Assembly (NCBI GenBank): GCA_903889245.1
Contig: CAISWQ010000096.1
Coordinates: forward strand, 1 to 60,659
From: an uncultured Lentisphaerota bacterium
GTDB taxonomy: Bacteria; Verrucomicrobiota; Kiritimatiellia; CAIQIC01
Reading direction: 5' to 3'
DNA: 60,659 nt
Made by a program: the position numbers and the translations under genes. Positions 1 through 60,659 of this stretch are shown piece after piece (positions within the stretch are counted from its first letter, which is position 1; every line of letters begins with the position of its first letter). The notes below the pieces were generated by a model. It saw only the letters and a list, made by a program, of their open reading frames with translations. It was not told the DNA's origin and ran no database searches.

Positions 1-728
1 CCGCGCCCTTTTTCGTTGGTGACCGGTTCGCCGACGCGCTTGACCGTGAGCGTTTCGCCATCGAACGCGCAGCGCACGCCAGCGACCGCACGCGGCAACT
101 TTTTGTCATGACCGAAGGTGAATGCGAGCAGGATATCGCCATCGGGCAGCACGACGCGCTGGCCGCAGTTGTTCGAGTAGATGTGCGCGCCGCGCGGATC
201 GTCCCAGACCAGCTTGCGGCGCGGCCCCCACTGGCCGTCACGCCAGACCGCGTAGATTGGCCAGCGCGCCGGCTGGTCGGAGGAAAATTTCGGGCCACGA
301 TAGAAAACGTTGTGGCCCATGGCGAGCACGCTCTTGGAGGGCGGATGCCATTCCGGTACGACATCGCAGACGCCCTCCTCCGCGCCGCCCGGCTGCGGCA
401 CACGGCCCAGCGGCGGCACCGGCTGTGGCTCGGTCCACGTCTGGCCGAGATCGGCGGAGGTCATCCAGTGGACCGGCCCGAAATAATCGGACCCCGAGAT
501 CGTCTGGAGCGTCATGAACGCCGTCGCGCCGCCGGCGGCGGGGATCATGCAGGCGCGCGGATGGAACCACGTGGGCCCGCTGCCCTCGCGCCCGCGGCGT
601 ACGGTGACTTTTTCGAGGGAGGCAAGCAGCGGAGCCTCGGCCGCGCGCGACCCACGCGACAGTGCCAGCGCCGCTACGCCCGCGCCAAGGCGTTTGAGGA
701 AGCTTCTTCGAGCCAGTGCCTGTGTCAT
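1..728 (-). CDS. Sialidase-like (BNR/Asp-box) Tat-exported protein, C-terminus outside window
   Basis: Reading leftwards from an ATG at 728, the frame stays open for 242 codons to the window edge, so the C-terminal part is missing. The N-terminus is a twin-arginine signal (ARRSFLKRLG, Arg7-Arg8, then an Ala/Leu-rich stretch ending SRA near residue 29), which implies export of a folded enzyme. An Asp-box-like SADLGQTW lies at residues 91-98, and the order of blocks (HPRACMIP, HWMTSADLG, YSNNCGQRVVLPDGDIL) resembles the exo-alpha-sialidase/BNR six-bladed propeller superfamily. The natural substrate cannot be told: many PVC members of this superfamily act on glycans other than sialic acid. Codon third positions are strongly GC, as in neighbouring genes. 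The tRNA gene lies directly upstream on the same strand. Confidence 0.72.
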   Translation of the reverse strand, partial: MTQALARRSFLKRLGAGVAALALSRGSRAAEAPLLASLEKVTVRRGREGSGPTWFHPRACMIPAAGGATAFMTLQTISGSDYFGPVHWMTSADLGQTWTEPQPVPPLGRVPQPGGAEEGVCDVVPEWHPPSKSVLAMGHNVFYRGPKFSSDQPARWPIYAVWRDGQWGPRRKLVWDDPRGAHIYSNNCGQRVVLPDGDILLAFTFGHDKKLPRAVAGVRCAFDGETLTVKRVGEPVTNEKGR

Positions 729-754
729 TGGACACTCCAACACGACAGACAAAA

Positions 755-831
755 TGGTCGGGGCGATAGGATTTGAACCTACGACAACTGGCTCCCAAAA
801 CCAGTGCTCTACCAGGCTGAGCTACGCCCCG
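755..831 (-). tRNA. tRNA-Pro (anticodon TGG), CCA encoded
   Basis: On the minus strand the sequence folds into a full cloverleaf. The acceptor stem CGGGGCG pairs with CGCCCCG, and the first pair C1-G72 is typical of bacterial tRNA-Pro. The anticodon stem CTGGT/GCCAG holds the loop TTTGGGA, giving anticodon TGG. The T arm is GTAGG-TTCAAAT-CCTAT. The 3' ACCA is encoded in the DNA (755-758). Total length is 77 nt. Confidence 0.97.
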
Positions 832-923
832 GCCCGCGGAGGTGTAACACAAGCGCGCCGGCCGTTTCAATCCCGCAGGGCCGGCCCGGTTGGGAAACCG
901 GACACGCTGGGCGGGTCACAGCG

Positions 924-1157
924 GTGCCCGGCGTCGTACTCGTCTCCACCCGGTGCGACCGCACGCTCGGGCTGGAGCCGGTGCGTTTCTGCGAACAGGG
1001 AAAATTTCTGCTGGAGGAAGGCGCGGAGCTGATCCGCGAAATCGTCGAGCGCGACGCCGGAAAAAATTCCGCCGAGCGCAACGCCATCCACCAGCTCATC
1101 CATCCCGCCCACATGGGCCGCGCCTTCAAGGCGCTATTGCAAAAGAAACAGCCGTAA
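924..1157 (+). CDS. Small conserved-looking protein of unknown function (77 aa)
   Basis: A GTG-started frame beginning VPGVVLVSTRCDRTLGL and ending in HMGRAFKALLQKKQP. Third codon positions are strongly GC while first positions are not, which identifies this strand and frame as coding against an overlapping minus-strand frame. The middle (EEGAELIREIVERDAG) should form a helix. No signal peptide or membrane segment is visible, and I do not recognise the family. No clear Shine-Dalgarno precedes the GTG, so the start could lie slightly upstream. Two copies of the dispersed palindrome separate its stop from the convergent lpdA. Confidence 0.45.
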   Translation: MPGVVLVSTRCDRTLGLEPVRFCEQGKFLLEEGAELIREIVERDAGKNSAERNAIHQLIHPAHMGRAFKALLQKKQP

Positions 1158-1158
1158 G

Positions 1159-1208
1159 TTTTCCAAGCTCTTGAAAAAAACACTGGCGATTTTTTCCAAG
1201 GCTTGAAA
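1159..1208. repeat. Phased palindrome, 2 degenerate copies
   Basis: Two imperfect copies of the TTTCCAAG/CTTGGAAA palindrome (CC dinucleotides at 1163 and 1196, 33 bp apart) fill the gap between two convergent gene ends. Both have drifted in the right half-site (CTTGAAA). Confidence 0.75.
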
Positions 1209-1212
1209 CCCG

Positions 1213-2628
1213 TCATGCTTTTTTGCGCGGGGCGGCGTGGATGCACTCGCCGTGGAGGGCGTGGGCGGCTTCCATCCAGATTTCGCCAAAGGTTGGGTGC
1301 GCGTGGACCGTCCGGCCAAGCTCGGCAGCGGTCAGCTCGGCGCGGATCGCGAGCGTCGCGGGGGCGATCAGGTCGGTGGCGTGCGCGCCGACGGCCTGCG
1401 CGCCGAGCAACTGATCGGAGCCGGCGTCGGCGATCAGCTTGACGAAACCTTCCGGCAGACCGGCGGCGAGCGCGCGGCCGAGCGCGGCGAACGGGAAGCG
1501 GCCGGTCTTGATGGCGCGGCCCTGCTTCTTCGCGTCGGCCTCGGTCAGCCCGACGATCGCGACCTCCGGCATCGTGAAGATGACGCCGGGAATCAGCGTC
1601 TCGTTCTTGTGCGGCTTTTTCCCGCAGGCCGACTCCGCGGCGATCATCGCCTGCGAGGTCGCGGCGTGCGCGAGCTGCATGCCGCCGTTGACGTCGCCGA
1701 TGGCGTAGATGCTGGCGACGGCGGTGCGGTTGAATTCATCGACCGGGATGAAGCCGCGCTCGTTGGTTTTGAGCCCGGCGCGTTCGAGTTCGAGTCCATC
1801 GGTCACCGGCTTGCGGCCGACGGCGACGAGCAGGAGTTCGGCGGATAGCTTTTCGCCGCCGACTTCGGCGCTGATGCCGCCGGCCTCGGCGGAAATATTT
1901 TCCAGCGGCTTGCCGGTGAGGATGCGCATGCCGAGCTTCTGTTCCATGTGCTTCTTCACCTCGCGCCGCACATCGTTGTCGAGCAGCATCAGCACGTCCT
2001 CGAGCAACTCGACGACCGTCACCTTGACGCCGAGCGCGGCGGCGAGGCAGGCGAGCTCGCAGCCGATGTAGCCGCCGCCCATGACGATCATGCTGGCGGG
2101 CAGTTGCTGGAGGTCGAGGAAGCTGCGGCTCTCCACGACGCGCGCGTGCTTCGGCAGGAAGCCGGGCATGACCGAGGTCGAGCCGGTGGCGATGATGAAT
2201 TTCCCAGCCTTGATCCGCGTGTTCGATGTTGGTTGTTCGGTGTTCGATGTTCGATGTTCGATCACAATCTGGTCGTGCGCCTCGAACGCGGCCTGGCCCT
2301 GAAAGACCTTCACGCCGTTGCCGGCGAGCAGCGCGCCCACGCCTTTGCGTAGCTGCGTCACGACGCCCTGCTTGTGCGCCATCATCGCGCCGAAGTCGGC
2401 GCTGATGTTCGTGGCTTTCACGCCGAGCTTGGCGGCGTCGCGCAGGTGCGCGAACGCATCGGCGCAGGCGATCAGCGCCTTGGTCGGGATGCAGCCGACG
2501 TTCAGGCACGTCCCGCCGAGGTTCTCGCGCTCGACGAGGGCGACTTTCGCGCCGAGCTGCGCGGCGCGGATGGCGGCGGGGTAACCGCCGGGGCCGGCGC
2601 CGATGACGACGACATCAAAATTTTCCAT
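1213..2628 (-). CDS. lpdA: Dihydrolipoyl dehydrogenase (E3)
   Basis: FAD-dependent E3 that re-oxidises dihydrolipoamide on the E2 core with NAD+. The dinucleotide-binding motif GAGPGG is at residues 10-15, the redox disulfide GGTCLNVGC uses Cys41 and Cys46, and the catalytic His444-Glu449 pair sits in HAHPTFGE near the C-terminus. At 471 aa it is close to the usual length. An insertion at about residues 124-139 (EHRTSNTEQPTSNT) is encoded by a low-complexity minisatellite that also occurs in intergenic DNA, so a repeat has been accepted in frame in the FAD domain before the IIATGS strand. It is the third gene of the PDH operon, starting 12 bp after the E2 gene. Confidence 0.97.
   Translation of the reverse strand: MENFDVVVIGAGPGGYPAAIRAAQLGAKVALVERENLGGTCLNVGCIPTKALIACADAFAHLRDAAKLGVKATNISADFGAMMAHKQGVVTQLRKGVGALLAGNGVKVFQGQAAFEAHDQIVIEHRTSNTEQPTSNTRIKAGKFIIATGSTSVMPGFLPKHARVVESRSFLDLQQLPASMIVMGGGYIGCELACLAAALGVKVTVVELLEDVLMLLDNDVRREVKKHMEQKLGMRILTGKPLENISAEAGGISAEVGGEKLSAELLLVAVGRKPVTDGLELERAGLKTNERGFIPVDEFNRTAVASIYAIGDVNGGMQLAHAATSQAMIAAESACGKKPHKNETLIPGVIFTMPEVAIVGLTEADAKKQGRAIKTGRFPFAALGRALAAGLPEGFVKLIADAGSDQLLGAQAVGAHATDLIAPATLAIRAELTAAELGRTVHAHPTFGEIWMEAAHALHGECIHAAPRKKA
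2218..2265. repeat. Low-complexity TTCGATG minisatellite inside lpdA
   Basis: Degenerate iterations of a GTTCGATGTTCGAT-type unit. The same unit on the opposite strand appears at about 11291-11325 between rhaB and the PHP gene. Here it is read in frame and adds about 15 residues to E3. Confidence 0.8.
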
Positions 2629-2640
2629 GGCCGTTTCCTC

Positions 2641-3996
2641 TCAAACCAGTTTCTTCCAGAGCGTCACGTCCTCCAGCTTCGCCTTGAGCGCGTTGACGAA
2701 CTGCGCGGCCAACGCGCCATCAATGACCTGGTGATCGCTGGAGAGGGTGATCTTCATCATCTGCCGGACGACGATCTGGTCGTTCTTCACCACCGCCTGC
2801 TTGGTGGTGCTGGAGACCGCGAGGATCGCGGCCTCGCCGGGGTTGATGATCGCGGTGAAGTTCTCGACATTCAACATGCCCATGTTCGAGATGGTGAACG
2901 TGCTGCCGCTCATCTCGTCGGGCAGCAGCTTGCCGTTACGCGCCTTCTCGAACAGCGCCGCCGAGGTGTCGTGCAGTTCCTGCAACGTCAAGTCATCGGC
3001 GTCGCGGACCACCGGCACGACGAGCCCGCTTTCCAGCGAGACGGCGAGGCCGAGGTTGACCTTGCTATGCCACCAGATGCTCTTGCCATCGGTCGAGCTG
3101 TTGACCGCCGGGAATTCCTTCAGGCAGAGCGTCACCGCCATCGCGATGAAGTCGGTGACGGAGTATGGCAGATTTTTCGCCTTCAACGTCGCGCGGTAGG
3201 CGACAAGGTCGGTCATGTCCACCGAGACCGTGACGAAGAAGTGCGGCGTGCTGCTGAAGCTTTGCGTGAGCCGCTGCGCGATCACCTGCCGCATCTTGCT
3301 CATCGCCTTCGGCTTTTCAGCGACGGCACGCTTGATGTCATCGACCGTGATCTTACCGGCCTCGCCGGTGCCACGGATCGTGAGGAGATCAAGTTTCTCC
3401 GCCGCCGCCATTTCCTTGGCAGTCGGCGTGATCTTGAGCTGCGCGTAGCCCTTGGACTCGAGGTAGGCGAGCACATCCTTCTCGACGATGCGGCCGCCCG
3501 GGCCGGTACCGCGGATCGGCGCGGGGTTGATCACACTGCGCTCCGCCAGCGCCTTCGCGCGCGGGCTGATGCGCAGACGGCGGGAAGACTGGAGTGCTGG
3601 AGTACTGGAGTGTTGGAGTACTGGAGCAGAAACCGGCGCAGCCTGCGACGCGCTGACCGCTGGCTTCTGACTTCTGACCTCTGTCTTCTGACCGCTGACC
3701 GCTGGGGCGGCCGCGGGCTTGGGCGTGGCCGCAGGCGGCGTGGCGGGAATCGCCTCGCCCGGCTGGCCCACCCACGCGACGACGGCCTGCACCGGTACGG
3801 TGCCGCCTTCCGGCGTGAGAATTTTCAGCAGCGTCCCCTCGAAGAAACTCTCGACCTCCATGTTGGCTTTGTCGGTCTCGATCTCGAAGAGGATGTCGCC
3901 CTTGGCGACGGCGTCGCCTTCCTTTTTGAGCCACTTCACGATGGTGCATTCCTCGGTGAACTGGCCCGGTTTCGGCATGGCTATCGGTGATGGCAT
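2641..3996 (-). CDS. pdhC: Dihydrolipoamide acetyltransferase (E2 of pyruvate dehydrogenase)
   Basis: E2 core of the PDH complex, carrying acetyl groups on lipoyl-lysine to CoA. Residues 1-80 are a lipoyl domain with Lys43 in ETDKANME. A first peripheral-subunit-binding-like segment lies at about 142-180 (RISPRAKAL...GTGPGGRI) and a second at about 189-226 (KITPTAKEM...GTGEAGKI). The C-terminal catalytic domain ends with His422-x3-Asp426-Gly (DHQVIDG). The linker between lipoyl and binding domains (about 98-140) is built partly from minisatellite DNA (GQKTEVRSQK; VLQHSSTPALQSSRR), a tolerant place for insertions because E2 linkers need only be flexible. The 451-aa protein lies between fused E1 (120-bp gap) and E3 (12-bp gap). 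Confidence 0.96.
   Translation of the reverse strand: MPSPIAMPKPGQFTEECTIVKWLKKEGDAVAKGDILFEIETDKANMEVESFFEGTLLKILTPEGGTVPVQAVVAWVGQPGEAIPATPPAATPKPAAAPAVSGQKTEVRSQKPAVSASQAAPVSAPVLQHSSTPALQSSRRLRISPRAKALAERSVINPAPIRGTGPGGRIVEKDVLAYLESKGYAQLKITPTAKEMAAAEKLDLLTIRGTGEAGKITVDDIKRAVAEKPKAMSKMRQVIAQRLTQSFSSTPHFFVTVSVDMTDLVAYRATLKAKNLPYSVTDFIAMAVTLCLKEFPAVNSSTDGKSIWWHSKVNLGLAVSLESGLVVPVVRDADDLTLQELHDTSAALFEKARNGKLLPDEMSGSTFTISNMGMLNVENFTAIINPGEAAILAVSSTTKQAVVKNDQIVVRQMMKITLSSDHQVIDGALAAQFVNALKAKLEDVTLWKKLV
3589..3704. repeat. Two minisatellites inside the E2 linker
   Basis: One block (3589-3628) iterates a CTGGAGTACTGGAGTG-like unit. A second (3652-3704) iterates TGACCTCTGACTTC-like units. Both are in frame and encode the flexible linker. 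Related TGACCACTGAC units occur between genes at 7600, 11375 and 27315. Confidence 0.8.
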
Positions 3997-4016
3997 GGGA
4001 AAAATCCTTTCAGAAC

Positions 4017-4115
4017 ATGGTTAATGGTGGATGGCTGATGGTGGATGCTCTGAACAACGCTGGATGTTTTCTTTGCATTTTCCATCAACCATTTTCCATT
4101 AACCATCAACCATTT
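4017..4115. repeat. Low-complexity spacer between E1 and E2 genes
   Basis: Contains GGTTAATGGTGGATGGCTGATGGTGGATG-like iterations followed by an inverted set (CCATCAACCATT, CCATTAACCATC), so the two halves could pair as a long imperfect hairpin within the PDH transcript. It lies between the E1 stop (4117) and the E2 start (3996). Confidence 0.75.
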
Positions 4116-4116
4116 C

Positions 4117-6408
4117 TTATAGAATCTGTTTCGCGGCAGCGACAATGTCGTTGGCGTTCGGCAGGAACGCGGCCTCGAGGATGTGCGACTGCGGCGCGAT
4201 GCCGTTGCGCGCGCCGACGCGCAGCACGGGGGCGTCGAGCTCGTCGAACGCCTGCTCCATGATCGTCGAGGCGATTTCGCCGGTGAAGCTGCCGATGTGC
4301 ACAGCCTGGCTCACGACGACGCACTTGCCGGTCTTGGCGACCGAGCGCAGGATCGTGTCCATATCCAGCGGCACGAGCGAGCGGATGTCCACCACCTCGG
4401 CGCTGATGCCCTCGGCGGCGAGCTTCTCGGCGGCCTTGAGCGCGTCGAGGATCGCCGGGCCCCAGCCGACGAGCGTGATGTCCTTACCCTCGCGCTTCAC
4501 ATCGGCGACGCCAATCGGGACGATGTAGTCAGTCTCCGGCACGACGCCCTTCTCGCTGTAGAGCAGTTGTGACTCGACGAACATGATCGGGTTGTCGTCG
4601 CGGATCGCGGCCTTGATCATGCCCTTCGCGTCATAGGCGGTGGCAGGATAGACCACGTACATGCCCGGGATGTGCGCGAACATGCTCTCGAGCGTCTGCG
4701 AGTGCTGGCCGCCGTAGCCCTTGCCGCCGCCGACCGAGGCGCGGACGACGAGCGGCACCTTGGTCTGCGCGCCGCTCATATAGTGCCACTTCGCCGCCTG
4801 GTTGCTGATCTGGTCCGACGCCATCAGCGCGAAGTCCATGTACATCAGCTCCGCGACGGGCCGCAGGCCGGCCATCGCCGCGCCGACCGCCGTACCGCAG
4901 ATGCACGCTTCGGAAATCGGCGTGTTGAACACGCGCTCGCGGCCGAAGGTCTCCAGCATGCCCTTGGTCAGCTTGAACGCGTTGCCATACTCGGCCACGT
5001 CCTCGCCGTAGATGATCACGCGGTTGTCGCGCAGCATCTCCTCCACGAGGCCTTCCTTGATCGCGTCGCGGTAGTTGATCTTGCCGTCCTTGTCGCGCTT
5101 GACCTTCGCGGCGTCGGCCTTGATGACCTTGACCTTCTGGAACTCGGCCGGGACCACGTCCACCTTCGTGTCGGTGTACATGTATTTGACCACGTCCTCG
5201 GCGACGGGGTCGGCCGCGTTCGCCGCGCGCACCGCGGCGCGCGCGTTGCGGTCGCGCACGAGCTTCTCGCGCGCCGCGATGTCCTCGGCAGTCGCCGCCT
5301 TGGAGTCGATGAGCTGCTTCTTGAAGGTCTCGATCGCGTCCACCGCGCGCCACGCGGCTTCCTCATCCTTCGTGCGGTATTCCATGCGCGGATCGCCGAG
5401 CGAGTGGCCGTAGTAGCGGTAGGTGTTGACCTCGAGCAGCACGGGGCCTTCGCCCTGGCGACATTTCTCGGCCGCGCGGCCGACGGCCTCGCGCACCGCG
5501 AGCACATCCATGCCGTTGACGATCTCGGCGTGCATGTTGGCATCGGAGAAACCCGCGGCGCGGCGCGCGAGGTTCTTCACACCCATCACCTCGTCTTCGG
5601 CGCGGCCGGTCATGCCGTACTGGTTGTTCTGCACGAGGAAGATGATCGGCAGCCCGAACTTGTGGTCCTTGGCCAGATGGTTGGTCCACTGCACCTGCGC
5701 CGCCCAGTTGAGCGCCTCGAGCACGACGCCGTTCGCGTAGGCGCCGTCGCCTGCGAAGCAGCAGACGACCGCATCGCTGCGCTGGTAGCGCAGCGCCATT
5801 GCCGCGCCCGTCGCGATCGGCACGCCGCCGCCGACGATCGCGTTCGCGCCCAGGTGGCCGATGCGGAAGTCCGCGATGTGCATGCCGCCGCCGCGGCCCT
5901 TGCAGTAGCCATCTTCCTTGCCGAACAGCTCGGCGATCGTGCGATAGACGTGATCCTCCAAAACCTCTTCGAGCAGTTCCGCACCCTGCTTGGTGGAACC
6001 GGGCACGCGCGAGCGCAGCATCGCCTCATCCATCTGGCGGATGGCGACGGAGCCCTTGGCCATGCTATCGCCGTGGCCGCGATGCGTGCTCGTGATGCGG
6101 TCGAGCAGGTGCAGCGCGCTGCACGCGCCAACCGCGGTGCCTTCCTGGCCGATGGAGACGTGCGTCGGGCCGCGGTAGTTGAAGGTCGGGATCGGCTCGT
6201 AGGCGCCGGAGCGCAGGCGGACGATCATATCCTCCACCTCGCGCACCATCAGCATGTCCTCGAGGAGATCCAGCGCCTGCACCTTCGTCAGGCGCTTGGC
6301 CTTCAGCTCGCCGGCGAGGTCGCCCTTGAACTGGTAGGCGGGAATCTTCCCGCAATCCAGCGTGTACGGCTGGAAGTCCGGCCGTTTGTTGCTCAAGTAA
6401 TTCGGCAT
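4117..6408 (-). CDS. pdhAB: Pyruvate dehydrogenase E1, alpha and beta subunits fused in one chain
   Basis: Thiamine-diphosphate-dependent E1 that decarboxylates pyruvate and acetylates E2. About residues 1-375 are the alpha chain, with the TPP motif GDGAYANG ... NNQYGMTG and STHRGHGD. A charged linker (about 375-430) leads to the beta chain (GEDVAEYG, FNTPISE, GGGKGYGGQHSQ). Alpha and beta are usually separate polypeptides; here they form a single chain of about 763 aa. Start choice: the ATG at 6408 follows AAAGGA with good spacing; an ATG at 6441 also has GGGAG, and the longer frame to 6477 begins in repeat DNA. First gene of E1-E2-E3, directly downstream of a DeoR-type regulator. The branched-chain 2-oxoacid complex is an alternative, but the motifs and E2 favour pyruvate. 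Confidence 0.93.
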   Translation of the reverse strand: MPNYLSNKRPDFQPYTLDCGKIPAYQFKGDLAGELKAKRLTKVQALDLLEDMLMVREVEDMIVRLRSGAYEPIPTFNYRGPTHVSIGQEGTAVGACSALHLLDRITSTHRGHGDSMAKGSVAIRQMDEAMLRSRVPGSTKQGAELLEEVLEDHVYRTIAELFGKEDGYCKGRGGGMHIADFRIGHLGANAIVGGGVPIATGAAMALRYQRSDAVVCCFAGDGAYANGVVLEALNWAAQVQWTNHLAKDHKFGLPIIFLVQNNQYGMTGRAEDEVMGVKNLARRAAGFSDANMHAEIVNGMDVLAVREAVGRAAEKCRQGEGPVLLEVNTYRYYGHSLGDPRMEYRTKDEEAAWRAVDAIETFKKQLIDSKAATAEDIAAREKLVRDRNARAAVRAANAADPVAEDVVKYMYTDTKVDVVPAEFQKVKVIKADAAKVKRDKDGKINYRDAIKEGLVEEMLRDNRVIIYGEDVAEYGNAFKLTKGMLETFGRERVFNTPISEACICGTAVGAAMAGLRPVAELMYMDFALMASDQISNQAAKWHYMSGAQTKVPLVVRASVGGGKGYGGQHSQTLESMFAHIPGMYVVYPATAYDAKGMIKAAIRDDNPIMFVESQLLYSEKGVVPETDYIVPIGVADVKREGKDITLVGWGPAILDALKAAEKLAAEGISAEVVDIRSLVPLDMDTILRSVAKTGKCVVVSQAVHIGSFTGEIASTIMEQAFDELDAPVLRVGARNGIAPQSHILEAAFLPNANDIVAAAKQIL

Positions 6409-6464
6409 GTCCATTTCCTTTCCTGTGTTTTCAGTTCCCATATGAAATCTCCCGGATTTCTTAT

Positions 6465-6516
6465 CCACAGATTGCACCGATTTGATTTCCGGCCATCTGC
6501 GTCATCTGTGGATGCT
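6465..6516. repeat. Minisatellite of ATCTGTGGAT type between deoR-type gene and E1
   Basis: Contains CATCTGCGTCATCTGTGGAT-like iterations with the inverted ATCCACAGAT at its left edge. It fills the short gap between the regulator stop and E1. An E1 start placed at 6477 would lie inside it, a reason to prefer the later starts. Confidence 0.65.
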
Positions 6517-7296
6517 TCATGTCTTCAAAACTTTCACTCCGCTTTGGGCGAGCGTCTTCGCCATCCCGGCGTCCAGTTTCCTGTCGGTGATCAGCATATG
6601 CACCTGCTCCAGCCGGCCGGCGCGCGCGAACAGAATCTTCCCGGCCTTGGAGCTATCGGCCAGCAGCACGACCTCGCGCGCGCGGCGCATCACGAGTTCC
6701 TTCGTGAACGCCTCGCCCGCGTCGGTCGTCGTCAGGCCCCCGGCCGCAAAACCCATCGTGCCCATGAACGCGCGGTCCACGTGCAGCTCTTCCAGGATCG
6801 AATGCGTCAGCGGCCCAACCACGGTCTGGCTCAACCGGCGCAGCTCGCCGCCGACCAGGATCAGCCGCGGCCCCGCGCCGCCGAGCTCGCTCGCGGCGCG
6901 CAGCGAGTTGGTCACCACCGTCAGGTTCGTCCGCTCGCGCAGCAGCCGAGCCAGCGCCAGCACCGTGCTGCCGCCATCGAGGTAGATCGTCTCGCCCGGC
7001 TTGATCCGCTCCAGTGCGGCCTCGGCGATCCGCTGCTTCTCGCGGGCGGCCAGCGCGGTCTTGTCATCGAACAGCGGTTCCTCCAGCCGGCTCTCGACGC
7101 TGACCGCGCCGCCGTGGACCCGCCGCAGGTCGCCGGACTTCTCCAGCTCCTCGAGGTCGCGCCGCGCCGTCGCCGTCGAGACGCCCAGTTCGCGGCACAG
7201 CTCCTGCAGCCGGACGACCCGGCGCGCGCGCACCAGCTCGCGGATGCGGCCCAGCCGCTCCGCCGCCAGCGCTTTTTCTGGAAGTGACCCGGTCAT
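6517..7296 (-). CDS. DeoR/GlpR-family transcriptional regulator
   Basis: An N-terminal helix-turn-helix (RLGRIRELVRA...VSTATARRDLEELEKSG, about residues 10-60) is followed by the DeoR sensor domain with IYLDGGSTVLALARLL, VVTNSLRAA and VGPLTHSILEELHVDRAFMG, which usually binds a phosphorylated sugar. I start it at the ATG at 7296 (259 aa) because a strong promoter overlaps any upstream TTG start and would leave about 7 nt of leader. It lies on the same strand as the PDH operon, about 109-bp from it, so it may regulate or be co-transcribed with it. Its effector is unknown. Confidence 0.92.
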   Translation of the reverse strand: MTGSLPEKALAAERLGRIRELVRARRVVRLQELCRELGVSTATARRDLEELEKSGDLRRVHGGAVSVESRLEEPLFDDKTALAAREKQRIAEAALERIKPGETIYLDGGSTVLALARLLRERTNLTVVTNSLRAASELGGAGPRLILVGGELRRLSQTVVGPLTHSILEELHVDRAFMGTMGFAAGGLTTTDAGEAFTKELVMRRAREVVLLADSSKAGKILFARAGRLEQVHMLITDRKLDAGMAKTLAQSGVKVLKT

Positions 7297-7309
7297 GAAA
7301 CGCGGCGGC

Positions 7310-7338
7310 ACAATATGAGCGATTCTGATTGGAGTCAA
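7310..7338 (-). promoter_or_regulatory. Promoter of the DeoR-type gene, near-leaderless
   Basis: On the minus strand TTGACT (7338-7333), a 17-bp spacer and TATTGT (7315-7310). The start codon lies 13 nt beyond the -10 element, so the mRNA should start within about 7 nt of ATG. Just upstream (7339-7365) two direct GAAAGA-type repeats about 10 bp apart (AGAATC, AGATTA contexts) resemble the spaced TTTC motifs bound by AgaR/GlpR-type DeoR proteins and could be an autoregulatory operator. Confidence 0.7.
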
Positions 7339-7365
7339 TCATAATCTTTCAGATTCTTTCATATG

Positions 7366-7480
7366 GGTTTTTCGCTTCAGCCTGCTGCTGACAGCGTCCG
7401 TGCTGTCTCTGTTGTCCTGGGTGTTTTTGCCCTGCCAACGACGCAAAGGACCGTAAGGACAACAACGTCCGACCGCGCCG
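7366..7480. other. Non-coding stretch with imperfect inverted repeat
   Basis: No gene is seen. A GTTGTCCT element at 7411-7418 is mirrored by AGGACAAC at 7456-7463, enclosing GGTGTTTTTGCCCTG. This looks like another degenerate dispersed repeat rather than a functional RNA. The whole 437-bp divergent gap (7297-7733) is made of the regulator promoter, this stretch, three phased palindromes and a TGACCACTGAC minisatellite. Confidence 0.4.
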
Positions 7481-7563
7481 GTTTCCAGGGCCTGGAAGTT
7501 TTCATGCGGATTTTTTCCAGGGCCTGGAAAAACAGGCGCGGTTTTTTCCAAGGCTTGGAAAAC
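7481..7563. repeat. Phased palindrome array, 3 copies
   Basis: Three copies with CC dinucleotides at 7485, 7517 and 7548 (32 and 31 bp apart). The first two carry CCAGGGCCTGG cores and the third CCAAGGCTTGG, so symmetry is kept while sequence drifts. It lies in a divergent gap. Confidence 0.9.
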
Positions 7564-7634
7564 GTCCGTGGTCCGTGGTGGGTGGTCGGTTGTCTTTCCG
7601 CGACAACCAACAACTGACGACTGACCACTGACGG
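7564..7634. repeat. GTCCGTGGT / TGACCACTGAC minisatellite
   Basis: Iterates TCCGTGGTCCGTGGTGGGTGG then CAACAACTGACGACTGACC. Units of the second half recur at 11375-11400 and 27307-27340. Confidence 0.75.
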
Positions 7635-7733
7635 CATGCTGGGCTGGCGTAGTTGAGGTCTTGGCAAAGTTTTTTCGGGTTTTGGCGCTTTCTGTTTGCC
7701 AGCGGCGGGCGGGGGCAATTAGTGTGCGTCACG

Positions 7734-9626
7734 ATGATTCGATGGTGGCTCATACTCGGCAGTGTGTGTGTCGGGCTGGCGCAGGGCGCGGGCACGAACG
7801 CGCCCACCGACGATGAGTTCCTCAACGAGGTCGAGCGCCGCTCGTTTCAGTTTTTCCTCAAGGAGACCGAGCCGGCGACCGGTCTCGTGACCGACCGCGC
7901 CGGCGCTGACGGCTCGTGGCGCGAGAACGTGGCGAGCGTGGCGGCGACGGGCTTCGGCCTCGCGGCGCTGTGCGTCGGCACGGAACGCGGCTGGATCGCG
8001 CGCACGAACGCCGTCGCGCGCGCGGTCACCACGCTGAAGTTCGCGCGCGACCGGCTGGCGCACGAGCGCGGCTTCTTCTATCACTTCGTCAACCGCGAGC
8101 TGGGCGACCGCGTCTGGGCATGCGAAGTCTCGCCGATGGATACGGCGCTCTTCCTCTGCGGCGCGCTGGCGGCGCGCGAATATTTCCACGATCCGCAGCT
8201 CGACCGCGTCGTCGCCGCGGTCTATGGGCGCGTGGACTGGCGGTGGATGCTCGATGGCGGCACGACGCTGCGGCTGGGTTGGCGGCCGGAGACCGGTTTC
8301 CTGCCGTACCGCTGGGACGCCTACGCCGAGCACCTGGCGATGTACCTGCTCGGGCTCGGCGCGCCGGAGCAGCCGCTGCCGCCGGAGTGCTGGGACGCGT
8401 GGCAGCGCGCGCCGGTCGGCTCCTACGCGGGCCTGACCTACCTGCAGCTCGCGCCGCTGTTCGTCCACCAGTTCTCGCACGCCTTCGTGGACTTCCGCGA
8501 CCAGCACGATGGCTACGCCGACTACTGGCGCAACTCGGAACTGGCGACGCGCGCGCAGCGGCAGCTCTGCCTCGACCTGCGCGCGAAGTTTCCGCACTAC
8601 GGCCCCGACTGTTGGGGCATCACCGCCTCCGACAGCCCGACGGGGTACCGCGCGTGGGGCGGCCCGCCGCCGACACCGGACCTCGATGGCGTCGTGGTGC
8701 CGTGCGCCGCAGGCGGCTCACTGCCCTTCGCGCCGGCGGAGTGCCTCGCCGTGCTGCGACACATCACGGAGAAGTTCGGCGCGCGCGCCTGGAAGCCCTA
8801 CGGCTTTGTGGACGCGTTCAACCCGCAGTCCGGCTGGTATTCGCCCGACGTGCTCGGCATCGACGTGGGCATCCTGCTGTTGATGGCGGAGAACCACCGC
8901 AGCGGCCTGATCTGGCGCGCGTGCATGGCCGCGCCGGAAATCCAGCGCGGGCTGAAGCTCGCGCGCTTCCGTCCCATCGCGCCGCAGGTCGCCAAGGCGT
9001 GGCCGAGCACGACGGCGATCCTGCCCGGTGGCCGCGTCGAACGCGCGCCGGACCACGCCGCGCCGCGCCTCGTCCGCGCCCGCCGCCTGCCGCGGCTCGA
9101 GCAGGACTGGGAATGGCATACACTGGGCGCGGCCACCGCGTGCGAACGCAGCGGCGACGTGGGGGAAAACTTCGCCGCGCGCTTCGCGTTTGCATGGGAT
9201 GACGATGCGCTCCACTTCCGTTGCGAGGTCTTTGATCCAGCCCCAACCAATGCCTGCCCACCGGAAAGGCTGGGCGAACAAGACAGCATAGAGTTGTTCC
9301 TGGGGGCGGGGCGCGGCGGCATCACTGCGGGCGCGACCAATGCGCTGCATCTTGGTTTCGCGCCCGGCGGCAAGGCCTGGGGTTGGTCCGGTGACTGCCG
9401 CGCAAAGGAGGTCAGCATACAACCGCTACCCACCGGCTACCGCATCACCGCCGCAATCCCCTGGAACGCACTGGGCATCGCGCCGACCGCCGGCGTGGTG
9501 CTGGCCTGCACACCCGTGGCCAACGATGTCGTTCACTCTCAAGATCGGCCCGGAAGACTTTTCTGGCGTCAGCATGCAAAGGGAACACGTACTGAACTGG
9601 GGGAAATATTGCTCGTAGGCCCCTGA
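7734..9626 (+). CDS. Secreted GH144-type glucanase with C-terminal CBM9-like domain
   Basis: The start at ATG 7734 gives a signal peptide (MIRWWLILGSVCVGLAQG). Residues ~25-430 match the glucoamylase-like domain (Pfam 10091, CAZy GH144) in order: FLKETEPATGLVTDRAG, GERGFFYHFV, LRLGWRPETGFLPYRWDAYAEHLAMYLLGLG, then CWGITASDSPTGY and YGFVDAFNPQSGWYSPDVLGIDVG. Characterised GH144 enzymes are beta-1,2-glucanases; members of the Pfam family can differ. About residues 450-630 form a CBM9/DOMON-like beta-sandwich (FAWDDDALHFRCEVFD, DSIELFLG, YRITAAIPWNALG). Exported, probably acting on beta-glucan outside the cytoplasm or in the periplasm. An upstream in-frame TTG at 7653 is less likely because it would disrupt the signal peptide. 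Confidence 0.88.
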   Translation: MIRWWLILGSVCVGLAQGAGTNAPTDDEFLNEVERRSFQFFLKETEPATGLVTDRAGADGSWRENVASVAATGFGLAALCVGTERGWIARTNAVARAVTTLKFARDRLAHERGFFYHFVNRELGDRVWACEVSPMDTALFLCGALAAREYFHDPQLDRVVAAVYGRVDWRWMLDGGTTLRLGWRPETGFLPYRWDAYAEHLAMYLLGLGAPEQPLPPECWDAWQRAPVGSYAGLTYLQLAPLFVHQFSHAFVDFRDQHDGYADYWRNSELATRAQRQLCLDLRAKFPHYGPDCWGITASDSPTGYRAWGGPPPTPDLDGVVVPCAAGGSLPFAPAECLAVLRHITEKFGARAWKPYGFVDAFNPQSGWYSPDVLGIDVGILLLMAENHRSGLIWRACMAAPEIQRGLKLARFRPIAPQVAKAWPSTTAILPGGRVERAPDHAAPRLVRARRLPRLEQDWEWHTLGAATACERSGDVGENFAARFAFAWDDDALHFRCEVFDPAPTNACPPERLGEQDSIELFLGAGRGGITAGATNALHLGFAPGGKAWGWSGDCRAKEVSIQPLPTGYRITAAIPWNALGIAPTAGVVLACTPVANDVVHSQDRPGRLFWRQHAKGTRTELGEILLVGP

Positions 9627-9668
9627 CCGCCGGCGGCACCCAGCCCGGCCCCAGCACCTTGCGCGCTA

Positions 9669-9713
9669 TCCAAACCTTGGAAAAAATGCGCGGTATTTTC
9701 CAAGGTTTGGAAA
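9669..9713. repeat. Phased palindrome, 2 copies abutting the rhaB promoter
   Basis: Copies with CC at 9670 and 9700 (30 bp). The second ends 1-2 bp before the -35 element of rhaB, placing its centre near -44 from the expected transcription start. Confidence 0.88.
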
Positions 9714-9714
9714 C

Positions 9715-9742
9715 TTGCGCTTGCGCCGCTGCTCCCTATAAT
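9715..9742 (+). promoter_or_regulatory. Promoter of rhaB
   Basis: TTGCGC (9715-9720), 16-bp spacer, perfect TATAAT (9737-9742). An AAAGGAGC ribosome-binding site precedes ATG 9771. The dispersed palindrome touches the -35 region. Confidence 0.75.
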
Positions 9743-9770
9743 CCCGCGCACCCAACAAAAGGAGCAAGTC

Positions 9771-11252
9771 ATGGCGAAGAATGTGAATTATCTCGCGTTG
9801 GATCTCGGCGCGGAGAGCGGACGGGCGATCGTCGGAACGTTTGACGGCAAAATTTTGGCGCTGCGGGAGCTGCACCGCTTCCCGAACGGGCCGGTCAAGG
9901 TCGGCAACCGGATGCACTGGGACGCGCTGCGGCTGTTCGCGGAAATGAAGGCCGGCCTGAAGAAGGCCGTCGAGGAAGTCGGCCAGCTCGAGAGCCTGGG
10001 CATCGATACATGGGGCGTCGACTTCGGCCTGCTCGATGCGCAGGGCGAGCTGCTCGGCAATCCCGTCCACTACCGTGATGCGCGCACCGATGGCATGGTC
10101 GAGGCCGCGTTCAAGCGCGTCCCGCGCGCCGCGTTCTACGGCCAGACCGGCATCCAGTTCATGCAGCTCAATTCGGTCTTCCAGCTCTTTGCGCTCGCGC
10201 AGGCAAAGTCGCCGCAGCTCGCCGCGGCCAAGCAGCTCCTCTTCATGCCGGACCTGTTCAACTATTGGTTCACCGGCCGCGCCGTCATCGAGCGCACAAT
10301 CGCCAGCACGAGCCAGTGCCTGAACCCCGCGACCGGCACGTGGGCCGCGCCGCTGCTGAAGAAGCTCGGCATCCCCGTGAAAATTTTCGGCAAGCTCGTC
10401 GAGCCCGGCGCGGTCATCGGCAAGCTGGCCAAGGGCGTCGCGGCGGAAACCGGCGCGGAAGGTTTGAAGGTCGTCGCGCCCGGCGGGCACGATACCGCGT
10501 GCGCCGTCGCCGCTGTGCCGGCCGCAGTGAAGAACTATGCCTACCTGAGCAGCGGCACGTGGTCGCTGATGGGCATGGAGCTGGATCAGCCCGTCGTGAC
10601 CGAGGCCAGCCTGAAGTATAACTTCACCAACGAAGGCGGCGTGTGCGACACGATCCGCTTCCTGAAAAACATCTCCGGCCTGTGGCTCGTGCAGGAGTGC
10701 AAGCGCACATGGGCCGCGCGCGGCGAGAACCTCGACTACGCGGAGATCACCAAGCAGGCGGCGGCCGCGCCCAGCCTGACCGCGTTCGTCGACCCGAACC
10801 ACGCCGACTTTTTGAGCGCCGGCGATATGCCTGCGCGCATCGCCGCGTTCTGCCAGCGCACGAAGCAGCCGGTGCCACAGAGCAAGGGCGAGATCGTCCG
10901 CGTCGCGCTGGAGAGCCTGGCGATGAAGTATCGCTGGGTGCTCGAACGCCTCGAAGAGCTCACCGGCCAGCAGGCCGAGGTGCTGCACATGGTCGGCGGC
11001 GGCACACAGAACAAGCTACTCAACCAGCTCGCGGCGAACGCGGTTGGCCGCACGGTCATCACCGGCCCGATCGAGGCGACGGCGGCGGGCAACATCATCA
11101 TGCAGATGCTGGCGACGAAGAAGATCAAGACGCTGGCCGAGGGCCGCGCGATCATCCGCGCCTCGTTCCCGACCGAGACCTATGAGCCGCAGGAAAGCGG
11201 CGCCTGGAGCGATGCCTACCAGCGCTTCCTCAAGAACCACGGCGGCAACTGA
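9771..11252 (+). CDS. rhaB: Rhamnulokinase (FGGY family)
   Basis: ATP-dependent sugar kinase phosphorylating L-rhamnulose (or a related ketose) at C1. N-terminal LALDLGAESGRAIVG is the phosphate-1 motif, GIDTWGVDFGLLD is the typical rhamnulokinase block, followed by HYRDARTDG, GGHDTACAVAA and LSSGTWSLMGMEL. MVGGGTQNKLLNQLAANA ... GPIEATAAGN form the C-terminal FGGY ATPase half. 493 aa, normal length, with a strong AAAGGAGC site before ATG. Followed by a PHP-like gene and an SDR, suggesting a deoxysugar catabolic cluster, and consistent with the GH106 rhamnosidase elsewhere in the window. L-fuculokinase is a less likely alternative. Confidence 0.93.
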   Translation: MAKNVNYLALDLGAESGRAIVGTFDGKILALRELHRFPNGPVKVGNRMHWDALRLFAEMKAGLKKAVEEVGQLESLGIDTWGVDFGLLDAQGELLGNPVHYRDARTDGMVEAAFKRVPRAAFYGQTGIQFMQLNSVFQLFALAQAKSPQLAAAKQLLFMPDLFNYWFTGRAVIERTIASTSQCLNPATGTWAAPLLKKLGIPVKIFGKLVEPGAVIGKLAKGVAAETGAEGLKVVAPGGHDTACAVAAVPAAVKNYAYLSSGTWSLMGMELDQPVVTEASLKYNFTNEGGVCDTIRFLKNISGLWLVQECKRTWAARGENLDYAEITKQAAAAPSLTAFVDPNHADFLSAGDMPARIAAFCQRTKQPVPQSKGEIVRVALESLAMKYRWVLERLEELTGQQAEVLHMVGGGTQNKLLNQLAANAVGRTVITGPIEATAAGNIIMQMLATKKIKTLAEGRAIIRASFPTETYEPQESGAWSDAYQRFLKNHGGN

Positions 11253-11255
11253 AGA

Positions 11256-11400
11256 ATGGTAGATGGCAGATGTGAGATGGCAGATGGCGGAAAACATCGA
11301 ACGTCGAACATTCAACATCGAGTGCCGAAGCAGGAAACAAAGTGTGGCGTGATGGCCAGTTGCCTTGCAACTGACCGCTGACAACTGACAACCAACAAGC
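11256..11400. repeat. Mixed minisatellites between rhaB and PHP gene
   Basis: Successive low-complexity blocks: GATGGCAGATG iterations, ACATCGAACGTCGAACATTC iterations (inverse of the lpdA insert), then TGACCGCTGACAACTGAC iterations. No gene or promoter is evident. Confidence 0.8.
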
Positions 11401-11402
11401 CC

Positions 11403-12740
11403 ATGAGCACCATCGAACAACTCGAACAGCAACTGGACGACTTCAACCCGGCGCGGCGGCACGAGGCGCTGGCCGCGCTCGCGGCGGCAGCGCACGCGGG
11501 CAAGCACCAACTCCCGGCGCCGGGCGTCGCGCACAACCTGCATGCCCACACGTTTTTCAGCTATAACGCCTACGGCTACTCGCCGAGCCGTTTCGCGTGG
11601 CTCGCGCGCAAGGCCGGCCTCGCGCTCGGCGGCATCGTGGACTTCGACGTGCTCGATGGCCTCGAGGAATTCCAGGCCGCGCGCCGCCTGCTCGATCTGC
11701 CTGGCTGCACCGGCATGGAGACGCGCGTGTTCGTTAGCGAGTTCGCGCAGTGGTCCATCAACTCGCCCGGCGAGCCGGGCGTCGCCTACACGATGGGCAT
11801 CGGCTTCCCGCGCCGGCAGATTCCCGCCGCCGCCGAGCAGTTCATGGCCGGCCTGCGCCGGACCGCCGAGCAGCGCAACCGCGACCTGCTCGCGCGTGTC
11901 AACGCGTTCATGGCGCCGGTGACGGTCGACTATGAAAAAGATCTGCTCCCGCTGACGCCCGCCGGCAACGCGACCGAGCGGCACATCTGCCTCGCCTACG
12001 CGCGCAAGGCGCAGCGGCTGCATCCCGACGCGGCCGACCTGAAGAAATTCTGGGCCGAGAAACTCGGTGCCGAGGCCGAGGGCGCGGACCTGCCGGAGGG
12101 TGCGAAGCTGCAAAACCTGATCCGCGCCAAGACGATGAAGAAGGGCGGCGTCGGCTACGTCCAGCCCGGCCCGACCTCGTTCCCGACGCTCGCCGACTTC
12201 AACCAGTTCGTGCTCGCGTGCGAGGCGCTGCCCGCGCTCTGCTGGCTCGATGGCACCAGCGAGGGCGAGCAGAAGATCGAGGAGCTGCTGCGCGTGGCGA
12301 TGAGCACCGGCTGCGCGGCGCTGACGATCATCCCCGACCGCAACTACAAGCCCGGCGTGCAGGACCAGAAGCTGAAGAACCTCTATCACGTCGTGGACCT
12401 CGCGCAGAAGCTGCACCTGCCCGTGACGGTCGGTACCGAGATGAACAGCCCCGGCAACAAGTTCGTGGACTCGTTCGAGGCCGCCGAACTCAAGCCGCTG
12501 ATCCCGGTTTTTCTGCGCGGCGCGCACATCGTCTATGCCCACGCCGCGCTCCAGCGCGAGGCGGGCAAGGGCTACTTGAGCGCGTGGGCGCAGCACAACT
12601 ATCCCGCGGCCGCCGACCGTAACGCGTTCTTCGAGCAGGTCGGCAAGGCGCTCGTGCCCGCGCGCGAGGCCGCGCTCGCTTCGCTGCCGCAAGAGGCGAC
12701 GCCCGCCCAGGTGCTCGCCGTAGCCAGCAGCAAAAACTGA
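11403..12740 (+). CDS. PHP-domain-like protein of a rhamnose/deoxysugar cluster
   Basis: 445 aa, cytosolic. Residues ~42-75 hold HNLHAHTFFSYNAYGYSPS, the HxH motif I of PHP metal-dependent phosphoesterases. Motif II, normally TDHD-like, reads IVDFDVLDG, so the histidine is replaced by Phe and the metal site may be altered. Later blocks (PGPTSFPTLADFNQ, WLDGTSEGEQKIEELL, PVTVGTEMNSPGNKFVD, HIVYAHAALQREAGKGY) could complete a TIM-like barrel, with Glu/Asn in GTEMNSPG as candidate active-site residues. No activity can be assigned from sequence; its place between rhaB and an SDR suggests a sugar-phosphate or aldehyde-handling step. The GIY-YIG gene begins 5 bp after its stop. Confidence 0.75.
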   Translation: MSTIEQLEQQLDDFNPARRHEALAALAAAAHAGKHQLPAPGVAHNLHAHTFFSYNAYGYSPSRFAWLARKAGLALGGIVDFDVLDGLEEFQAARRLLDLPGCTGMETRVFVSEFAQWSINSPGEPGVAYTMGIGFPRRQIPAAAEQFMAGLRRTAEQRNRDLLARVNAFMAPVTVDYEKDLLPLTPAGNATERHICLAYARKAQRLHPDAADLKKFWAEKLGAEAEGADLPEGAKLQNLIRAKTMKKGGVGYVQPGPTSFPTLADFNQFVLACEALPALCWLDGTSEGEQKIEELLRVAMSTGCAALTIIPDRNYKPGVQDQKLKNLYHVVDLAQKLHLPVTVGTEMNSPGNKFVDSFEAAELKPLIPVFLRGAHIVYAHAALQREAGKGYLSAWAQHNYPAAADRNAFFEQVGKALVPAREAALASLPQEATPAQVLAVASSKN

Positions 12741-12745
12741 TCGAA

Positions 12746-13549
12746 ATGAAAATTTCTGATCTAAGACAATTTACGTATTTCCGTGATCGCCGGGATGTAA
12801 AAGTGGCACGTCACAAAGAACCCAAGAAGGATTTATGGGAGCTGTTCCGTCAGGAGAAGTTTGGCCACTATCAAGAATTTCAGTCGTGGGATGTATTCAA
12901 AGGCGCAAAATATATCCTCAGCTTCATAGGTGAGCGCGATAAATATGCTAAGTTTGTCGGAGTCTGGGAAATTCTTTCGTCCCACAAGCGCGGCGCGAAT
13001 GGCTTTAGATATTCCAGTCGTGAAATCAAAGATTTCAACGACCTCAAAGGGCGCCTCGTTGTTCAGTGGGGAAAAGGCACGCGTTCGTGGACTCAATGGC
13101 TCCACACGAAGGGTGACAAAGAGATCGTTGAGCTGTTGCCTCCAAACTATGTGATGGACTTCCCCGGATACTACGACTTTACCTTAACCTATGATCAACT
13201 CTCAGAGATCGTCAATGATCCAAAGACCCACCGTGAATGGCAAAGAATGCTTTCCTCCGTCTGCGGTGTTTATCTCGTACTTGATCGACGATCTGGGAAA
13301 CAATATATCGGCAGCGCTTACGGAACCGATGGAATATGGGCACGGTGGAAGAAGTATGTGAAAACACCATCCGGCGGTAATAAAATGTTGCGCGAGCTGC
13401 TCCGGGGAAGTTGTAAGCGCCATAAACATTTCCAGTTTTCGATACTTCGCGTCTTAGAACCAAACGCACGACGAGGTGACGTGATCGCGGCAGAAGTTTG
13501 TTCAAAACGGAAACTCGGGAGCAGGGCATTTGGCCTCAATAGCAATTGA
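12746..13549 (+). CDS. GIY-YIG nuclease family protein with novel N-terminal domain
   Basis: A C-terminal GIY-YIG nuclease fold: CGVYLVLD (Gly174-Val-Tyr), QYIGSA (Tyr187-Ile-Gly), Arg200 in IWARWKKY and Glu250 in AAEVCSKRKLGS, ending in AFGLNSN, the usual terminus of this stand-alone subgroup. Residues 1-165 are an uncharacterised domain rich in Trp, Phe and Lys (WELFRQEKFGHYQEFQSWDVF, RLVVQWGKGTRSWTQWL). Base composition is clearly AT-richer than both neighbours, and codons such as AAA, TAT and AAT are common, pointing to recent transfer. It splits the rhaB-PHP / SDR cluster. Possible roles are defence or mobile-element DNA cleavage; no transposase, methylase or inverted ends are visible. 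Confidence 0.85.
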   Translation: MKISDLRQFTYFRDRRDVKVARHKEPKKDLWELFRQEKFGHYQEFQSWDVFKGAKYILSFIGERDKYAKFVGVWEILSSHKRGANGFRYSSREIKDFNDLKGRLVVQWGKGTRSWTQWLHTKGDKEIVELLPPNYVMDFPGYYDFTLTYDQLSEIVNDPKTHREWQRMLSSVCGVYLVLDRRSGKQYIGSAYGTDGIWARWKKYVKTPSGGNKMLRELLRGSCKRHKHFQFSILRVLEPNARRGDVIAAEVCSKRKLGSRAFGLNSN

Positions 13550-13558
13550 AATGTAATA

Positions 13559-13640
13559 TTTCCAAGGCGTGGAAAGACTCATCGTCACTTTTTCCAAGCC
13601 TTGGAAAAAATCGTGATTCCGGTTTCCAATGTTTGGAAAA
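13559..13640. repeat. Phased palindrome array, 3 copies
   Basis: Copies with CC at 13562, 13594 and 13626, both intervals 32 bp. Cores are CCAAGGCGTGG, CCAAGCCTTGG and CCAATGTTTGG. Lies just downstream of the GIY-YIG gene. Confidence 0.9.
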
Positions 13641-13645
13641 GTAGA

Positions 13646-13867
13646 ATGCATAAAGCGGAAAAGATAACCAAGGCGGATGTCGCTGACGAATTCGATACGG
13701 AACGGCGCGAGTGGATTGCTTTTGGCTTACAGCGCCTAGCTTGTTGCTGCGATGAGGATGAGCCGGATTACTCTGGGCATAGATTAGTTGTGGGCGGGGC
13801 TTCCAGCCCCGCGAACAGAACCACAGCGTCGGCCCGTACAACAAAAAACAAACGGAAATCAACATGA
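13646..13867 (+). CDS. Small hypothetical protein, possibly a truncated gene
   Basis: A 73-aa frame beginning MHKAEKITKADVADEFDTE, then EWIAFGLQRLACCCDEDEPD. The first ~45 residues look like genuine protein with an acidic, helical character recalling small antitoxin-type proteins, but I cannot name a family. The rest (VVGGASSPANRTTASARTT) is read from a repeat containing the GGGGC-TTCCA-GCCCC hairpin at about 13798-13812, so the original C-terminus was probably replaced by a repeat. Composition is intermediate, like the adjoining GIY-YIG gene, and both may belong to one acquired segment. It overlaps the SDR start by 4 bp. Confidence 0.35.
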   Translation: MHKAEKITKADVADEFDTERREWIAFGLQRLACCCDEDEPDYSGHRLVVGGASSPANRTTASARTTKNKRKST

Positions 13868-14679
13868 GCTTGAAACTGTTGCAGGATAAAATTTGCGTGC
13901 TGACCGGCGGGGCGCAGGGCTTGGGGCAGGCGTTGAGCATGCGCATGGCCGAGGAAGGCTGCCACGTGATCATCGCCGACCTGAAGGAAGACCAGCTTAA
14001 GGCGACGGCCGGGGAAGTCGCGCAGGTCACGGGCCGCAAGACGGTGCCGGTGAAGTGCGATGTTTCGCAGGAAGCCGACGTCCAAAATCTTTTCGACGTG
14101 GCGGTGAAAAATTTCGGGCGCGTGGATGTGGTCGTCTCCAACGCCGCGATCCTGATTGCCGAGCCGATCTGCGACGCGAACGCCGAGAAGTGGCGCGCGG
14201 TGATGAACGTCAACCTGTTCGGCAATTTCCTGATCTGCAAGCACGCCTGCCGGATTATGAAGGCGCAGAAGTCCGGCTCGATCGTCCAGATCAATTCCAA
14301 GAGCGGCAAGAAGGGTAGCTCGGCGAACAGCGCGTATGCGGCGAGCAAGTTTGGCGGAATCGGCCTCGTCCAAAGCGTCGCGTTGGAGATGGCGAAGTTC
14401 GGCGTGCGCTGCAACGCGGTCTGCCCCGGCAACCTGCTCGAGTCGCCGCTGTGGACTGACCCCGAACGCGGTCTGTTCGTCCAGTACTTCAAGGCCGGCA
14501 AGGTGCCGGGCGCGAAGACCCTTGAGGACGTGAAGCAGTTCTATGTGGATCAAGTTCCGCTGCGGCGAGGGACGACCTATGCCGATATTGGCAACGTCGT
14601 CGTCTTCCTCGCCAGCGAGCTTTCCAGTTACATGACCGGCCAGGCGATCAACGTCACCGGCGGCCAGGAAATGCGCTGA
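13864..14679 (+). CDS. Short-chain dehydrogenase, sorbitol-6-phosphate 2-dehydrogenase (SrlD)-like
   Basis: Classical Rossmann SDR of 271 aa. Cofactor motif TGGAQGLG is at residues ~15-22, CDVSQ and SNAAI follow, the catalytic Ser lies in QINSKSGKKGS, and the YxxxK pair in SAYAASKFGG. The C-terminal half (NAVCPGNLLESPLWTD, VPLRRG, YMTGQAINVTGGQ) closely parallels E. coli SrlD, including the unusual NSKSGK block and GNLLxSP. It probably oxidises or reduces a sugar phosphate or polyol in the same pathway as rhaB and the PHP-like protein. Likely NAD-dependent since Asp (ADLKED) follows beta-2. fmt starts 11 bp downstream, perhaps on the same transcript. Confidence 0.88.
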   Translation: MSLKLLQDKICVLTGGAQGLGQALSMRMAEEGCHVIIADLKEDQLKATAGEVAQVTGRKTVPVKCDVSQEADVQNLFDVAVKNFGRVDVVVSNAAILIAEPICDANAEKWRAVMNVNLFGNFLICKHACRIMKAQKSGSIVQINSKSGKKGSSANSAYAASKFGGIGLVQSVALEMAKFGVRCNAVCPGNLLESPLWTDPERGLFVQYFKAGKVPGAKTLEDVKQFYVDQVPLRRGTTYADIGNVVVFLASELSSYMTGQAINVTGGQEMR

Positions 14680-14690
14680 CGGAGGCCGGC

Positions 14691-15623
14691 GTGCGCATCA
14701 TCTTCATGGGTTCGGGCGAGGTGGGCTGCCCGGTGGTGGAGCGGCTGCTGGCTTCCGTACAGGATGAACTCGTCGCGGTGGTCACGCAGCCCGACCGGCC
14801 GCAGGGCCGCAAGTTGCAGCTCGCGCCTTGCCCCGTGAAGGCGTTCATCGCCGGCCGCGTACCGGTGCTGACGCCGGAAAAATGCGGCGCGCCGGACTTC
14901 ATCGCGCAGCTCGCCGCGCTCCAGCCCGATCTGATTGTCGTGGCCGCCTACGGCCAGTTCCTGCCGCGCGCATTGCTCGACCTGCCGCCGCACGGCGTCA
15001 TCAACGTGCATCCCTCGCTGCTGCCGAAATATCGCGGCGCCGCGCCGATCCAGTGGGCGGTGGCGCGCGGCGAGGTCGAGACCGGCGTCTCGATCATCTA
15101 CCTGGTCGAGAAAATGGACGCGGGTGACATCATCCAGCAGGAGCGCCTGCCGCTGCCGCCGGATGCGACCGCCGCCGAGCTCACGCCCTTGCTTTCCGCG
15201 CTCGGCGCCGGGTTGCTCATGCGCGCCATCGAGGATATCCGCGCCGGCGCCGTGCGGCGCGTGCCGCAGGATGACGCGCTTGCCACGCGCGCGCCAATCC
15301 TGCACAAGCATGACGGCCGCCTCGACTGGTCGCTGCCGGCGCAGGACCTGCACAACCGCATCCGCGGTTTCTTTCCGTGGCCCGGCTGTTACTTCGAGTG
15401 GCCGCGCGGTTCGGAGAAGCGCGTCAAGGTGCTCAAGGCCGCGTCTGCCGCTGGCGATGGCGAGGCGGGAACGATTCTCCCCAGCGACGCTCACGGCCTC
15501 GATGTGGCGTGCGGGAGCGGGGTGCTGCGCTTGATCGAGGTTCAGCCGGAAGGCAAGAAGCCGATGTCCGCCGCCGCCTTCCTCAATGGTGCGCGCCTCG
15601 GCCCCGGCGACAGGCTCGGATGA
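14691..15623 (+). CDS. fmt: Methionyl-tRNA formyltransferase
   Basis: Formylates initiator Met-tRNA with 10-formyl-THF in the cytosol. The N-terminal domain has IIFMGSGEVG and the catalytic Asn-His-Asp set: [20 protein letters not shown] and KMDAGDI. The C-terminal anticodon-type domain begins near residue 205 (HNRIRGFFPWPGCYF) and ends in LNGARLGPGDRLG. It starts at GTG 14691 after GGAGG. 310 aa is normal. Located 11 bp after the SDR, away from its common partner def. Its stop is followed by a repeat-built hairpin shared with the convergent acyl-CoA synthetase. Confidence 0.96.
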   Translation: MRIIFMGSGEVGCPVVERLLASVQDELVAVVTQPDRPQGRKLQLAPCPVKAFIAGRVPVLTPEKCGAPDFIAQLAALQPDLIVVAAYGQFLPRALLDLPPHGVINVHPSLLPKYRGAAPIQWAVARGEVETGVSIIYLVEKMDAGDIIQQERLPLPPDATAAELTPLLSALGAGLLMRAIEDIRAGAVRRVPQDDALATRAPILHKHDGRLDWSLPAQDLHNRIRGFFPWPGCYFEWPRGSEKRVKVLKAASAAGDGEAGTILPSDAHGLDVACGSGVLRLIEVQPEGKKPMSAAAFLNGARLGPGDRLG

Positions 15624-15786
15624 ATTGGAGATTGAAGATTTCTGATTGCCGATTTGCGGTAGGCAACCGATCAAGAAACGGCCGCGACGGAGCGCGGCCC
15701 TCCAGTAACAAAGCCCAGCGTGGAGGGCCACGCTCCGTCGTGGCCGAAACAATATTCACCTGAAAAATCGCCAATCGGCAATCTCT
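15624..15786. repeat. Composite inverted-repeat element between convergent genes
   Basis: Outer arms (GATTGCCGATTTGCGG near 15645 and AAATCGCCAATCGGCAAT near 15765) flank a strong inner hairpin: left arm 15679-15704 and right arm 15721-15746 match at 24 of 26 positions around a 16-nt loop. The element could terminate both fmt and the acyl-CoA synthetase. A third copy of the 26-bp arm lies inside the N-terminus of the GH2 gene (40932-40957), so the arm is a dispersed element. Confidence 0.85.
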
Positions 15787-17364
15787 TCACTCCGGCATCG
15801 TGTAGAGGAACCGCTTGATCTTGGCGGTGGAGGTTTTCTCGAATTCCTCGCGGCGAATGACGATGCGGCGCGGGTGTTTGTAGTCGGCGATGGCGTGCAG
15901 CACGCGCTTGAGGTCGGCGCGGATTTTCCGCTCGGCGTCGGGCGCGGCCAGCACCTCGTCGGCCGGCACCACGATCAGGCCGACGTGCTCGCCGACCCGT
16001 TCGCCGACTTCGCGGTAACCCAACGCGAGCGCCTCCTTGATGAGCGGGCTCTTGAGCACCTGCGCCTCGACTTCCTCGGGGTTGATGTTTTTCCCCTCGC
16101 GGTTGACGATCAGGCATTTCTTGCGGCCGGTGATCGTCACGTAGCCGTCGGCATCCACGCGGCCGAGGTCGCCGGTCAGGAACCAGCCATCGCGAAACAC
16201 AGCGGCGGTCGCCTCGGGCTGGTTGTAGTAGCCGCGCATGATGTTCGGCCCGCGCGCGGCGATCTCGCCAATGCCCTCGGCGTTGACATCGAAGAGCCGC
16301 AGCTCAACGTTCGGCAGCGCGACGCCCACCGAGCCGGGCTTGGGCCGTGCCTGCGGGTTCAGCGTCAGCACTGGCGCGGTCTCGGTCAGGCCGTAACCTT
16401 CGAGCAACGGCAGGCCGAGGCGTGCGAAGGCGCGCAGCAGCTCGGCATCGCATGGCGCGCCGCCGGTGATCATGATGCGCAGCCTGCCGCCGAAGCGTTC
16501 GCGGATGCGCTGCTTGATCAAGCCCAGCCAGCCGCGCTTGAGCAGCAACCGGCCGAGCGGATTAGCCTGAAGATTTTCCTGCACACGGCGGTGCATCTTC
16601 TCGAAGAGGAGCGGCACGCCGATCAACGCCGTCGGCTGCGTCGCGCGCAGATCATCGCCAAACGATTTGATGCTCTCGACGAAGCTGATGGCGGAACCGG
16701 AGGCCACCGGTATCAGCAGGTTGCCAGTGAACGCGAACGCATGATGGAGCGGCAGCACCAGCAAGAAATTATCCTCGGGGAAAATTTCAATCATCCGGCA
16801 GAGCGCTTCCACATTGCTGGTGAAGTTGGCGTGGGTCAGCATCGTGCCCTTGGCCTGTCCGGTTGTGCCGGAGGTGTAGATCAGCGACGCGAGGTCGTCC
16901 GGTCGCGGCCGGCAGCGGTCCCAGACGTCGCTGGCGCCTGCGGCGGCGAGAGGGGCGTCAGAGCTGCCCACGCTCACGATCTGTGACAGATCCGGCAGCC
17001 GCGCGCGCAAATCAGGCCGCAGCTCCGTCGCGGCTTCGGTACAGAACAGGACGCGCGCGCCGGAGTCGCGCAGAATGAATTCGATCTCCTGCGCGCGCAG
17101 CTTGGCGTCCAGCGGCACGGCGGTCAGACCGAGGCCGGTAATGCCAAAATAGATCTCCGGCCAGGCGGGGCAGTTTGGCAACAGGATAGCCACCCGGTCG
17201 CCGGCTTGCAGACCGAGGCTGCCAAGAAAAACCGCGACGCGTTGAACGCGTACCAGCAGATCGGCGTAGGAGCGGGTCTGCCAGGCGTCACCCACCTTGA
17301 ACCGCAGCGCCACGCGCCCACCGTGCTTCTGAACCGCGCCCTCCAGCAGCTCGCGCAGCGTCAT
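15787..17364 (-). CDS. AMP-forming long-chain acyl-CoA synthetase
   Basis: 525 aa from the ATG at 17364 (MTLRELLEGAVQKHGG). Adenylate-forming motifs appear in order: LIYTSGTTGQAKGTMLTH (P-loop), EGYGLTETAPVL (A5), WFLTGDLGRVDADGYVTITGRKKCLIV (A7-A8) and catalytic Lys in TSTAKIKRFLY (A10). It activates a carboxylic acid, most likely a fatty acid, to its CoA ester for membrane-lipid or beta-oxidation use. The C-terminal regulatory loop NREGKNINPEEVE fits FadD-type enzymes. It has no signal peptide, and no fatty-acid genes adjoin. A longer frame exists upstream but is built from the palindrome repeat. Confidence 0.93.
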   Translation of the reverse strand: MTLRELLEGAVQKHGGRVALRFKVGDAWQTRSYADLLVRVQRVAVFLGSLGLQAGDRVAILLPNCPAWPEIYFGITGLGLTAVPLDAKLRAQEIEFILRDSGARVLFCTEAATELRPDLRARLPDLSQIVSVGSSDAPLAAAGASDVWDRCRPRPDDLASLIYTSGTTGQAKGTMLTHANFTSNVEALCRMIEIFPEDNFLLVLPLHHAFAFTGNLLIPVASGSAISFVESIKSFGDDLRATQPTALIGVPLLFEKMHRRVQENLQANPLGRLLLKRGWLGLIKQRIRERFGGRLRIMITGGAPCDAELLRAFARLGLPLLEGYGLTETAPVLTLNPQARPKPGSVGVALPNVELRLFDVNAEGIGEIAARGPNIMRGYYNQPEATAAVFRDGWFLTGDLGRVDADGYVTITGRKKCLIVNREGKNINPEEVEAQVLKSPLIKEALALGYREVGERVGEHVGLIVVPADEVLAAPDAERKIRADLKRVLHAIADYKHPRRIVIRREEFEKTSTAKIKRFLYTMPE

Positions 17365-17375
17365 GGCTGCCCGCC

Positions 17376-17569
17376 TTTCCAAGTGTTGGAAACCGCAGGT
17401 GGTGGCTTTTCCGGGCCTTGGATGGCGCAAAACGCGCCAGAAGCAATTTCGCCGTCATTTTTTCCGAGGCTTGGAAAACAGCTCGCCGGTTTTTCCAAGG
17501 CTTGGAAAAACGGATGGGGAATTTTCCAAGGCTTGGAAAAAAGCGGCGGAAAATTCCCAAGGCTTGGAA
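17376..17569. repeat. Phased palindrome array, 6 copies, largest in the window
   Basis: CC dinucleotides at 17379, 17411, 17464, 17495, 17526 and 17557: intervals 32, 53, 31, 31, 31. The 53-bp gap equals about five helical turns, as if one position were skipped but phase kept. Spacers between copies are unrelated to each other. It occupies most of the 332-bp divergent gap (17365-17696) between the acyl-CoA synthetase and arsR; the rest is the arsR promoter and about 90 bp with no feature seen. Confidence 0.93.
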
Positions 17570-17661
17570 CGTCCGGCCCGGTCTGATGGTCAGGCAGCAT
17601 GGCGGCAGTGAACGCCGAACCGCCCGCGTCCTGCAAGCCCGAAAATTTTCCCGCGGGGTAT

Positions 17662-17690
17662 TTGACTATGTGTACACATCTGCATATAGT
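17662..17690 (+). promoter_or_regulatory. arsR promoter with palindromic operator in the spacer, leaderless
   Basis: TTGACT (17662-17667), 17-bp spacer, TATAGT (17685-17690). The spacer begins with the perfect 12-bp palindrome ATGTGTACACAT (17668-17679), a fitting ArsR/SmtB operator that would block RNA polymerase. The arsR ATG (17697) lies 6 nt past the -10, so transcription should begin at or beside the start codon. Confidence 0.85.
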
Positions 17691-17696
17691 CGCCGC

Positions 17697-18026
17697 ATGA
17701 AACGCGAGGACGCCGTGGCGCGGGCGAAGATTTTGAAGGCGCTGGCGAACCCCACCCGCCTGATGATGGTGGAGGAGTTGAGCAAGGGCGACCGGTGCGT
17801 GACCGACCTGCGCTTCCTGGCGCGGGTGGATCCCTCGGTCATCTCCCGCCACCTGGCGCAGCTCAAAAACGCGGGCATTGTCACCGAGAAGCGCGCGGGG
17901 TTGCGGGTCATCCATCATCTGGAGTGTCCCTGCATCCTGCAGGCGCTGGACTGCACGGTGGGGGTCATGCAATCCGATGCGGTCCGGCGGACGCACTCGG
18001 CTGACATCGCCTGTCATAAAACCTGA
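17697..18026 (+). CDS. arsR: ArsR/SmtB-family arsenite-responsive repressor
   Basis: 109-aa winged-helix repressor: LKALANPTRLMMVEEL at the N-terminus, recognition helix VDPSVISRHLAQLKNAGIV (residues 44-62) and wing KRAGLRVIHHL. Cysteines 77, 79 and 86 (LECPCILQALDC) form a candidate trivalent-arsenic site in the C-terminal helix; Cys34 lies in GDRCVTDL. This arrangement differs from the CxC of plasmid R773 ArsR in helix 3, one of several independently evolved sites in the family. First gene of the arsenic operon; a palindrome within its promoter spacer indicates autoregulation. Translation is probably leaderless. Confidence 0.93.
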   Translation: MKREDAVARAKILKALANPTRLMMVEELSKGDRCVTDLRFLARVDPSVISRHLAQLKNAGIVTEKRAGLRVIHHLECPCILQALDCTVGVMQSDAVRRTHSADIACHKT

Positions 18027-18040
18027 ACGCTGCGACCCTC

Positions 18041-19057
18041 ATGCTGCCGCTACGTCAGGTTATCGTGGGTGCTCTCGCCGCCGCCCTGTGGCTGGCACTC
18101 TATCTGCATCTGGAAACCATCACGCGCTGGATAACACAGGTCGTGCTCCGGTTGCCGGCAGACCAGCCGCTGGGCGAGGCGGTCTTCTTCTTTCTCTATG
18201 AAACGCCGAAGGTGCTGCTGCTGCTCGTCGCGGTGGTGTTCGCGGTCGGCGTCATCCGCACGTTCTTCACGCCGGAGCGGACGCGCCGCGTGCTCGCCGG
18301 CCGGCGCGAGCTGACCGGCGGCGTCCTCGCCGCGCTGCTCGGCATCGTGACGCCGTTCTGCTCGTGCTCTGCCGTGCCGCTCTTCATCGGCTTCGTCACC
18401 ACCGGCGTGCCGCTCGGCGTCACGCTCTCGTTCCTGATCTCCTCGCCGATGATCAACGAGGTCGCGCTGGTGCTGCTCTTCGGTCTGTTCGGCTGGAAGG
18501 TCGCGGCGCTCTATGTGGGCACCGGCCTGGCCATCGCCATCTTCTCCGGCTGGGTCATCGGCCGGCTGCGGTTGGAGCATTGGATCGAGGATTGGGTCCG
18601 CGCCGCGCAGAGCGTCGCCGGCGCCGACGAGGAGCGCCCTGACTGGCCGGCGCGCGTGCGGCAGGGCGGCGCGGCGGTGCGCGACATCGTCGGCAAGGTC
18701 TGGCCCTATGTCCTGCTCGGCATCGCCGTCGGCGCGGGCATCCACGGCTACGTCCCGGAAAATTTCATGGCGTCGCTCATGGGCCGCAGCGCGTGGTGGT
18801 CGGTGCCGGCCGCGGTGCTGCTCGGCGTGCCGATGTACGCGAACGCCGCGAGCATCATCCCGATTGTGCAGGCGTTGCTCGGCAAGGGCGCGGCGCTGGG
18901 CACGGTGCTCGCGTTCATGATGTCGGTGATCGCGCTCTCGCTGCCGGAGGCGATCATCCTGCGCAAGGTGCTCAAGCCGCAGCTCATCGCCGTCTTCTTC
19001 GGCGTGGTGGCGGTCGGCATCATGCTGGTCGGCTTTTTGTTCAACGCGGTCATGTGA
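18041..19057 (+). CDS. arsP: ArsP-type permease (DUF318 / Pfam 03773)
   Basis: 338-aa inner-membrane protein with about eight to nine hydrophobic helices and a cytoplasmic loop at residues ~185-215. Signature VTPFCSCSAVPLF (Cys107, Cys109) and SFLISSPMINEVAL in the first half are mirrored by GVPMYANAASIIPIVQALL and MSVIALSLPEAIIL in the second. Characterised ArsP proteins export trivalent methylated and aromatic arsenicals, which suits an operon that also encodes ArsM. Family relatives occur without a known arsenic role, so substrate is inferred from context. It begins 14 bp after arsR. Confidence 0.88.
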   Translation: MLPLRQVIVGALAAALWLALYLHLETITRWITQVVLRLPADQPLGEAVFFFLYETPKVLLLLVAVVFAVGVIRTFFTPERTRRVLAGRRELTGGVLAALLGIVTPFCSCSAVPLFIGFVTTGVPLGVTLSFLISSPMINEVALVLLFGLFGWKVAALYVGTGLAIAIFSGWVIGRLRLEHWIEDWVRAAQSVAGADEERPDWPARVRQGGAAVRDIVGKVWPYVLLGIAVGAGIHGYVPENFMASLMGRSAWWSVPAAVLLGVPMYANAASIIPIVQALLGKGAALGTVLAFMMSVIALSLPEAIILRKVLKPQLIAVFFGVVAVGIMLVGFLFNAVM

Positions 19058-19065
19058 GGTACACG

Positions 19066-19299
19066 ATGAAAAAAATCCAGGTCCTGGGTGTGGGTTGCGC
19101 CAAGTGCAAGGCACTTGCCGCGAACGCCGAGGCTGCGGCACTTGCGGCGGGCGGCGGGGCGCAGGTCGAGAAGATCGAAAGTTTGCAGGAGATCATGCGC
19201 TTCGGCGTCATGATCACGCCCGCGCTGGTGGTGGATGGCAAGGTGTTGAGTGCGGGCAAGGTGTTGAGCGTGGACGAAATCTCGAAGCTCATGGCATGA
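19066..19299 (+). CDS. Small thioredoxin-like redox-active disulfide protein
   Basis: 77 aa, cytoplasmic, with the active site GCAKCK (Cys11-Ala-Lys-Cys14) and the cis-Pro region MITPALVVDGKVL, typical of the redox-active disulfide family (Pfam 13192). Such proteins are often encoded beside DUF318 permeases. It may supply electrons to ArsC or CcdA, or keep an arsenical thiol-bound before transport by the permease. The gene lies 8 bp after arsP. Confidence 0.88.
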   Translation: MKKIQVLGVGCAKCKALAANAEAAALAAGGGAQVEKIESLQEIMRFGVMITPALVVDGKVLSAGKVLSVDEISKLMA

Positions 19300-19315
19300 G
19301 CAGAAGGAGCCAAAC

Positions 19316-19714
19316 ATGAAAAGGGGATGGAGCATGGTCCTGGCGGTTCTCGCCCTCGCCAGCGGCGCGCTGGCGGCCGGAACAACGAACCCGCCACCGG
19401 TCGCGGCCAAGGCCGCACTGCCCAAGCTGGTGGATCTCGGCGCAGGCAAATGTACTGCGTGCAAGATGATGACCGCCGTGCTGGAGGAGCTGAAGAAAAC
19501 CTACGCGGACAAGTTCCGGGTGGAATTCATTGATGTCTGGGAGCAGCCCGAGGCGGCCAAACCTTACAAGATCAACCTGATCCCGACACAGATCTTCCTG
19601 GCCGCCGACGGCAAGGAACTGTTCCGGCACGAGGGCTTTTTGAGCAAGGCCGATATCCTGGCGAAGTGGAAGGAACTCGGCGTGGATGTGGCAACCGCGC
19701 CCACCGCGAAATAA
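19316..19714 (+). CDS. Exported thioredoxin-family protein
   Basis: 132 aa with an N-terminal signal (MKRGWSMVLAVLALASGALA), so periplasmic. Active site GKCTACKMM (Cys46, Cys49), followed by VEFIDVWEQPEAAK and the cis-Pro segment NLIPTQIFLAADGKELFRHEGFL typical of thioredoxins. A good SD (AAGGAG) precedes ATG. Its natural partner is the CcdA-like transporter 12 bp downstream, which would reduce it with cytosolic electrons. Why an arsenic operon needs a periplasmic reductant is unclear: reduction of pentavalent (methyl)arsenicals or protection of outer thiols are possibilities. Confidence 0.88.
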   Translation: MKRGWSMVLAVLALASGALAAGTTNPPPVAAKAALPKLVDLGAGKCTACKMMTAVLEELKKTYADKFRVEFIDVWEQPEAAKPYKINLIPTQIFLAADGKELFRHEGFLSKADILAKWKELGVDVATAPTAK

Positions 19715-19726
19715 TGGGCTGCCGCC

Positions 19727-20419
19727 GTGGAGCAACTTTTCTCCAGCCTGTCGCACGCGCTCGAAGGCTCGGCTGTGGTCGCGCTGCTTGCCGCGTTCGT
19801 GTGGGGCGTCTTGAGCGTCGTCTTAAGCCCCTGCCATCTGGCGAGCCTGCCACTGATCGTCGGCTTCATCAGCGGCCAGGGCCCCGTCACCGGCTGCCGC
19901 GCGCTGGCGCTCTCGACGCTGTTCGCGATCGGCATTCTCATCACCATCGCGCTGCTGGGCGCGGTGACCGCGGCGCTGGGCCGGATCATGGGCGACCTCG
20001 GCCGCTACGGCGATTATTTCATCGCGGCCATCTTCTTCCTCGTCGGGCTGCATCTGCTCGGCGTGCTATCCGCGCCGTGGTCGGCGCCCGGCCAGGTGGG
20101 CCTCCGGCGCCGCGGCCTGCTGGCGGCGTTGCTGCTCGGACTGCTCTTTGGGCTCGCGCTCGGTCCCTGCACCTTCGCTTTCATGGCGCCGATCCTCGCG
20201 CTCACCTTCAAGCTCTCCGCCGCGCAGTGGGGTTACGGCTTCGCGCTGCTCACCCTTTACGGCCTCGGCCATTGCGCGGTGATCGTGCTGGCCGGTGCGA
20301 GCGCCGGCGCGGTGCAGCGCTACCTGACGTGGAACGAAAAGTCGCGCGGCGCGCTCATCGTGCGGATCATCTGCGGCGTGCTCGTGCTGTTCGCCGGCGT
20401 CTATCTGCTCATCCGGTGA
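19727..20419 (+). CDS. CcdA/DsbD-like transmembrane thiol-electron transporter
   Basis: 230 aa with six hydrophobic helices. The paired cysteines of the family are in VLSPCHLASLP (Cys36, helix 1) and LALGPCTFAF (Cys148, helix 4), each beside Pro as in CcdA and DsbD-beta. It transfers electrons from cytosolic thioredoxin to periplasmic thiol proteins. The start is GTG 19727 with no clear SD, suggesting translational coupling to the thioredoxin gene upstream. It closes a self-contained redox module (cytosolic Trx, CcdA, exported Trx) inside the arsenic operon. Confidence 0.9.
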   Translation: MEQLFSSLSHALEGSAVVALLAAFVWGVLSVVLSPCHLASLPLIVGFISGQGPVTGCRALALSTLFAIGILITIALLGAVTAALGRIMGDLGRYGDYFIAAIFFLVGLHLLGVLSAPWSAPGQVGLRRRGLLAALLLGLLFGLALGPCTFAFMAPILALTFKLSAAQWGYGFALLTLYGLGHCAVIVLAGASAGAVQRYLTWNEKSRGALIVRIICGVLVLFAGVYLLIR

Positions 20420-20422
20420 ACC

Positions 20423-21691
20423 ATGACTGACAAACTGAAAATCCTGTTCCTTTGCACAGGTAACTCGTGCCGCAGCCAGATGGCCGAGGGCTGGGCGCGC
20501 GCGCTGAAGGGCGACGTGCTCGAACCGTTCTCGGCCGGCATCGAAAAGCACGGGCTGAATCCGTGCGCCGTCCGTGTCATGGCCGAGGCCGGTGTGGACA
20601 TCAGCGGACAGCAATCCAAGACCGTCGCCGAACTGGGCGAGATGAACTTTGATTTCGTCATCACCGTCTGCGGCCACGCCCACGAACACTGCCCGCTGTT
20701 TCCCGGCAAGGCCAAGGTGATCCACGTCGGCTTCGATGATCCGCCGCAGCTTGCCAAGACCGCCCGGACCGAGGAGGAGGCGCTCGCCCACTACCGCCGC
20801 GTCCGCGACGAAATCCGCGCGTTCATCGCCACGCTGCCGGGGGCCCTGACCGCGCCGGCCGATGGCGAAGCGGTGCGGCAGAAGGTGCGCGCGGGGTACG
20901 GCCAGATCGCGACCGGCGGCGGTTCGTGCTGCGGCAGCGGCAGCACGTGTTGCGGCGCCGCGCCCGCCGCCGCCGAACGGCTCGCGCAGCACATCGGCTA
21001 TTCCGCCGAGGAACTGGCCGCGCTGCCTGCGGGCGCCAACATGGGCCTCTCGTGCGGCAATCCCACGGCGCTCGCCGCGCTGCAGCCGGGCGAGGTTGTG
21101 CTCGACCTCGGCGCGGGCGGCGGCTTCGATGTCTTCATCGCTGGCCGCCAGGTCGGCGCGACCGGCCGCGCCATCGGCGTGGACATGACGGCGGAGATGG
21201 TGAGCAAGGCGCGCCGGAACACCGCCCTCTATCGCCAGCGCAGCGGGCTGGATAACGTCGAGTTCCGGCTCGGCGAGATCGAGCATCTGCCGGTCGCCGA
21301 TGCCAGCGTGGACGTGATCATTTCCAACTGCGTCATCAACCTTTCGCCCGACAAGCCGCAGGTCTGGCGCGAGATGGCGCGCGTGCTCAAGCCCGGTGGC
21401 CGCGTCGCCGTCTCCGACCTCGCGCTGCTACGCCCGTTGCCGCCGGCCGTCGCCGGTCTGGTCGAGGCCCTGGTCGGCTGCGTCGCCGGCGCGGTGCTGG
21501 TCGCGGAGACCGAACGGATGGCGCGCGCCGCAGGCTTCACCCATCTTGTGCTGACGCCGAAGAGCGACTACGTCCAGGGCCTGACCGACTGGAACGATCC
21601 GCTGTACCGGCAAATCATGGACCACCTGCCGCCCGGCACGCAGCCGGCGGACTACATCACCAGCCTCGAAGTGCAGGCGATTAAACCATGA
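20423..21691 (+). CDS. Fused arsenate reductase (ArsC) - arsenite methyltransferase (ArsM)
   Basis: A single 422-aa chain. Residues 1-140 are a low-molecular-weight phosphatase-type ArsC: CTGNSCRS (Cys11-x5-Arg17) with shuttle cysteines Cys83 and Cys90 in CGHAHEHCP. Residues ~155-422 are ArsM: Cys-rich [11 protein letters not shown] (169-177), Cys211 in GLSCGNP, SAM motif DLGAGGGFD (229-237) and Cys303 in [11 protein letters not shown], matching the conserved cysteines of As(III) S-adenosylmethionine methyltransferases. The fusion could channel As(III) directly from reduction to methylation. A continuous frame with no stop or frameshift spans both domains. It overlaps acr3 by 4 bp. Confidence 0.94.
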
Positions 21692-22755
21692 ATACAGTTG
21701 CCCCCAAGCGCCTCGCGTTCTTCGAGCGTTATCTGACGATCTGGGTTTTTCTTTGCATGGTCGCCGGCGTCGCGCTCGGTAAACTTTTCCCCGGCGTGAC
21801 GGCAGCGTTGAGCAGGCTGGAGTTTGGCCACGGCTCGCAGGTCAACATCCCCATCGGCGTCCTGCTCTGGCTGATGATCTACCCGATGATGCTCAGGGTG
21901 GACTTCGGCGCCATCGGCGGCATTGCGAAAAAACCGAAGGGGCTCCTGGTTACGCTCTTCATCAACTGGCTCGTCAAGCCGTTCGGCATGGCGCTGCTGG
22001 CGTGGCTCTTCATGCAACACGTCTTCGCGCCGTGGATCGATGCGGAGACCGCGAAGGGTTACACCGCCGGCCTGATCATCCTCGCCGCCGCACCCTGCAC
22101 CGCGATGGTTTTTGTGTGGAGCTACCTGACCGATGGCGATCCCGTCTATACGCTCGTCCAGGTCGCGGTGAACGATCTCATCATGCTCGTCGCCTTCGCG
22201 CCGATTGTCATGTTCCTCTGCGGCGTCGCCAATGTCGTGGTCCCGCCGAAGGTGCTCATCACCTCGGTCGTCGTCTTCATCGTCATCCCGCTCGCCGCCG
22301 GCTGGCTGACGCGCACCGTGCTGCTCAAGGCGCACGGCAAGGATTGGTTTGAGCAACAGTTCCTGCCGAAGTTTCATCCCGTCATGATCGGCGCGCTGCT
22401 GCTGACGCTCGTGCTGATCTTCGCCTTCCAGGCGCAGAACCTGACCAGCCGCTGGCTCGCCGTCCTGCTGATCGCGGTGCCGATCGTCATCCAGGTCTAC
22501 TTCAACTCCGGTCTGACCTACCTGCTCATGCGCCGGCTGCGCGTTGAGCACAGTGTGGCCGCCCCCGGCGCGCTGATCGGCGCGAGCAACTTCTTCGAAC
22601 TCGCGGTGGCCGTCGCCATCGTCCTGTTCGGCGCGGATTCGCCCGCGGCGCTGGCGACCGTCGTCGGCGTCCTCGTCGAAGTCCCGGTGATGCTCTCCGT
22701 TTGCAACGTCTGCAACCGTACCCGGCCGTGGTACCAGCGCCGCATGGCGGCGTGA
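21688..22755 (+). CDS. acr3: Acr3-family arsenite efflux permease
   Basis: 355 aa, about ten membrane helices. FFERYLTIWVFLCMVAGVALG opens the protein; PMMLRVDFG, LAAAPCTAMVFVWSYLTDGDP (Cys137, the conserved essential cysteine) and ALIGASNFFELAVAVAI (Glu) are the family signatures. It exports As(III) using the proton motive force. It starts at ATGA overlapping the arsC::arsM stop, so it is translationally coupled. Last gene of the operon; two palindromes and the ppdK terminator follow. Confidence 0.95.
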   Translation: MNTVAPKRLAFFERYLTIWVFLCMVAGVALGKLFPGVTAALSRLEFGHGSQVNIPIGVLLWLMIYPMMLRVDFGAIGGIAKKPKGLLVTLFINWLVKPFGMALLAWLFMQHVFAPWIDAETAKGYTAGLIILAAAPCTAMVFVWSYLTDGDPVYTLVQVAVNDLIMLVAFAPIVMFLCGVANVVVPPKVLITSVVVFIVIPLAAGWLTRTVLLKAHGKDWFEQQFLPKFHPVMIGALLLTLVLIFAFQAQNLTSRWLAVLLIAVPIVIQVYFNSGLTYLLMRRLRVEHSVAAPGALIGASNFFELAVAVAIVLFGADSPAALATVVGVLVEVPVMLSVCNVCNRTRPWYQRRMAA

Positions 22756-22807
22756 TTTTCCAAACATTGGAAAACCCAAAGCGTGATTTTTCCAAGCCTT
22801 GGAAAAA
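22756..22807. repeat. Phased palindrome, 2 copies
   Basis: CC at 22760 and 22792, 32 bp apart, between the ends of the arsenic operon and ppdK. Confidence 0.9.
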
Positions 22808-22810
22808 TGA

Positions 22811-22844
22811 ACCGGCCGGATTCCTTGTCAGAAATCCGGCCGGT
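22811..22844 (-). terminator. Intrinsic terminator of ppdK
   Basis: A perfect 12-bp inverted repeat (ACCGGCCGGATT at 22811-22822 with its complement at 22833-22844) around a 10-nt loop. Read on the minus strand the stem is followed by TCATTTTTCC, a T-rich tract, about 25 nt after the ppdK stop. Confidence 0.85.
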
Positions 22845-22869
22845 GAACGTCACCGCTTCAGCAGCGGTA

Positions 22870-25638
22870 TTACTTGCCGGCGATGGCCGCCTGGGCCGCC
22901 GCGAGGCGTGCGATCGGCACGCGATAGGGCGAGCAACTGACGTAGTTCAAGCCCACCTTGTAGCAGAACTTGACGCTGTTCGGGTCGCCGCCGTGTTCGC
23001 CGCAGATGCCGCACTTGAGCTCGGGCCGGGTCTCGCGACCGGCCTTCACCGCCAACTGCACGAGCTGGCCGACGCCGCCCTGATCTAGGGTCTGGAACGG
23101 GTCGGTCGGCAGAATCTTCTCGCCGAGGTAGGCGGGGAGGAACGTGCCAATATCGTCGCGGCTGAAGCCGAACGTCATCTGCGTGAGGTCGTTGGTGCCG
23201 AAGCTGAAGAACTCGGCGGTCTCCGCGATCTGGCCGGCGACAAGCGCCGCGCGCGGAATCTCGATCATCGTGCCGACCATGTACTTCACCTTGGACTTGC
23301 GGTCCTTGATGATCTTGTCGGCGGTCTCGCGGATGATCTTGGCGCAGAAGTCCACCTCGGCCTTGGTGCCGACGAGCGGAACCATGATTTCCGGGGCGAC
23401 CTTGATCTTCTTCTTTTCGACGTTGCACGCGGCTTCGATGATCGCCTGGGTCTGCATGACGCAGAGCTCCGGGTAGGTGATCGAGAGGCGGCAGCCGCGG
23501 TGGCCGAGCATCGGGTTCATCTCGTGCAGTTGCTTGACGCGCTGCGCGACGGTCTCGACGCTGACGCCGAGGCGCTGGGCCATCTCGGCCTGCGCGGGAC
23601 CATCGTGCGGGACGAACTCGTGCAGCGGCGGGTCAATCAGACGGATGGTGACGGGGTTGCCGTTCATCGCCGTGAAGATGCCCTCGAAGTCGCCGCGCTG
23701 CAGCGGGAGCAACTTGGCAAGCGCCTTCTCGCGGCCGGGCAGGTCGGCGGCGAGGATGAACTCGCGCACGGCCCAGATGCGGTCGCCTTCGAAGAACATG
23801 TGCTCGGTACGGCAGAGGCCGATGCCTTCCGCGCCGAAGTTGCGCGCGGCCTGCGCGTCCTTCGGAATGTCGGCGTTCGAGCGCACCTTCATCTTGCGGG
23901 CCTTGTCGGACCAGTCGGAGATGGTCTTATAGAGCTTGTAGATCGGGTGCTTGATCGCGTCCTTGTTGCCATGGACGACGCCGCTGACGACCGGGCTCGC
24001 CTCGGTGGGAATCTGGCCGAGGTAGACGTTGCCGTTCGAGCCGTTGAGGCTGATCCAGTCGCCGTCCTTCAGCGTAGTGCCGCCGCAGGTGATGGTCTTG
24101 GCTTTGTAGTTGATCTGCAGCGAGCTCGCGCCCGTGATGCAGCACTTACCCCAGCCGCGCGCGACGACGGCCGCGTGGCTCGTCATGCCGCCGGTGCTGG
24201 TCAGGATGCCCTGCGCCGCCCACATGCCGCCGACGTCCTCGGGGCTCGTCTCGTGGCGGACGAGGATCAGCTTCGCGCTGGCATTGTTCTTGATGATGTC
24301 CTCGGCCTCGTGGGCATCGAAGACGATCTGGCCGACGCCCGCGCCCGGGCCCGCGGGCAGGCCGGCGGTGAGCACGGCGGCCTTCTTCTCTTCCTTCACG
24401 TCGAAGATCGGGAAGAGGAGTTGCTCGAGGTCACCGCCGCTGACGGTCATGAGCGCCTGTTCCGGGGTCAGGACCTTATCCTGTGCCTTGCCGGTATAGA
24501 CGTCCTTGCCCGTCGCCATCTCGACCGCCCAGCGGACGCCGGCAAGGCCGGTGCGCTTGGCGTTACGGGTCTGGAGCATCCAGAGTTTGCCGCGCTCGAC
24601 GGTGAACTCGACGTCCTGCGGATACTTGTAGTGCTTCTCGAGCTTCTTCATGATCTCGTGCAACTGCACGCTCGCGGCCTTCCACAGCGGGTTGCTCTCG
24701 TTGACCATCTCGTCGAGATGCTTCGGGGTGCGGATGCCGGCGACGACGTCTTCGCCCTGCGCGTCAATCAGGTATTCGCCCATCGGCTTGGAGTCGCCCG
24801 TCGAACCATCGCGCGTGAAGGCGACGCCCGTGCCGGAGTCCTGGCCCATGTTGCCGAACACCATCGAGCAGATGTTGACCGCGGTGCCGATCATGCCGGT
24901 GATCTTGTTGATCTGGCGGTACTTCTCGGCGCGCTCGCTGTTCCACGAGCCGAACACGGCGTTAATCGAGAGGCGGAGCTGTTCCATCGCGTCTTGCGGG
25001 AACGGCTTCTTGACGTGCTCCTGATAAACGCGCTTATAGATGTCGACCAACTCCTTGAGCTGCGTCGCGGTCAGGTCGGTGTCTTCCTTCGCGCCGTATT
25101 TCTTCTTCAGCGCGCTCATCTCGTGTTCAAAGTGCTCGTGCTCGAGGCCGCTGGAGGGGCCCATCACCACGTCGCCGAACATGTCGATGAAGCGGCGGTA
25201 GCAATCCCAGCCGGTACGCTCGTTGCCGGTTTCCTTGATGAAACCGAGCACCGACTTGTCGTTGAGGCCGAGGTTGAGGACGGTGTCCATCATGCCGGGC
25301 ATCGAGACCGCGGCGCCGGAGCGCACGCTGACGAGCAGGGGATTCTCGGGCGCGCCGAGCTTCTTGCCCATCATCTTCTCGAGCTGGCCGAGCTTGGCCT
25401 TGACCTGGTCCATCATGCCGGGGGCGTACTGGCCGCCATGCTTGCTGTAGTAGGCGCACGCCTCGGTGGAGATCGTGAAGCCCGGGGGCACCGGCAGGTT
25501 CGCGTTGGCCATCTCGGCCAAATTCGCGCCCTTGCCGCCGAGGACGGCCTTCATCGTCTGGTCGCCTTCGGTATTCTTCTTGCCGAAGCCGTAGAAAAAG
25601 ACGTACTGCTTCTTGGCACTCTTCGCTGCTTTAGCCAT
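22870..25638 (-). CDS. ppdK: Pyruvate, phosphate dikinase
   Basis: 922-aa cytosolic enzyme interconverting pyruvate/ATP/Pi and PEP/AMP/PPi. The N-terminal ATP-grasp part begins VFFYGFGKKNTEGDQTMKAVLGGKGANLAEM; the phosphohistidine domain has GGMTSHAAVVARGWGKCC; the C-terminal PEP/pyruvate barrel ends with CGICGEHGGDP and YVSCSPYRVPIARLAAAQAAI. Length matches the family. A clear promoter and AGGAG site precede ATG 25638. With the PDH operon in the same window it marks pyruvate as a central node, possibly with PPi-linked glycolysis. Confidence 0.97.
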   Translation of the reverse strand: MAKAAKSAKKQYVFFYGFGKKNTEGDQTMKAVLGGKGANLAEMANANLPVPPGFTISTEACAYYSKHGGQYAPGMMDQVKAKLGQLEKMMGKKLGAPENPLLVSVRSGAAVSMPGMMDTVLNLGLNDKSVLGFIKETGNERTGWDCYRRFIDMFGDVVMGPSSGLEHEHFEHEMSALKKKYGAKEDTDLTATQLKELVDIYKRVYQEHVKKPFPQDAMEQLRLSINAVFGSWNSERAEKYRQINKITGMIGTAVNICSMVFGNMGQDSGTGVAFTRDGSTGDSKPMGEYLIDAQGEDVVAGIRTPKHLDEMVNESNPLWKAASVQLHEIMKKLEKHYKYPQDVEFTVERGKLWMLQTRNAKRTGLAGVRWAVEMATGKDVYTGKAQDKVLTPEQALMTVSGGDLEQLLFPIFDVKEEKKAAVLTAGLPAGPGAGVGQIVFDAHEAEDIIKNNASAKLILVRHETSPEDVGGMWAAQGILTSTGGMTSHAAVVARGWGKCCITGASSLQINYKAKTITCGGTTLKDGDWISLNGSNGNVYLGQIPTEASPVVSGVVHGNKDAIKHPIYKLYKTISDWSDKARKMKVRSNADIPKDAQAARNFGAEGIGLCRTEHMFFEGDRIWAVREFILAADLPGREKALAKLLPLQRGDFEGIFTAMNGNPVTIRLIDPPLHEFVPHDGPAQAEMAQRLGVSVETVAQRVKQLHEMNPMLGHRGCRLSITYPELCVMQTQAIIEAACNVEKKKIKVAPEIMVPLVGTKAEVDFCAKIIRETADKIIKDRKSKVKYMVGTMIEIPRAALVAGQIAETAEFFSFGTNDLTQMTFGFSRDDIGTFLPAYLGEKILPTDPFQTLDQGGVGQLVQLAVKAGRETRPELKCGICGEHGGDPNSVKFCYKVGLNYVSCSPYRVPIARLAAAQAAIAGK

Positions 25639-25697
25639 GATTCACTCCTGTTTGGTTTGGCTTTTGTTAATTCAACACGGAACAAAAAACGGCGCGG

Positions 25698-25726
25698 ATG
25701 TTAGGCCCCGCCCCCCTTGGTGTCAA
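25698..25726 (-). promoter_or_regulatory. Promoter of ppdK
   Basis: On the minus strand TTGACA (25726-25721), 17-bp spacer, TAACAT (25703-25698). The leader to ATG 25638 would be about 50 nt. Confidence 0.78.
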
Positions 25727-25752
25727 GCAACTCCGCCATGCGTTTTCGACCG

Positions 25753-25804
25753 GTTTTCCAAGCCTCGGGAAAAACCTGCGGAAACCTTTCCAAACCCTGG
25801 AAAA
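25753..25804. repeat. Phased palindrome, 2 copies upstream of leuC
   Basis: CC at 25758 and 25790, 32 bp apart, in the divergent ppdK-leuC gap. Their centres lie at about -62 and -94 from the expected leuC start. Confidence 0.88.
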
Positions 25805-25822
25805 CCGGCCTTATGGTTGGTG

Positions 25823-25850
25823 TTGCGCCCGCGGCGGGGCGTGGTGTATT
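25823..25850 (+). promoter_or_regulatory. Candidate leuC promoter, near-leaderless
   Basis: TTGCGC (25823-25828), 16-bp spacer, TGTATT (25845-25850). The same -35 and spacing occur at rhaB. ATG 25863 is 12 nt past the -10, so the leader would be about 6 nt, and no Shine-Dalgarno is present. Confidence 0.55.
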
Positions 25851-25862
25851 TTCCCGCCCGCC

Positions 25863-27263
25863 ATGAAAGAAACGCTTTACGACAAAATCTGGAAGCGCCA
25901 CGTCGTCGCCGAGCTCGGCGCGGGCTGGACGCTGCTCTTCATTGACCGCCAGCTCGTCCACGAGGTCACCAGCCCGCAGGCCTTCGACGGCCTGCGCCTG
26001 GCCGGCCGCAAGGTCCGCCACCCGGAGTTGACCTTCGCGACGCTGGACCACAACGTCCCGACCGACGACCAGACCGTGATCCGCGACCCGGTGGCTAAGG
26101 CACAGATCGAGGCGCTGCGGAAAAATTGCCGGGAGTTCGGCATCCGCCTGTTCGACATCGGCACGCAGGACCTCGGCGTGGTGCATATCGTCGGCCCCGA
26201 GCTGGGCATCACGCTGCCGGGCACGACGGTGGTCTGCGGCGACTCGCACACGGCGACGCACGGCGCGTTCGGCGCGCTCGCGCACGGCATCGGCACGAGC
26301 GAGGTCGAGCACGTGCTCGCGACGCAGACGCTGCGCCAGAAAAAATTCAAGACGTTCCGCGTCGAGTACGCCGGCCGCCTCCAGCCGCACGTGACCTCGA
26401 AGGACATGGTGCTCAAGCTGATCGGCGAGATCGGCACCGCCGGCGGCACGGGCTGCGTGCTCGAGTTCACCGGCGCGGCGGTCCGCGCGCTCTCGATGGA
26501 GGCGCGCATGACGATCTGCAACATGGCCATCGAGGCCGGCGCGCGCGCGGGCCTGATCGCGCCCGACGAGACGACGTTCCAGTACATCGCCACCGGCGAC
26601 CGGCCGTTCGCGCCGCGCGGCGCCGCGCTCGACAAGGCCATCGCCGATTGGAAGGCCCTCGCGACTGACCCTGACGCCACGTTCGAGCGCACACTCACCC
26701 TTGACTGCGACCGGCTCGTGCCGCAAGTCACGTGGGGCACGAGCCCCGGCATGGTGACGGATGTCACCGGCGTTGTGCCGCAGCCCGACGCGGTGCGCGG
26801 ATACAGCCGCGCCGACGTCGAGGCCGCGCTCGCCTACATGGGCCTGAAGCCCGGCATGAAGATCACCGACATCAAGCTCGATACCGTTTTCATCGGCAGT
26901 TGCACGAACGGCCGCATCGAGGATTTCCGCCAGGCCGCCGCCGTGTTCAAGGGCCGCCAGGTCGCCGCCGGCGTCCGCGCGCTGATCGTCCCCGGCTCCG
27001 CGCGCGTCAAGGCGCAGGCCGAGGCCGAGGGGCTCGACAAGCTTTTCACCGCCGCCGGCTGTGAGTGGCGCTACGCGGGTTGCAGCATGTGCCTCGCGAT
27101 GAACCCCGACCAACTCCGGCCCGGCGAGCGCTGTGCCGCGACCTCGAACCGCAATTTCGAGGGACGCCAGGGCAAGGGCGGCCGCACGCATCTCGTCGGC
27201 CCCTCGATGGCCGCCGCCGCCGCCGTCGCCGGACATTTTGTGGATATTCGTTCCTGGAAATAA
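25863..27263 (+). CDS. leuC: 3-isopropylmalate dehydratase large subunit
   Basis: 466 aa, starting [15 protein letters not shown] at ATG 25863. It isomerises 2- to 3-isopropylmalate with LeuD in leucine synthesis. The [4Fe-4S] ligands are Cys in [11 protein letters not shown] and the pair in [52 protein letters not shown] and the C-terminal [21 protein letters not shown] are diagnostic and favour LeuC over homoaconitase. Adjacent leuD is 88 bp downstream with a minisatellite between. Confidence 0.96.
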
Positions 27264-27346
27264 ACCGCCAGGACGCCAAGGGCGCCAAGAAAAGATTTTG
27301 AATCGAAGGCGACAACTGACCAATGACCACTGACAACTGACGGTTA
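27264..27346. repeat. Minisatellite between leuC and leuD
   Basis: CGCCAGGACGCCAAGGGCGC-type unit followed by TGACCAATGACCACTGAC iterations. It interrupts an otherwise tight leuC-leuD pair. No promoter is obvious. Confidence 0.75.
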
Positions 27347-27351
27347 ACACC

Positions 27352-27993
27352 ATGAATCCATTCACCATCCACACCGGCATCGTCGTCCCCGTTGACCGCG
27401 CCAACATTGACACCGACGCGATCATCCCGAAGCAGTTCCTCAAGCTGATCGGCCGGACGGGCTTTGGCGAATTTCTCTTCAACGACTGGCGTTACCTTGA
27501 GAACGGCCAGCCGAACGGCGAGTTCACGCTCAACAAGCCGGCGTTCAAGGGCGCGACGATCCTCGTGGCGCGCAACAACTTCGGCTGTGGTTCCAGCCGC
27601 GAGCACGCGGTGTGGGCGGTGGCGCAATATGGCCTGCGCGTCGTCATCGCGCCGTGGCGCGGGGAGGGCGGCGAGCGCATCCCCGGCTTTGCCGATATCT
27701 TCCGCAACAACTGCGTGAAGAACGGCGTGCTGACGCTCGAACTCTCCGAAGCCGAGGTAGAGAAAATCTTCGGCCTCGTCAACGACCAGCCCGGCGTGCA
27801 GGCGACGGTGGATTTGCCCAAGCAGACGCTGACGTTGCACGGCAAGCCGGAGCAGGTCTTCCAGTTCGAGATTGATGCCGGCGTGAAGAACTACCTCCTG
27901 CGCGGCCTCGACGACATCGCGCTCACGCTCGAACACGAGGCGGCCATCGCCGCATTCGAGAAGCAGCACAACGTGCAACTCGCCACCGCATGA
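27352..27993 (+). CDS. leuD: 3-isopropylmalate dehydratase small subunit
   Basis: 213 aa. Swivelling domain partner of LeuC: PVDRANIDTDAIIPKQFLK near the N-terminus, then ILVARNNFGCGSSREHAVWA and the NNCVKNGVLTLEL block. It overlaps the following hydroxyacid dehydrogenase gene by 4 bp (ATGA), implying translational coupling. Confidence 0.96.
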   Translation: MNPFTIHTGIVVPVDRANIDTDAIIPKQFLKLIGRTGFGEFLFNDWRYLENGQPNGEFTLNKPAFKGATILVARNNFGCGSSREHAVWAVAQYGLRVVIAPWRGEGGERIPGFADIFRNNCVKNGVLTLELSEAEVEKIFGLVNDQPGVQATVDLPKQTLTLHGKPEQVFQFEIDAGVKNYLLRGLDDIALTLEHEAAIAAFEKQHNVQLATA

Positions 27994-28967
27994 AAATCGT
28001 CGTGCTCGATGGGCGGACGCTGAATCCCGGCGACTTGAGCTGGGACGGGTTCCGCGCCCTCGGCAAGCTCACCGTCTTTGACCGCACGCCGGCTGACGAT
28101 GTCCCGGCGCGCGCCGGCGACGCCGAGATCGTGCTGACCAACAAGACACCACTCAATCGCGAGACAATCCGCAAGCTCACGCACCTGCAGTACATCGGCG
28201 TGCTCGCCACCGGCTACAACGTCGTCAACGTCGCCGCCGCGGCCAAGCGCGGTATCGTCGTCACCAACGTCCCGGCCTACTCGACGGACTCGGTCGCCGA
28301 GCACGTCTTTGCGTTCCTGCTCGAACACGCGCGCCGGCTGAGTTTTCACGCGCACACCGTCCGCAAGGGTCGCTGGGGTGAGTCCCCTGATTTCTGCTAC
28401 TGGCTCCATCCGTTGACCGAGCTCGCCGGCAGCACCCTCGGCTTGGTCGGCTATGGTCATATCGGCAAGGCTGTCGCGCAGCGCGCGCTCGCGTTCGGAA
28501 TGCAGGTGCTTTGTCATACGCGTACGCCGCCCGCGGAGCCGGCCGCCGGCATCCGTTTCTGCGACCTCACCACCGTTTTCCGCGAGAGCGATATCGTCAG
28601 CCTGCACTGCCCGCTCGCGCCGGAGACCGAGAAGCTTGTCAACGCCGAGCGGCTTGCGCTGATGAAACCGGGCGCGCTACTTATCAACGTCGCGCGCGGC
28701 GGGCTGGTGGACGATGCTGCGCTCGCCGCCGCGCTCAATGCCGGGAAGATTGCCGGCGCGATGCTCGATGTGCTGACCGAGGAGCCCCCCATCGCCGAGC
28801 AGCCGCTGCTGCACGCGCGCAATTGCCTGATCACACCGCACCACGCCTGGGCCACGCGCGAGGCACGCACACGGCTGATAAACGTGGCGCTGGAAAATCT
28901 GAAGGCCTTCCTCGCCAAGCAGCCCCGGAATGTTGTTCACGCCGTCGAGACCCAGCCGGCCGCCTGA
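27990..28967 (+). CDS. D-isomer-specific 2-hydroxyacid dehydrogenase (glycerate dehydrogenase-like)
   Basis: 325 aa. Rossmann motif LGLVGYGHIGKAVAQ, catalytic Arg in INVARGGLVDD, Glu in LTEEPP and His in ITPHHAWATREAR. These place it in the D-2-hydroxyacid dehydrogenase family, nearest hydroxypyruvate/glycerate reductases (TGYNVVNVAAAAKRGIVVTNVPAYSTDSVAEH). It is coupled to leuD, where leuB (an unrelated decarboxylating enzyme) often sits. It cannot replace LeuB chemically without a separate decarboxylation, so its link with leucine synthesis is uncertain; 2-oxoacid or hydroxypyruvate reduction is likely. Confidence 0.9.
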   Translation: MKIVVLDGRTLNPGDLSWDGFRALGKLTVFDRTPADDVPARAGDAEIVLTNKTPLNRETIRKLTHLQYIGVLATGYNVVNVAAAAKRGIVVTNVPAYSTDSVAEHVFAFLLEHARRLSFHAHTVRKGRWGESPDFCYWLHPLTELAGSTLGLVGYGHIGKAVAQRALAFGMQVLCHTRTPPAEPAAGIRFCDLTTVFRESDIVSLHCPLAPETEKLVNAERLALMKPGALLINVARGGLVDDAALAAALNAGKIAGAMLDVLTEEPPIAEQPLLHARNCLITPHHAWATREARTRLINVALENLKAFLAKQPRNVVHAVETQPAA

Positions 28968-28970
28968 TGG

Positions 28971-29021
28971 TTTTCCAAGCCTTGGGAAAACCGGGGGCGG
29001 GCGTTTCCAATCCCTGGAAAA
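28971..29021. repeat. Phased palindrome, 2 copies
   Basis: CC at 28975 and 29007, 32 bp apart, between convergent gene ends and covering the whole gap. Confidence 0.88.
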
Positions 29022-29024
29022 CGA

Positions 29025-29435
29025 TCAGAGCTTGTGGAGCAGGTCGGCGAGCTTGATGACGAACTGGCCGTGGCCCTCGTGGATGTAGAGGCCGAGCTGC
29101 GCGATCAACGAGTAGGCGGCGGCAAACTGCGCGACGGCCAGCCCGGCGATGGTGAACTGGCTGATACTGATGACGCCGAGGCCGAACTGCGAGATGGTGA
29201 CGAGGCCGCACGCGAACTGGCCGATGGCGATGACGCCGCGCGCGACGACCGGCCTGCGGTTCGGGCGGTACTTGAACGAGACGTGGATCAGCGGCAGTCC
29301 GAGGACGGTGATCCCGGATTTATACTCGTAACCCCAGCCGTCCCATGTGGAGAGAGCCGGCCGGGGCGCGCCGCAGTGGGGACACGCCCTGGCCTGCTCG
29401 GAGATCAGATGCTGGCACTCGCGGCAGGGCTGCAT
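29025..29435 (-). CDS. Zinc-ribbon protein with five 10-residue hydrophobic repeats
   Basis: 136 aa. An N-terminal zinc ribbon has Cys4-x2-Cys7 and Cys18-x2-Cys21 (CRECQH, ACPHCG). After a linker, residues ~70-118 consist of a strict decad: GQFACGLVTI, SQFGLGVISI, SQFTIAGLAV, AQFAAAYSLI, AQLG. Each decad splits into two five-residue steps with an inward hydrophobic, reminiscent of pentapeptide-type or other beta-solenoids. No signal peptide; it could be membrane-associated because the repeat is apolar. Family not named with certainty. An AGGTGTC context precedes ATG. It lies 18 bp upstream (3' side) of the DUF1080 gene on the same strand. Confidence 0.7.
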   Translation of the reverse strand: MQPCRECQHLISEQARACPHCGAPRPALSTWDGWGYEYKSGITVLGLPLIHVSFKYRPNRRPVVARGVIAIGQFACGLVTISQFGLGVISISQFTIAGLAVAQFAAAYSLIAQLGLYIHEGHGQFVIKLADLLHKL

Positions 29436-29453
29436 ACGACACCTCCGGGCTGG

Positions 29454-30446
29454 TTACCGCACCACGGGCCGCAGCACCAGGTTACGGAACTCGATGCAGG
29501 TGTGGTCGCCCTGCAAATAGATCGGGCCGGGCTTGAACTCGTCGGAGGTCAGCGCGCCGCCGGTGCAGCCGATGATCGGCTGGTTATCAATGATCTTCTG
29601 GCCGTTGAGGATCACGGTGACGTGCCGGTTGACGAGCGTGATGGAGAGCGTCTGCCACTCGCCGGCGGGTTTTTCGGCGGAGCAGCACGGAGTGATGCGG
29701 CCGTAGAGCGCGCCCATGTTGTGGCAGTCCACCGGCTTGCCGTGGCTTTCGAGAATCTGGATTTCGTAGATGCCGCGCAGATAAACGCCGCTGTTGCTGC
29801 CAGCGGTCGGGCGCGCCTCGAGCGTGAGGTTGAAGTCCTCGAACTCGCGGTCGGTGCGGATGTTGCCGTAGTGGACGCCGGGCTTCTTCTCGACGCGGTT
29901 GATCAGTACGCCGTTCTCCACCAGCCAGCCGTTTGTCGCCTTCTCATTGAGCAGCCGCCAGCCGGTCAGGTCCTTGCCGTTGAAGAGCGCGATCGGCTCG
30001 CCGAACTTCACCTTGCCCAGGTCCGGGGCGGGGCCCGGCGCCGGGATGCGCTTGCCGCTGAACTCGGCCTTGCCGGTGACCTTGTCGGAGCCGACCTTCT
30101 GGCGCTCGGTGGTCAGGTTGATCACGTCGCCCGCCAGCTTGGCGCGGATGGTTTCGATCTCCTTCTCGGAGACTTCCTTGCCCGCCGCCTTGCGCTTGTT
30201 GGTGAATTCGCGCGTGACGATGAGCGTATCGCCCTCGACCTTGACGCTCTTGCAGTCGTTCGGGCTGCCGCCGCCCCACAGCAGGCTGCCCTTGAGTTGG
30301 CCATCCTTCTCGGAGATGCCGAGCCAGCCGGCGCCGCCGCTGGGGATGGCCAGCGCGAAGTTGCCGATGAACGGATTCTCGGCCGCGACGCAGCTCGCGG
30401 CGGCGAGCGCGACGGTGGCCAACAGGTTGCGAACTTGCGTGTGCAT
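29454..30446 (-). CDS. DUF1080 (3-keto-disaccharide hydrolase-like) secreted protein
   Basis: 330 aa starting at ATG 30446 after GAGGA; N-terminal signal MHTQVRNLLATVALAAASCVA. An N-terminal beta domain (~24-130) precedes DUF1080 (~150-330): EPIALFNGKDLTGWRL, NGWLVENGVLINR, FEDFNLTLEARPTAGSNSGVYLRGIYEIQILES and GPIYLQGDHTCIEFRNLVLRP. DUF1080 is a lectin-like sandwich; some members hydrolyse 3-keto glycosides. Together with Gfo/Idh/MocA and TIM-barrel genes upstream it may form a ketosugar route outside and inside the cell. Confidence 0.87.
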   Translation of the reverse strand: MHTQVRNLLATVALAAASCVAAENPFIGNFALAIPSGGAGWLGISEKDGQLKGSLLWGGGSPNDCKSVKVEGDTLIVTREFTNKRKAAGKEVSEKEIETIRAKLAGDVINLTTERQKVGSDKVTGKAEFSGKRIPAPGPAPDLGKVKFGEPIALFNGKDLTGWRLLNEKATNGWLVENGVLINRVEKKPGVHYGNIRTDREFEDFNLTLEARPTAGSNSGVYLRGIYEIQILESHGKPVDCHNMGALYGRITPCCSAEKPAGEWQTLSITLVNRHVTVILNGQKIIDNQPIIGCTGGALTSDEFKPGPIYLQGDHTCIEFRNLVLRPVVR

Positions 30447-30520
30447 CTGATGTCCTCGGGTTGGTTGTTGTGGAGAGAACGCGGTAAGGCTTGAAAAATT
30501 TTCGGTCGTCACGGAAAGAA

Positions 30521-30554
30521 AAACGGCGCAGCCCTGCGAAGGACTGCGCCGTTT
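30521..30554 (-). terminator. Intrinsic terminator after the Gfo/Idh/MocA gene
   Basis: Perfect 11-bp inverted repeat (AAACGGCGCAG at 30521-30531, complement at 30544-30554) with a 12-nt loop. On the minus strand the stem ends in TTT followed by TTCTTTCC. It lies 14 nt after the stop at 30568 and separates this gene from DUF1080. Confidence 0.82.
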
Positions 30555-30567
30555 CATTTTCAGCTCA

Positions 30568-31731
30568 TCAGACCTTCGGGAACTTGACCCACTTGGCGCC
30601 GAGCGCGGAGGATTTGACCACCGACTCGATGAAGGCCATGCCGGTCATGCCCTCCTTGACGCCCGGGAAGTCGAGTTCGAGCTCCGTGGGCTTGCGGCCG
30701 TCCAGCTTCGCGCGGATCGTGTCGGCGAAGTTGACGTAGTTGTTCGCGAATGCCTCGAGGAAGGCCTCGGGATGCCCGGACGGGATGCGTGTGGCGCGGC
30801 CGGCGGCGGCGCTCTTCGCGCCGATGTAGCCGTTGCCGCGGCGCCAGACCTGCACGGGGCCATCAATGACCTTCACGTAGAGGTAGTTCGGGTGCTCCTG
30901 GTGCCACTCGAGTGCCTTGTTCTCGCCATAGACCCAGATCGCGAGGCCGTTTTCCTCGCCGATGGAAACCTGGCTGGCGTGCAGGATGCCCTTGCAACCC
31001 TTGCTCCAGCGGACGAGGACGTTGCCATCGTCATCGAGCCGGCGGCCTTCGATGAAGGTCGTCAGGTCGGCGCACAGTTCCTCGATTTCCAACCCGGTGA
31101 TGTAGTGGGCCATGTTCTCGGCGTGCGTGCCGATGTCGCCCATGCAGCCGGCGGCGCCGCTCTGCTTCGGGTCGGTGCGCCACGAGGCCTGCTGCTGCCC
31201 GGTCTTCTCGATCGCGCGGACGAGCCAGCCCTGCGGATACTGCACGACGATCTTGTAGATCTTGCCGAGGTCGCCCTGCCGCACCATGTCGCGCGCGAGC
31301 TTGGCCATCGGGTAGCCGGGATAGTTGTGCATCAGGCCGAAGACCTTGCCGGACTTTTCGACGATCTTCTGCAGGTCCTTGGCTTCCTTGAGCGTCATCG
31401 TCATCGGCTTTTCGCACATGACGTTGAAGCCGGCCTGGAGGCACGCCTTCGCGATCGGGAAATGCCAGTTGTTCGGCGTGGTGACCGAGATGAAGTCCAC
31501 CTTGTCGTCGCGCTTGGATTCTTTTTCGAGCATCTGCTCGAAGTTGTCATAGGCGCGCGCCGGGTCGATGCAGAGCTGCTGGCCCATCTGGTGCGACAGT
31601 TTCGGATCAATGTGGAACGCGCCGGCGACGACCTCGATGCCGCCATCCATGCGCGCCGCCTTGCGGTGTACCTCGCCGATGAAGGCGCCCGGACCGCCGC
31701 CGACCATGCCCATACGCAGTTTACGATTCAT
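30568..31731 (-). CDS. Gfo/Idh/MocA-family oxidoreductase
   Basis: 387 aa, cytosolic, no signal peptide. N-terminal nucleotide motif GMVGGGPGAFIGEVH, catalytic NVMCEKPMTM (EKP) and a C-terminal substrate domain with GCMGDIGTHAENMAHYITG. Family members oxidise or reduce sugar hydroxyls with NAD(P)(H). AGGAG precedes ATG 31731. Directly downstream of a xylose-isomerase-like TIM-barrel gene on the same strand (61-bp gap), a pair repeated many times in PVC genomes and linked with 3-ketosugar or inositol-type metabolism. Confidence 0.92.
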   Translation of the reverse strand: MNRKLRMGMVGGGPGAFIGEVHRKAARMDGGIEVVAGAFHIDPKLSHQMGQQLCIDPARAYDNFEQMLEKESKRDDKVDFISVTTPNNWHFPIAKACLQAGFNVMCEKPMTMTLKEAKDLQKIVEKSGKVFGLMHNYPGYPMAKLARDMVRQGDLGKIYKIVVQYPQGWLVRAIEKTGQQQASWRTDPKQSGAAGCMGDIGTHAENMAHYITGLEIEELCADLTTFIEGRRLDDDGNVLVRWSKGCKGILHASQVSIGEENGLAIWVYGENKALEWHQEHPNYLYVKVIDGPVQVWRRGNGYIGAKSAAAGRATRIPSGHPEAFLEAFANNYVNFADTIRAKLDGRKPTELELDFPGVKEGMTGMAFIESVVKSSALGAKWVKFPKV

Positions 31732-31792
31732 GTTTTTCTCCTGTTAAAAGCGGACCGATCAGACGCATCCGTCCGATCGGTCCGATGCTTGA

Positions 31793-32836
31793 TTATTGGT
31801 TCTTCTTGTCGAACGCGGAGTCAAACGCGAGCTTGCTCGGCGCGAAGTCGAGCTTCTTGACGAACGCCGCCGCCTCCGTGGCGCCGTGGACGCGGTCCAT
31901 GCGGCCATCTTCCCACTCGACCGAGAGCGGGCCGCGGTAGCCCACATCGTTGAACGCGACGATGATCTCCTCGAAGTTGATGTCGCCGCGGCCGACGCTG
32001 CGGAAATCCCAGTAGCGGCGCGCGTCGCCGAAATCCACGTGGCCACCGAAGACGCCGACCGTGCCATCGCCGTGGCCCCACCACGCGTCCTTGACGTGCG
32101 AGTGGAAGATGCGGTCGCCGAACGTGCGGATGAACTTCACGTAGTCCACGCCCTGATAGCCCAGGTGCGACGGGTCATAGTTGAAGCCAAAGCGCTTGTG
32201 GCCCTTGACGGCCTCGATCGCGCGCGCGGCGCTGGCGATGTCGAACGCGATTTCCGTCGGATGCACTTCGAGGCCGAAGTTCACGTCCGCCTTGTCGAAC
32301 GCCTCGAGGATCGGGCCGAAGCGCTTGGCGAAGTCGGCATAGCCCTTCGCGAGGAATTCCTGGTTGGTCGGCGGGAACGCGTAGTTCGCGTGCCAGATGC
32401 TCGAGCCGGTGAAGCCGTTGACGACCGCCGGGAAGTCATCCTTGCCCTTGCGGCCGGGCTTGGCGTTGAAGAAATTCCGCGCCGCCTTCGCCGCGAGCGC
32501 CATGTTCTTGGCCGCGCGCTGCCGGACGCCCTCGGGCTCGCCATCGCCCCACATATCGGGCGAAAGGATGCACTTGTGGCGCTCATCAATGTTGTCGCAA
32601 ATCGCCTGGCCGACGAGGTGGTTGGAGATCGCGAAGCAGGTCAGCCCGTGGCTGTCGAGCAGGTCCCACAAGCCTTTGCAATACTTCGCGTCCTTCGCCG
32701 CCTTCTCGATGTCGAAGTGATCGCCCCAGCAGGCGAGCTCGACGCCATCGTAACCCATCTTCTTCACCAGCGGCGCGAGGTCCTTGATGGAAAGATCCGC
32801 CCACTGACCCGTGAACAACGTTACTGCACGACCCAT
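31793..32836 (-). CDS. Sugar phosphate isomerase/epimerase, xylose-isomerase-like TIM barrel
   Basis: 347 aa from ATG 32836, which follows GGAGGA. Metal-site residues appear in the family order: Glu in [13 protein letters not shown], Asp-His in [11 protein letters not shown], His in [11 protein letters not shown] and Glu in [12 protein letters not shown]. Pfam 01261 type; likely substrates are keto- or inosose-like sugars passed to or from the adjacent Gfo/Idh/MocA enzyme. No signal peptide at the chosen start; a longer frame upstream starts in unlikely sequence. Confidence 0.92.
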
Positions 32837-32955
32837 AATCTCATCCTCCGTCATTAGGTTTTTGGTTTTGACGAACGCGGGGCATATTGCCGTCCGGCCC
32901 GCATTTTGCAAGCCCGAACGTCGCTTTTTTTCCACGCCTGGGAGACGCCGCGCGG

Positions 32956-33468
32956 TCAGAGCGTACCGTGGACGGAGCAGGTGGGTTTGTCGTCCAGTTT
33001 GGCCGGCAGTTTATAGACACCGCCCTTCATGCAGGCCGGCTCTTTCTTGATATAGCCGGCCGGCCCGACGAGTTGCGCCAGGCTGGCGGGCACGGCATTC
33101 GCGTTGTCCAGGGCATATTGCTGCGTGGCGCCTTCGATCAGGCGCAGGTTGTTCTGGCAGGCGCTCTGCATGGACCTGTCGCGCGCGTTGACAAACGACG
33201 GGATGGCAATCGCGGCCAGCAGAGGGACGACGGTTATCAGCAGGCCGATGCCGATGTAACCGGTGATGAGGCCGGCCATGGCGACGCCTTCGCCAGCGAG
33301 CACGCCGGCGGATTTCCGGACGCGCGAGTAACCGATGTGGCCGCAGATCACGGCCGGAATGGCGAACAACCCGCCGATGCCGCAGAACCAGACGGTCAAC
33401 AAGCCGATGATGCCGAGCACGAGGCTGGTGATGGCGATGCCCGCGGTTTTCTTTTGCTGCTCTGTCAT
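32956..33468 (-). CDS. DUF4190 membrane protein fused to a pseudopilin-like C-terminus
   Basis: 170 aa from ATG 33468 after GGAGGA. Residues ~8-75 hold two hydrophobic helices with DUF4190 features (AIVSLVLG-like [34 protein letters not shown]). A third helix ([21 protein letters not shown]) is followed by [20 protein letters not shown], closely resembling type IV pseudopilin segments, and a Cys-containing tail ([15 protein letters not shown]). It seems to be a DUF4190 anchor joined to a pilin-type globular part, without a prepilin peptidase site. Function unknown. Confidence 0.78.
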
Positions 33469-33629
33469 GGTGTCCTCCGGTGTTGATGGCAACCGCGGCG
33501 ATTCTAGCGCCACGCTGCCCAGCGGCAAGCCTGTTCAGAGTGCGTGGCGGGCCATCGCGGGAGAACGCATGAGGAAGGGAAGAACACCGCGGACAATCCG
33601 GCCAAGACCGGGCAGTGAGCTGCTTTCCG

Positions 33630-33662
33630 ATAAATCATCAAATCATAAATCGGAAATCATCC
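33630..33662. repeat. AAATCAT low-complexity repeat after secA
   Basis: Iterations of AAATCATAAATC-type sequence close to the secA stop. AT-rich, unlike the surroundings. No gene is seen in 33469-33690 (about 220 bp). Confidence 0.55.
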
Positions 33663-33690
33663 ATGGCCGCGAGGCCCCCCCGCCCCTCTC

Positions 33691-36600
33691 CTACGCGGCA
33701 TTGACGCCGTGGCACTTCTTGTACTTCTTGCCGGAGCCGCACGGGCAAGGGTCGTTGCGGCCGACCTTCGGGCCTTCGCGGACGACGGGTGTGCCCTTCT
33801 CGCGCAGCGCCGCCTGCATCGCGGCCTCGTTGCCGGCTTCCTCCGGCGTCGCCGCGGGGCCGGCCTGCGCCGCGGCCGGCTGCGCGCCGAGGCTGGCAAC
33901 CTCCTCGTGGACATACATCATCTGCCGCACGAAGCTTTGGAACGCCTCGGCGCTGGTCGCGGCGCGGAACATGTGGTGCGCGATCTCGCCCTTGATGCGG
34001 TCCATCAGGTCGGAAAACATCGCGTAGGCTTCGTGCTTGTACTCGACGAGCGGGTCGCGCTGGCCGTAGGCGCGCAGGCCCACGCCCTGCCGCAGCGTGT
34101 CCATGTTGCGCAGATACTCCTGCCACTGCTGGTCAATCGCCTGCAGGATGATGTAGCGCTCCATGTGGTGCAACGACTCGGGATTCTCCAGCCGCACCTT
34201 GACCTCGTAGGCGCGCTTGACGCGCTCGATCACAACGTTGGCGAGCGCCTTGGCCTCGGCCTCCGGCTCGCCCTTCGGCTGCGGCGCGGGCAGATGCTCC
34301 GCCTTGAGCCCGATCGGGAAATTCAGGTTGGCCCACGCGACGAAATGCTGCAGCGCTTCCTCGGGCTGGCCGTCCTTTTCCGTGCGCGCCTCGACGACGC
34401 GCTCGGCCTCGCGCGTGGCGACGTCGGCGACCACGTCGTAGAGCTGCGGCCGCGGGTCGGTGGAACCGACGACGTCGCTGCGGAAGCTGTACACGATCTC
34501 GCGCTGCTTGTTCATCACGTCGTCGTAGTCGAGCGTGCGCTTGCGGATGGCGAAGTTGTGCTGCTCGACGCGGCGCTGCGCGCTCTCGATGGACTTGTTC
34601 AGCCACGGGTGCTCGAGCACCTCGCCCTCCTCGATGCCGAGCCGCTCCATGATGCGGCCGATGCGGTCGGAGCCGAACAAGCGCATGAGGTTGTCTTCGA
34701 GCGAAACATAGAAACGGCTCGACCCCGGATCGCCCTGGCGTGCGCAGCGGCCGCGTAACTGGCGGTCAATGCGCCGCGCCTCGTGGCGCTCGGAGCCGAT
34801 CACATAGAGGCCGGCGGGCTTTTCCTGCAGCGCCTTGCGCAGCGACTGGCCGTCGGGCAGCTTGTCCTCGAGGCGGAAGCTGGTCGAGGTGATCGTCTCG
34901 CGCGGGACCCAGACGACGCCGGGGCCGAGCTTGATGTCGGTGCCGCGGCCAGCCATGTTCGTGGCGATGGTGATCGCGCCGGGCTGACCGGCGTTGGCGA
35001 CGATCTCGGCCTCGCGCTGGTGGTTCTTCGCGTTGAGCACGTTGTGCGGGATGTTCTTCCGGCGCAACATGCGGCTGATGACTTCGCTCGTGTCCACCGA
35101 CGCCGTGCCGACGAGCACCGGCTGCTGGCGCGCATAGCACTGCGCCACTTCCTCGATGATCGCGTTGAACTTCTCGCGCTGCGTTTTATAGACGAGGTCG
35201 TGCTGATCCACGCGGCGCACCGGCCGGTTGGTCGGGATGACGACGACATCGAGCTTGTAGATCTGGTGGAACTCGTCGGCCTCGGTCTCCGCGGTGCCGG
35301 TCATGCCCGCGAGCTTTTCGTACATGCGGAAATAGTTCTGGATCGTGATGGTCGCCAGCGTCTGCGTCTCGCGCTCGATCGTGACGCCTTCCTTGGCCTC
35401 AACCGCCTGGTGTAGGCCGTCGCTCCACCGCCGCCCCGGCATCAGGCGGCCGGTGAACTCGTCCACGATGATGACCTGGTTTTCCTGCACCACATATTCG
35501 ACATCACGCTCATAGACCGAATAGGCGCGGATGAGCTGGTCCACCGCGTGGATGCGCTCGCTCTTGTCGGCGAACTCGTCCTGCAGCTTCTGGCGCTGCT
35601 CGATCTTCTGCTCCTCGGGGATCGCGTGATCGCCATCGAGCAGCGAGAGCTGGGTCGCGAGGTCCGGCAGCACGTAGGCGTTCGGATCGCTCGGACTCAT
35701 CGCCTCGCAGCCCTTCTCGGTCAGGCTCGCGTCGTTGCCCTTCTCGTCAATCGTGAAGTAAAGCTCCTCGCGCAGCTCGCGGGCCTCCTCCTTGTGCATG
35801 TCGGTCAGCATCTGCGCCTCGACCTTCTCCACGAGGCGGCGGACGCTGGGCTCCTCCATCAGGTGCATGAGCTGCTTGTTCTTCGGCATGCCCTGCCGCA
35901 CCTGGTAGAGCAGGCGCATCGCGGCGGCGTCATCCTGCTTGTCAATCGCGGCCTTGGCCTCGGTGACCAGCTTGTTGCAGACGTCGCGCTGGCGGCGGAT
36001 GAGCCGCTCGACCGCGGGCTTGAGCTCCGCGTACTGCGTCGTCGAGTAGGGCGCCGGCCCGGAGATGATCAGCGGCGTGCGCGCCTCGTCAATCAGGATC
36101 GAGTCCACCTCGTCCACGATTGCAAAATAATAATTCCTCTGCACCTGCTCCTCGGGCCGCATCGCCATGCCCTTGTCGCGCAGATAGTCGAAGCCGAACT
36201 CGCTGTTCGTGCCGTAGGTGATGTCGCACGCGTACTGCGTCCGGCGCTCCTCCGGGCTCATCTGGTTCTGGATGCAGCCGACCGTCAGGCCCAGATAGCG
36301 ATAGACCGCGCCCATCCACTCCGAGTCGCGGCGCGCGAGATAGTCGTTGACCGTGACCACGTTGACGTTCTTGCCGGTGAGCGCGTTGAGATAGACCGGC
36401 GCCGTCGCGACCAGCGTCTTGCCCTCGCCGGTGGCCATTTCCGCGATCTTGCCCTGGTGCAGCGTGATGCCGCCGATGAGCTGCACATCGAACGGCACCA
36501 TCTCCCACAGGATCGGGTGGCCACAGACGGGAATCGTCTGGCCGCACAGCCGGCGGCAGGCATTCTTCACGGCGGCGAAGGCCTCGCACATGAGGCCATC

Positions 36601-36777
36601 GAGCGTCTCGCCCTTGGCCAGCCGCTCCTTGAACTCGGCCGTCTTCGCCTTGAGCGCGTCCTCGGAAAGCTGCTGGTACTCGACCTCCAGCGCGTTGATG
36701 CGGTCCACGACCGGGCGCAACTTCTTGATGTCGCGTTCGTTCTTCGTGCCGATGATCTTTTTAAGCAGCCACTGCAT
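33691..36777 (-). CDS. secA: Preprotein translocase ATPase SecA
   Basis: About 1028 aa from ATG 36777 ([16 protein letters not shown] upstream). It drives export through SecYEG. Walker A is in [11 protein letters not shown], Walker B/DEAD in [13 protein letters not shown], with [25 protein letters not shown] and [16 protein letters not shown]. The C-terminal zinc site is [19 protein letters not shown]. It is longer than E. coli SecA (901) because of an insertion in the PPXD/central region ([20 protein letters not shown] ... EKGCEAM) common in several phyla. Divergent from the MgtE-like gene. Confidence 0.98.
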
Positions 36778-36840
36778 GGGAAAATCCTTCGTCTGCGCCG
36801 GGCGGCGGGAAACATCCTGCACCGTCAAGCGGGCGGCGCA

Positions 36841-37935
36841 GTGAACCAGAAATCGCCCCCCGATTCAACCCCGATTCCGGGTCGCATTTCCACCCTTGAC
36901 GGCGCGGCCCGGCTCGCGCATCTGTTGTCCATCGCCATGCCGAGGGCCACGTCCATAGACAATCTCGATGAGCCGGTGCTGCGCCATATGCAGCCGGTCG
37001 CCTTCGCGCTGGGCGCGCACCAGACGGTGGGCGAGGCGCTCGCCGGCATCCGCGCCCAGGCGGGGGGCGGCGGCAGCTCACTCTATTTCTACGTGGTGGA
37101 CGACCAGCAGCGGCTCGCCGGCGTCCTGCAGGTGCGCAAGCTGCTGACCGCGCCGCTGGAGGCGCGACTGGACTCCATCATGACCCGGCAGGTGGTCGCC
37201 ATCCCGGAGAGCTTCACCGTGCTGGAGGCGTGCGAGCTGTTCGCCTTCCATAAATTCCTCGCGTTCCCGGTGGTGGACGCGCAGCGGAACATCCTCGGCG
37301 TCGTGGATGTCTCGCTCTTCACCGAGGAACTGTTCGACCTGCAGGAGCGCGACCAGATGCACAGCCTGTTCGAGACGCTCGGCGTGCGCCTGGCCGAGCT
37401 GCGCGACCGCTCGCCGTGGGCCACCTTCCGCCTGCGCTTCCCGTGGCTGCTGGGGACGATTGCCAGCGGCATGGTCTGCGCCGTCCTCGTCGGCGTGTTC
37501 GAGGTCACGCTCGCCAAGAGCCTGATGCTCGCCTTCTTCCTGACGCTGGTACTCGGCCTCGGCGAGAGCGTCGCGATGCAGACGATGGCGCTGGCGACGC
37601 ACCGGCTGCATCATCAAGCCGCGCAGAAGAGCTGGTATGTGCAAACCCTGCCCCGCGAACTGTTGCGGACGCTGCTGCTGGCGCTCGCCTGCGCGGGGGT
37701 GGTGGGCCTGCTCGCGTTCGTCTGGCGGCGCGAGGCGTTGCCCGCGCTCGTGATCGCCGGCGGCATCTTTGGCGCGCTGCTCTTCGCCTGCTTCGCCGGT
37801 GTCAGCGTCCCCGCGCTACTGCACCGCCTGCGCCTCGACTTGCGCGTCGCCTCCGGCCCGCTCACGCTCGCGCTGACCGATATCGGCACGATCACCATCT
37901 ACTTCGCGCTCGCCGCCGCCCTGCTCGGCCGCTGA
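36841..37935 (+). CDS. CBS-domain / MgtE-type divalent cation transporter, lacking the N domain
   Basis: 364 aa from GTG 36841; ATG 36937 is an alternative. Residues ~45-165 form a CBS pair ([53 protein letters not shown]). Residues ~195-364 are five MgtE-type helices: [40 protein letters not shown], and a final [18 protein letters not shown]. Classical MgtE has an extra ~130-aa helical N domain that senses Mg2+; it is absent here. Probable Mg2+/Co2+ channel of the inner membrane, with gating left to the CBS pair. Divergent from secA with only 63 bp between. Confidence 0.85.
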
Positions 37936-37967
37936 CCTCACCCCTCCCAAAAAGTCACAACGCATTG

Positions 37968-38018
37968 TTTTCCGAGCCTTGGAAAATTCTGCGCCAGAAT
38001 TTCCAAGCCTTGGAAAAT
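37968..38018. repeat. Phased palindrome, 2 copies
   Basis: CC at 37972 and 38003, 31 bp apart, between convergent MgtE-like and GH2 genes. The last copy overlaps the first base of the GH2 stop codon. Confidence 0.9.
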
Positions 38019-41005
38019 TATTCGTGGCTATGCAGGACGAGGGTCGCGGGGCGGAGGCCCTCGGCGGTGGCGGTGAGCTTGAGCTCGCCGGTCGCGCCGG
38101 GCCGGGCGCGCACCACCGCGAGGCAGAGGCCATTGAACGCCTTGCGCTGCTGCGCGATGAACGGCTCGTGGCTGGCGGCGTCGCCGTTGCCGACCGCAAT
38201 GATCTCGCCGGGGCCGCTGATGGAAAATTTCACCAAGTTGTGCGTACGCGGGACGAGCAGGCCGTTCTTGTCGGCGACCGTGACGGTGACGAACGCGAGG
38301 TCGCGGCCGTCGCCGCGAATCTCGGCGCGATCCACCGCGAGCGTGAGCTGCTCCGCCGCGCCGGTGGTCTTCATCACATCGCGCGCCCACTCCTTGCCGT
38401 TCTTATAGGCGATGACCTTCAACTCACCGGGTTGATACACCACGTCGTCCCAGCGCAGGCGATAGTCGAACGGGCCGCGGGCTTTTTTGCCGAGCGATTT
38501 GCCATTGAGGAACAGTTCCGCGTCGTCGCCGCTGGTGTACACATGCACCGGCGTGACCTGTCCGGCGCGCTCCGGCCAGTTCCAGTGCGGGAGAATGTGG
38601 GCCATCGGCAGGTCGGGCCGCCAGCGCGCCTGATAGCTGTAAAAGCGGTCCTTCTTGAAGCCGCAGAGGTCCACGATGCCGAAGTAGCTGCTGGCGCTGG
38701 GCACCTTGAGCTTGCCGAGCGCGGCCAGCTCCTGCTGCATCGCGGCGCGCTGCGCGGGGTCAGAGAAGTTGAGCAGGTTGCTCACGTCGCTGTTGTAGGG
38801 CGTCGGCTCACCGAGGTAGTCGAAGCCGGTCCAGACGAACTCGCCGGCGAACGCGGGATGGCGGTCGAGCGCCTCGAAGGTCTCGTCGGGCGTCTGCGCC
38901 CAGCCGGGCACGTCCACGTCGTAGGACGAGACCTGGAAGTTCACGCGCGCGGGCGAGCCCTTCTGCACCGGGAAGAAATATTCGCCGCGCGAGCTGATGC
39001 ACGACGAGGACTCGCTGGAATGGAACGGCTTCTTCTCGTTGCCCGGGTGCGCCAGCAACTGGCCGTAGTTGCCGGTGTGATAGTTCAGGCCGAAGACGTC
39101 CACCGCGTTTTGAAAGCCGTTGCGGCCCGCGCCTGCGTTGTTGCAGCCGGCGGTCACCGGCCGCGTCGGGTCCTCGCGGCGGATGATGTCGGCCAGCGGC
39201 TGGGCGAGCTGCGGGCCGCTCTGCTCGCGGATTTCGTTGCCGATGCTCCACATGATCACGCTCGGATGGTTGCGCTCGCGGCGGACCATCGCCTGCAAAT
39301 CCTTCTCGTGCCAGGCATCGAAGAGCCGCGCATAGTCGTTGGCCGTCTTGCCGCCGCGCCAGCAGTCGAACGCCTCGCACTGGACGAGCAGGCCCATGCG
39401 GTCGGCCAGCTCGCAGAATTCCGGCGCCGGTGGGTTGTGCGAGGTGCGCAGCGCGTTGCAGCCCATCTCCTTCAGGATCTCGAACTGCCGCTCCAGCGCG
39501 CGCGTGTTGAACGCCGCGCCGAGCGGGCCGAGATCGTGGTGGTTGCACGTGCCGTTGAGTTGCACGCGCTTCCCGTTCAGCTTGAAGCCCTCGCGCGCCG
39601 TGAACTCGATCGTGCGGAAGCCGAACGGCTGGTCATAGACATCCACGACTTTGCCACCGACGCTGATCGTCGTGCGTAACACGTACATGTTCGGGGATTC
39701 AAGATCCCATGGTTTGATACCCCGCCCGGATTGCTCGAACCGATTCTTCGTAATAAACGAACTTCCCGGCTGAACTTTGAGGTCTTTCCCCACGCCCGCA
39801 GTGGAAGGGCGCGACAGGTCAAGCGTGCCATCAGGTTTCATCTCGAAGAGCGAAGCCTGATAGTCGAAGACACATTCCTTGTCGCTTTGATTATCTATGA
39901 TCAGCGAGACATCGGCGCCGCATTTTTCCTTGGTTGCCACCGTCGGCGCGACAAACACGCCCCAGTGCGCGACGTGGAGCGGCGCGGTCTTCACGAGCCA
40001 GACGTTGCGATAGAGCCCCGCGCCCGGATACCAGCGCGAACCCCAGTGCACGGTGTCGAGCCGCACGGCGATCACGTTCTCGCCGCCGAATTTTATTTTG
40101 TCCGTCAACTCGACACGGAACGGCTGATAGCCATAGGGCCAACCGCCGACCGGCTCGCCGTTGAGCCACACCTGCGCGTTGGCCATCGCACCATCGAAGT
40201 CCACGAAGAGGCGCTTCCCCTGATCGCTGGCGGGTACGGTGAAATATTTGCGATACCAACCGATGCCTTTCCAAGGCAACTTGCCGGTGTTGTTGTCGAG
40301 GTCGTCGCGGAACGGCCCCTCGACGCCCCAGTCGTGCGGCACATCGAGCTGACGCCACGCGGTATCGTCGAATGCCGCCGCGCCCGGCGTTGCGCCGCCG
40401 GCGATGCGCTGGTTCTTGATCTCCTTTCCGTCGCCATCGAAAAGCTGCACCTCGCGAATACTCGCCCACTTGGCCCTCGGCAGCGACGTCGTGCTGATAC
40501 GCACCATGCGCGCCGCGCCCGGCAGCGGCGCCCATGTTTTCCCGTCGCTGCTGCGCTCAATGGCAAAACCATATTTCAGTTCGGGATATTCCCACTGCAC
40601 CGCAGCGCGGCTGATCGTCTGCGCGCGGCCGAGGTCGAGCTGCAGCCATTGCTTTTCGTTCTTGTTATCGGCGCACCAGCGCGTGTTCGGGTCGCCATCC
40701 ATCGCCTGCGCGGCGGGATTGCCGCGCTCGATTTCCTGGCTCGAGGCCGTCGCCGTGATCGTCCAGCCCGCCGCGCCCGGTTCCGGCTTGAACGAACTGC
40801 CATCGGGCATCGGCCCGAACCGCTCGAAGCGCCAGCCGGTGTTGAACGACTCGCGCGAACGCCCTTCGCCGGCGGATGCCACCCCAACCATCACAACTGC
40901 GCCGAGGAGCGCCAGGCGTCCGGGCCAGCCGCGGCCACGACGGAGCGCGGCACTCCAGGCTGGCGATGAACGCACACGGTGGCGGGAGGCAGCACTGCTT
41001 TTCAT
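38018..41005 (-). CDS. GH2 beta-galactosidase-like enzyme with embedded F5/8-type (discoidin) domain
   Basis: 995 aa, exported. The N-terminus is Arg-rich then hydrophobic (RLALLGAVVMVGVASAGE). Residues ~75-205 form a discoidin-like domain (TATASSQEIERGNPAAQAMDGDPNTRWCADN, IREVQLFDGDG), placed inside the sugar-binding domain, which resumes with RQLDVPHDWGVEGPF. The TIM barrel carries the acid/base Glu in MWSIGNEIREQ and the nucleophile Glu in FHSSESSS. C-terminal Ig-like repeats (VTVADKNGLLVPRTHNLVKFSI) match the bacterial GH2 DUF4982/Ig layout. Beta-galactosidase is likely, other beta-glycosides possible. Codons 17-25 derive from the dispersed 26-bp hairpin arm. AAAGGCG precedes ATG 41005. 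Confidence 0.92.
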   Translation of the reverse strand: MKSSAASRHRVRSSPAWSAALRRGRGWPGRLALLGAVVMVGVASAGEGRSRESFNTGWRFERFGPMPDGSSFKPEPGAAGWTITATASSQEIERGNPAAQAMDGDPNTRWCADNKNEKQWLQLDLGRAQTISRAAVQWEYPELKYGFAIERSSDGKTWAPLPGAARMVRISTTSLPRAKWASIREVQLFDGDGKEIKNQRIAGGATPGAAAFDDTAWRQLDVPHDWGVEGPFRDDLDNNTGKLPWKGIGWYRKYFTVPASDQGKRLFVDFDGAMANAQVWLNGEPVGGWPYGYQPFRVELTDKIKFGGENVIAVRLDTVHWGSRWYPGAGLYRNVWLVKTAPLHVAHWGVFVAPTVATKEKCGADVSLIIDNQSDKECVFDYQASLFEMKPDGTLDLSRPSTAGVGKDLKVQPGSSFITKNRFEQSGRGIKPWDLESPNMYVLRTTISVGGKVVDVYDQPFGFRTIEFTAREGFKLNGKRVQLNGTCNHHDLGPLGAAFNTRALERQFEILKEMGCNALRTSHNPPAPEFCELADRMGLLVQCEAFDCWRGGKTANDYARLFDAWHEKDLQAMVRRERNHPSVIMWSIGNEIREQSGPQLAQPLADIIRREDPTRPVTAGCNNAGAGRNGFQNAVDVFGLNYHTGNYGQLLAHPGNEKKPFHSSESSSCISSRGEYFFPVQKGSPARVNFQVSSYDVDVPGWAQTPDETFEALDRHPAFAGEFVWTGFDYLGEPTPYNSDVSNLLNFSDPAQRAAMQQELAALGKLKVPSASSYFGIVDLCGFKKDRFYSYQARWRPDLPMAHILPHWNWPERAGQVTPVHVYTSGDDAELFLNGKSLGKKARGPFDYRLRWDDVVYQPGELKVIAYKNGKEWARDVMKTTGAAEQLTLAVDRAEIRGDGRDLAFVTVTVADKNGLLVPRTHNLVKFSISGPGEIIAVGNGDAASHEPFIAQQRKAFNGLCLAVVRARPGATGELKLTATAEGLRPATLVLHSHE
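40932..40957. repeat. Third copy of the 26-bp hairpin arm, within GH2 coding sequence
   Basis: Matches the left arm at 15679-15704 at 24 of 26 positions. Here a single arm is translated as part of the Arg-rich n-region of the GH2 signal peptide. Confidence 0.8.
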
Positions 41006-41036
41006 GTTTTCGCCTTTCGTTGAACCGGCCTAAACC

Positions 41037-41705
41037 TCACTCCGGCTTGGTGAAGATGAAGCGCGCATAACCGTAGGCGAGCAGCTCGCTCATGACGGTG
41101 CGGACACCGGGGCTGGAACGCCACCAGTGTTCTTCATCGAAGTCGCGGCACGGAAACGCGATGACGCCGATGACCGCATTGGTGCCGAAGGCGCGCTCGA
41201 ACAGCAGCCGGCTGCGGCGCGCGTGCGCGCCGAGGGTGACCAGGTTGAGCCGGGCGGGCAGCTTGCCTTGCGCCGCCAGGAATTTTTTCAGTGTCAGCGC
41301 CGAGGTATAGGTGCGGTCCTGTGGTACGAACGGCGCGGGCACGGCCTGGAAACAGTTGGTGTCCACGCCCATCTTCGCCAGCGTCGCCGCGCCGAGCTCG
41401 GCCGCCGTCTTGTATTCCATCAGCGGCACGCCCTTGTCGAGCGGATTGCCGGTGATCAGGATTTTTTCATAGCGCTGCCGCGCGAACTCGTTCGTCACCG
41501 CGTCAAAGACATAGTCCGGCGCCCAGCCCTCGACGATCAGGAACCCGCCGGGCAGCGACTCGTGCGCCGCCAGGAACGGATAGATACCGCGCCCCAGCCC
41601 GAACAGCGCGAGCGCCGCCAGCGCCAGCCCGACCAGCCGCCCGCGCCAGGTCAGGCACAGACTCTCCCGCCGTTGCACCAAACCAAGACGGATCTGCTTG
41701 TCCAC
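41037..41705 (-). CDS. YdcF/ElyC/SanA-family (DUF218) protein
   Basis: 222 aa. One N-terminal membrane helix (RLVGLALAALALFGLGRGIYPFLA) and a DUF218 domain outside it: FLIVEGWAPDYVFDAV, KILITGNPLDKG, SALTLKKFLAAQG and NLVTLGAHARRSRLLFERAFG. Family members act in envelope integrity or polysaccharide processing, mechanism unclear. Last gene of the five-gene polysaccharide operon, 1 bp after the GT2 gene. Confidence 0.87.
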   Translation of the reverse strand: MDKQIRLGLVQRRESLCLTWRGRLVGLALAALALFGLGRGIYPFLAAHESLPGGFLIVEGWAPDYVFDAVTNEFARQRYEKILITGNPLDKGVPLMEYKTAAELGAATLAKMGVDTNCFQAVPAPFVPQDRTYTSALTLKKFLAAQGKLPARLNLVTLGAHARRSRLLFERAFGTNAVIGVIAFPCRDFDEEHWWRSSPGVRTVMSELLAYGYARFIFTKPE

Positions 41706-41706
41706 G

Positions 41707-42954
41707 TTATTTCATTTCCTTCCGTCCGGTACGGACCCATTCATCGGTGGGCTTCTTGCGGGCGAGGGCCATGCGGAGATAGACGCCGAGTTTCCAGAGG
41801 ATGAAGACCGGCGCGGCGGCGAGCCGCAGCCAGACGCCGGCCGGGGCCTCGATCAGCGTGAGGCCGGTGCAGACGTAGATGATCAGCGCCAGGAGCGCCC
41901 CACTCCAGACGCCGCAGATGGTCCAGCCGAACGGCGTGACGGCCAGCCAGGCGACGATGAGCGCGACGAACCAGCCGGCGACCGTCAGCAGCAGAAGCAA
42001 CGTCAATGGCGGCACGAAGAGATCAAGCGCGCCATCCAGCTTGGCACAATTATGTTCACGCAGGCCCTCGCGCCACAGCGGCACGGCCCAGTTCTTCAGC
42101 AGCGGCAGGCGGCCGCCTTCCCAGCGCTTGCGCTGGCTGTCGGCCTGCTGCGTCGTCGCCGCCATCTGTCCGAGCACCTGCGCGCCCGCGGCGAACTTCA
42201 CGCCGATGCCGTGCCGCAGGTACATCAGCGCGAGCTCGATATCCTCGACCACCGACGTTGCCGGATAACCGAAGCGCTCGACGAGCTGGCGCGAGAAGCA
42301 CATGCCGTTGCCCTTGAGCCCGCATGGCAGGCCGAGCTTGTCGCGGCCGAGCGGGCGCAGGAAGTGGAACGCCGCCAGCGCCACGGTCATCAGCGCCGTG
42401 CGCCAGCTATCGCCGGGGTTCTGCACGCCGTAGTAACCCTGCAACGCCTGCTGGCCCTGCCGCAGGCGCTCGTCCATGAACCAGAGGAAGTCCGCGTTGA
42501 GCACGCTATCGGCGTCCATGATGATCAGCGCGTCCCACGGCCGGGGCCAGTCCTTGAGCGGGCCCTGCATCGCCCAGTTGAGCGCCTGCCCCTTGCCGCG
42601 GTTCGCCAGGTCGTGGCGCACCAGCGCCGTGGCGCCGCCCTTGCGCGCGACCTCGGCGGTCATGTCCTCGCAGTTGTCGGCGATCACGACCACCTCGTAG
42701 TGCGTTGCCGGATAGGACTGGTCGCGCAGCCGGTGGAGCACGTCGCCGAGCAGCAGTTCCTCGTTGTGCGCCGGGATCAGGATGATGAACCGCGACTGCG
42801 GCGTGCGCGGGCCGTGGAAAATCCCGCTGATGCGCTGGCGGTCGGGATGCAGGCACGCGGCCACCGTCAGCACCAACAGGTAGAGCGCCGCCAGCACGAA
42901 GGGCACGGCGAGCAGCAGCAAAACGATATCCGCCACCAGCCAGAGCGTGTTCAT
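41707..42954 (-). CDS. Family 2 membrane glycosyltransferase (cellulose synthase-like)
   Basis: 415 aa. An N-terminal helix pair precedes the GT-A domain: RFIILIPAHNEE, VIADNCEDMT, IIMDADS (DAD), VVEDIELALMYLR (ED) and QRKRWEGG (QxxRW). Two to four C-terminal helices follow (LLLLLTVAGWFVALIVAWLAV, WSGALLALIIYVCTGLTLI). This layout suits a processive or single-step polymer synthase at the inner membrane. It overlaps the acyltransferase gene by 4 bp. Confidence 0.92.
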   Translation of the reverse strand: MNTLWLVADIVLLLLAVPFVLAALYLLVLTVAACLHPDRQRISGIFHGPRTPQSRFIILIPAHNEELLLGDVLHRLRDQSYPATHYEVVVIADNCEDMTAEVARKGGATALVRHDLANRGKGQALNWAMQGPLKDWPRPWDALIIMDADSVLNADFLWFMDERLRQGQQALQGYYGVQNPGDSWRTALMTVALAAFHFLRPLGRDKLGLPCGLKGNGMCFSRQLVERFGYPATSVVEDIELALMYLRHGIGVKFAAGAQVLGQMAATTQQADSQRKRWEGGRLPLLKNWAVPLWREGLREHNCAKLDGALDLFVPPLTLLLLLTVAGWFVALIVAWLAVTPFGWTICGVWSGALLALIIYVCTGLTLIEAPAGVWLRLAAAPVFILWKLGVYLRMALARKKPTDEWVRTGRKEMK

Positions 42955-43496
42955 GTTTTCTTTACCTCGAACGTGCGGATGACCTTGGCGGGCACGCCGG
43001 CGGCGAGCGAGTTCGGCGGGATGCTCTTCGTCACCACGCTGCCGGCGCCGATCACGGAGTTGTCGCCGATCGTCACGCCCTTGAGCACGATGACGCGCAC
43101 GCCGAGCCAGACATTTTTGCCGAGAATGATCGGCTGCGAGTCGCTGGGTTTGTCACGGTCCTCGATGCTGTGATAGTCGTTATCCATCAGGCACGCGTAG
43201 GAGCCGAGCTGGCTGCCGTCGCCGATCTGCACGAGCTTGTGCGCGGAGATGCTCGCGGCGTAGTTGATGAACACGCCGCTGCCGATCTCCAGCCGTCCGC
43301 CCGGATGCGTCACCAGCTCGCTCGTCACCGTGTGCGAGAACAGGCGGAACTTCTCGCCGATGACCATCTCGCCGAGGTTGATGATGCGCGGGCGGCCATA
43401 GACGCGCGGCAGCTTGCCGACCTGCTGGCACTTGCGTAGCCGCCACAGGCCCCAGAGCACGTGCAACGCGTTGTCGATTTTCCAGGCGAGGCTCAT
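42951..43496 (-). CDS. Hexapeptide-repeat acyltransferase (WcaF/maltose-O-acetyltransferase type)
   Basis: 181 aa from ATG 43496. Left-handed beta-helix turns run from residue ~65: LEIGSGVFINYAASI, VQIGDGSQLGSYACLMDNDYHS, then IILGKNVWLGVRVIVLKGVTIGDNSVIGAGSVVTKSIPPNSLAAGVPAKVI. Catalytic His is in DNDYHSI. Probably O-acetylates a sugar of the polysaccharide made by the neighbouring glycosyltransferases. Its stop overlaps the GT2 start (ATGA). Confidence 0.93.
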   Translation of the reverse strand: MSLAWKIDNALHVLWGLWRLRKCQQVGKLPRVYGRPRIINLGEMVIGEKFRLFSHTVTSELVTHPGGRLEIGSGVFINYAASISAHKLVQIGDGSQLGSYACLMDNDYHSIEDRDKPSDSQPIILGKNVWLGVRVIVLKGVTIGDNSVIGAGSVVTKSIPPNSLAAGVPAKVIRTFEVKKT

Positions 43497-43498
43497 GT

Positions 43499-44557
43499 TC
43501 AGCTCCTTGCCTCCATGGCGCGGCAGGTTTCCGTGATGCGGGCGACGAACTGGTCGAGCGTGCGGTCGCGCAGGACGCTGGCGAGTCCGGCCTTGGCGAG
43601 CGCCTCGGCCTCGGTGGGATTCGCGATCAACCGCTCCACTGCCGCGCGCATCGCGTTCGCGTCGCCGCACGGCACGAGCAACGCCGTGCCCGGCTCCAGC
43701 GAATCGAGGATGCCTTCCGAGGCGGAGACCACCACCGGCCGCCCGCACGCCTGCGCCTCGAACAACGAGGTCACCCCCGCCGGCCAGTCCACGTTCATCA
43801 GCGGCACCACGACCACCGCCGCATTCCGATAAAGCTCGCGCAGCTCGACGCTGCTCAAGCCTTTCCGCAGCGTCACGTTCGCCGGGATTTTCCGGTCGGC
43901 GGTCTGGTCGGCGCGTTTCGACCACGGGCTGGAGGCGCAGACGCTGACGGGAATATCGGTTTTTTCCAAGGCTTGGAAAAGGGTGGGGTAGTCGCGCAGT
44001 TCGCGGCCGACCGCCACCACGCCGCGGCCCGGCTGGAACGCGCCGCCGGGCGTGAAGAATTTTTCGTCCACCTGGAAATGAATCCGCCGCACCTTCTCCG
44101 GCGGCGCACGGAAAAAGCCCGCCGCAAATTTTTCCTGCTGCTGGCTATAGCAGAGCATCGCCATGCGTTGGCGGAACAGGCCGAGCGCGCGGATGGCGCG
44201 GCGCTTCGGCGGCGTGGTGATGCGGTGGCCGATGAAGGCAAAGGTCGCGCCGCGCCGGAAGCGCAACAGCATCGCGAGCGGGATCATCGTGTTCTCTGCC
44301 GTGGCAAAATAGAAAACCCCGCCGCGGCGGAACGCGAGCCACGCGAGCGCGACGGCCTTGCCGGCGATCTTCGCCAGCAGCCGCGTGAAGGCCGAGCCGC
44401 GCGGCACATCGGAGAACGAGAGCAGGTCGGCGCCGAACGCCTTCGCCAGCTCGACGAAATCCTGCCGCGGCGACTCGGTCTCGCCCTTGAGCCGGTTCAT
44501 CACGGTCTCGACATCGGCCGTCACCACGACAAAACGTTTTCCCTTCCCTGTGCTCAT
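43499..44557 (-). CDS. GT-B glycosyltransferase containing an in-frame palindrome copy
   Basis: 352 aa. The C-terminal GT4-like half has GVVAVGRELRDYPTLFQAL, then RKGLSSVELRELYRNAAVVVVPLM, GVTSLFEAQACGRPVVVSASEGI and ALLVPCGDANAMRAAVERLI, with Glu in FEAQACG as the usual acceptor-site residue. Residues ~193-199 (FQALEK) are encoded by one copy of the dispersed palindrome (43961-43981), at a place where relatives normally have a helix, so the repeat sits in frame without breaking the protein. Overlaps the upstream GT4 gene by 4 bp. Confidence 0.88.
   Translation of the reverse strand: MSTGKGKRFVVVTADVETVMNRLKGETESPRQDFVELAKAFGADLLSFSDVPRGSAFTRLLAKIAGKAVALAWLAFRRGGVFYFATAENTMIPLAMLLRFRRGATFAFIGHRITTPPKRRAIRALGLFRQRMAMLCYSQQQEKFAAGFFRAPPEKVRRIHFQVDEKFFTPGGAFQPGRGVVAVGRELRDYPTLFQALEKTDIPVSVCASSPWSKRADQTADRKIPANVTLRKGLSSVELRELYRNAAVVVVPLMNVDWPAGVTSLFEAQACGRPVVVSASEGILDSLEPGTALLVPCGDANAMRAAVERLIANPTEAEALAKAGLASVLRDRTLDQFVARITETCRAMEARS
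43961..43981. repeat. Single palindrome copy inside glycosyltransferase gene
   Basis: TTTTTCCAAGGCTTGGAAAA within the coding sequence, the best-conserved form of the repeat. No second copy is visible 31 bp to either side. Confidence 0.9.
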
Positions 44558-45714
44558 TTCATCAAACCTTCGTATTCGGCGAGGAGACGGTCCGCCTGTT
44601 TGTGGCTGTCGAATTCGGCGAGCGCGCGGGCGCGGCCGGCGCGGGCGAGCTGCTCGCGCTCCGCCGGGGTATCCAGCAGCCGCTGCATCGCGCCGGCGAG
44701 CGCGATGAAATCGGAGGGCGGCACCAGCACGCCGCAGTCGCCCACGACTTCCGGGATCGAGCCGTGCAGCGTCGAGATGACCGGCGTGCCCGAGGCCATC
44801 GCCTCCGGCAGCACGTAGCCGAATTGTTCCAGCCAGCCGGGCCGCGCGGTGGAGCCGAGCACGAATACGTCGGCGAGGTTGTAGGCCGCGTGCATCTGGT
44901 CGTAGGGGAAGCGCGTGAAGATGACGTGCGCGGCGAGGCCGCTGCGTGCGGCGAGCTCTTTTAGGCGGTCGGCCTCCGGGCCGGAGCCGGCGAAGATCAG
45001 CTTGAGCGCACGGCCGGGCCGGTCGAGCGTCAGCCGCTTGAACGCGTGGAGGATGTCATAGACGCCCTTCTCCCAGCGCAACGCGGCGACGGAGACGAAG
45101 ACGAAATCGTCCGGCTTGAGGCCGAGCTTCTGCTGCCAGTCGGCCGGCTTGGCGCGCGGCTGGAAGCGTTCGCTGTTGATACCCGGCGGCAGCACGCGGA
45201 TTTTTTCCGGCGGCGCGCCCTCGAGCTCGAGGCAGCGTGCCGAGCGCGGCGTCATCGCGAGGAACAGGTCCGCGCCGGCGATGACCTCGTACTTCATCCG
45301 CCGCTTGGCCGCGAAGCGTTCGGCGGCGTACGGTCGGTTTTCCCAGACGGTGACGACGAGCTTGGTGCCGAATTTTTTCTTCGCCTGCAGCGCCTGCCAC
45401 GAGAAGGCGTTGAACGTCTCCATCGTGTGCGCGATGTCGCGGCCCGCGAGGATTTTCTCCAGGCCGTAGTGCCAGTAGTCGAGCCCGTTGGTCGCCTGCA
45501 AAAACAGATTGAAATAAAAACCGAGCTTGGGGCTGACCAGCGTCACGGGATCATCGACGCACGCGACGTGGCGGATGGGCACCTTGATGATGTTGGTCGG
45601 GAAGCGGTTGATCTTGATGTGATAGGCCTCGAGATCCGCGCGCCCGAGCAGGTGCTCATAGGTCTGCATCTCGAACTGCGACAGATACGCCCCGCGAATC
45701 AGGCCAATGTTCAT
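44554..45714 (-). CDS. Family 4 glycosyltransferase
   Basis: 386 aa from ATG 45714 (MNIGLIRGAYLSQFEMQTYEHL). GT-B fold: acceptor half with HTMETFNAFSWQALQ and VTVWENRPYAAERF; nucleotide-sugar half with FVFVSVAALRWEKGVYDILHAF, LIFAGSGPEADRLK, IFTRFPYDQMHAAYNLADVFVLGS and EQFGYVLPEAMASGTPVISTLHGSIPEVVGDCGVLV (the EX7E motif). It opens the five-gene minus-strand operon that probably builds a surface polysaccharide. A much longer frame upstream is an artefact of high GC. Confidence 0.93.
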   Translation of the reverse strand: MNIGLIRGAYLSQFEMQTYEHLLGRADLEAYHIKINRFPTNIIKVPIRHVACVDDPVTLVSPKLGFYFNLFLQATNGLDYWHYGLEKILAGRDIAHTMETFNAFSWQALQAKKKFGTKLVVTVWENRPYAAERFAAKRRMKYEVIAGADLFLAMTPRSARCLELEGAPPEKIRVLPPGINSERFQPRAKPADWQQKLGLKPDDFVFVSVAALRWEKGVYDILHAFKRLTLDRPGRALKLIFAGSGPEADRLKELAARSGLAAHVIFTRFPYDQMHAAYNLADVFVLGSTARPGWLEQFGYVLPEAMASGTPVISTLHGSIPEVVGDCGVLVPPSDFIALAGAMQRLLDTPAEREQLARAGRARALAEFDSHKQADRLLAEYEGLMK

Positions 45715-45761
45715 ATCGTGCGTTCCCCGTTGCGGCGCACAGCATAGCGGGCTCCCGCCAA

Positions 45762-45780
45762 CTTTCCAAGGCTTGGAAAA
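45762..45780. repeat. Single palindrome copy in divergent gap
   Basis: ACTTTCCAAGGCTTGGAAAA-type copy between the start of the polysaccharide operon and the MATE gene. No phased partner. Confidence 0.88.
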
Positions 45781-45837
45781 ATCAGAGCAGTTCAGTCTTC
45801 CGCCACGGACGGGTTCGCGGTATGTCTTGCGCGACCA

Positions 45838-47202
45838 ATGAACCTTTTCCCCCAGGACTCCGCCGCGCCGTTGACCGAGGGCAGCCTCTGGCGCGCGCTG
45901 CACCGGTTGGCGATGCCGATGCTGATCGGCGCGGTGCTCAACAATCTCCAGAGCATCATCAACCTGTTCTGGGTCGGCCACCTCGGCCCGCACGCGATGG
46001 CCGCCGTCGCGGTCGGCGGCACGATCCTGATGCTGCTGTTCCCGATGCTGATGGGCCTCTCCACCGGCACGGTCGCACTGGTCTCGCGCGCCATCGGCGC
46101 GGGGCAGCGCGCCACCGCCGCCGCCGCGGCCGGCCAGTCGCTGCTGCTCGCGTTCGTCGTCGGCGTCCTGACCAGCCTCGTCGGCTGGCACTATTCCGAC
46201 GCGCTCGCCCACCTGCTCGGCGTCGAGGCCAGCGTGCTGCCGGACGCCGGCGCCTACCTCCGCATCAACCTGCTCGGCAACTTCACGCTTTATCTTCAGA
46301 TCATCGGCGCCGCCGCGCTGCAAGGCGCGGGCGACGCGAAGACGCCGATGTGGGCCGGCCTCATCGAAAACGTCCTGAACATCGCGCTCGACCCTTTCCT
46401 GATCTACGGCCTCGGCCCGTTCCCAAAGCTCGGCGTCGCCGGCGCGGCGGTCGCCTCGGTGCTCTCGCAGTCGGTCGCCGCGGTGATCGTCGTGCGCGCG
46501 CTGTTCCAAGGGCGCACCCACTTGAGCCTCGCGTGGCGCGACTGCCGGCCCGATCTTCCGCTCGCGTGGCGCATCCTGAAAATCGGGCTGCCCGGCTCCG
46601 GCCAGCTCCTGACGCGCAGCCTGATGGGCGCGGTGCTGATGCGCGTCGTCGCCGGCTGCGGCACCGCGGCGGTCGCCGCCTACGGCACCGGTCTGCGCAT
46701 CCACATGATCGTGCTGATGCCCGCGTTCGCACTCGGCGGCGCGGCGGCGACGCTGGTCGGCCAGAACCTCGGAGCGGGCAAACCGGAGCGCGCCCGCGCC
46801 GCCGCGTGGCTCGCCACCGGCATGGACCTGATCTTCATGGTCGCCGCGATTCTCGTGATGATGCTGTGCGCCACGCCGCTGATGCAACTCTTCAACGGCG
46901 ATCCCGAGGTCGTGCGCATCGGCGTCCGCTACCTGCTGCTCACCTCGCCGTTCTACATCTTCGCCGCACTCGGCATCGTGCTCGGCCGCGGGCTTAACGG
47001 CGCGGGCGATACGCTCGCGCCGATGCTCGCCACGGTGCTCGCGCTCTGGGGCTTGCAGGTGCCGCTCGCCCTCTGGTTTGCCGGGCTCTTCGCGGTGCCG
47101 ACCGACGGCATCTGGTGGGCGATCGGCCTTGCCGGCATGGCGCACGGCCTCCTCATCACCGGCTGGTTCGAGCTCGGCCGTTGGAAGCACAAGCGGGTCT
47201 GA
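45838..47202 (+). CDS. MATE-family multidrug/lipid exporter
   Basis: 454 aa with twelve hydrophobic helices. Two MatE halves: the first opens LHRLAMPMLIGAVLNNLQSIINLFWVGHLGPHAMAAVAVG and GDAKTPMWAGLIENVLNIALDP, the second LPGSGQLLTRSLMGAVLMRVVAGCG and GNGAGDT-like GLNGAGDTLAPM. Na+- or H+-coupled. It starts 21 bp upstream of arnB, so it may share its transcript; MOP-superfamily members include lipid-linked sugar flippases, which would suit an Ara4N pathway, but drug efflux is the default reading. Confidence 0.92.
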   Translation: MNLFPQDSAAPLTEGSLWRALHRLAMPMLIGAVLNNLQSIINLFWVGHLGPHAMAAVAVGGTILMLLFPMLMGLSTGTVALVSRAIGAGQRATAAAAAGQSLLLAFVVGVLTSLVGWHYSDALAHLLGVEASVLPDAGAYLRINLLGNFTLYLQIIGAAALQGAGDAKTPMWAGLIENVLNIALDPFLIYGLGPFPKLGVAGAAVASVLSQSVAAVIVVRALFQGRTHLSLAWRDCRPDLPLAWRILKIGLPGSGQLLTRSLMGAVLMRVVAGCGTAAVAAYGTGLRIHMIVLMPAFALGGAAATLVGQNLGAGKPERARAAAWLATGMDLIFMVAAILVMMLCATPLMQLFNGDPEVVRIGVRYLLLTSPFYIFAALGIVLGRGLNGAGDTLAPMLATVLALWGLQVPLALWFAGLFAVPTDGIWWAIGLAGMAHGLLITGWFELGRWKHKRV

Positions 47203-47223
47203 CGCCTTGCCGGACCGTGGAAA

Positions 47224-48477
47224 ATGGAACTTGAAAGCAGGGGCTGTTCTCCGCACAATCCCGCCGGTTTCCGCAGGAAAATAAGCGAGGCCGATTTGTC
47301 TTTGACCGTCAGAAAAGAGTTTTTGCCCTTCTCGGCACCCTCGATGGAGGATGACGACATCCGCGGCGTCGTGGAGGTGCTCAAGTCCGGCTGGATCACC
47401 ACCGGGCCCAAGTGCGCCGCGTTCGAGCAGGCGTTCGCCGCCTATGTGGGCGCGCCGCACGCGTGCGCGCTGACCTCGGCGACCGCGGGCATGCACTGCA
47501 TGCTGCTCGCGCTCGGGCTCAAGCCGGGCGACGAGGTCATCACCAGCTCCATGACGTGGGTTTCCACGGTCAACATGATCGAAATCACCGGCGCCAAGCC
47601 GGTGTTCGTGGATATTGACCCGCAGACGCTGATGATCTCCGCGGCCGACGTCGAGCGCGCGATCACGCCGCGAACCCGCGTCATCATCCCCATTCACTTT
47701 GCGGGCGCGCCAGTGGACCTCGACCCGTTCCGCGCGCTGGCGGCGAAGCACAAGCTGCACCTGATCGAGGACGCGGCGCACGCGGCTGGCACGGAGTACA
47801 AGGGCCGGCGCATCGGCAGCCCCGGCACGAGCATCTTCAGTTTCCACCCGATCAAGAACATGACCACCGCCGAGGGCGGCATGGTCTGCACCGATGACGC
47901 CGCGCTCTTTGATCGCGTGAAGCGGCTCAAGTTTCACGGCCTCGCGAAGGACGCGTGGGACCGCTACTCGAAGAAGGGCGCGGCCGCGCCGATGGAAGTG
48001 GTCGAGCCGGGCTTCAAGTATAACTTCACCGACCTGCAGGCCTCGCTCGGCCTGACGCAGCTCGCAAAGCTCGATGCGTTCAACGCGCGGCGCGCGGAGC
48101 TAGCGAAGCTCTACGACGAACTGTTCCGCGACGTGCTGGAATTTTCCACAATCAAGGAACCGTCTTGGCCGCACAAGCACACACGGCACCTCTACATCGT
48201 GTTCCTCGACCTCGAGCGCACCGGCCTGACGCGCGACGAATTCCTGGGGGAACTGAAGACGCGCAACATCGGCACGGGCGTCCACTTCAAGGCCGCGCAC
48301 CTGCACGCCTACTACCAGCAGACCGGCCGCTATCCGCGCGGCTCGCTGCCGCAGACGGAGTGGGCGAGCGAGCGGCTGTTCTCGCTCCCGCTGTTCCCGA
48401 AGATGACCGAGGGCGACGTGCGCGACGTGGTTGCCGCCATCAAGGACGTCATCGCGACGCGGAGGAGCAAGGCATGA
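47224..48477 (+). CDS. arnB: UDP-4-amino-4-deoxy-L-arabinose aminotransferase
   Basis: PLP enzyme of the DegT/DnrJ/EryC1/StrS family converting UDP-Ara4O to UDP-Ara4N. Similarity to E. coli ArnB is visible throughout: [65 protein letters not shown] and [16 protein letters not shown] with the PLP lysine; [17 protein letters not shown] ends the protein. The frame from ATG 47224 has a ~24-residue extra N-terminus with no counterpart in ArnB; TTG 47296 is a plausible alternative start. It overlaps arnC by 4 bp. Confidence 0.94.
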
Positions 48478-49436
48478 AGGCGAACGCGACCGCTTCCGTG
48501 GTCATCCCGGTGTTCAACGAGCAGGAAAATCTGCTGGAGTTGCTCGAACGCAGCCTCAAGGCGTGCCGCAGCCTCGGCGTCGTGTTCGAGATCATCCTCG
48601 TGGATGATGGCTCGCGCGACCGCTCGCCGGACATGCTGCGCGAGGCCGCGGACCAGAACCCCGGCGAGATCATCGCCGTCCTGCTCAACCGCAATTACGG
48701 CCAGCACTCGGCGGTGATGGCGGGTTTCGCCCACGCGAAGGGCGATGTGATCATCTCGCTCGACGCCGACCTCCAGAATCCGCCCGAGGAAATTCCGAAC
48801 CTCTACCGCAAGCTGGTGGGCGACGATCTCGACGTGGTCGCCGGTGTGCGCGTCCCGCGCGAGGATTCCTTCCTGCGCAAGGTGCCGTCGTGGATCGTCA
48901 ACCGTGTGACGCAGAAGGCGACCGGCGTGAAGATGGTGGACTATGGCTGCATGCTCCGCGCCTACTCCGCGCGCGTCGTCCACGCGATGCTGCGCTGCAC
49001 CGAGCACAGCACGTTCATCCCGGTGCTCGCCAACAGCTTCGCCAAGCGCACGGCGGAGGTCGAGGTGCGCCACGCGCAGCGGTCGCGTGGCGACTCGAAG
49101 TATAATTTCTTCAAGCTGATCAACCTGCAGTTCGACCTGCTGACGAGCATGACGACGTTTCCGTTGCGTCTGCTCTCCTATATCGGCGGCCTGATCGCGA
49201 TCTTCGGCGTGGCGCTCGGCATCTTCATCCTGATCGAGCGCCTGATCCAGGGCGAGCAGTGGGCCGCGCAGGGCGTGTTCACGCTGTTCGCCATCCTGTT
49301 CATCTTCATCGGCGCCCAGTTCGTCGGCATGGGGCTGATGGGCGAATACATCGGCCGGATTTATCGCGACGTGCGCGGCCGCCCGCGCTATTTGGTCCAC
49401 GAAGTGAAAGGAGTCAGCCGCCTGGCTGCACCATGA
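48474..49436 (+). CDS. arnC: Undecaprenyl-phosphate 4-deoxy-4-formamido-L-arabinose transferase
   Basis: 320-aa GT2 enzyme. [50 protein letters not shown] and [17 protein letters not shown] form the catalytic domain; [13 protein letters not shown] and [23 protein letters not shown] precede two C-terminal helices ([52 protein letters not shown]). Position between arnB and arnA and the DSKYN region favour ArnC over generic DPM-like synthases. The sugar is moved onto undecaprenyl phosphate at the inner membrane. Confidence 0.92.
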
Positions 49437-51433
49437 TGAAAGCAATCGTTCTCGCCTACCACAACATCGGCTGCGCCGGCCTCGAGGCCGTGCTGCGCAG
49501 CGGCCTCGAAGTCGCCGCGGTCTTCACGCACAAGGACGACCCGAACGAAAACGTGTGGTTCAAATCGGTGGCCGAGGTCGCCGCCGCCCACGGCCTGCCG
49601 GTCTACGCGCCGGAAGACATCAACCACCCGCTCTGGGTCGAGAAGATCAAGGCGCTCGAACCGGATTTCCTCTTCTCCTTCTACTACCGCAACATGGTCA
49701 AGCCCGCCGTGCTCGAGCTCCCGAAGCAGGGCGCGCTCAACCTGCACGGCTCGCTGCTGCCGAAGTACCGCGGCCGCTGCCCGGCCAACTGGGTGCTCAT
49801 CAACGGCGAGACCGAGACCGGCGTGACGCTGCACTACATGACGCCGCACCCCGACGATGGCGACATCGTCGCGCAGCGCAAGATCGCCATCGCCAACCGG
49901 GACACCGCCGCGACGCTGTTCGAGAAGATGGTGCCCGCCGCCACCGCGCTGCTCGATGCCGTACTGCCCAAGCTCATCAAGGGCAAGGCCCCGCGCAAGC
50001 CGCAGGACCACAGCCAGGCGACGTACTTCGGCGGGCGCAAACCGGCCGATGGCCTGATGGACTGGACGAAGACCGCGACGGAAATCCGCAACCTCGTGCG
50101 CGCGGTGACCAAGCCCTATCCCGGCGCGTTCACGCACCTCGGCGACCGCAAGCTGATCGTCTGGTCGGCCTCGGTGGTGACCGGCGCCAAGGCGGCGAAG
50201 CCCGGTACGATCGTCAGCGCCACTCCGCTCGTCGTCGCATGCGGCGCGGACGCGCTGCAACTCGACCTCGTACAGCCCGAGGGCGGCGTCTGCCTCGGTG
50301 GCGGACAGGTCTGCAAGGAACTCGGCCTCGTCGAGAAGATGCGGCTCGGCCCCTCCAGCGTCTCGCGCCTGAAGGTCGTACAGCCGACGCGCGTGCTGAT
50401 TCTCGGCGTCAACGGCTTCATCGGTAACGCGCTCACCGAGCGCCTGCTCGCCGAGAAGGGCCGCTTCGAGGTCCACGGCATGGACCTGCAGAACGACAAG
50501 ATCGGCCGCCTGCTCAACCGCCCCGGCTTCCACTTCTCCGAAGGCGACATCTCGATTCACCGCGAGTGGATCGAGTTCCACGTCCGCAAGTGCGATGTGA
50601 TCCTCCCGCTCGTCGCCATCGCGACGCCGAAGGAATACGTGCGCAACCCGCTGCGCGTCTTTGAGCTCGATTTCGAGGAGAACCTGCGCATCGTCCGCTA
50701 TTGTGCGCGCTACGGCCGCCGCATCATCTTCCCCTCGACCTCCGAGGTCTATGGCATGTGCACCGACAAGGAGTTCGACGAGGACAAGTCGCCGCTGATC
50801 GTCGGCCCGATCCGCATGCAGCGCTGGATCTACTCCTGCTCGAAGCAACTGCTCGACCGCGTCATCTGGGCCTACGGCCAGAAGCAGAACCTGCCGTTCA
50901 CGCTGTTCCGCCCGTTCAACTGGGTCGGCCCGCGGCTCGACAGCCTCGACAGCGCGCGCATCGGCAGCAGCCGCGCGATCACGCAGCTCATCCTCAACCT
51001 CGTCGAGGGCACGCCGATCCTGCTCGTCGATGGCGGCAACCAGAAGCGCTGCTTCACCGACATCACCGACGGCATCGAGGGCCTCTACCGCATCATCGCC
51101 AACGACGGCAACCGCTGCAACGGCGAGATCTTCAACATCGGCAATCCGGCGAACGAGGCCAGCATCAAGGAGCTCGCCGAGATGCTCGTCGCGCAGTTCG
51201 ACCAGCACCCGCTGCGCGCCAGGTTCCCGCCGTTCGCCGGCTACCAGGTCGTCGAGAGCGGCGAGTTCTACGGCAAGGGCGGCTATCAGGACGTCGAATA
51301 CCGCACGCCCTCGATCAAGAAGGCGAAGAAGATTCTCGGTTGGGAGCCGACCGTCAAGATGGAGCAGTCCATCGCCACCACGCTCGATTTCTTCCTCCAG
51401 GAAATCGCCGAGCGCGAAGGCTGGAAGAAATAG
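49433..51433 (+). CDS. arnA: Bifunctional UDP-Ara4N formyltransferase / UDP-glucuronate decarboxylase
   Basis: 666 aa, the two-domain ArnA architecture. Formyltransferase domain (1-305): [19 protein letters not shown] and [10 protein letters not shown] supply the Asn-His-Asp triad. Dehydrogenase domain (~318-666): [28 protein letters not shown] (Ser, Glu), [14 protein letters not shown] (Tyr-x3-Lys) and the catalytic Arg in [17 protein letters not shown]. All catalytic residues appear present, so both reactions are likely. The start ATG 49433 overlaps the arnC stop. No arnD or arnT follows; three palindromes do. Confidence 0.96.
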
Positions 51434-51463
51434 CGCGGCGCCAGCCGCGGCGCGCCGGCGGGG

Positions 51464-51545
51464 TTTTCCAAGGCTTGGAAAATCCCGCCGCCTTTTTTTC
51501 CAAGTCCTGGAAAAATCTGCGCGAAAATTTCCAAGCCTTGGAAAA
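51464..51545. repeat. Phased palindrome array, 3 copies
   Basis: CC at 51468, 51500 and 51531 (32 and 31 bp), between arnA and the GH106 gene on the same strand. Confidence 0.92.
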
Positions 51546-51601
51546 CAAGGTTCCGCCTGCTATGTCTGCGCACACTGCGACGCAAATGGAAGAGCACGGC
51601 G

Positions 51602-54600
51602 ATGAAAAAAATATGGCTGGTTTTGGCGATGGGGTGGCTGGCGCTGCGTGGCGGCGCGGACGAGCTTGAACAACAGTTCGCAGCGCCACCGGACGCGGCG
51701 CGGCCGTGGGTCTATTGGTATTTCATGGATGGCAACCTGACCCGCGAGGGGTTGACCGCCGATCTCGAGGCGATGAAGGCCGCGGGTATCGGCGGCGCGA
51801 TTTTTCTGGAGGTGAACATCGGCATCCCGCGCGGGCCGGTGGAGTTCATGAGCGGGCCGTGGCGCGCGCTGTTCGTCCACGCGGTGCGCGAGGCCGAGCG
51901 GCTCGGCATCCAGATTGCGCTCGGCACCGGGCCGGGCTGGTGTGGCACCGGCGGGCCATGGGTCAAGCCGGAGCAGTCCATGCAGCACCTCGTCGCGAGC
52001 GCGACGAACGTCGCCGGGCCCGCGCGCTTCGACGCCGTCCTGCCGCGGCCCGCGCCGCGTACGCCGTACTTCGGCGAGAAAACGCTCACGCCGGAACTGC
52101 ACAAGCAGTGGGCGGAATTTTATCGTGACGAGGCTGTGCTTGCCTTCCCCACACCGCCGGGCGGCGCGCGGCTGGCCGACGCCGACGAAAAGGCGCTCTA
52201 CTTCCGCGAACCGTACTCCTCGAAGAAAGACGTGAAGCCGTTCCTGCCCGCGCCCGCGGAGTTCCCGGCGCTGCCCGTGGCGGAGTGCATCGCGACAAAT
52301 ACGCTGCTCGACCTGACCGCGCGGCGCGGCAGCGACGGCCGGCTGACGTGGGACGTGCCGCCGGGCCAGTGGACGATCCTGCGCTTCGCGCGCACGACCA
52401 CCGGGCAGACGACGCGGCCCGCGCCGCAGCCGGGGCTTGGCCTGGAGTGCGATAAGTTCGACCGCGCCGCGCTCGACGCGCACTACGCCGCGTTTGTCGG
52501 CCAGTTGCTCAAGGAGGCGGGACCACGCCGCAGACCCGACGCCGGGCTGACGATGCTGCACTTCGATAGCTGGGAGATGAGCTCGCAGAACTGGTCGGCA
52601 CATTTCCGCGCCGAGTTCCGGCAGCGGCGCGGTTACGACCCGCTGCCCTTCCTGCCCGCGCTGCTTGGCCGCGTCGTGCAAAGCCTGGAAATTTCCGAGC
52701 GCTTCCTCTGGGACCTGCGGCAGGTGGCGCAGGAACTGGTCATCACCAACCACGCGGTGCGCCTGCGGGAGCTCGGCCGCCAGAGCGGGTTGCCGCTCTC
52801 CATCGAGCCCTATGACCTCAACCCGGCGGCCGACCTCGAACTCGGCGTCGTCGCCGATGTGCCGATGTGCGAGTTCTGGTCCAAGGGCCACGGCTTTGCG
52901 ACGGAGTACAGTTGCCTGGAAGCCACGTCCATCGCGCACACGCTCGGCCGCAGCATCGTCGGCGCGGAGGCGTTCACCGCCGCGCCGGGCGAGGACTGGC
53001 TGCTCCATCCCGGCGCGCTGAAGGAGCAGGGCGACTGGGCGCTCTGCTGCGGCATCAATCGCTTCGCCTTCCACCGTTACCAGCACCAGCCGTGGCTCGA
53101 CCGCTGGCCGGGCATGACCATGGGCCCCTACGGCGTCCACTGGGAGCGCACGCAGACGTGGTGGGACATGGCGCACGCCTATCACACCTACCTCGCGCGT
53201 TGCCAGGCGCTGCTGCGCCGCGGCGCGCCGATCGGCGACATCCTCTACCTCGCCGGCGAGGGCGCGCCGCACGTCTTCCGCCCGCCCGCCTCCGCGCTGC
53301 TGCCCGGACTGCCCGACCGGCGCGGCTACAATTTCGACGGCTGCGCGCCCTCCACATTGCTGCAGGCGAAGGTGGAGCACGACCGCATCGTGCTGCCCGG
53401 CGCGAGCTATCGTGTGCTCGTGCTGCCGCGCCTGGCCACGATGACGCCCGCGCTGCTCGGCAAGATCAAGGAACTGGTTGCCGCCGGCGCAACGGTCGTC
53501 GGCGCGCCGCCGCAGAAATCGCCGGGCCTGCAAAACTTCCCGCAATGCGATGCCGAGGTGCAAAAACTCGCTGCCGAAATCTGGAGCGACGCCAACCGCG
53601 AACGCGTCATCCGCGATGCGTGGCCGCCGCCCGCGCCTGCCGCCGCACTGGCCAGTGAACTACCCAGGGCGCGCTGGCTCTGGCACGAGCCGACGCTGTC
53701 CGCGCCGGTCGGCACGCGCTGCTTCCGCCGCGAGGTCGTACTGCCCGCCGGCCGCCGGGTGACCGCCGCGACGGTGCAGATGACCGCCGACAATTCCTTC
53801 GAGCTGTTCATCAACGGCGCGCCCGCCGGTGGTGGACACAGCTTCCATCACGTGGAGGAACTGGACGTGGCCGCGCTGCGCAAGCCGGGCACGAATGTGC
53901 TGGCCGCGACGGTCCATAACGGCGGCGACGCGCCCAATCCCGCCGGCCTGCTCGGCGTACTCGTGGTGCAGTTCGAGGGTGGTGCTGACCTCGTCGTGCC
54001 GACCGACAGGAGCTGGGGCAGTGCGGAGGAAATGTGCGGCCCGTGGCGTGCGGCGCACGAACTGGGGCCGATGCCGATGCCGCCGTGGAAAATCACCGCA
54101 CCCAAACCGGTTGAGAAACCGGTGGACCTTTATCCCGACTACGCGACCACCGCCGCGCTGCTCGCGCGGCTCGGCATTGCACCGGACTTCGAGTCCACCG
54201 GCGACGTGCGCTTTATCCACCGGCGCGAAGGCGCGACGGACATCTATTTCGTCGGCAACCGCACCGCGCAGCCGCTCGCGGCCGAGTGCCGCTTCCGCGT
54301 CGCCGGCCGGCAGCCGGAACTGTGGGATCCGCTGACCGGCGCGCGGCGCGCGCTCCCGAACTTCGGCGCGCGCGACGGCCGCACCAGCGTGCCGCTGGAG
54401 TTCGCGCCGTACCAGAGCTTCTTCGTCATCTTCCGCCAGCCCGCCGCGCCGGGCACGGCGACCACGCAGAATTTTCCGGCGCTCAAACCCGTGCAGGAAC
54501 TGGCCGGGCCGTGGCAGGCGCGCTTCGTTTCCAAGGTTGGGAAACCGTTCGATAAAACTTTCCAAGGCTTGGAAGACTGGGCACGCAGCCCCGACGCCGA

Positions 54601-55042
54601 ACTCAAATACTTCAGCGGGACGGCGACCTACCGCAAGGCCTTTGGCCTGGCACCAGAGATCAGAAGTCAGAAGTCAGCGGTCAGAAATCAGAATGCAGCG
54701 GTCGGCGGAAGTACGGCTGACCTCCGACCTCTGACCTCTGATCTCTGGCTTGATCTGGGCTCGGTACAGGTGATGGCGCAGGTAAAGTTAAATGGCCGGG
54801 ACTTGGGTGTGGTGTGGTGCGCGCCGTGGCGCGTGGAGCTTCCGGCGGGGCTGCTGCGCGCGGAGGGCAACGAGCTGGAGATCACCGTGGCGAATCTCTG
54901 GATCAACCGGCTGATCGGCGATGCCAGCCTGCCGCCGGAGCAGCGCCAGGCGTGGACCACGCGCAATCCGTACAAGAAAACTGCGCCGCTCCAGCCCTCC
55001 GGCCTCCTCGGCCCCGTCCGCCTGCTCGCGGTCCAGCCGTGA
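51602..55042 (+). CDS. Secreted GH106-type alpha-L-rhamnosidase
   Basis: 1146 aa; signal peptide MKKIWLVLAMGWLALRGGA after GGAAGAG. The N-terminal barrel is typical of GH106: RPWVYWYFMDGNLTREGLTADLEAMKAAGIGGAIFLEV, GTGPGWCGTGGPWVKPEQSMQHL, HFDSWEMSSQNWS and GHGFATEYSCLEATSIAH; a central beta region follows and a C-terminal galactose-binding-like domain closes with LDLGSVQVMAQVKLNGRDLGVVWCAPWRVEL. It releases L-rhamnose, consistent with rhaB in the window. Two unusual insertions near the C-terminus derive from repeats: phased palindromes at residues ~976-991 (VSKVGKP, FQGLED) and a minisatellite at ~1018-1050 (EIRSQKSAVRNQ). Confidence 0.92.
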   Translation: MKKIWLVLAMGWLALRGGADELEQQFAAPPDAARPWVYWYFMDGNLTREGLTADLEAMKAAGIGGAIFLEVNIGIPRGPVEFMSGPWRALFVHAVREAERLGIQIALGTGPGWCGTGGPWVKPEQSMQHLVASATNVAGPARFDAVLPRPAPRTPYFGEKTLTPELHKQWAEFYRDEAVLAFPTPPGGARLADADEKALYFREPYSSKKDVKPFLPAPAEFPALPVAECIATNTLLDLTARRGSDGRLTWDVPPGQWTILRFARTTTGQTTRPAPQPGLGLECDKFDRAALDAHYAAFVGQLLKEAGPRRRPDAGLTMLHFDSWEMSSQNWSAHFRAEFRQRRGYDPLPFLPALLGRVVQSLEISERFLWDLRQVAQELVITNHAVRLRELGRQSGLPLSIEPYDLNPAADLELGVVADVPMCEFWSKGHGFATEYSCLEATSIAHTLGRSIVGAEAFTAAPGEDWLLHPGALKEQGDWALCCGINRFAFHRYQHQPWLDRWPGMTMGPYGVHWERTQTWWDMAHAYHTYLARCQALLRRGAPIGDILYLAGEGAPHVFRPPASALLPGLPDRRGYNFDGCAPSTLLQAKVEHDRIVLPGASYRVLVLPRLATMTPALLGKIKELVAAGATVVGAPPQKSPGLQNFPQCDAEVQKLAAEIWSDANRERVIRDAWPPPAPAAALASELPRARWLWHEPTLSAPVGTRCFRREVVLPAGRRVTAATVQMTADNSFELFINGAPAGGGHSFHHVEELDVAALRKPGTNVLAATVHNGGDAPNPAGLLGVLVVQFEGGADLVVPTDRSWGSAEEMCGPWRAAHELGPMPMPPWKITAPKPVEKPVDLYPDYATTAALLARLGIAPDFESTGDVRFIHRREGATDIYFVGNRTAQPLAAECRFRVAGRQPELWDPLTGARRALPNFGARDGRTSVPLEFAPYQSFFVIFRQPAAPGTATTQNFPALKPVQELAGPWQARFVSKVGKPFDKTFQGLEDWARSPDAELKYFSGTATYRKAFGLAPEIRSQKSAVRNQNAAVGGSTADLRPLTSDLWLDLGSVQVMAQVKLNGRDLGVVWCAPWRVELPAGLLRAEGNELEITVANLWINRLIGDASLPPEQRQAWTTRNPYKKTAPLQPSGLLGPVRLLAVQP
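54527..54574. repeat. Phased palindrome, 2 copies inside the rhamnosidase gene
   Basis: CC at 54531 and 54562, 31 bp apart. Because 31 is not a multiple of three the two copies are read in different frames (VSKVGKP versus FQGLED), yet the phase of intergenic arrays is kept. Confidence 0.9.
54655..54750. repeat. AGATCAGAAGTCAG minisatellite inside the rhamnosidase gene
   Basis: Iterations of CAGAAGTCAGAAGTC and then the inverse CTGACCTCTGATCTC, so the two halves could form a hairpin. Read in frame, it lengthens a linker before the last beta domain. The TGACCTCTGAC unit is the same as in the E2 linker. Confidence 0.82.
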
Positions 55043-55074
55043 TGTGTACTCCGCGGGGCCACCCAGCGGCGGCT

Positions 55075-55461
55075 TTATTTTTTCCGTTGCCTGCCGAGCC
55101 AGTGTTGCGCGGCTTCGCGGACGTCGGCGGCGCTGTCGCGGGCGGCGCGTTCCATGATCGGCACGACGACGGTGTTGGTGCCCTGGCTGTAGTGCTTCGC
55201 GCCATCCACGATCAGCGCGCGCATCAGGATGTTGGTCGGACCACTGAAGCTGTCCAGCGCCTGAAGGACGGTCGGCACACCCGCCGCGCCGGTATCGGTG
55301 AGGAAGTGAAAGGTGCATTCGCACGGACCCCAGGGACGCTCGCGTTCCTTGGGCAGTTCGGCGAGATATTTCCGCTGCTGCTCGGCGAGCGGCACGTTCG
55401 CCTGCGGCGCGGCGCAGCCGGCGAGCAGCAGAGCCAGCAACAGCACAGGAGTCGATTTCAT
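55075..55461 (-). CDS. Small lipoprotein of unknown function
   Basis: 128 aa from ATG 55461. Signal with lipobox LLLALLLAGC (Cys16), so membrane-anchored. The rest (PWGPCECTFHFLTDTGAAGVPTVLQALD, ERAARDSAADVREAAQHWLG) resembles a HEAT-like pair of helices in its second half and contains a CEC motif. No family recognised. It overlaps the DUF4177 gene by 4 bp, so the two are made together. Confidence 0.75.
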   Translation of the reverse strand: MKSTPVLLLALLLAGCAAPQANVPLAEQQRKYLAELPKERERPWGPCECTFHFLTDTGAAGVPTVLQALDSFSGPTNILMRALIVDGAKHYSQGTNTVVVPIMERAARDSAADVREAAQHWLGRQRKK

Positions 55462-55694
55462 TCCCTCTCCGGTGGCAGCGGCGGTGGCGGGACAGACACG
55501 ACGGGGCGCTTGAAGACGGCATTGACGAAGCGGCTGTAGCCGCCGCTCTCGGTGGTGAAGACGCTGACGAGTTCCCAGCCCTCCGCGCCCAGCCGGTTGA
55601 GCCACGTTTGCAGCGCCGGCGCGTCGAGCGTGCCGTTGTTGAGCAGCCCCGCCTGCTGCGCGAGCGAGATGGTCTGATATTCCCACTTGGTCAT
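55458..55694 (-). CDS. DUF4177-domain small protein
   Basis: 78 aa. TKWEYQTISL at the start and LGAEGWELVSVFT in the middle are the hallmarks of DUF4177 (Pfam 13783), a short beta-alpha fold of unknown function; a proline-rich tail (VSVPPPPLPPERE) follows. AGGAGGTGACGC precedes ATG. Overlaps the lipoprotein start. Confidence 0.85.
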   Translation of the reverse strand: MTKWEYQTISLAQQAGLLNNGTLDAPALQTWLNRLGAEGWELVSVFTTESGGYSRFVNAVFKRPVVSVPPPPLPPERE

Positions 55695-55735
55695 GCGTCA
55701 CCTCCTGCCCACATCAAAGACACCACGGTGGCAGG

Positions 55736-57034
55736 TCAGGCCCGCTGGGCGATGGCGACGAACTCGGCGTTCATCGGGCCGGTGTAGAGCTGCATCGGGC
55801 GGCCGATGCGCTGGTGCGGGTCGCGCTTGAGTTCCTGCCATTGCGCGATCCAGCCGGGGAGCCGGCCAAGCGCGAAGAGCACGGTGTACATATCGGTCGG
55901 GAAGCCCATGGCGCGATAAGTGATGCCGGTGTAGAAGTCCACGTTCGGGTAGAGCTTGCGCTCGACGAAGTAAGGATCGGCCAGCGCCTTGCCCTCGAGC
56001 TCGATGGCGAGATCGAGCAACGGGTCGTGCTTGCCGAGCCGCGCGAGCACCTCGTGGCAGATCTTCTTGGCGATGGTCGCGCGCGGGTCGTAGGTCTTGT
56101 AGATGCGGTGGCCAAAGCCCATCAACCGGCGCGGGTTGGCCTTGTCCTTGGCCTGCGCGATGGCGCGGTCCACATTGCCACCCTCGCGCAGGATGGTCTC
56201 GAGCATCTCCACGACTTCCTGGTTGGCGCCGCCGTGGAGCGGGCCCCAGAGCGCGCAGATGCCGGCGCAGATCGAGGCGTAGAGGTTCGCGCCGCTGCTG
56301 CCGACGAGGCGTACGGTGCTGGTCGAGCAGTTCTGGCCATGGTCGGCGTGGAGGATCAAAAGCTGGTTCATCGCGCGGACGATGACCGGATCAATCTGAT
56401 AGTCCACCACCGGCGAGCTGAACATCATGTTCAGAAAGTTCGCGCAGTAGGAAAGTTTGTAGCTCGGCTGGCTGACCGGCTCGCCAATGGATTTCTTATA
56501 GGAGAACGCCGCGATGGTGCGCAGCTTGGAGAGCAGGCGCGTGGCGGCCATGTCAATGTCTTCATCGGTCTGCTCAACTTCGGGATAGAAGCTGGAGAGC
56601 GAGACGACCATCGCCGAAAGCACCGCCATCGGGTGCGCCTGTTCCGGGTAACGCCGGAAGAACGTGCGCATGTCCTCGTGGATCATCGAGTGCTTGTTGA
56701 ACAGCGCGGAGAATTTCTCCGACTGCTCGTGGTTGGGCAGGGTGCCGTGGATCAGCAGGTAGGCGACTTCGACGAACGTGCAATGCTCGGTGAGCACCTC
56801 GATGGGATAGCCGCGGTAGAGGAGCTGGCCTTTCTCGCCATCCACGTGGCTGATCGCGCTCTGGCAGGAAACCGTGCAGCCGAAACCGGGGTCATAGGTA
56901 TAGACCCGCGCCTCCTTCCACAGGCTGCGGATATCCACGGCCCGAAAGCCAGCGGTATCCTCCAGCATGGGCAAGGCCAGCGCCTTACCATCCACACGGA
57001 GTTCGGCGGTTTTGGATTTGGTTTCGTCTGCCAT
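55736..57034 (-). CDS. gltA: Citrate synthase
   Basis: 432 aa from ATG 57034 after GGAGGA. It condenses acetyl-CoA and oxaloacetate. Active-site residues: His in WGPLHGGANQEV, His in MGFGHRIYKTYDPRA and Asp in YPNVDFYTGITYRAMGFP. The N-terminal FGCTVSCQSAISHVDGEKGQLLYRGYPIE is typical of the longer hexameric, NADH-sensitive Gram-negative type. It consumes the product of the PDH complex encoded earlier in the window. rpmB lies 35 bp upstream on the same strand. Confidence 0.96.
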   Translation of the reverse strand: MADETKSKTAELRVDGKALALPMLEDTAGFRAVDIRSLWKEARVYTYDPGFGCTVSCQSAISHVDGEKGQLLYRGYPIEVLTEHCTFVEVAYLLIHGTLPNHEQSEKFSALFNKHSMIHEDMRTFFRRYPEQAHPMAVLSAMVVSLSSFYPEVEQTDEDIDMAATRLLSKLRTIAAFSYKKSIGEPVSQPSYKLSYCANFLNMMFSSPVVDYQIDPVIVRAMNQLLILHADHGQNCSTSTVRLVGSSGANLYASICAGICALWGPLHGGANQEVVEMLETILREGGNVDRAIAQAKDKANPRRLMGFGHRIYKTYDPRATIAKKICHEVLARLGKHDPLLDLAIELEGKALADPYFVERKLYPNVDFYTGITYRAMGFPTDMYTVLFALGRLPGWIAQWQELKRDPHQRIGRPMQLYTGPMNAEFVAIAQRA

Positions 57035-57069
57035 GGCGGGTCCTCCGGCGCCAGCGCCGCGGGATGACG

Positions 57070-57297
57070 TCAGGCCTTGACGACTTTGCCGGCCTTGAGG
57101 CAGCCCGTACACACGCGCTTGGTCGAAACTGTGCCGCCCTTGCGAACGCGGACCGTCTGCAGGTTGGGCAGGAAGCGGCGGCCGGTGATGCCGGTCGTAT
57201 GCAGGCCGATGCCGCCTTTTTTCTTTTCCAAACCGTGCCGGATGATGCGATTGCCCGACCGCGGTCCCTTGCCACAAATATCACACTTGAATGCCAT
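57070..57297 (-). CDS. rpmB: 50S ribosomal protein L28
   Basis: 75 aa, MAFKCDICGKGPRSGNRI ... RRFLPNLQTVRV ... KRVCTGCLKAGKVVK. It carries both CxxC pairs (CDIC, CTGC), the zinc-binding (C+) form of L28. AGGAG before ATG 57297. Not accompanied by rpmG, a frequent partner. Confidence 0.97.
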   Translation of the reverse strand: MAFKCDICGKGPRSGNRIIRHGLEKKKGGIGLHTTGITGRRFLPNLQTVRVRKGGTVSTKRVCTGCLKAGKVVKA

Positions 57298-57382
57298 AAC
57301 ACTGCTCCTGTCTGACTGCTAAAGCGCGGGGACTATACGGAAGCACCCCCACCCCGACAAGCGAAAAGCACGGCCCGGCGCG

Positions 57383-57433
57383 GTTTTCCAAGGTTGGGAA
57401 AAACTACCCCCGGACTTCTCCAATCCTTGGAGG
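57383..57433. repeat. Phased palindrome, 2 copies
   Basis: CC at 57388 and 57420, 32 bp apart, between two same-strand genes; the second copy ends 4 bp before the stop of the downstream gene. Confidence 0.88.
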
Positions 57434-57436
57434 CCC

Positions 57437-58090
57437 TCACCTGTGCGGCGGCAGAGGCGGCCCCTGTGCCAAGGCCTGGCGTTCGCGGTTGAAGAGGCGC
57501 CACGGGAAGAAGTAGAAGAGTAGAATCGGGATGAGGGCCAGATTCGCCACGTGCAGGAAATAGAGCGGCGCGAAGATGAAGATCAGGAGGTGCATACGGA
57601 CGACGTTGAGGTAGGGCTGGAACATGACCTTGCCCTGCTCGTCCGGCGCTTCGCGCCAGGGAAAGTCGCGGACGCGCGAGACGAAGGTCATCAGGACGAA
57701 CGGCCAGTAGGCGGCCAGCGCCGTTCCGATCATGAGGAAGACATTCGGCGGGCCGTGGCGTTCCGGCACCAGCGGGAAGAACAGGTTGAGGAAAACGCCA
57801 TGGACAAAATGGAACATGCCGAAGTGGAAGGTGAAGAAGGCCGCGAGAAACAGGCCGCTGAAGAGCGCCCCGAGCTTTTTGACGCCGGGCGCATAGACGA
57901 CGGCGCACACCAGCGCGGTCAGAATCCAGAGGTAGCCGAAGGTGAAGCTGGAAATCCAGAGGCCCCAGATCAAATCCCTGGCCTGCCAGCGAAACAGGAG
58001 GGCGCAGACCACCGTGCCGGCAAACGCGAGCAGGTCGGGCGCAAAGTCGGCGAATTTCATCCGCCGCAGGATGGTGAAAAAATTCTGCAC
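57437..58090 (-). CDS. Polytopic membrane protein, DUF6498-like
   Basis: 217 aa with about six hydrophobic helices. GLWISSFTFGYLWILTALV, FFTFHFGMFHFVHGVFLNLFFP (three His in one helix) and YLNVVRMHLLIFIFAPLYFL resemble the DUF6498 family, whose function is unknown. The frame starts at GTG 58090; ATG 58060 would leave a more typical N-terminus (MKFADFAPDLLAF). The His-rich helix might bind metal or haem, but this is speculative. Divergent from the DUF4239 gene. Confidence 0.65.
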   Translation of the reverse strand: MQNFFTILRRMKFADFAPDLLAFAGTVVCALLFRWQARDLIWGLWISSFTFGYLWILTALVCAVVYAPGVKKLGALFSGLFLAAFFTFHFGMFHFVHGVFLNLFFPLVPERHGPPNVFLMIGTALAAYWPFVLMTFVSRVRDFPWREAPDEQGKVMFQPYLNVVRMHLLIFIFAPLYFLHVANLALIPILLFYFFPWRLFNRERQALAQGPPLPPHR

Positions 58091-58170
58091 GAGGGCGACA
58101 TGATAGCGGGCGCGGGCGGATTTGCAACGCGCGGCGGGCTGTGCTACACCTCGCGTACGGGAGCAAGCAC

Positions 58171-58986
58171 ATGAACTGGATGCATGGTCTGGCAGGCTGG
58201 CCGCTCTGGCTGACGGCGGGGGGCGTGGTGTTTATCAGCGCGGCCGTGGGCTGGCTGATGGTCAAGCTGGTGCGGCGGCACGCGCCCTATCCCACGTTCA
58301 AGGAGAACAACGAGCTGGTCGGCTTCACCTACGCCGTCTTCGGCCTGGTTTATGGCGTCCTGCTCGCGTTCACCATCATCGTCGCGTGGGAGCGCTTTGC
58401 CGAGACGGAGCGGATCGTGATGCGCGAGGTGACGGTGTTGAGCGAGCTGTGGCGCGACATCAACGTGTTCCCCGCCGCCGACCGCGACGGCATCCACAGC
58501 AACCTGATCGCCTACGCGCAGTCGGTGGCCGACGACGAATGGCCGGTCATGTCTGACCACGGCCGGGCCAGCCCCCAGACCATCAAAATCTATGAACAAC
58601 TGTGGGGACGCATCTACCAGCTCAATCCCACAACGAAATTGCAGGAGTCCTTCCTGACCGAGGTCTTGAGCGACATCAACGAGGTGAGTGCCAACCGACG
58701 GCTGCGCATGCTTTACAGCCGGATGGAGATCAACGGCATCTTGTGGATGGTCCTGTTGATCGGCGCGTTCCCGACCATCGGCTACACGCTGCTGTTCGCC
58801 AACCGGCACGGCTGGGTGCAGGCGCTGATCACCGGCTCCATCACGCTGATCGTGCTGCTGTGCCTGCTGGTGGCCCTCTCGCTGCAATATCCGTTCACCG
58901 GCGATGTCAGCATCCAGCCCGAGGCGTTCCGCGACCTGCTGGAATCCTTCCACCAACGCCTGCTTTCCGCCGGCCATCCGCGCTGA
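58171..58986 (+). CDS. DUF4239 membrane protein (bestrophin-like)
   Basis: 271 aa from ATG 58171 after GGGAGC. Helices near 10-30 (LWLTAGGVVFISAAVGWLMV), 58-75 (FTYAVFGLVYGVLLAFTIIVAW), 185-210 and 215-240. ERFAETERIVMREVTVLSELWRDI and SRMEINGILWMVLLIGAFPTIGYTLLF are typical of DUF4239, distantly related to bestrophin-type channels. Function unknown. Confidence 0.85.
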   Translation: MNWMHGLAGWPLWLTAGGVVFISAAVGWLMVKLVRRHAPYPTFKENNELVGFTYAVFGLVYGVLLAFTIIVAWERFAETERIVMREVTVLSELWRDINVFPAADRDGIHSNLIAYAQSVADDEWPVMSDHGRASPQTIKIYEQLWGRIYQLNPTTKLQESFLTEVLSDINEVSANRRLRMLYSRMEINGILWMVLLIGAFPTIGYTLLFANRHGWVQALITGSITLIVLLCLLVALSLQYPFTGDVSIQPEAFRDLLESFHQRLLSAGHPR

Positions 58987-59080
58987 AGATCGGGTGCATG
59001 TGCCGGCATCCGCCGCCTTGCGGAGCGCGCGCAATCAGGTAAGCTCCCCCGTGTTGCGGCAAACCCAAAGGAACCGAATC

Positions 59081-59584
59081 ATGAACTACACGATGCTGGC
59101 GGTGCTGGTGGCGGCGGTCGCGGTGACCGGCTGCGGCCAGAAGAGCGGCGAGGCGCTGGTCGAGAAAATGATCGAGAAGCAGATGGCCAAGGAGGGCGTC
59201 AAGGGCAAGGTGGACCTCTCCGAGGGTCAGATGACCATCGAGACGCCGCAGGGCACGGCCACCTATGCCGGCGGCGCAGGCGCCAAGGTCCCCGACAACT
59301 TCCCGAAGGACGTGCAGGTCTATGCCGGGGCCAAGGTCCTCGCCAGCGTCAACACGCCGCAGGGCCAGAACCTGATGCTCGAGAGCGGCGACAGCGTCGA
59401 GAAGATCATCGCCTTCTACAAGGGCAAGATGACCGGCGAGGGCTGGAAGGAAGAGATGAGCATGAACCAGGGCGAGTCCTCCGTCCTTGTCTATAAAAAG
59501 GAACAGCGCACGGCCTCGATCGTTGTCGCCAAGGCCGGCGACGGCGCGCAGATCAACCTGACCGTCGCCAACGAATCGCGTTGA
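59081..59584 (+). CDS. Small lipoprotein of unknown function
   Basis: 167 aa from ATG 59081 after AAAGGA. Lipobox AAVAVTGC (Cys18). The body has a short acidic helix (EALVEKMIEKQMAKEG), VPDNFPKDVQVYAGAKVLASV and DSVEKIIAFYKGKMTGEGWKEEM, the last resembling the helix-plus-sheet segment found in many small bacterial lipoproteins that end with a SIVVAKAGDGAQINLTV-type strand. No named function. Confidence 0.82.
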   Translation: MNYTMLAVLVAAVAVTGCGQKSGEALVEKMIEKQMAKEGVKGKVDLSEGQMTIETPQGTATYAGGAGAKVPDNFPKDVQVYAGAKVLASVNTPQGQNLMLESGDSVEKIIAFYKGKMTGEGWKEEMSMNQGESSVLVYKKEQRTASIVVAKAGDGAQINLTVANESR

Positions 59585-59712
59585 CCACGGCGCGCACCCC
59601 GGCAGTCGCAGCCGCGTAATCCGCAAGGCAAGCAGCCCAAGCGGTTGTTTATCCCGCCTTGGATCGCACCCTTGGTCTATGGTGTATTTCTTGTGAGTGG
59701 CAGAAGAGGGTC

Positions 59713-59741
59713 TTGACAAAATCTGCGGGGGAACGCATAAA
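59713..59741 (+). promoter_or_regulatory. Promoter of the PEP-CTERM gene
   Basis: Perfect TTGACA (59713-59718), 17-bp spacer, CATAAA (59736-59741). Leader of about 80 nt to ATG 59827, with GGAAAGGA upstream of the start. Confidence 0.7.
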
Positions 59742-59826
59742 CCCACCATCGCCAGGGATGCTAACCCCATCCGTTGGAGCGAGTCATGTGGCGCTGGTTG
59801 ATCGCAGCACAAGGAAAGGACACAGG

Positions 59827-60513
59827 ATGAAGACGAACCGAACGCTCTGTATGGCCTTGGTTGTATTAGGCGCGTTGCCCATCTCCGGGTGGGCGACCAT
59901 CTATTTGGATAATCTGGCTCAACCCCATGATTATTACGCGGACGTCAAATCCAACAAATGGGTCGCCAGCCGCTTCACCGTGAACGATAGCGCGGCAGCG
60001 TTTCAGATGAACACACTGAAACTGGGGGCGGTGTATGCCTCCACCGCAGGCGGAAACTTTTCCGTTAGCATCTATAACTGCTCCGGGACACCCGGCAGCG
60101 AGACGGTCGGGAGTTTGCTTGGCACTTTGAATGGAACCGCGAGCCCTGACACGTTGGGGCAGTACACGTATACCGCCTCGGGCATTACCCTGCAGGCAAA
60201 CTCCAGCTACTGGCTGGTCACGAGCGTCAGCGCAGGGGCGGCGGATTACCGGGTGAGCTATACCTATGATACGGCCAACTCGATACCCGGCGGCTGGACT
60301 ATTCCGACGAGCCAAACCTATTCATGGTCTCTGGACCAAGGCGCGAATTGGGGGACCTACGGGGGCTATTGGCCCTACCGATACCAGATTGACGCCACCG
60401 CCGTCCCGGAACCGTCAGTTATAGGGTTCCTGGCCATTTCCGCGATGACGCTGGTGGGGGCCCACAAACTGCACAAACTACGCCGCTATGCGGCCGCCGC
60501 CCGCGGCCGGTAG
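59827..60513 (+). CDS. PEP-CTERM sorted surface protein
   Basis: 228 aa. Signal peptide MKTNRTLCMALVVLGALPISGWA, then a beta-rich domain with W, Y, S and T residues (SKWVASRFTVNDSAAAFQMN-like start, SVSIYNCSGTPGSETVG, YWLVTSVSAGAADYRV), matching the choice-of-anchor R type. The C-terminus is a PEP-CTERM tail: VPEPS, hydrophobic helix IGFLAISAMTLVGA, then basic HKLHKLRRYA. It is sorted by exosortase (not in this window). Composition is slightly less GC-rich than neighbours. Likely secreted in a biofilm or exopolysaccharide setting. Confidence 0.9.
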   Translation: MKTNRTLCMALVVLGALPISGWATIYLDNLAQPHDYYADVKSNKWVASRFTVNDSAAAFQMNTLKLGAVYASTAGGNFSVSIYNCSGTPGSETVGSLLGTLNGTASPDTLGQYTYTASGITLQANSSYWLVTSVSAGAADYRVSYTYDTANSIPGGWTIPTSQTYSWSLDQGANWGTYGGYWPYRYQIDATAVPEPSVIGFLAISAMTLVGAHKLHKLRRYAAAARGR

Positions 60514-60659
60514 TCCCCGGACGATCAGGGCCGGATCTTTTACGCCGGCATGAGCGCCACACCAGCCCCGCCGCGGTTTCCAGACCCGCGGGCGCAAGGA
60601 CCAAGTGCACCACTTGGGGGGTCGGGTGGATGGTTGGAAGAGGGTGGTCATGTCACCGG
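60514..60659. other. Window tail without a recognised gene
   Basis: The last 146 bp contain a GCGGCCGG...CCGGATC-type partial inverted repeat just after the PEP-CTERM stop, which might end transcription, and a GGTGGATGGTTGG low-complexity stretch near the edge. No coding frame with convincing codon bias is seen. Confidence 0.4.

What the first reader, a model, noticed from the sequence alone, without database searches (positions are those of the whole stretch)
54527..54574. Two phased palindromes inside a rhamnosidase gene keep 31-bp spacing across reading frames
The copies encode VSKVGKP and FQGLED in different frames because 31 is not a multiple of three. Protein-level selection would favour 30 or 33; DNA-level spacing is kept instead. 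This separates a DNA function from a protein one.
Basis: partly seen in the sequence, partly recalled or inferred. Interest (0 to 1): 0.78.

Follow-up and report, generated by a model that had tools for sequence, protein, structure and literature searches.

The report
Chromosome-wide palindromes spaced by helical turns
The two palindromes inside this gene are not a local insertion: they belong to a genome-wide set of short palindromic DNA sites in Kiritimatiellia bacteria, spaced by whole turns of the double helix even inside genes, which points to an unidentified paired DNA-binding protein, probably one that organises the chromosome.

Summary
Two palindromic sites (54529-54543 imperfect, 54560-54574 perfect) lie 31 bp apart, in different frames, inside a GH106 rhamnosidase gene. 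They belong to a genome-wide set: ~2040 such sites in this 5.26-Mb genome against 4-7 in the control. The consensus is TTTTCCAAGSCTTGGAAAA, mostly intergenic, in arrays of 2-5 copies 31 or 32 bp apart (three helical turns) with unrelated spacers.

The predicted insertion is refuted. Homologues, with and without the sites, align without gaps, and the sites here arose by point substitution. The DNA-level idea is upheld. In G116, from another family of the class, 181 of 267 sampled sites lie in genes in all three frames, and all 50 pairs within 130 bp sit at whole helical turns (R=0.91, p~1e-18); the 19 pairs inside genes do too (p~3e-7).

Half-sites do not covary, so hairpins are unlikely. RAYT genes do not track the sites. 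Arrays occur patchily within Kiritimatiellia and in none of 257 sampled genomes from elsewhere in the phylum. In the home genome arrays avoid each other within 3 kb and peak at 4-5 kb.

Best reading: sites for an unidentified dimeric DNA-binding protein, probably nucleoid-architectural. The protein and its function are not shown.

The parts
51602..55042 (+). GH106 alpha-L-rhamnosidase gene that hosts the two sites
   Evidence: ORF; PF17132 E=5.9e-177
54529..54543 (.). palindromic site 1, TTCCAAGGTTGGGAA (imperfect), coding S-K-V-G
   Evidence: in G002 the site is shifted one base (TTCCCAAGGTTGGAA)
54560..54574 (.). palindromic site 2, TTCCAAGGCTTGGAA (perfect), coding F-Q-G-L-E
   Evidence: kept in G002 (TTCCAAGCCTTGGAA), absent in G003 (TTCCAAAGCCTGGAC)
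51466..51543 (.). three-site array (spacing 32/31) between the formyltransferase/epimerase gene and the GH106 gene
43964..43978 (.). single site inside a glycosyltransferase gene; the orthologues show a gapless stepwise series of point changes
45764..45778 (.). site upstream of a glycosyltransferase gene, at the same place in G002 and G003, where a second site lies 31/32 bp further
1161..1208 (.). intergenic array, 2 sites
7483..7560 (.). intergenic array, 3 sites
9668..9712 (.). intergenic array, 2 sites
13560..13638 (.). intergenic array, 3 sites
17377..17569 (.). intergenic array, 6 sites at >=11/14 (a 4-site run at 31 bp plus two outlying sites)
22758..22804 (.). intergenic array, 2 sites, between convergent genes
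25756..25802 (.). intergenic array, 2 sites
28973..29019 (.). intergenic array, 2 sites, just after a stop codon
37970..38015 (.). intergenic array, 2 sites, between convergent genes
57386..57432 (.). intergenic array, 2 sites (the second weak)

Best explanation
The two palindromes are members of a chromosome-wide set of binding sites for an unidentified dimeric, sequence-specific DNA-binding protein of Kiritimatiellia. Each 15-19 bp palindrome would bind one dimer. Neighbouring sites lie a whole number of helical turns apart (2, 3, 4, 5 and more; three is commonest), so that dimers sit on the same DNA face and can touch, stack or be bridged. Sites arise and decay by point substitution, mostly in intergenic DNA but also inside genes in any frame where the protein tolerates it. 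In this GH106 gene the old residues PK-x-G and F-Q-x-L-D happened to offer two near-sites about 31 bp apart, which a few substitutions (rare codons GTT, TTG, CAA) turned into a phased pair. The quasi-regular ~4.6-kb placement of arrays and the lack of promoter bias suggest a chromosome-architectural role rather than gene-specific regulation. Shown: abundance, consensus, phasing, lack of covariation, gapless origin at three in-gene loci, class restriction, even spacing in the home genome. Inferred: the dimeric protein, cooperative same-face binding, the architectural role.
For: Abundance far above chance. Spacing 31 (79 pairs) and 32 (46), then 62/63, 93/94, 125/126; in G116 all 50 pairs within 130 bp at whole turns, R=0.91, p~1e-18, including the 19 pairs in coding DNA. 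The symmetric consensus is sharp while the spacer holds almost no information. Half-sites vary independently and the centres of adjacent sites are independent (70 complementary against 73 identical), as for dimer sites and unlike hairpins. Convergent, co-directional and divergent gaps are all used (12 of 21, 52 of 140, 12 of 30). Gapless origin in GH106, a glycosyltransferase (stepwise G003, G002, G000) and ThiD (gapless against solved homologues). Arrays evenly spaced in G000: CV 0.54 against 0.82 (sd 0.06) for random picks of the same kinds of gaps, 0 of 1000.
Against: No binding protein has been identified and no binding data exist. Even spacing is not seen in G116 (CV 0.995 against null 0.926) and could not be tested properly in other species. 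Distribution within the class is patchy (40 of 346 genomes with an exact pair), odd for an essential architectural protein. The origin of the intergenic arrays was not resolved: most orthologous gaps are too diverged to tell insertion from substitution.
Confidence: 0.62

Rival explanations
1. DNA uptake signal: the palindrome is recognised by the natural-transformation machinery, and copies accumulate by biased uptake and recombination, as with the uptake sequences of Haemophilus and Neisseria.
For: High copy number, origin by point mutation in genes and gaps, and even spacing in G000 all resemble uptake sequences (from general knowledge). ComEC (PF03772) is present in 8 of 9 site-bearing genomes tested.
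Against: Known uptake signals are neither long palindromes nor arrays at whole helical turns. ComEC is also present in all five low- or no-site genomes tested and was not found in G003, which has sites.
Confidence: 0.12
2. Operator sites of a global transcription regulator with a very large regulon and cooperative phased operators.
For: Dimer-type palindromes, phasing and tandem sites are typical of cooperative repressors; 12 of 30 divergent gaps carry arrays.
Against: Arrays are at least as common between convergent genes, often directly after stop codons, and not nearer to starts than to stops (29 nearer stop, 24 nearer start). About 1000 arrays and, in G116, 68% of sites inside genes do not fit promoter control.
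Confidence: 0.14
3. REP-like or MITE-like mobile repeats spread by a transposase and landing mostly between genes.
For: High copy number, intergenic preference and gain or loss between species of one genus.
Against: Spacers are unrelated between arrays; in-gene sites show no inserted sequence; Y1 transposase (RAYT) genes are absent from G132 with about 80 arrays and present in G037 with none; no GTAG or CGTC tag in the consensus.
Confidence: 0.07
4. RNA hairpins or DNA cruciforms (terminators, mRNA stabilisers).
For: Perfect palindromes, often directly after stop codons.
Against: No compensatory changes within sites or between neighbouring sites; the T-run lies on the wrong side for an intrinsic terminator; exact helical phasing over several turns is not expected of RNA hairpins.
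Confidence: 0.04
5. At this locus alone, chance: conserved GH106 codons resemble the motif without selection on DNA.
For: Residues PK-x-G and F-x-x-L-x-D/E are old in GH106, and homologues without palindromes have them.
Against: Perfect plus near-perfect site at the genome-wide spacing; rare codons (P about 3e-3 for this spelling of FQGLE); pair kept in G002, with 90% identity in the sites against 62% in the spacer.
Confidence: 0.12

Closest known systems
HIP1 (highly iterated palindrome GCGATCGC) of cyanobacteria
   Same: Palindromic motif repeated many times across a genome, function unsettled, restricted to one bacterial group with exceptional low-count members (PMC4390886).
   Different: HIP1 is 8 bp and linked to methyltransferases; here 15-19 bp, in arrays at whole helical turns. 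In G116 the positions beside the centre are degenerate, so an embedded CCWWGG methylation site is not the conserved part.
REP elements (GTAG/CGTC families) with RAYT transposases
   Same: Short intergenic palindromes in high copy, in clusters, including in Verrucomicrobia (PMC3733652).
   Different: No tag, no shared spacer, no pairing covariation, no correlation with RAYT genes; in-gene copies arise without insertion.
Rickettsia palindromic elements
   Same: Palindromic sequence inside protein-coding genes (general knowledge).
   Different: Those are inserted as extra in-frame peptide segments; here homologues align without a gap.
Chromosome-organising sites: matS/MatP, SBS/SlmA, NBS/Noc
   Same: Palindromic sites bound by dimers, spread over chromosomes (MatP, SlmA: review PMC3116907, abstract seen; Noc and site details from general knowledge).
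   Different: Tens of sites confined to regions of the chromosome, against one array per ~5 kb here and a helical-turn spacing rule; no homologous protein was tested.
DNA uptake sequences (USS, DUS)
   Same: High copy, spread by point mutation in genes and gaps (general knowledge).
   Different: Those are non-palindromic and not helically phased.

Membership tests
REP/RAYT elements | GTAG or CGTC tag beside the palindrome | tested here: not met
   Consensus profile TTTTCCAAGSCTTGGAAAA has no such tag; tag definition from PMC3733652
REP/RAYT elements | hairpin maintained by pairing (compensatory changes) | tested here: not met
   Double changes at expectation, no excess of complementary ones
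REP/RAYT elements | associated RAYT (Y1 transposase) gene | tested here: not met
   Y1_Tnp absent in site-rich G132 and present in site-free G037
Rickettsia-type palindromic elements | in-frame insertion absent from homologues | tested here: not met
   Gapless alignments in GH106 and ThiD
HIP1-like iterated palindromes | one palindrome hugely over-represented across the genome, in genes and gaps | tested here: met
HIP1-like iterated palindromes | associated methyltransferase recognising the core | not tested
   No methylation data; in G116 the positions flanking the centre are degenerate, against a fixed CCWWGG core
Sites of a dimeric nucleoid protein (matS/NBS-like) | symmetric site with independently varying half-sites | tested here: met
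Sites of a dimeric nucleoid protein (matS/NBS-like) | known cognate protein | not tested
   No candidate protein identified here
Sites of a dimeric nucleoid protein (matS/NBS-like) | confined to one chromosomal region | tested here: not met
   Sites found in 42 of 45 stretches across the 3.88-Mb contig of G116
DNA uptake sequences | competence machinery tracks the sites | tested here: inconclusive
   ComEC in 13 of 14 genomes, with and without many sites

The most novel reading that the evidence does not exclude
Kiritimatiellia chromosomes carry a helically phased positional code: thousands of palindromes, evolved by point mutation in and between genes, that seat same-face dimers of an unknown protein in small nucleoprotein clusters. 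In some genera the clusters are quasi-regularly spaced about every 4-5 kb, excluding each other within 3 kb, like anchors of a bacterial chromatin. In G116 helical phase may persist between sites several hundred bp apart (260-400 bp R=0.75, p 2e-4; 400-600 bp R=0.5, p 5e-3; best-period, uncorrected), which would suggest DNA looping.
Probability: 0.42. Interest if true: 0.87.

Novelty: new variant of a known kind. Interest (0 to 1): 0.74.

Why it matters
It is a natural, genome-wide case in which DNA helical phase is maintained inside protein-coding sequence across reading frames, so selection on DNA geometry can be separated from selection on protein with statistics alone. If the protein is found, it would give a bacterial chromosome-organising system whose site positions can be read directly from sequence, in a class of bacteria whose chromosome biology is, as far as I know, little studied. 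I found no paper describing these repeats in the library searched.

Tried and rejected
Insertion in GH106: rejected by gapless alignments. Tandem or mobile copying with shared spacers: rejected by the spacer profile. RNA hairpin or cruciform: rejected for lack of covariation. RAYT link: rejected. Fixed CCWWGG methylation core: unlikely, the positions beside the centre are degenerate in G116. Ori/ter or macrodomain restriction: not seen in G116. Presence in other classes of the phylum: none in 257 sampled genomes with the pair pattern. Presence in viral contigs: none. Even spacing as a general rule: holds in G000, not in G116. ComEC profile for uptake: uninformative. De novo search for 31-bp-spaced perfect palindromes of other sequence in G037 and G048: none in 100 kb each. 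A first ThiD search used the wrong part of the gene and was repeated. Loci around arrays in low-copy genomes were fetched to look for a shared neighbour gene but not analysed.

Full report
Observation. The two palindromes are present: TTCCAAGGTTGGGAA at 54529-54543 and TTCCAAGGCTTGGAA at 54560-54574, 31 bp apart, in different reading frames of a GH106 gene. The motif is not local. The window has 62 both-strand matches against 0.58 expected and the genome about 2040 against 4-7 for the reversed pattern. The genome belongs to class Kiritimatiellia: by matching contig lengths, congeners G001 and G002 are SCQF01 DP16D_bin.41 and CAIWHP01 Loclat_bin-07389, and other records with the arrays are titled Kiritimatiellales and Kiritimatiellae.

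Anatomy. In a 460-kb sample of the genome there are 86 arrays with 245 sites (threshold 11/14), 82 of them with two or more sites; 79 lie between genes and 5 inside (gene calls come from a home-made hexamer caller, so small errors are expected). Spacings are 31 (79 pairs) and 32 (46), then 62/63, 93/94 and 125/126. The symmetric consensus is TTTTCCAAGSCTTGGAAAA and the DNA between sites carries almost no information, so arrays are not copies of one longer unit. All arrangements of neighbouring genes are used, with no pull towards starts.

Not hairpins. Changes on the two arms of a site are independent (double changes equal to expectation, no excess of complementary ones) and the G/C centres of adjacent sites are independent. 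This fits two half-sites each read by one protein subunit, and not pairing within or between sites.

The GH106 site. Orthologues G002 (76-78% identity) and G003 (75-77%) and nearly all paralogues align through VSKVGKPFDKTFQGLEDW without a gap (a few paralogues have one extra residue or, in one case, nine). G003, without palindromes, has VPKAGKPFDRTFQSLDDW; G002 has VPKVGKPFARIFQALEDW with a palindrome pair at 32 bp. So the protein residues came first and the palindromes arose on them by substitution. Codons used are rare here (GTT 0.05, TTG 0.10, CAA 0.17), and between G000 and G002 the sites are 87% and 93% identical against 62% for the 16 bp between them (short segments, indicative only). 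The other in-gene cases agree: a glycosyltransferase site at 43964 forms a gapless series from G003 through G002 to the perfect G000 site, and the ThiD pair aligns without gaps to solved structures. The four FQ[AG]LE peptides of the sample are all palindrome-coded.

Helical phasing in another family. G116 (same class, different family, one 3.88-Mb contig) was sampled at 45 places, 895 kb: 267 sites against 1 in the reversed control, 181 inside genes in all three frames (85/49/47) and 86 between genes. All 50 pair distances of 16-130 bp are whole helical turns: 22, 30-32, 42, 52-53, 61-63, 73-74, 82-85, 104-106, 114-116 (R=0.91 at 10.45-10.5 bp, p~1e-18; nearest neighbours only, n=42, p~1e-15). 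The 19 neighbour pairs with both sites in coding DNA obey it (R=0.89, p=3e-7) and ignore the codon period (R=0.38). The distances in G000 that are off the 31.4-bp grid (53, 84, 85, 114, 116 and so on) also fall within 1.5 bp of whole turns. Phase may extend to several hundred bp in G116, but those bins are small, period-optimised and not corrected for multiple tests.

Distribution. An exact pair pattern occurs in 40 of 346 genomes of the class, in more than ten families, with flanks that differ by family (AACTTCC.., GACTTCC..) but the same 31/32 spacing. It occurs in none of 257 sampled genomes of the phylum outside the class and not in the viral collection. Absence of the exact pair does not mean absence of sites: G116 has one exact pair in the scan but many hundreds of sites by extrapolation from the sample.

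Chromosome spacing. In an 826-kb sample of the home genome 164 arrays lie 5.0 kb apart on average (median 4.6 kb). Counted by occupied gaps the coefficient of variation is 0.54, against 0.82 (sd 0.06) for random choices among the same intergenic gaps weighted by length, 0 of 1000. A gap within 3 kb of an occupied one is occupied in 6-14% of cases, at 4-5 kb in 56%, against 38% overall.

Interpretation. The pattern fits a dimeric DNA-binding protein whose neighbouring dimers must face the same way. The absence of promoter bias, the copy number and the even spacing favour an architectural role over a regulon. Uptake signals share the copy number and the origin by mutation but not the symmetry or phasing. 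Mobile repeats of the REP kind fail three tested features. The protein itself, its binding and its role are inferred.

Relation to known systems. It behaves most like an iterated palindrome (HIP1, PMC4390886) combined with the site type of dimeric chromosome-organising proteins such as MatP and SlmA (PMC3116907, abstract), but the density and the helical-turn rule are not features of either as far as I know. No paper on such repeats in this class was found in the library searched, which holds open-licence papers only.

Noticed in passing
54653-54748: The same GH106 gene carries a real in-frame insert just downstream: an inverted repeat built of (GTCAGAA)-like units (PEIRSQKSAVRNQNAAVGGSTADLRPLTSD), missing or much shorter in orthologues G002 and G003. 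Paralogues L020, L021, L030 and L034 hold other repeat-like inserts in the same loop, so this loop is a hotspot for in-frame repeat insertion.
   Followed up: partly
3979-4116 and 11253-11402: Intergenic gaps contain degenerate GGATGGTGGATGGCTGATGG-type repeats, a second dispersed repeat family, shared with G002 and G003 at these places; similar words appear in the GH106 loop inserts.
   Followed up: no
45778, 51435 and 57367-57386: DNA similarity to the congeners breaks off at or beside arrays, so arrays often sit at synteny breakpoints; this may only reflect that they lie between transcription units.
   Followed up: no
L144 (G116:C1) and L186-L235: In G116 GC skew changes sign near 1.4 Mb and 3.4 Mb, consistent with one origin and terminus; palindromic sites show no gradient, but three of 45 stretches have none.
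   Followed up: partly
window 51602-55042: The home genome has 37 tblastn-type matches to this GH106 protein, and G042, from another family of the class, has 38: a large expansion of GH106-type enzymes.
   Followed up: no
L181-L185 (G048): G048, which lacks exact pairs, still shows two degenerate site pairs at 32 bp in 100 kb, perhaps decayed remnants.
   Followed up: no
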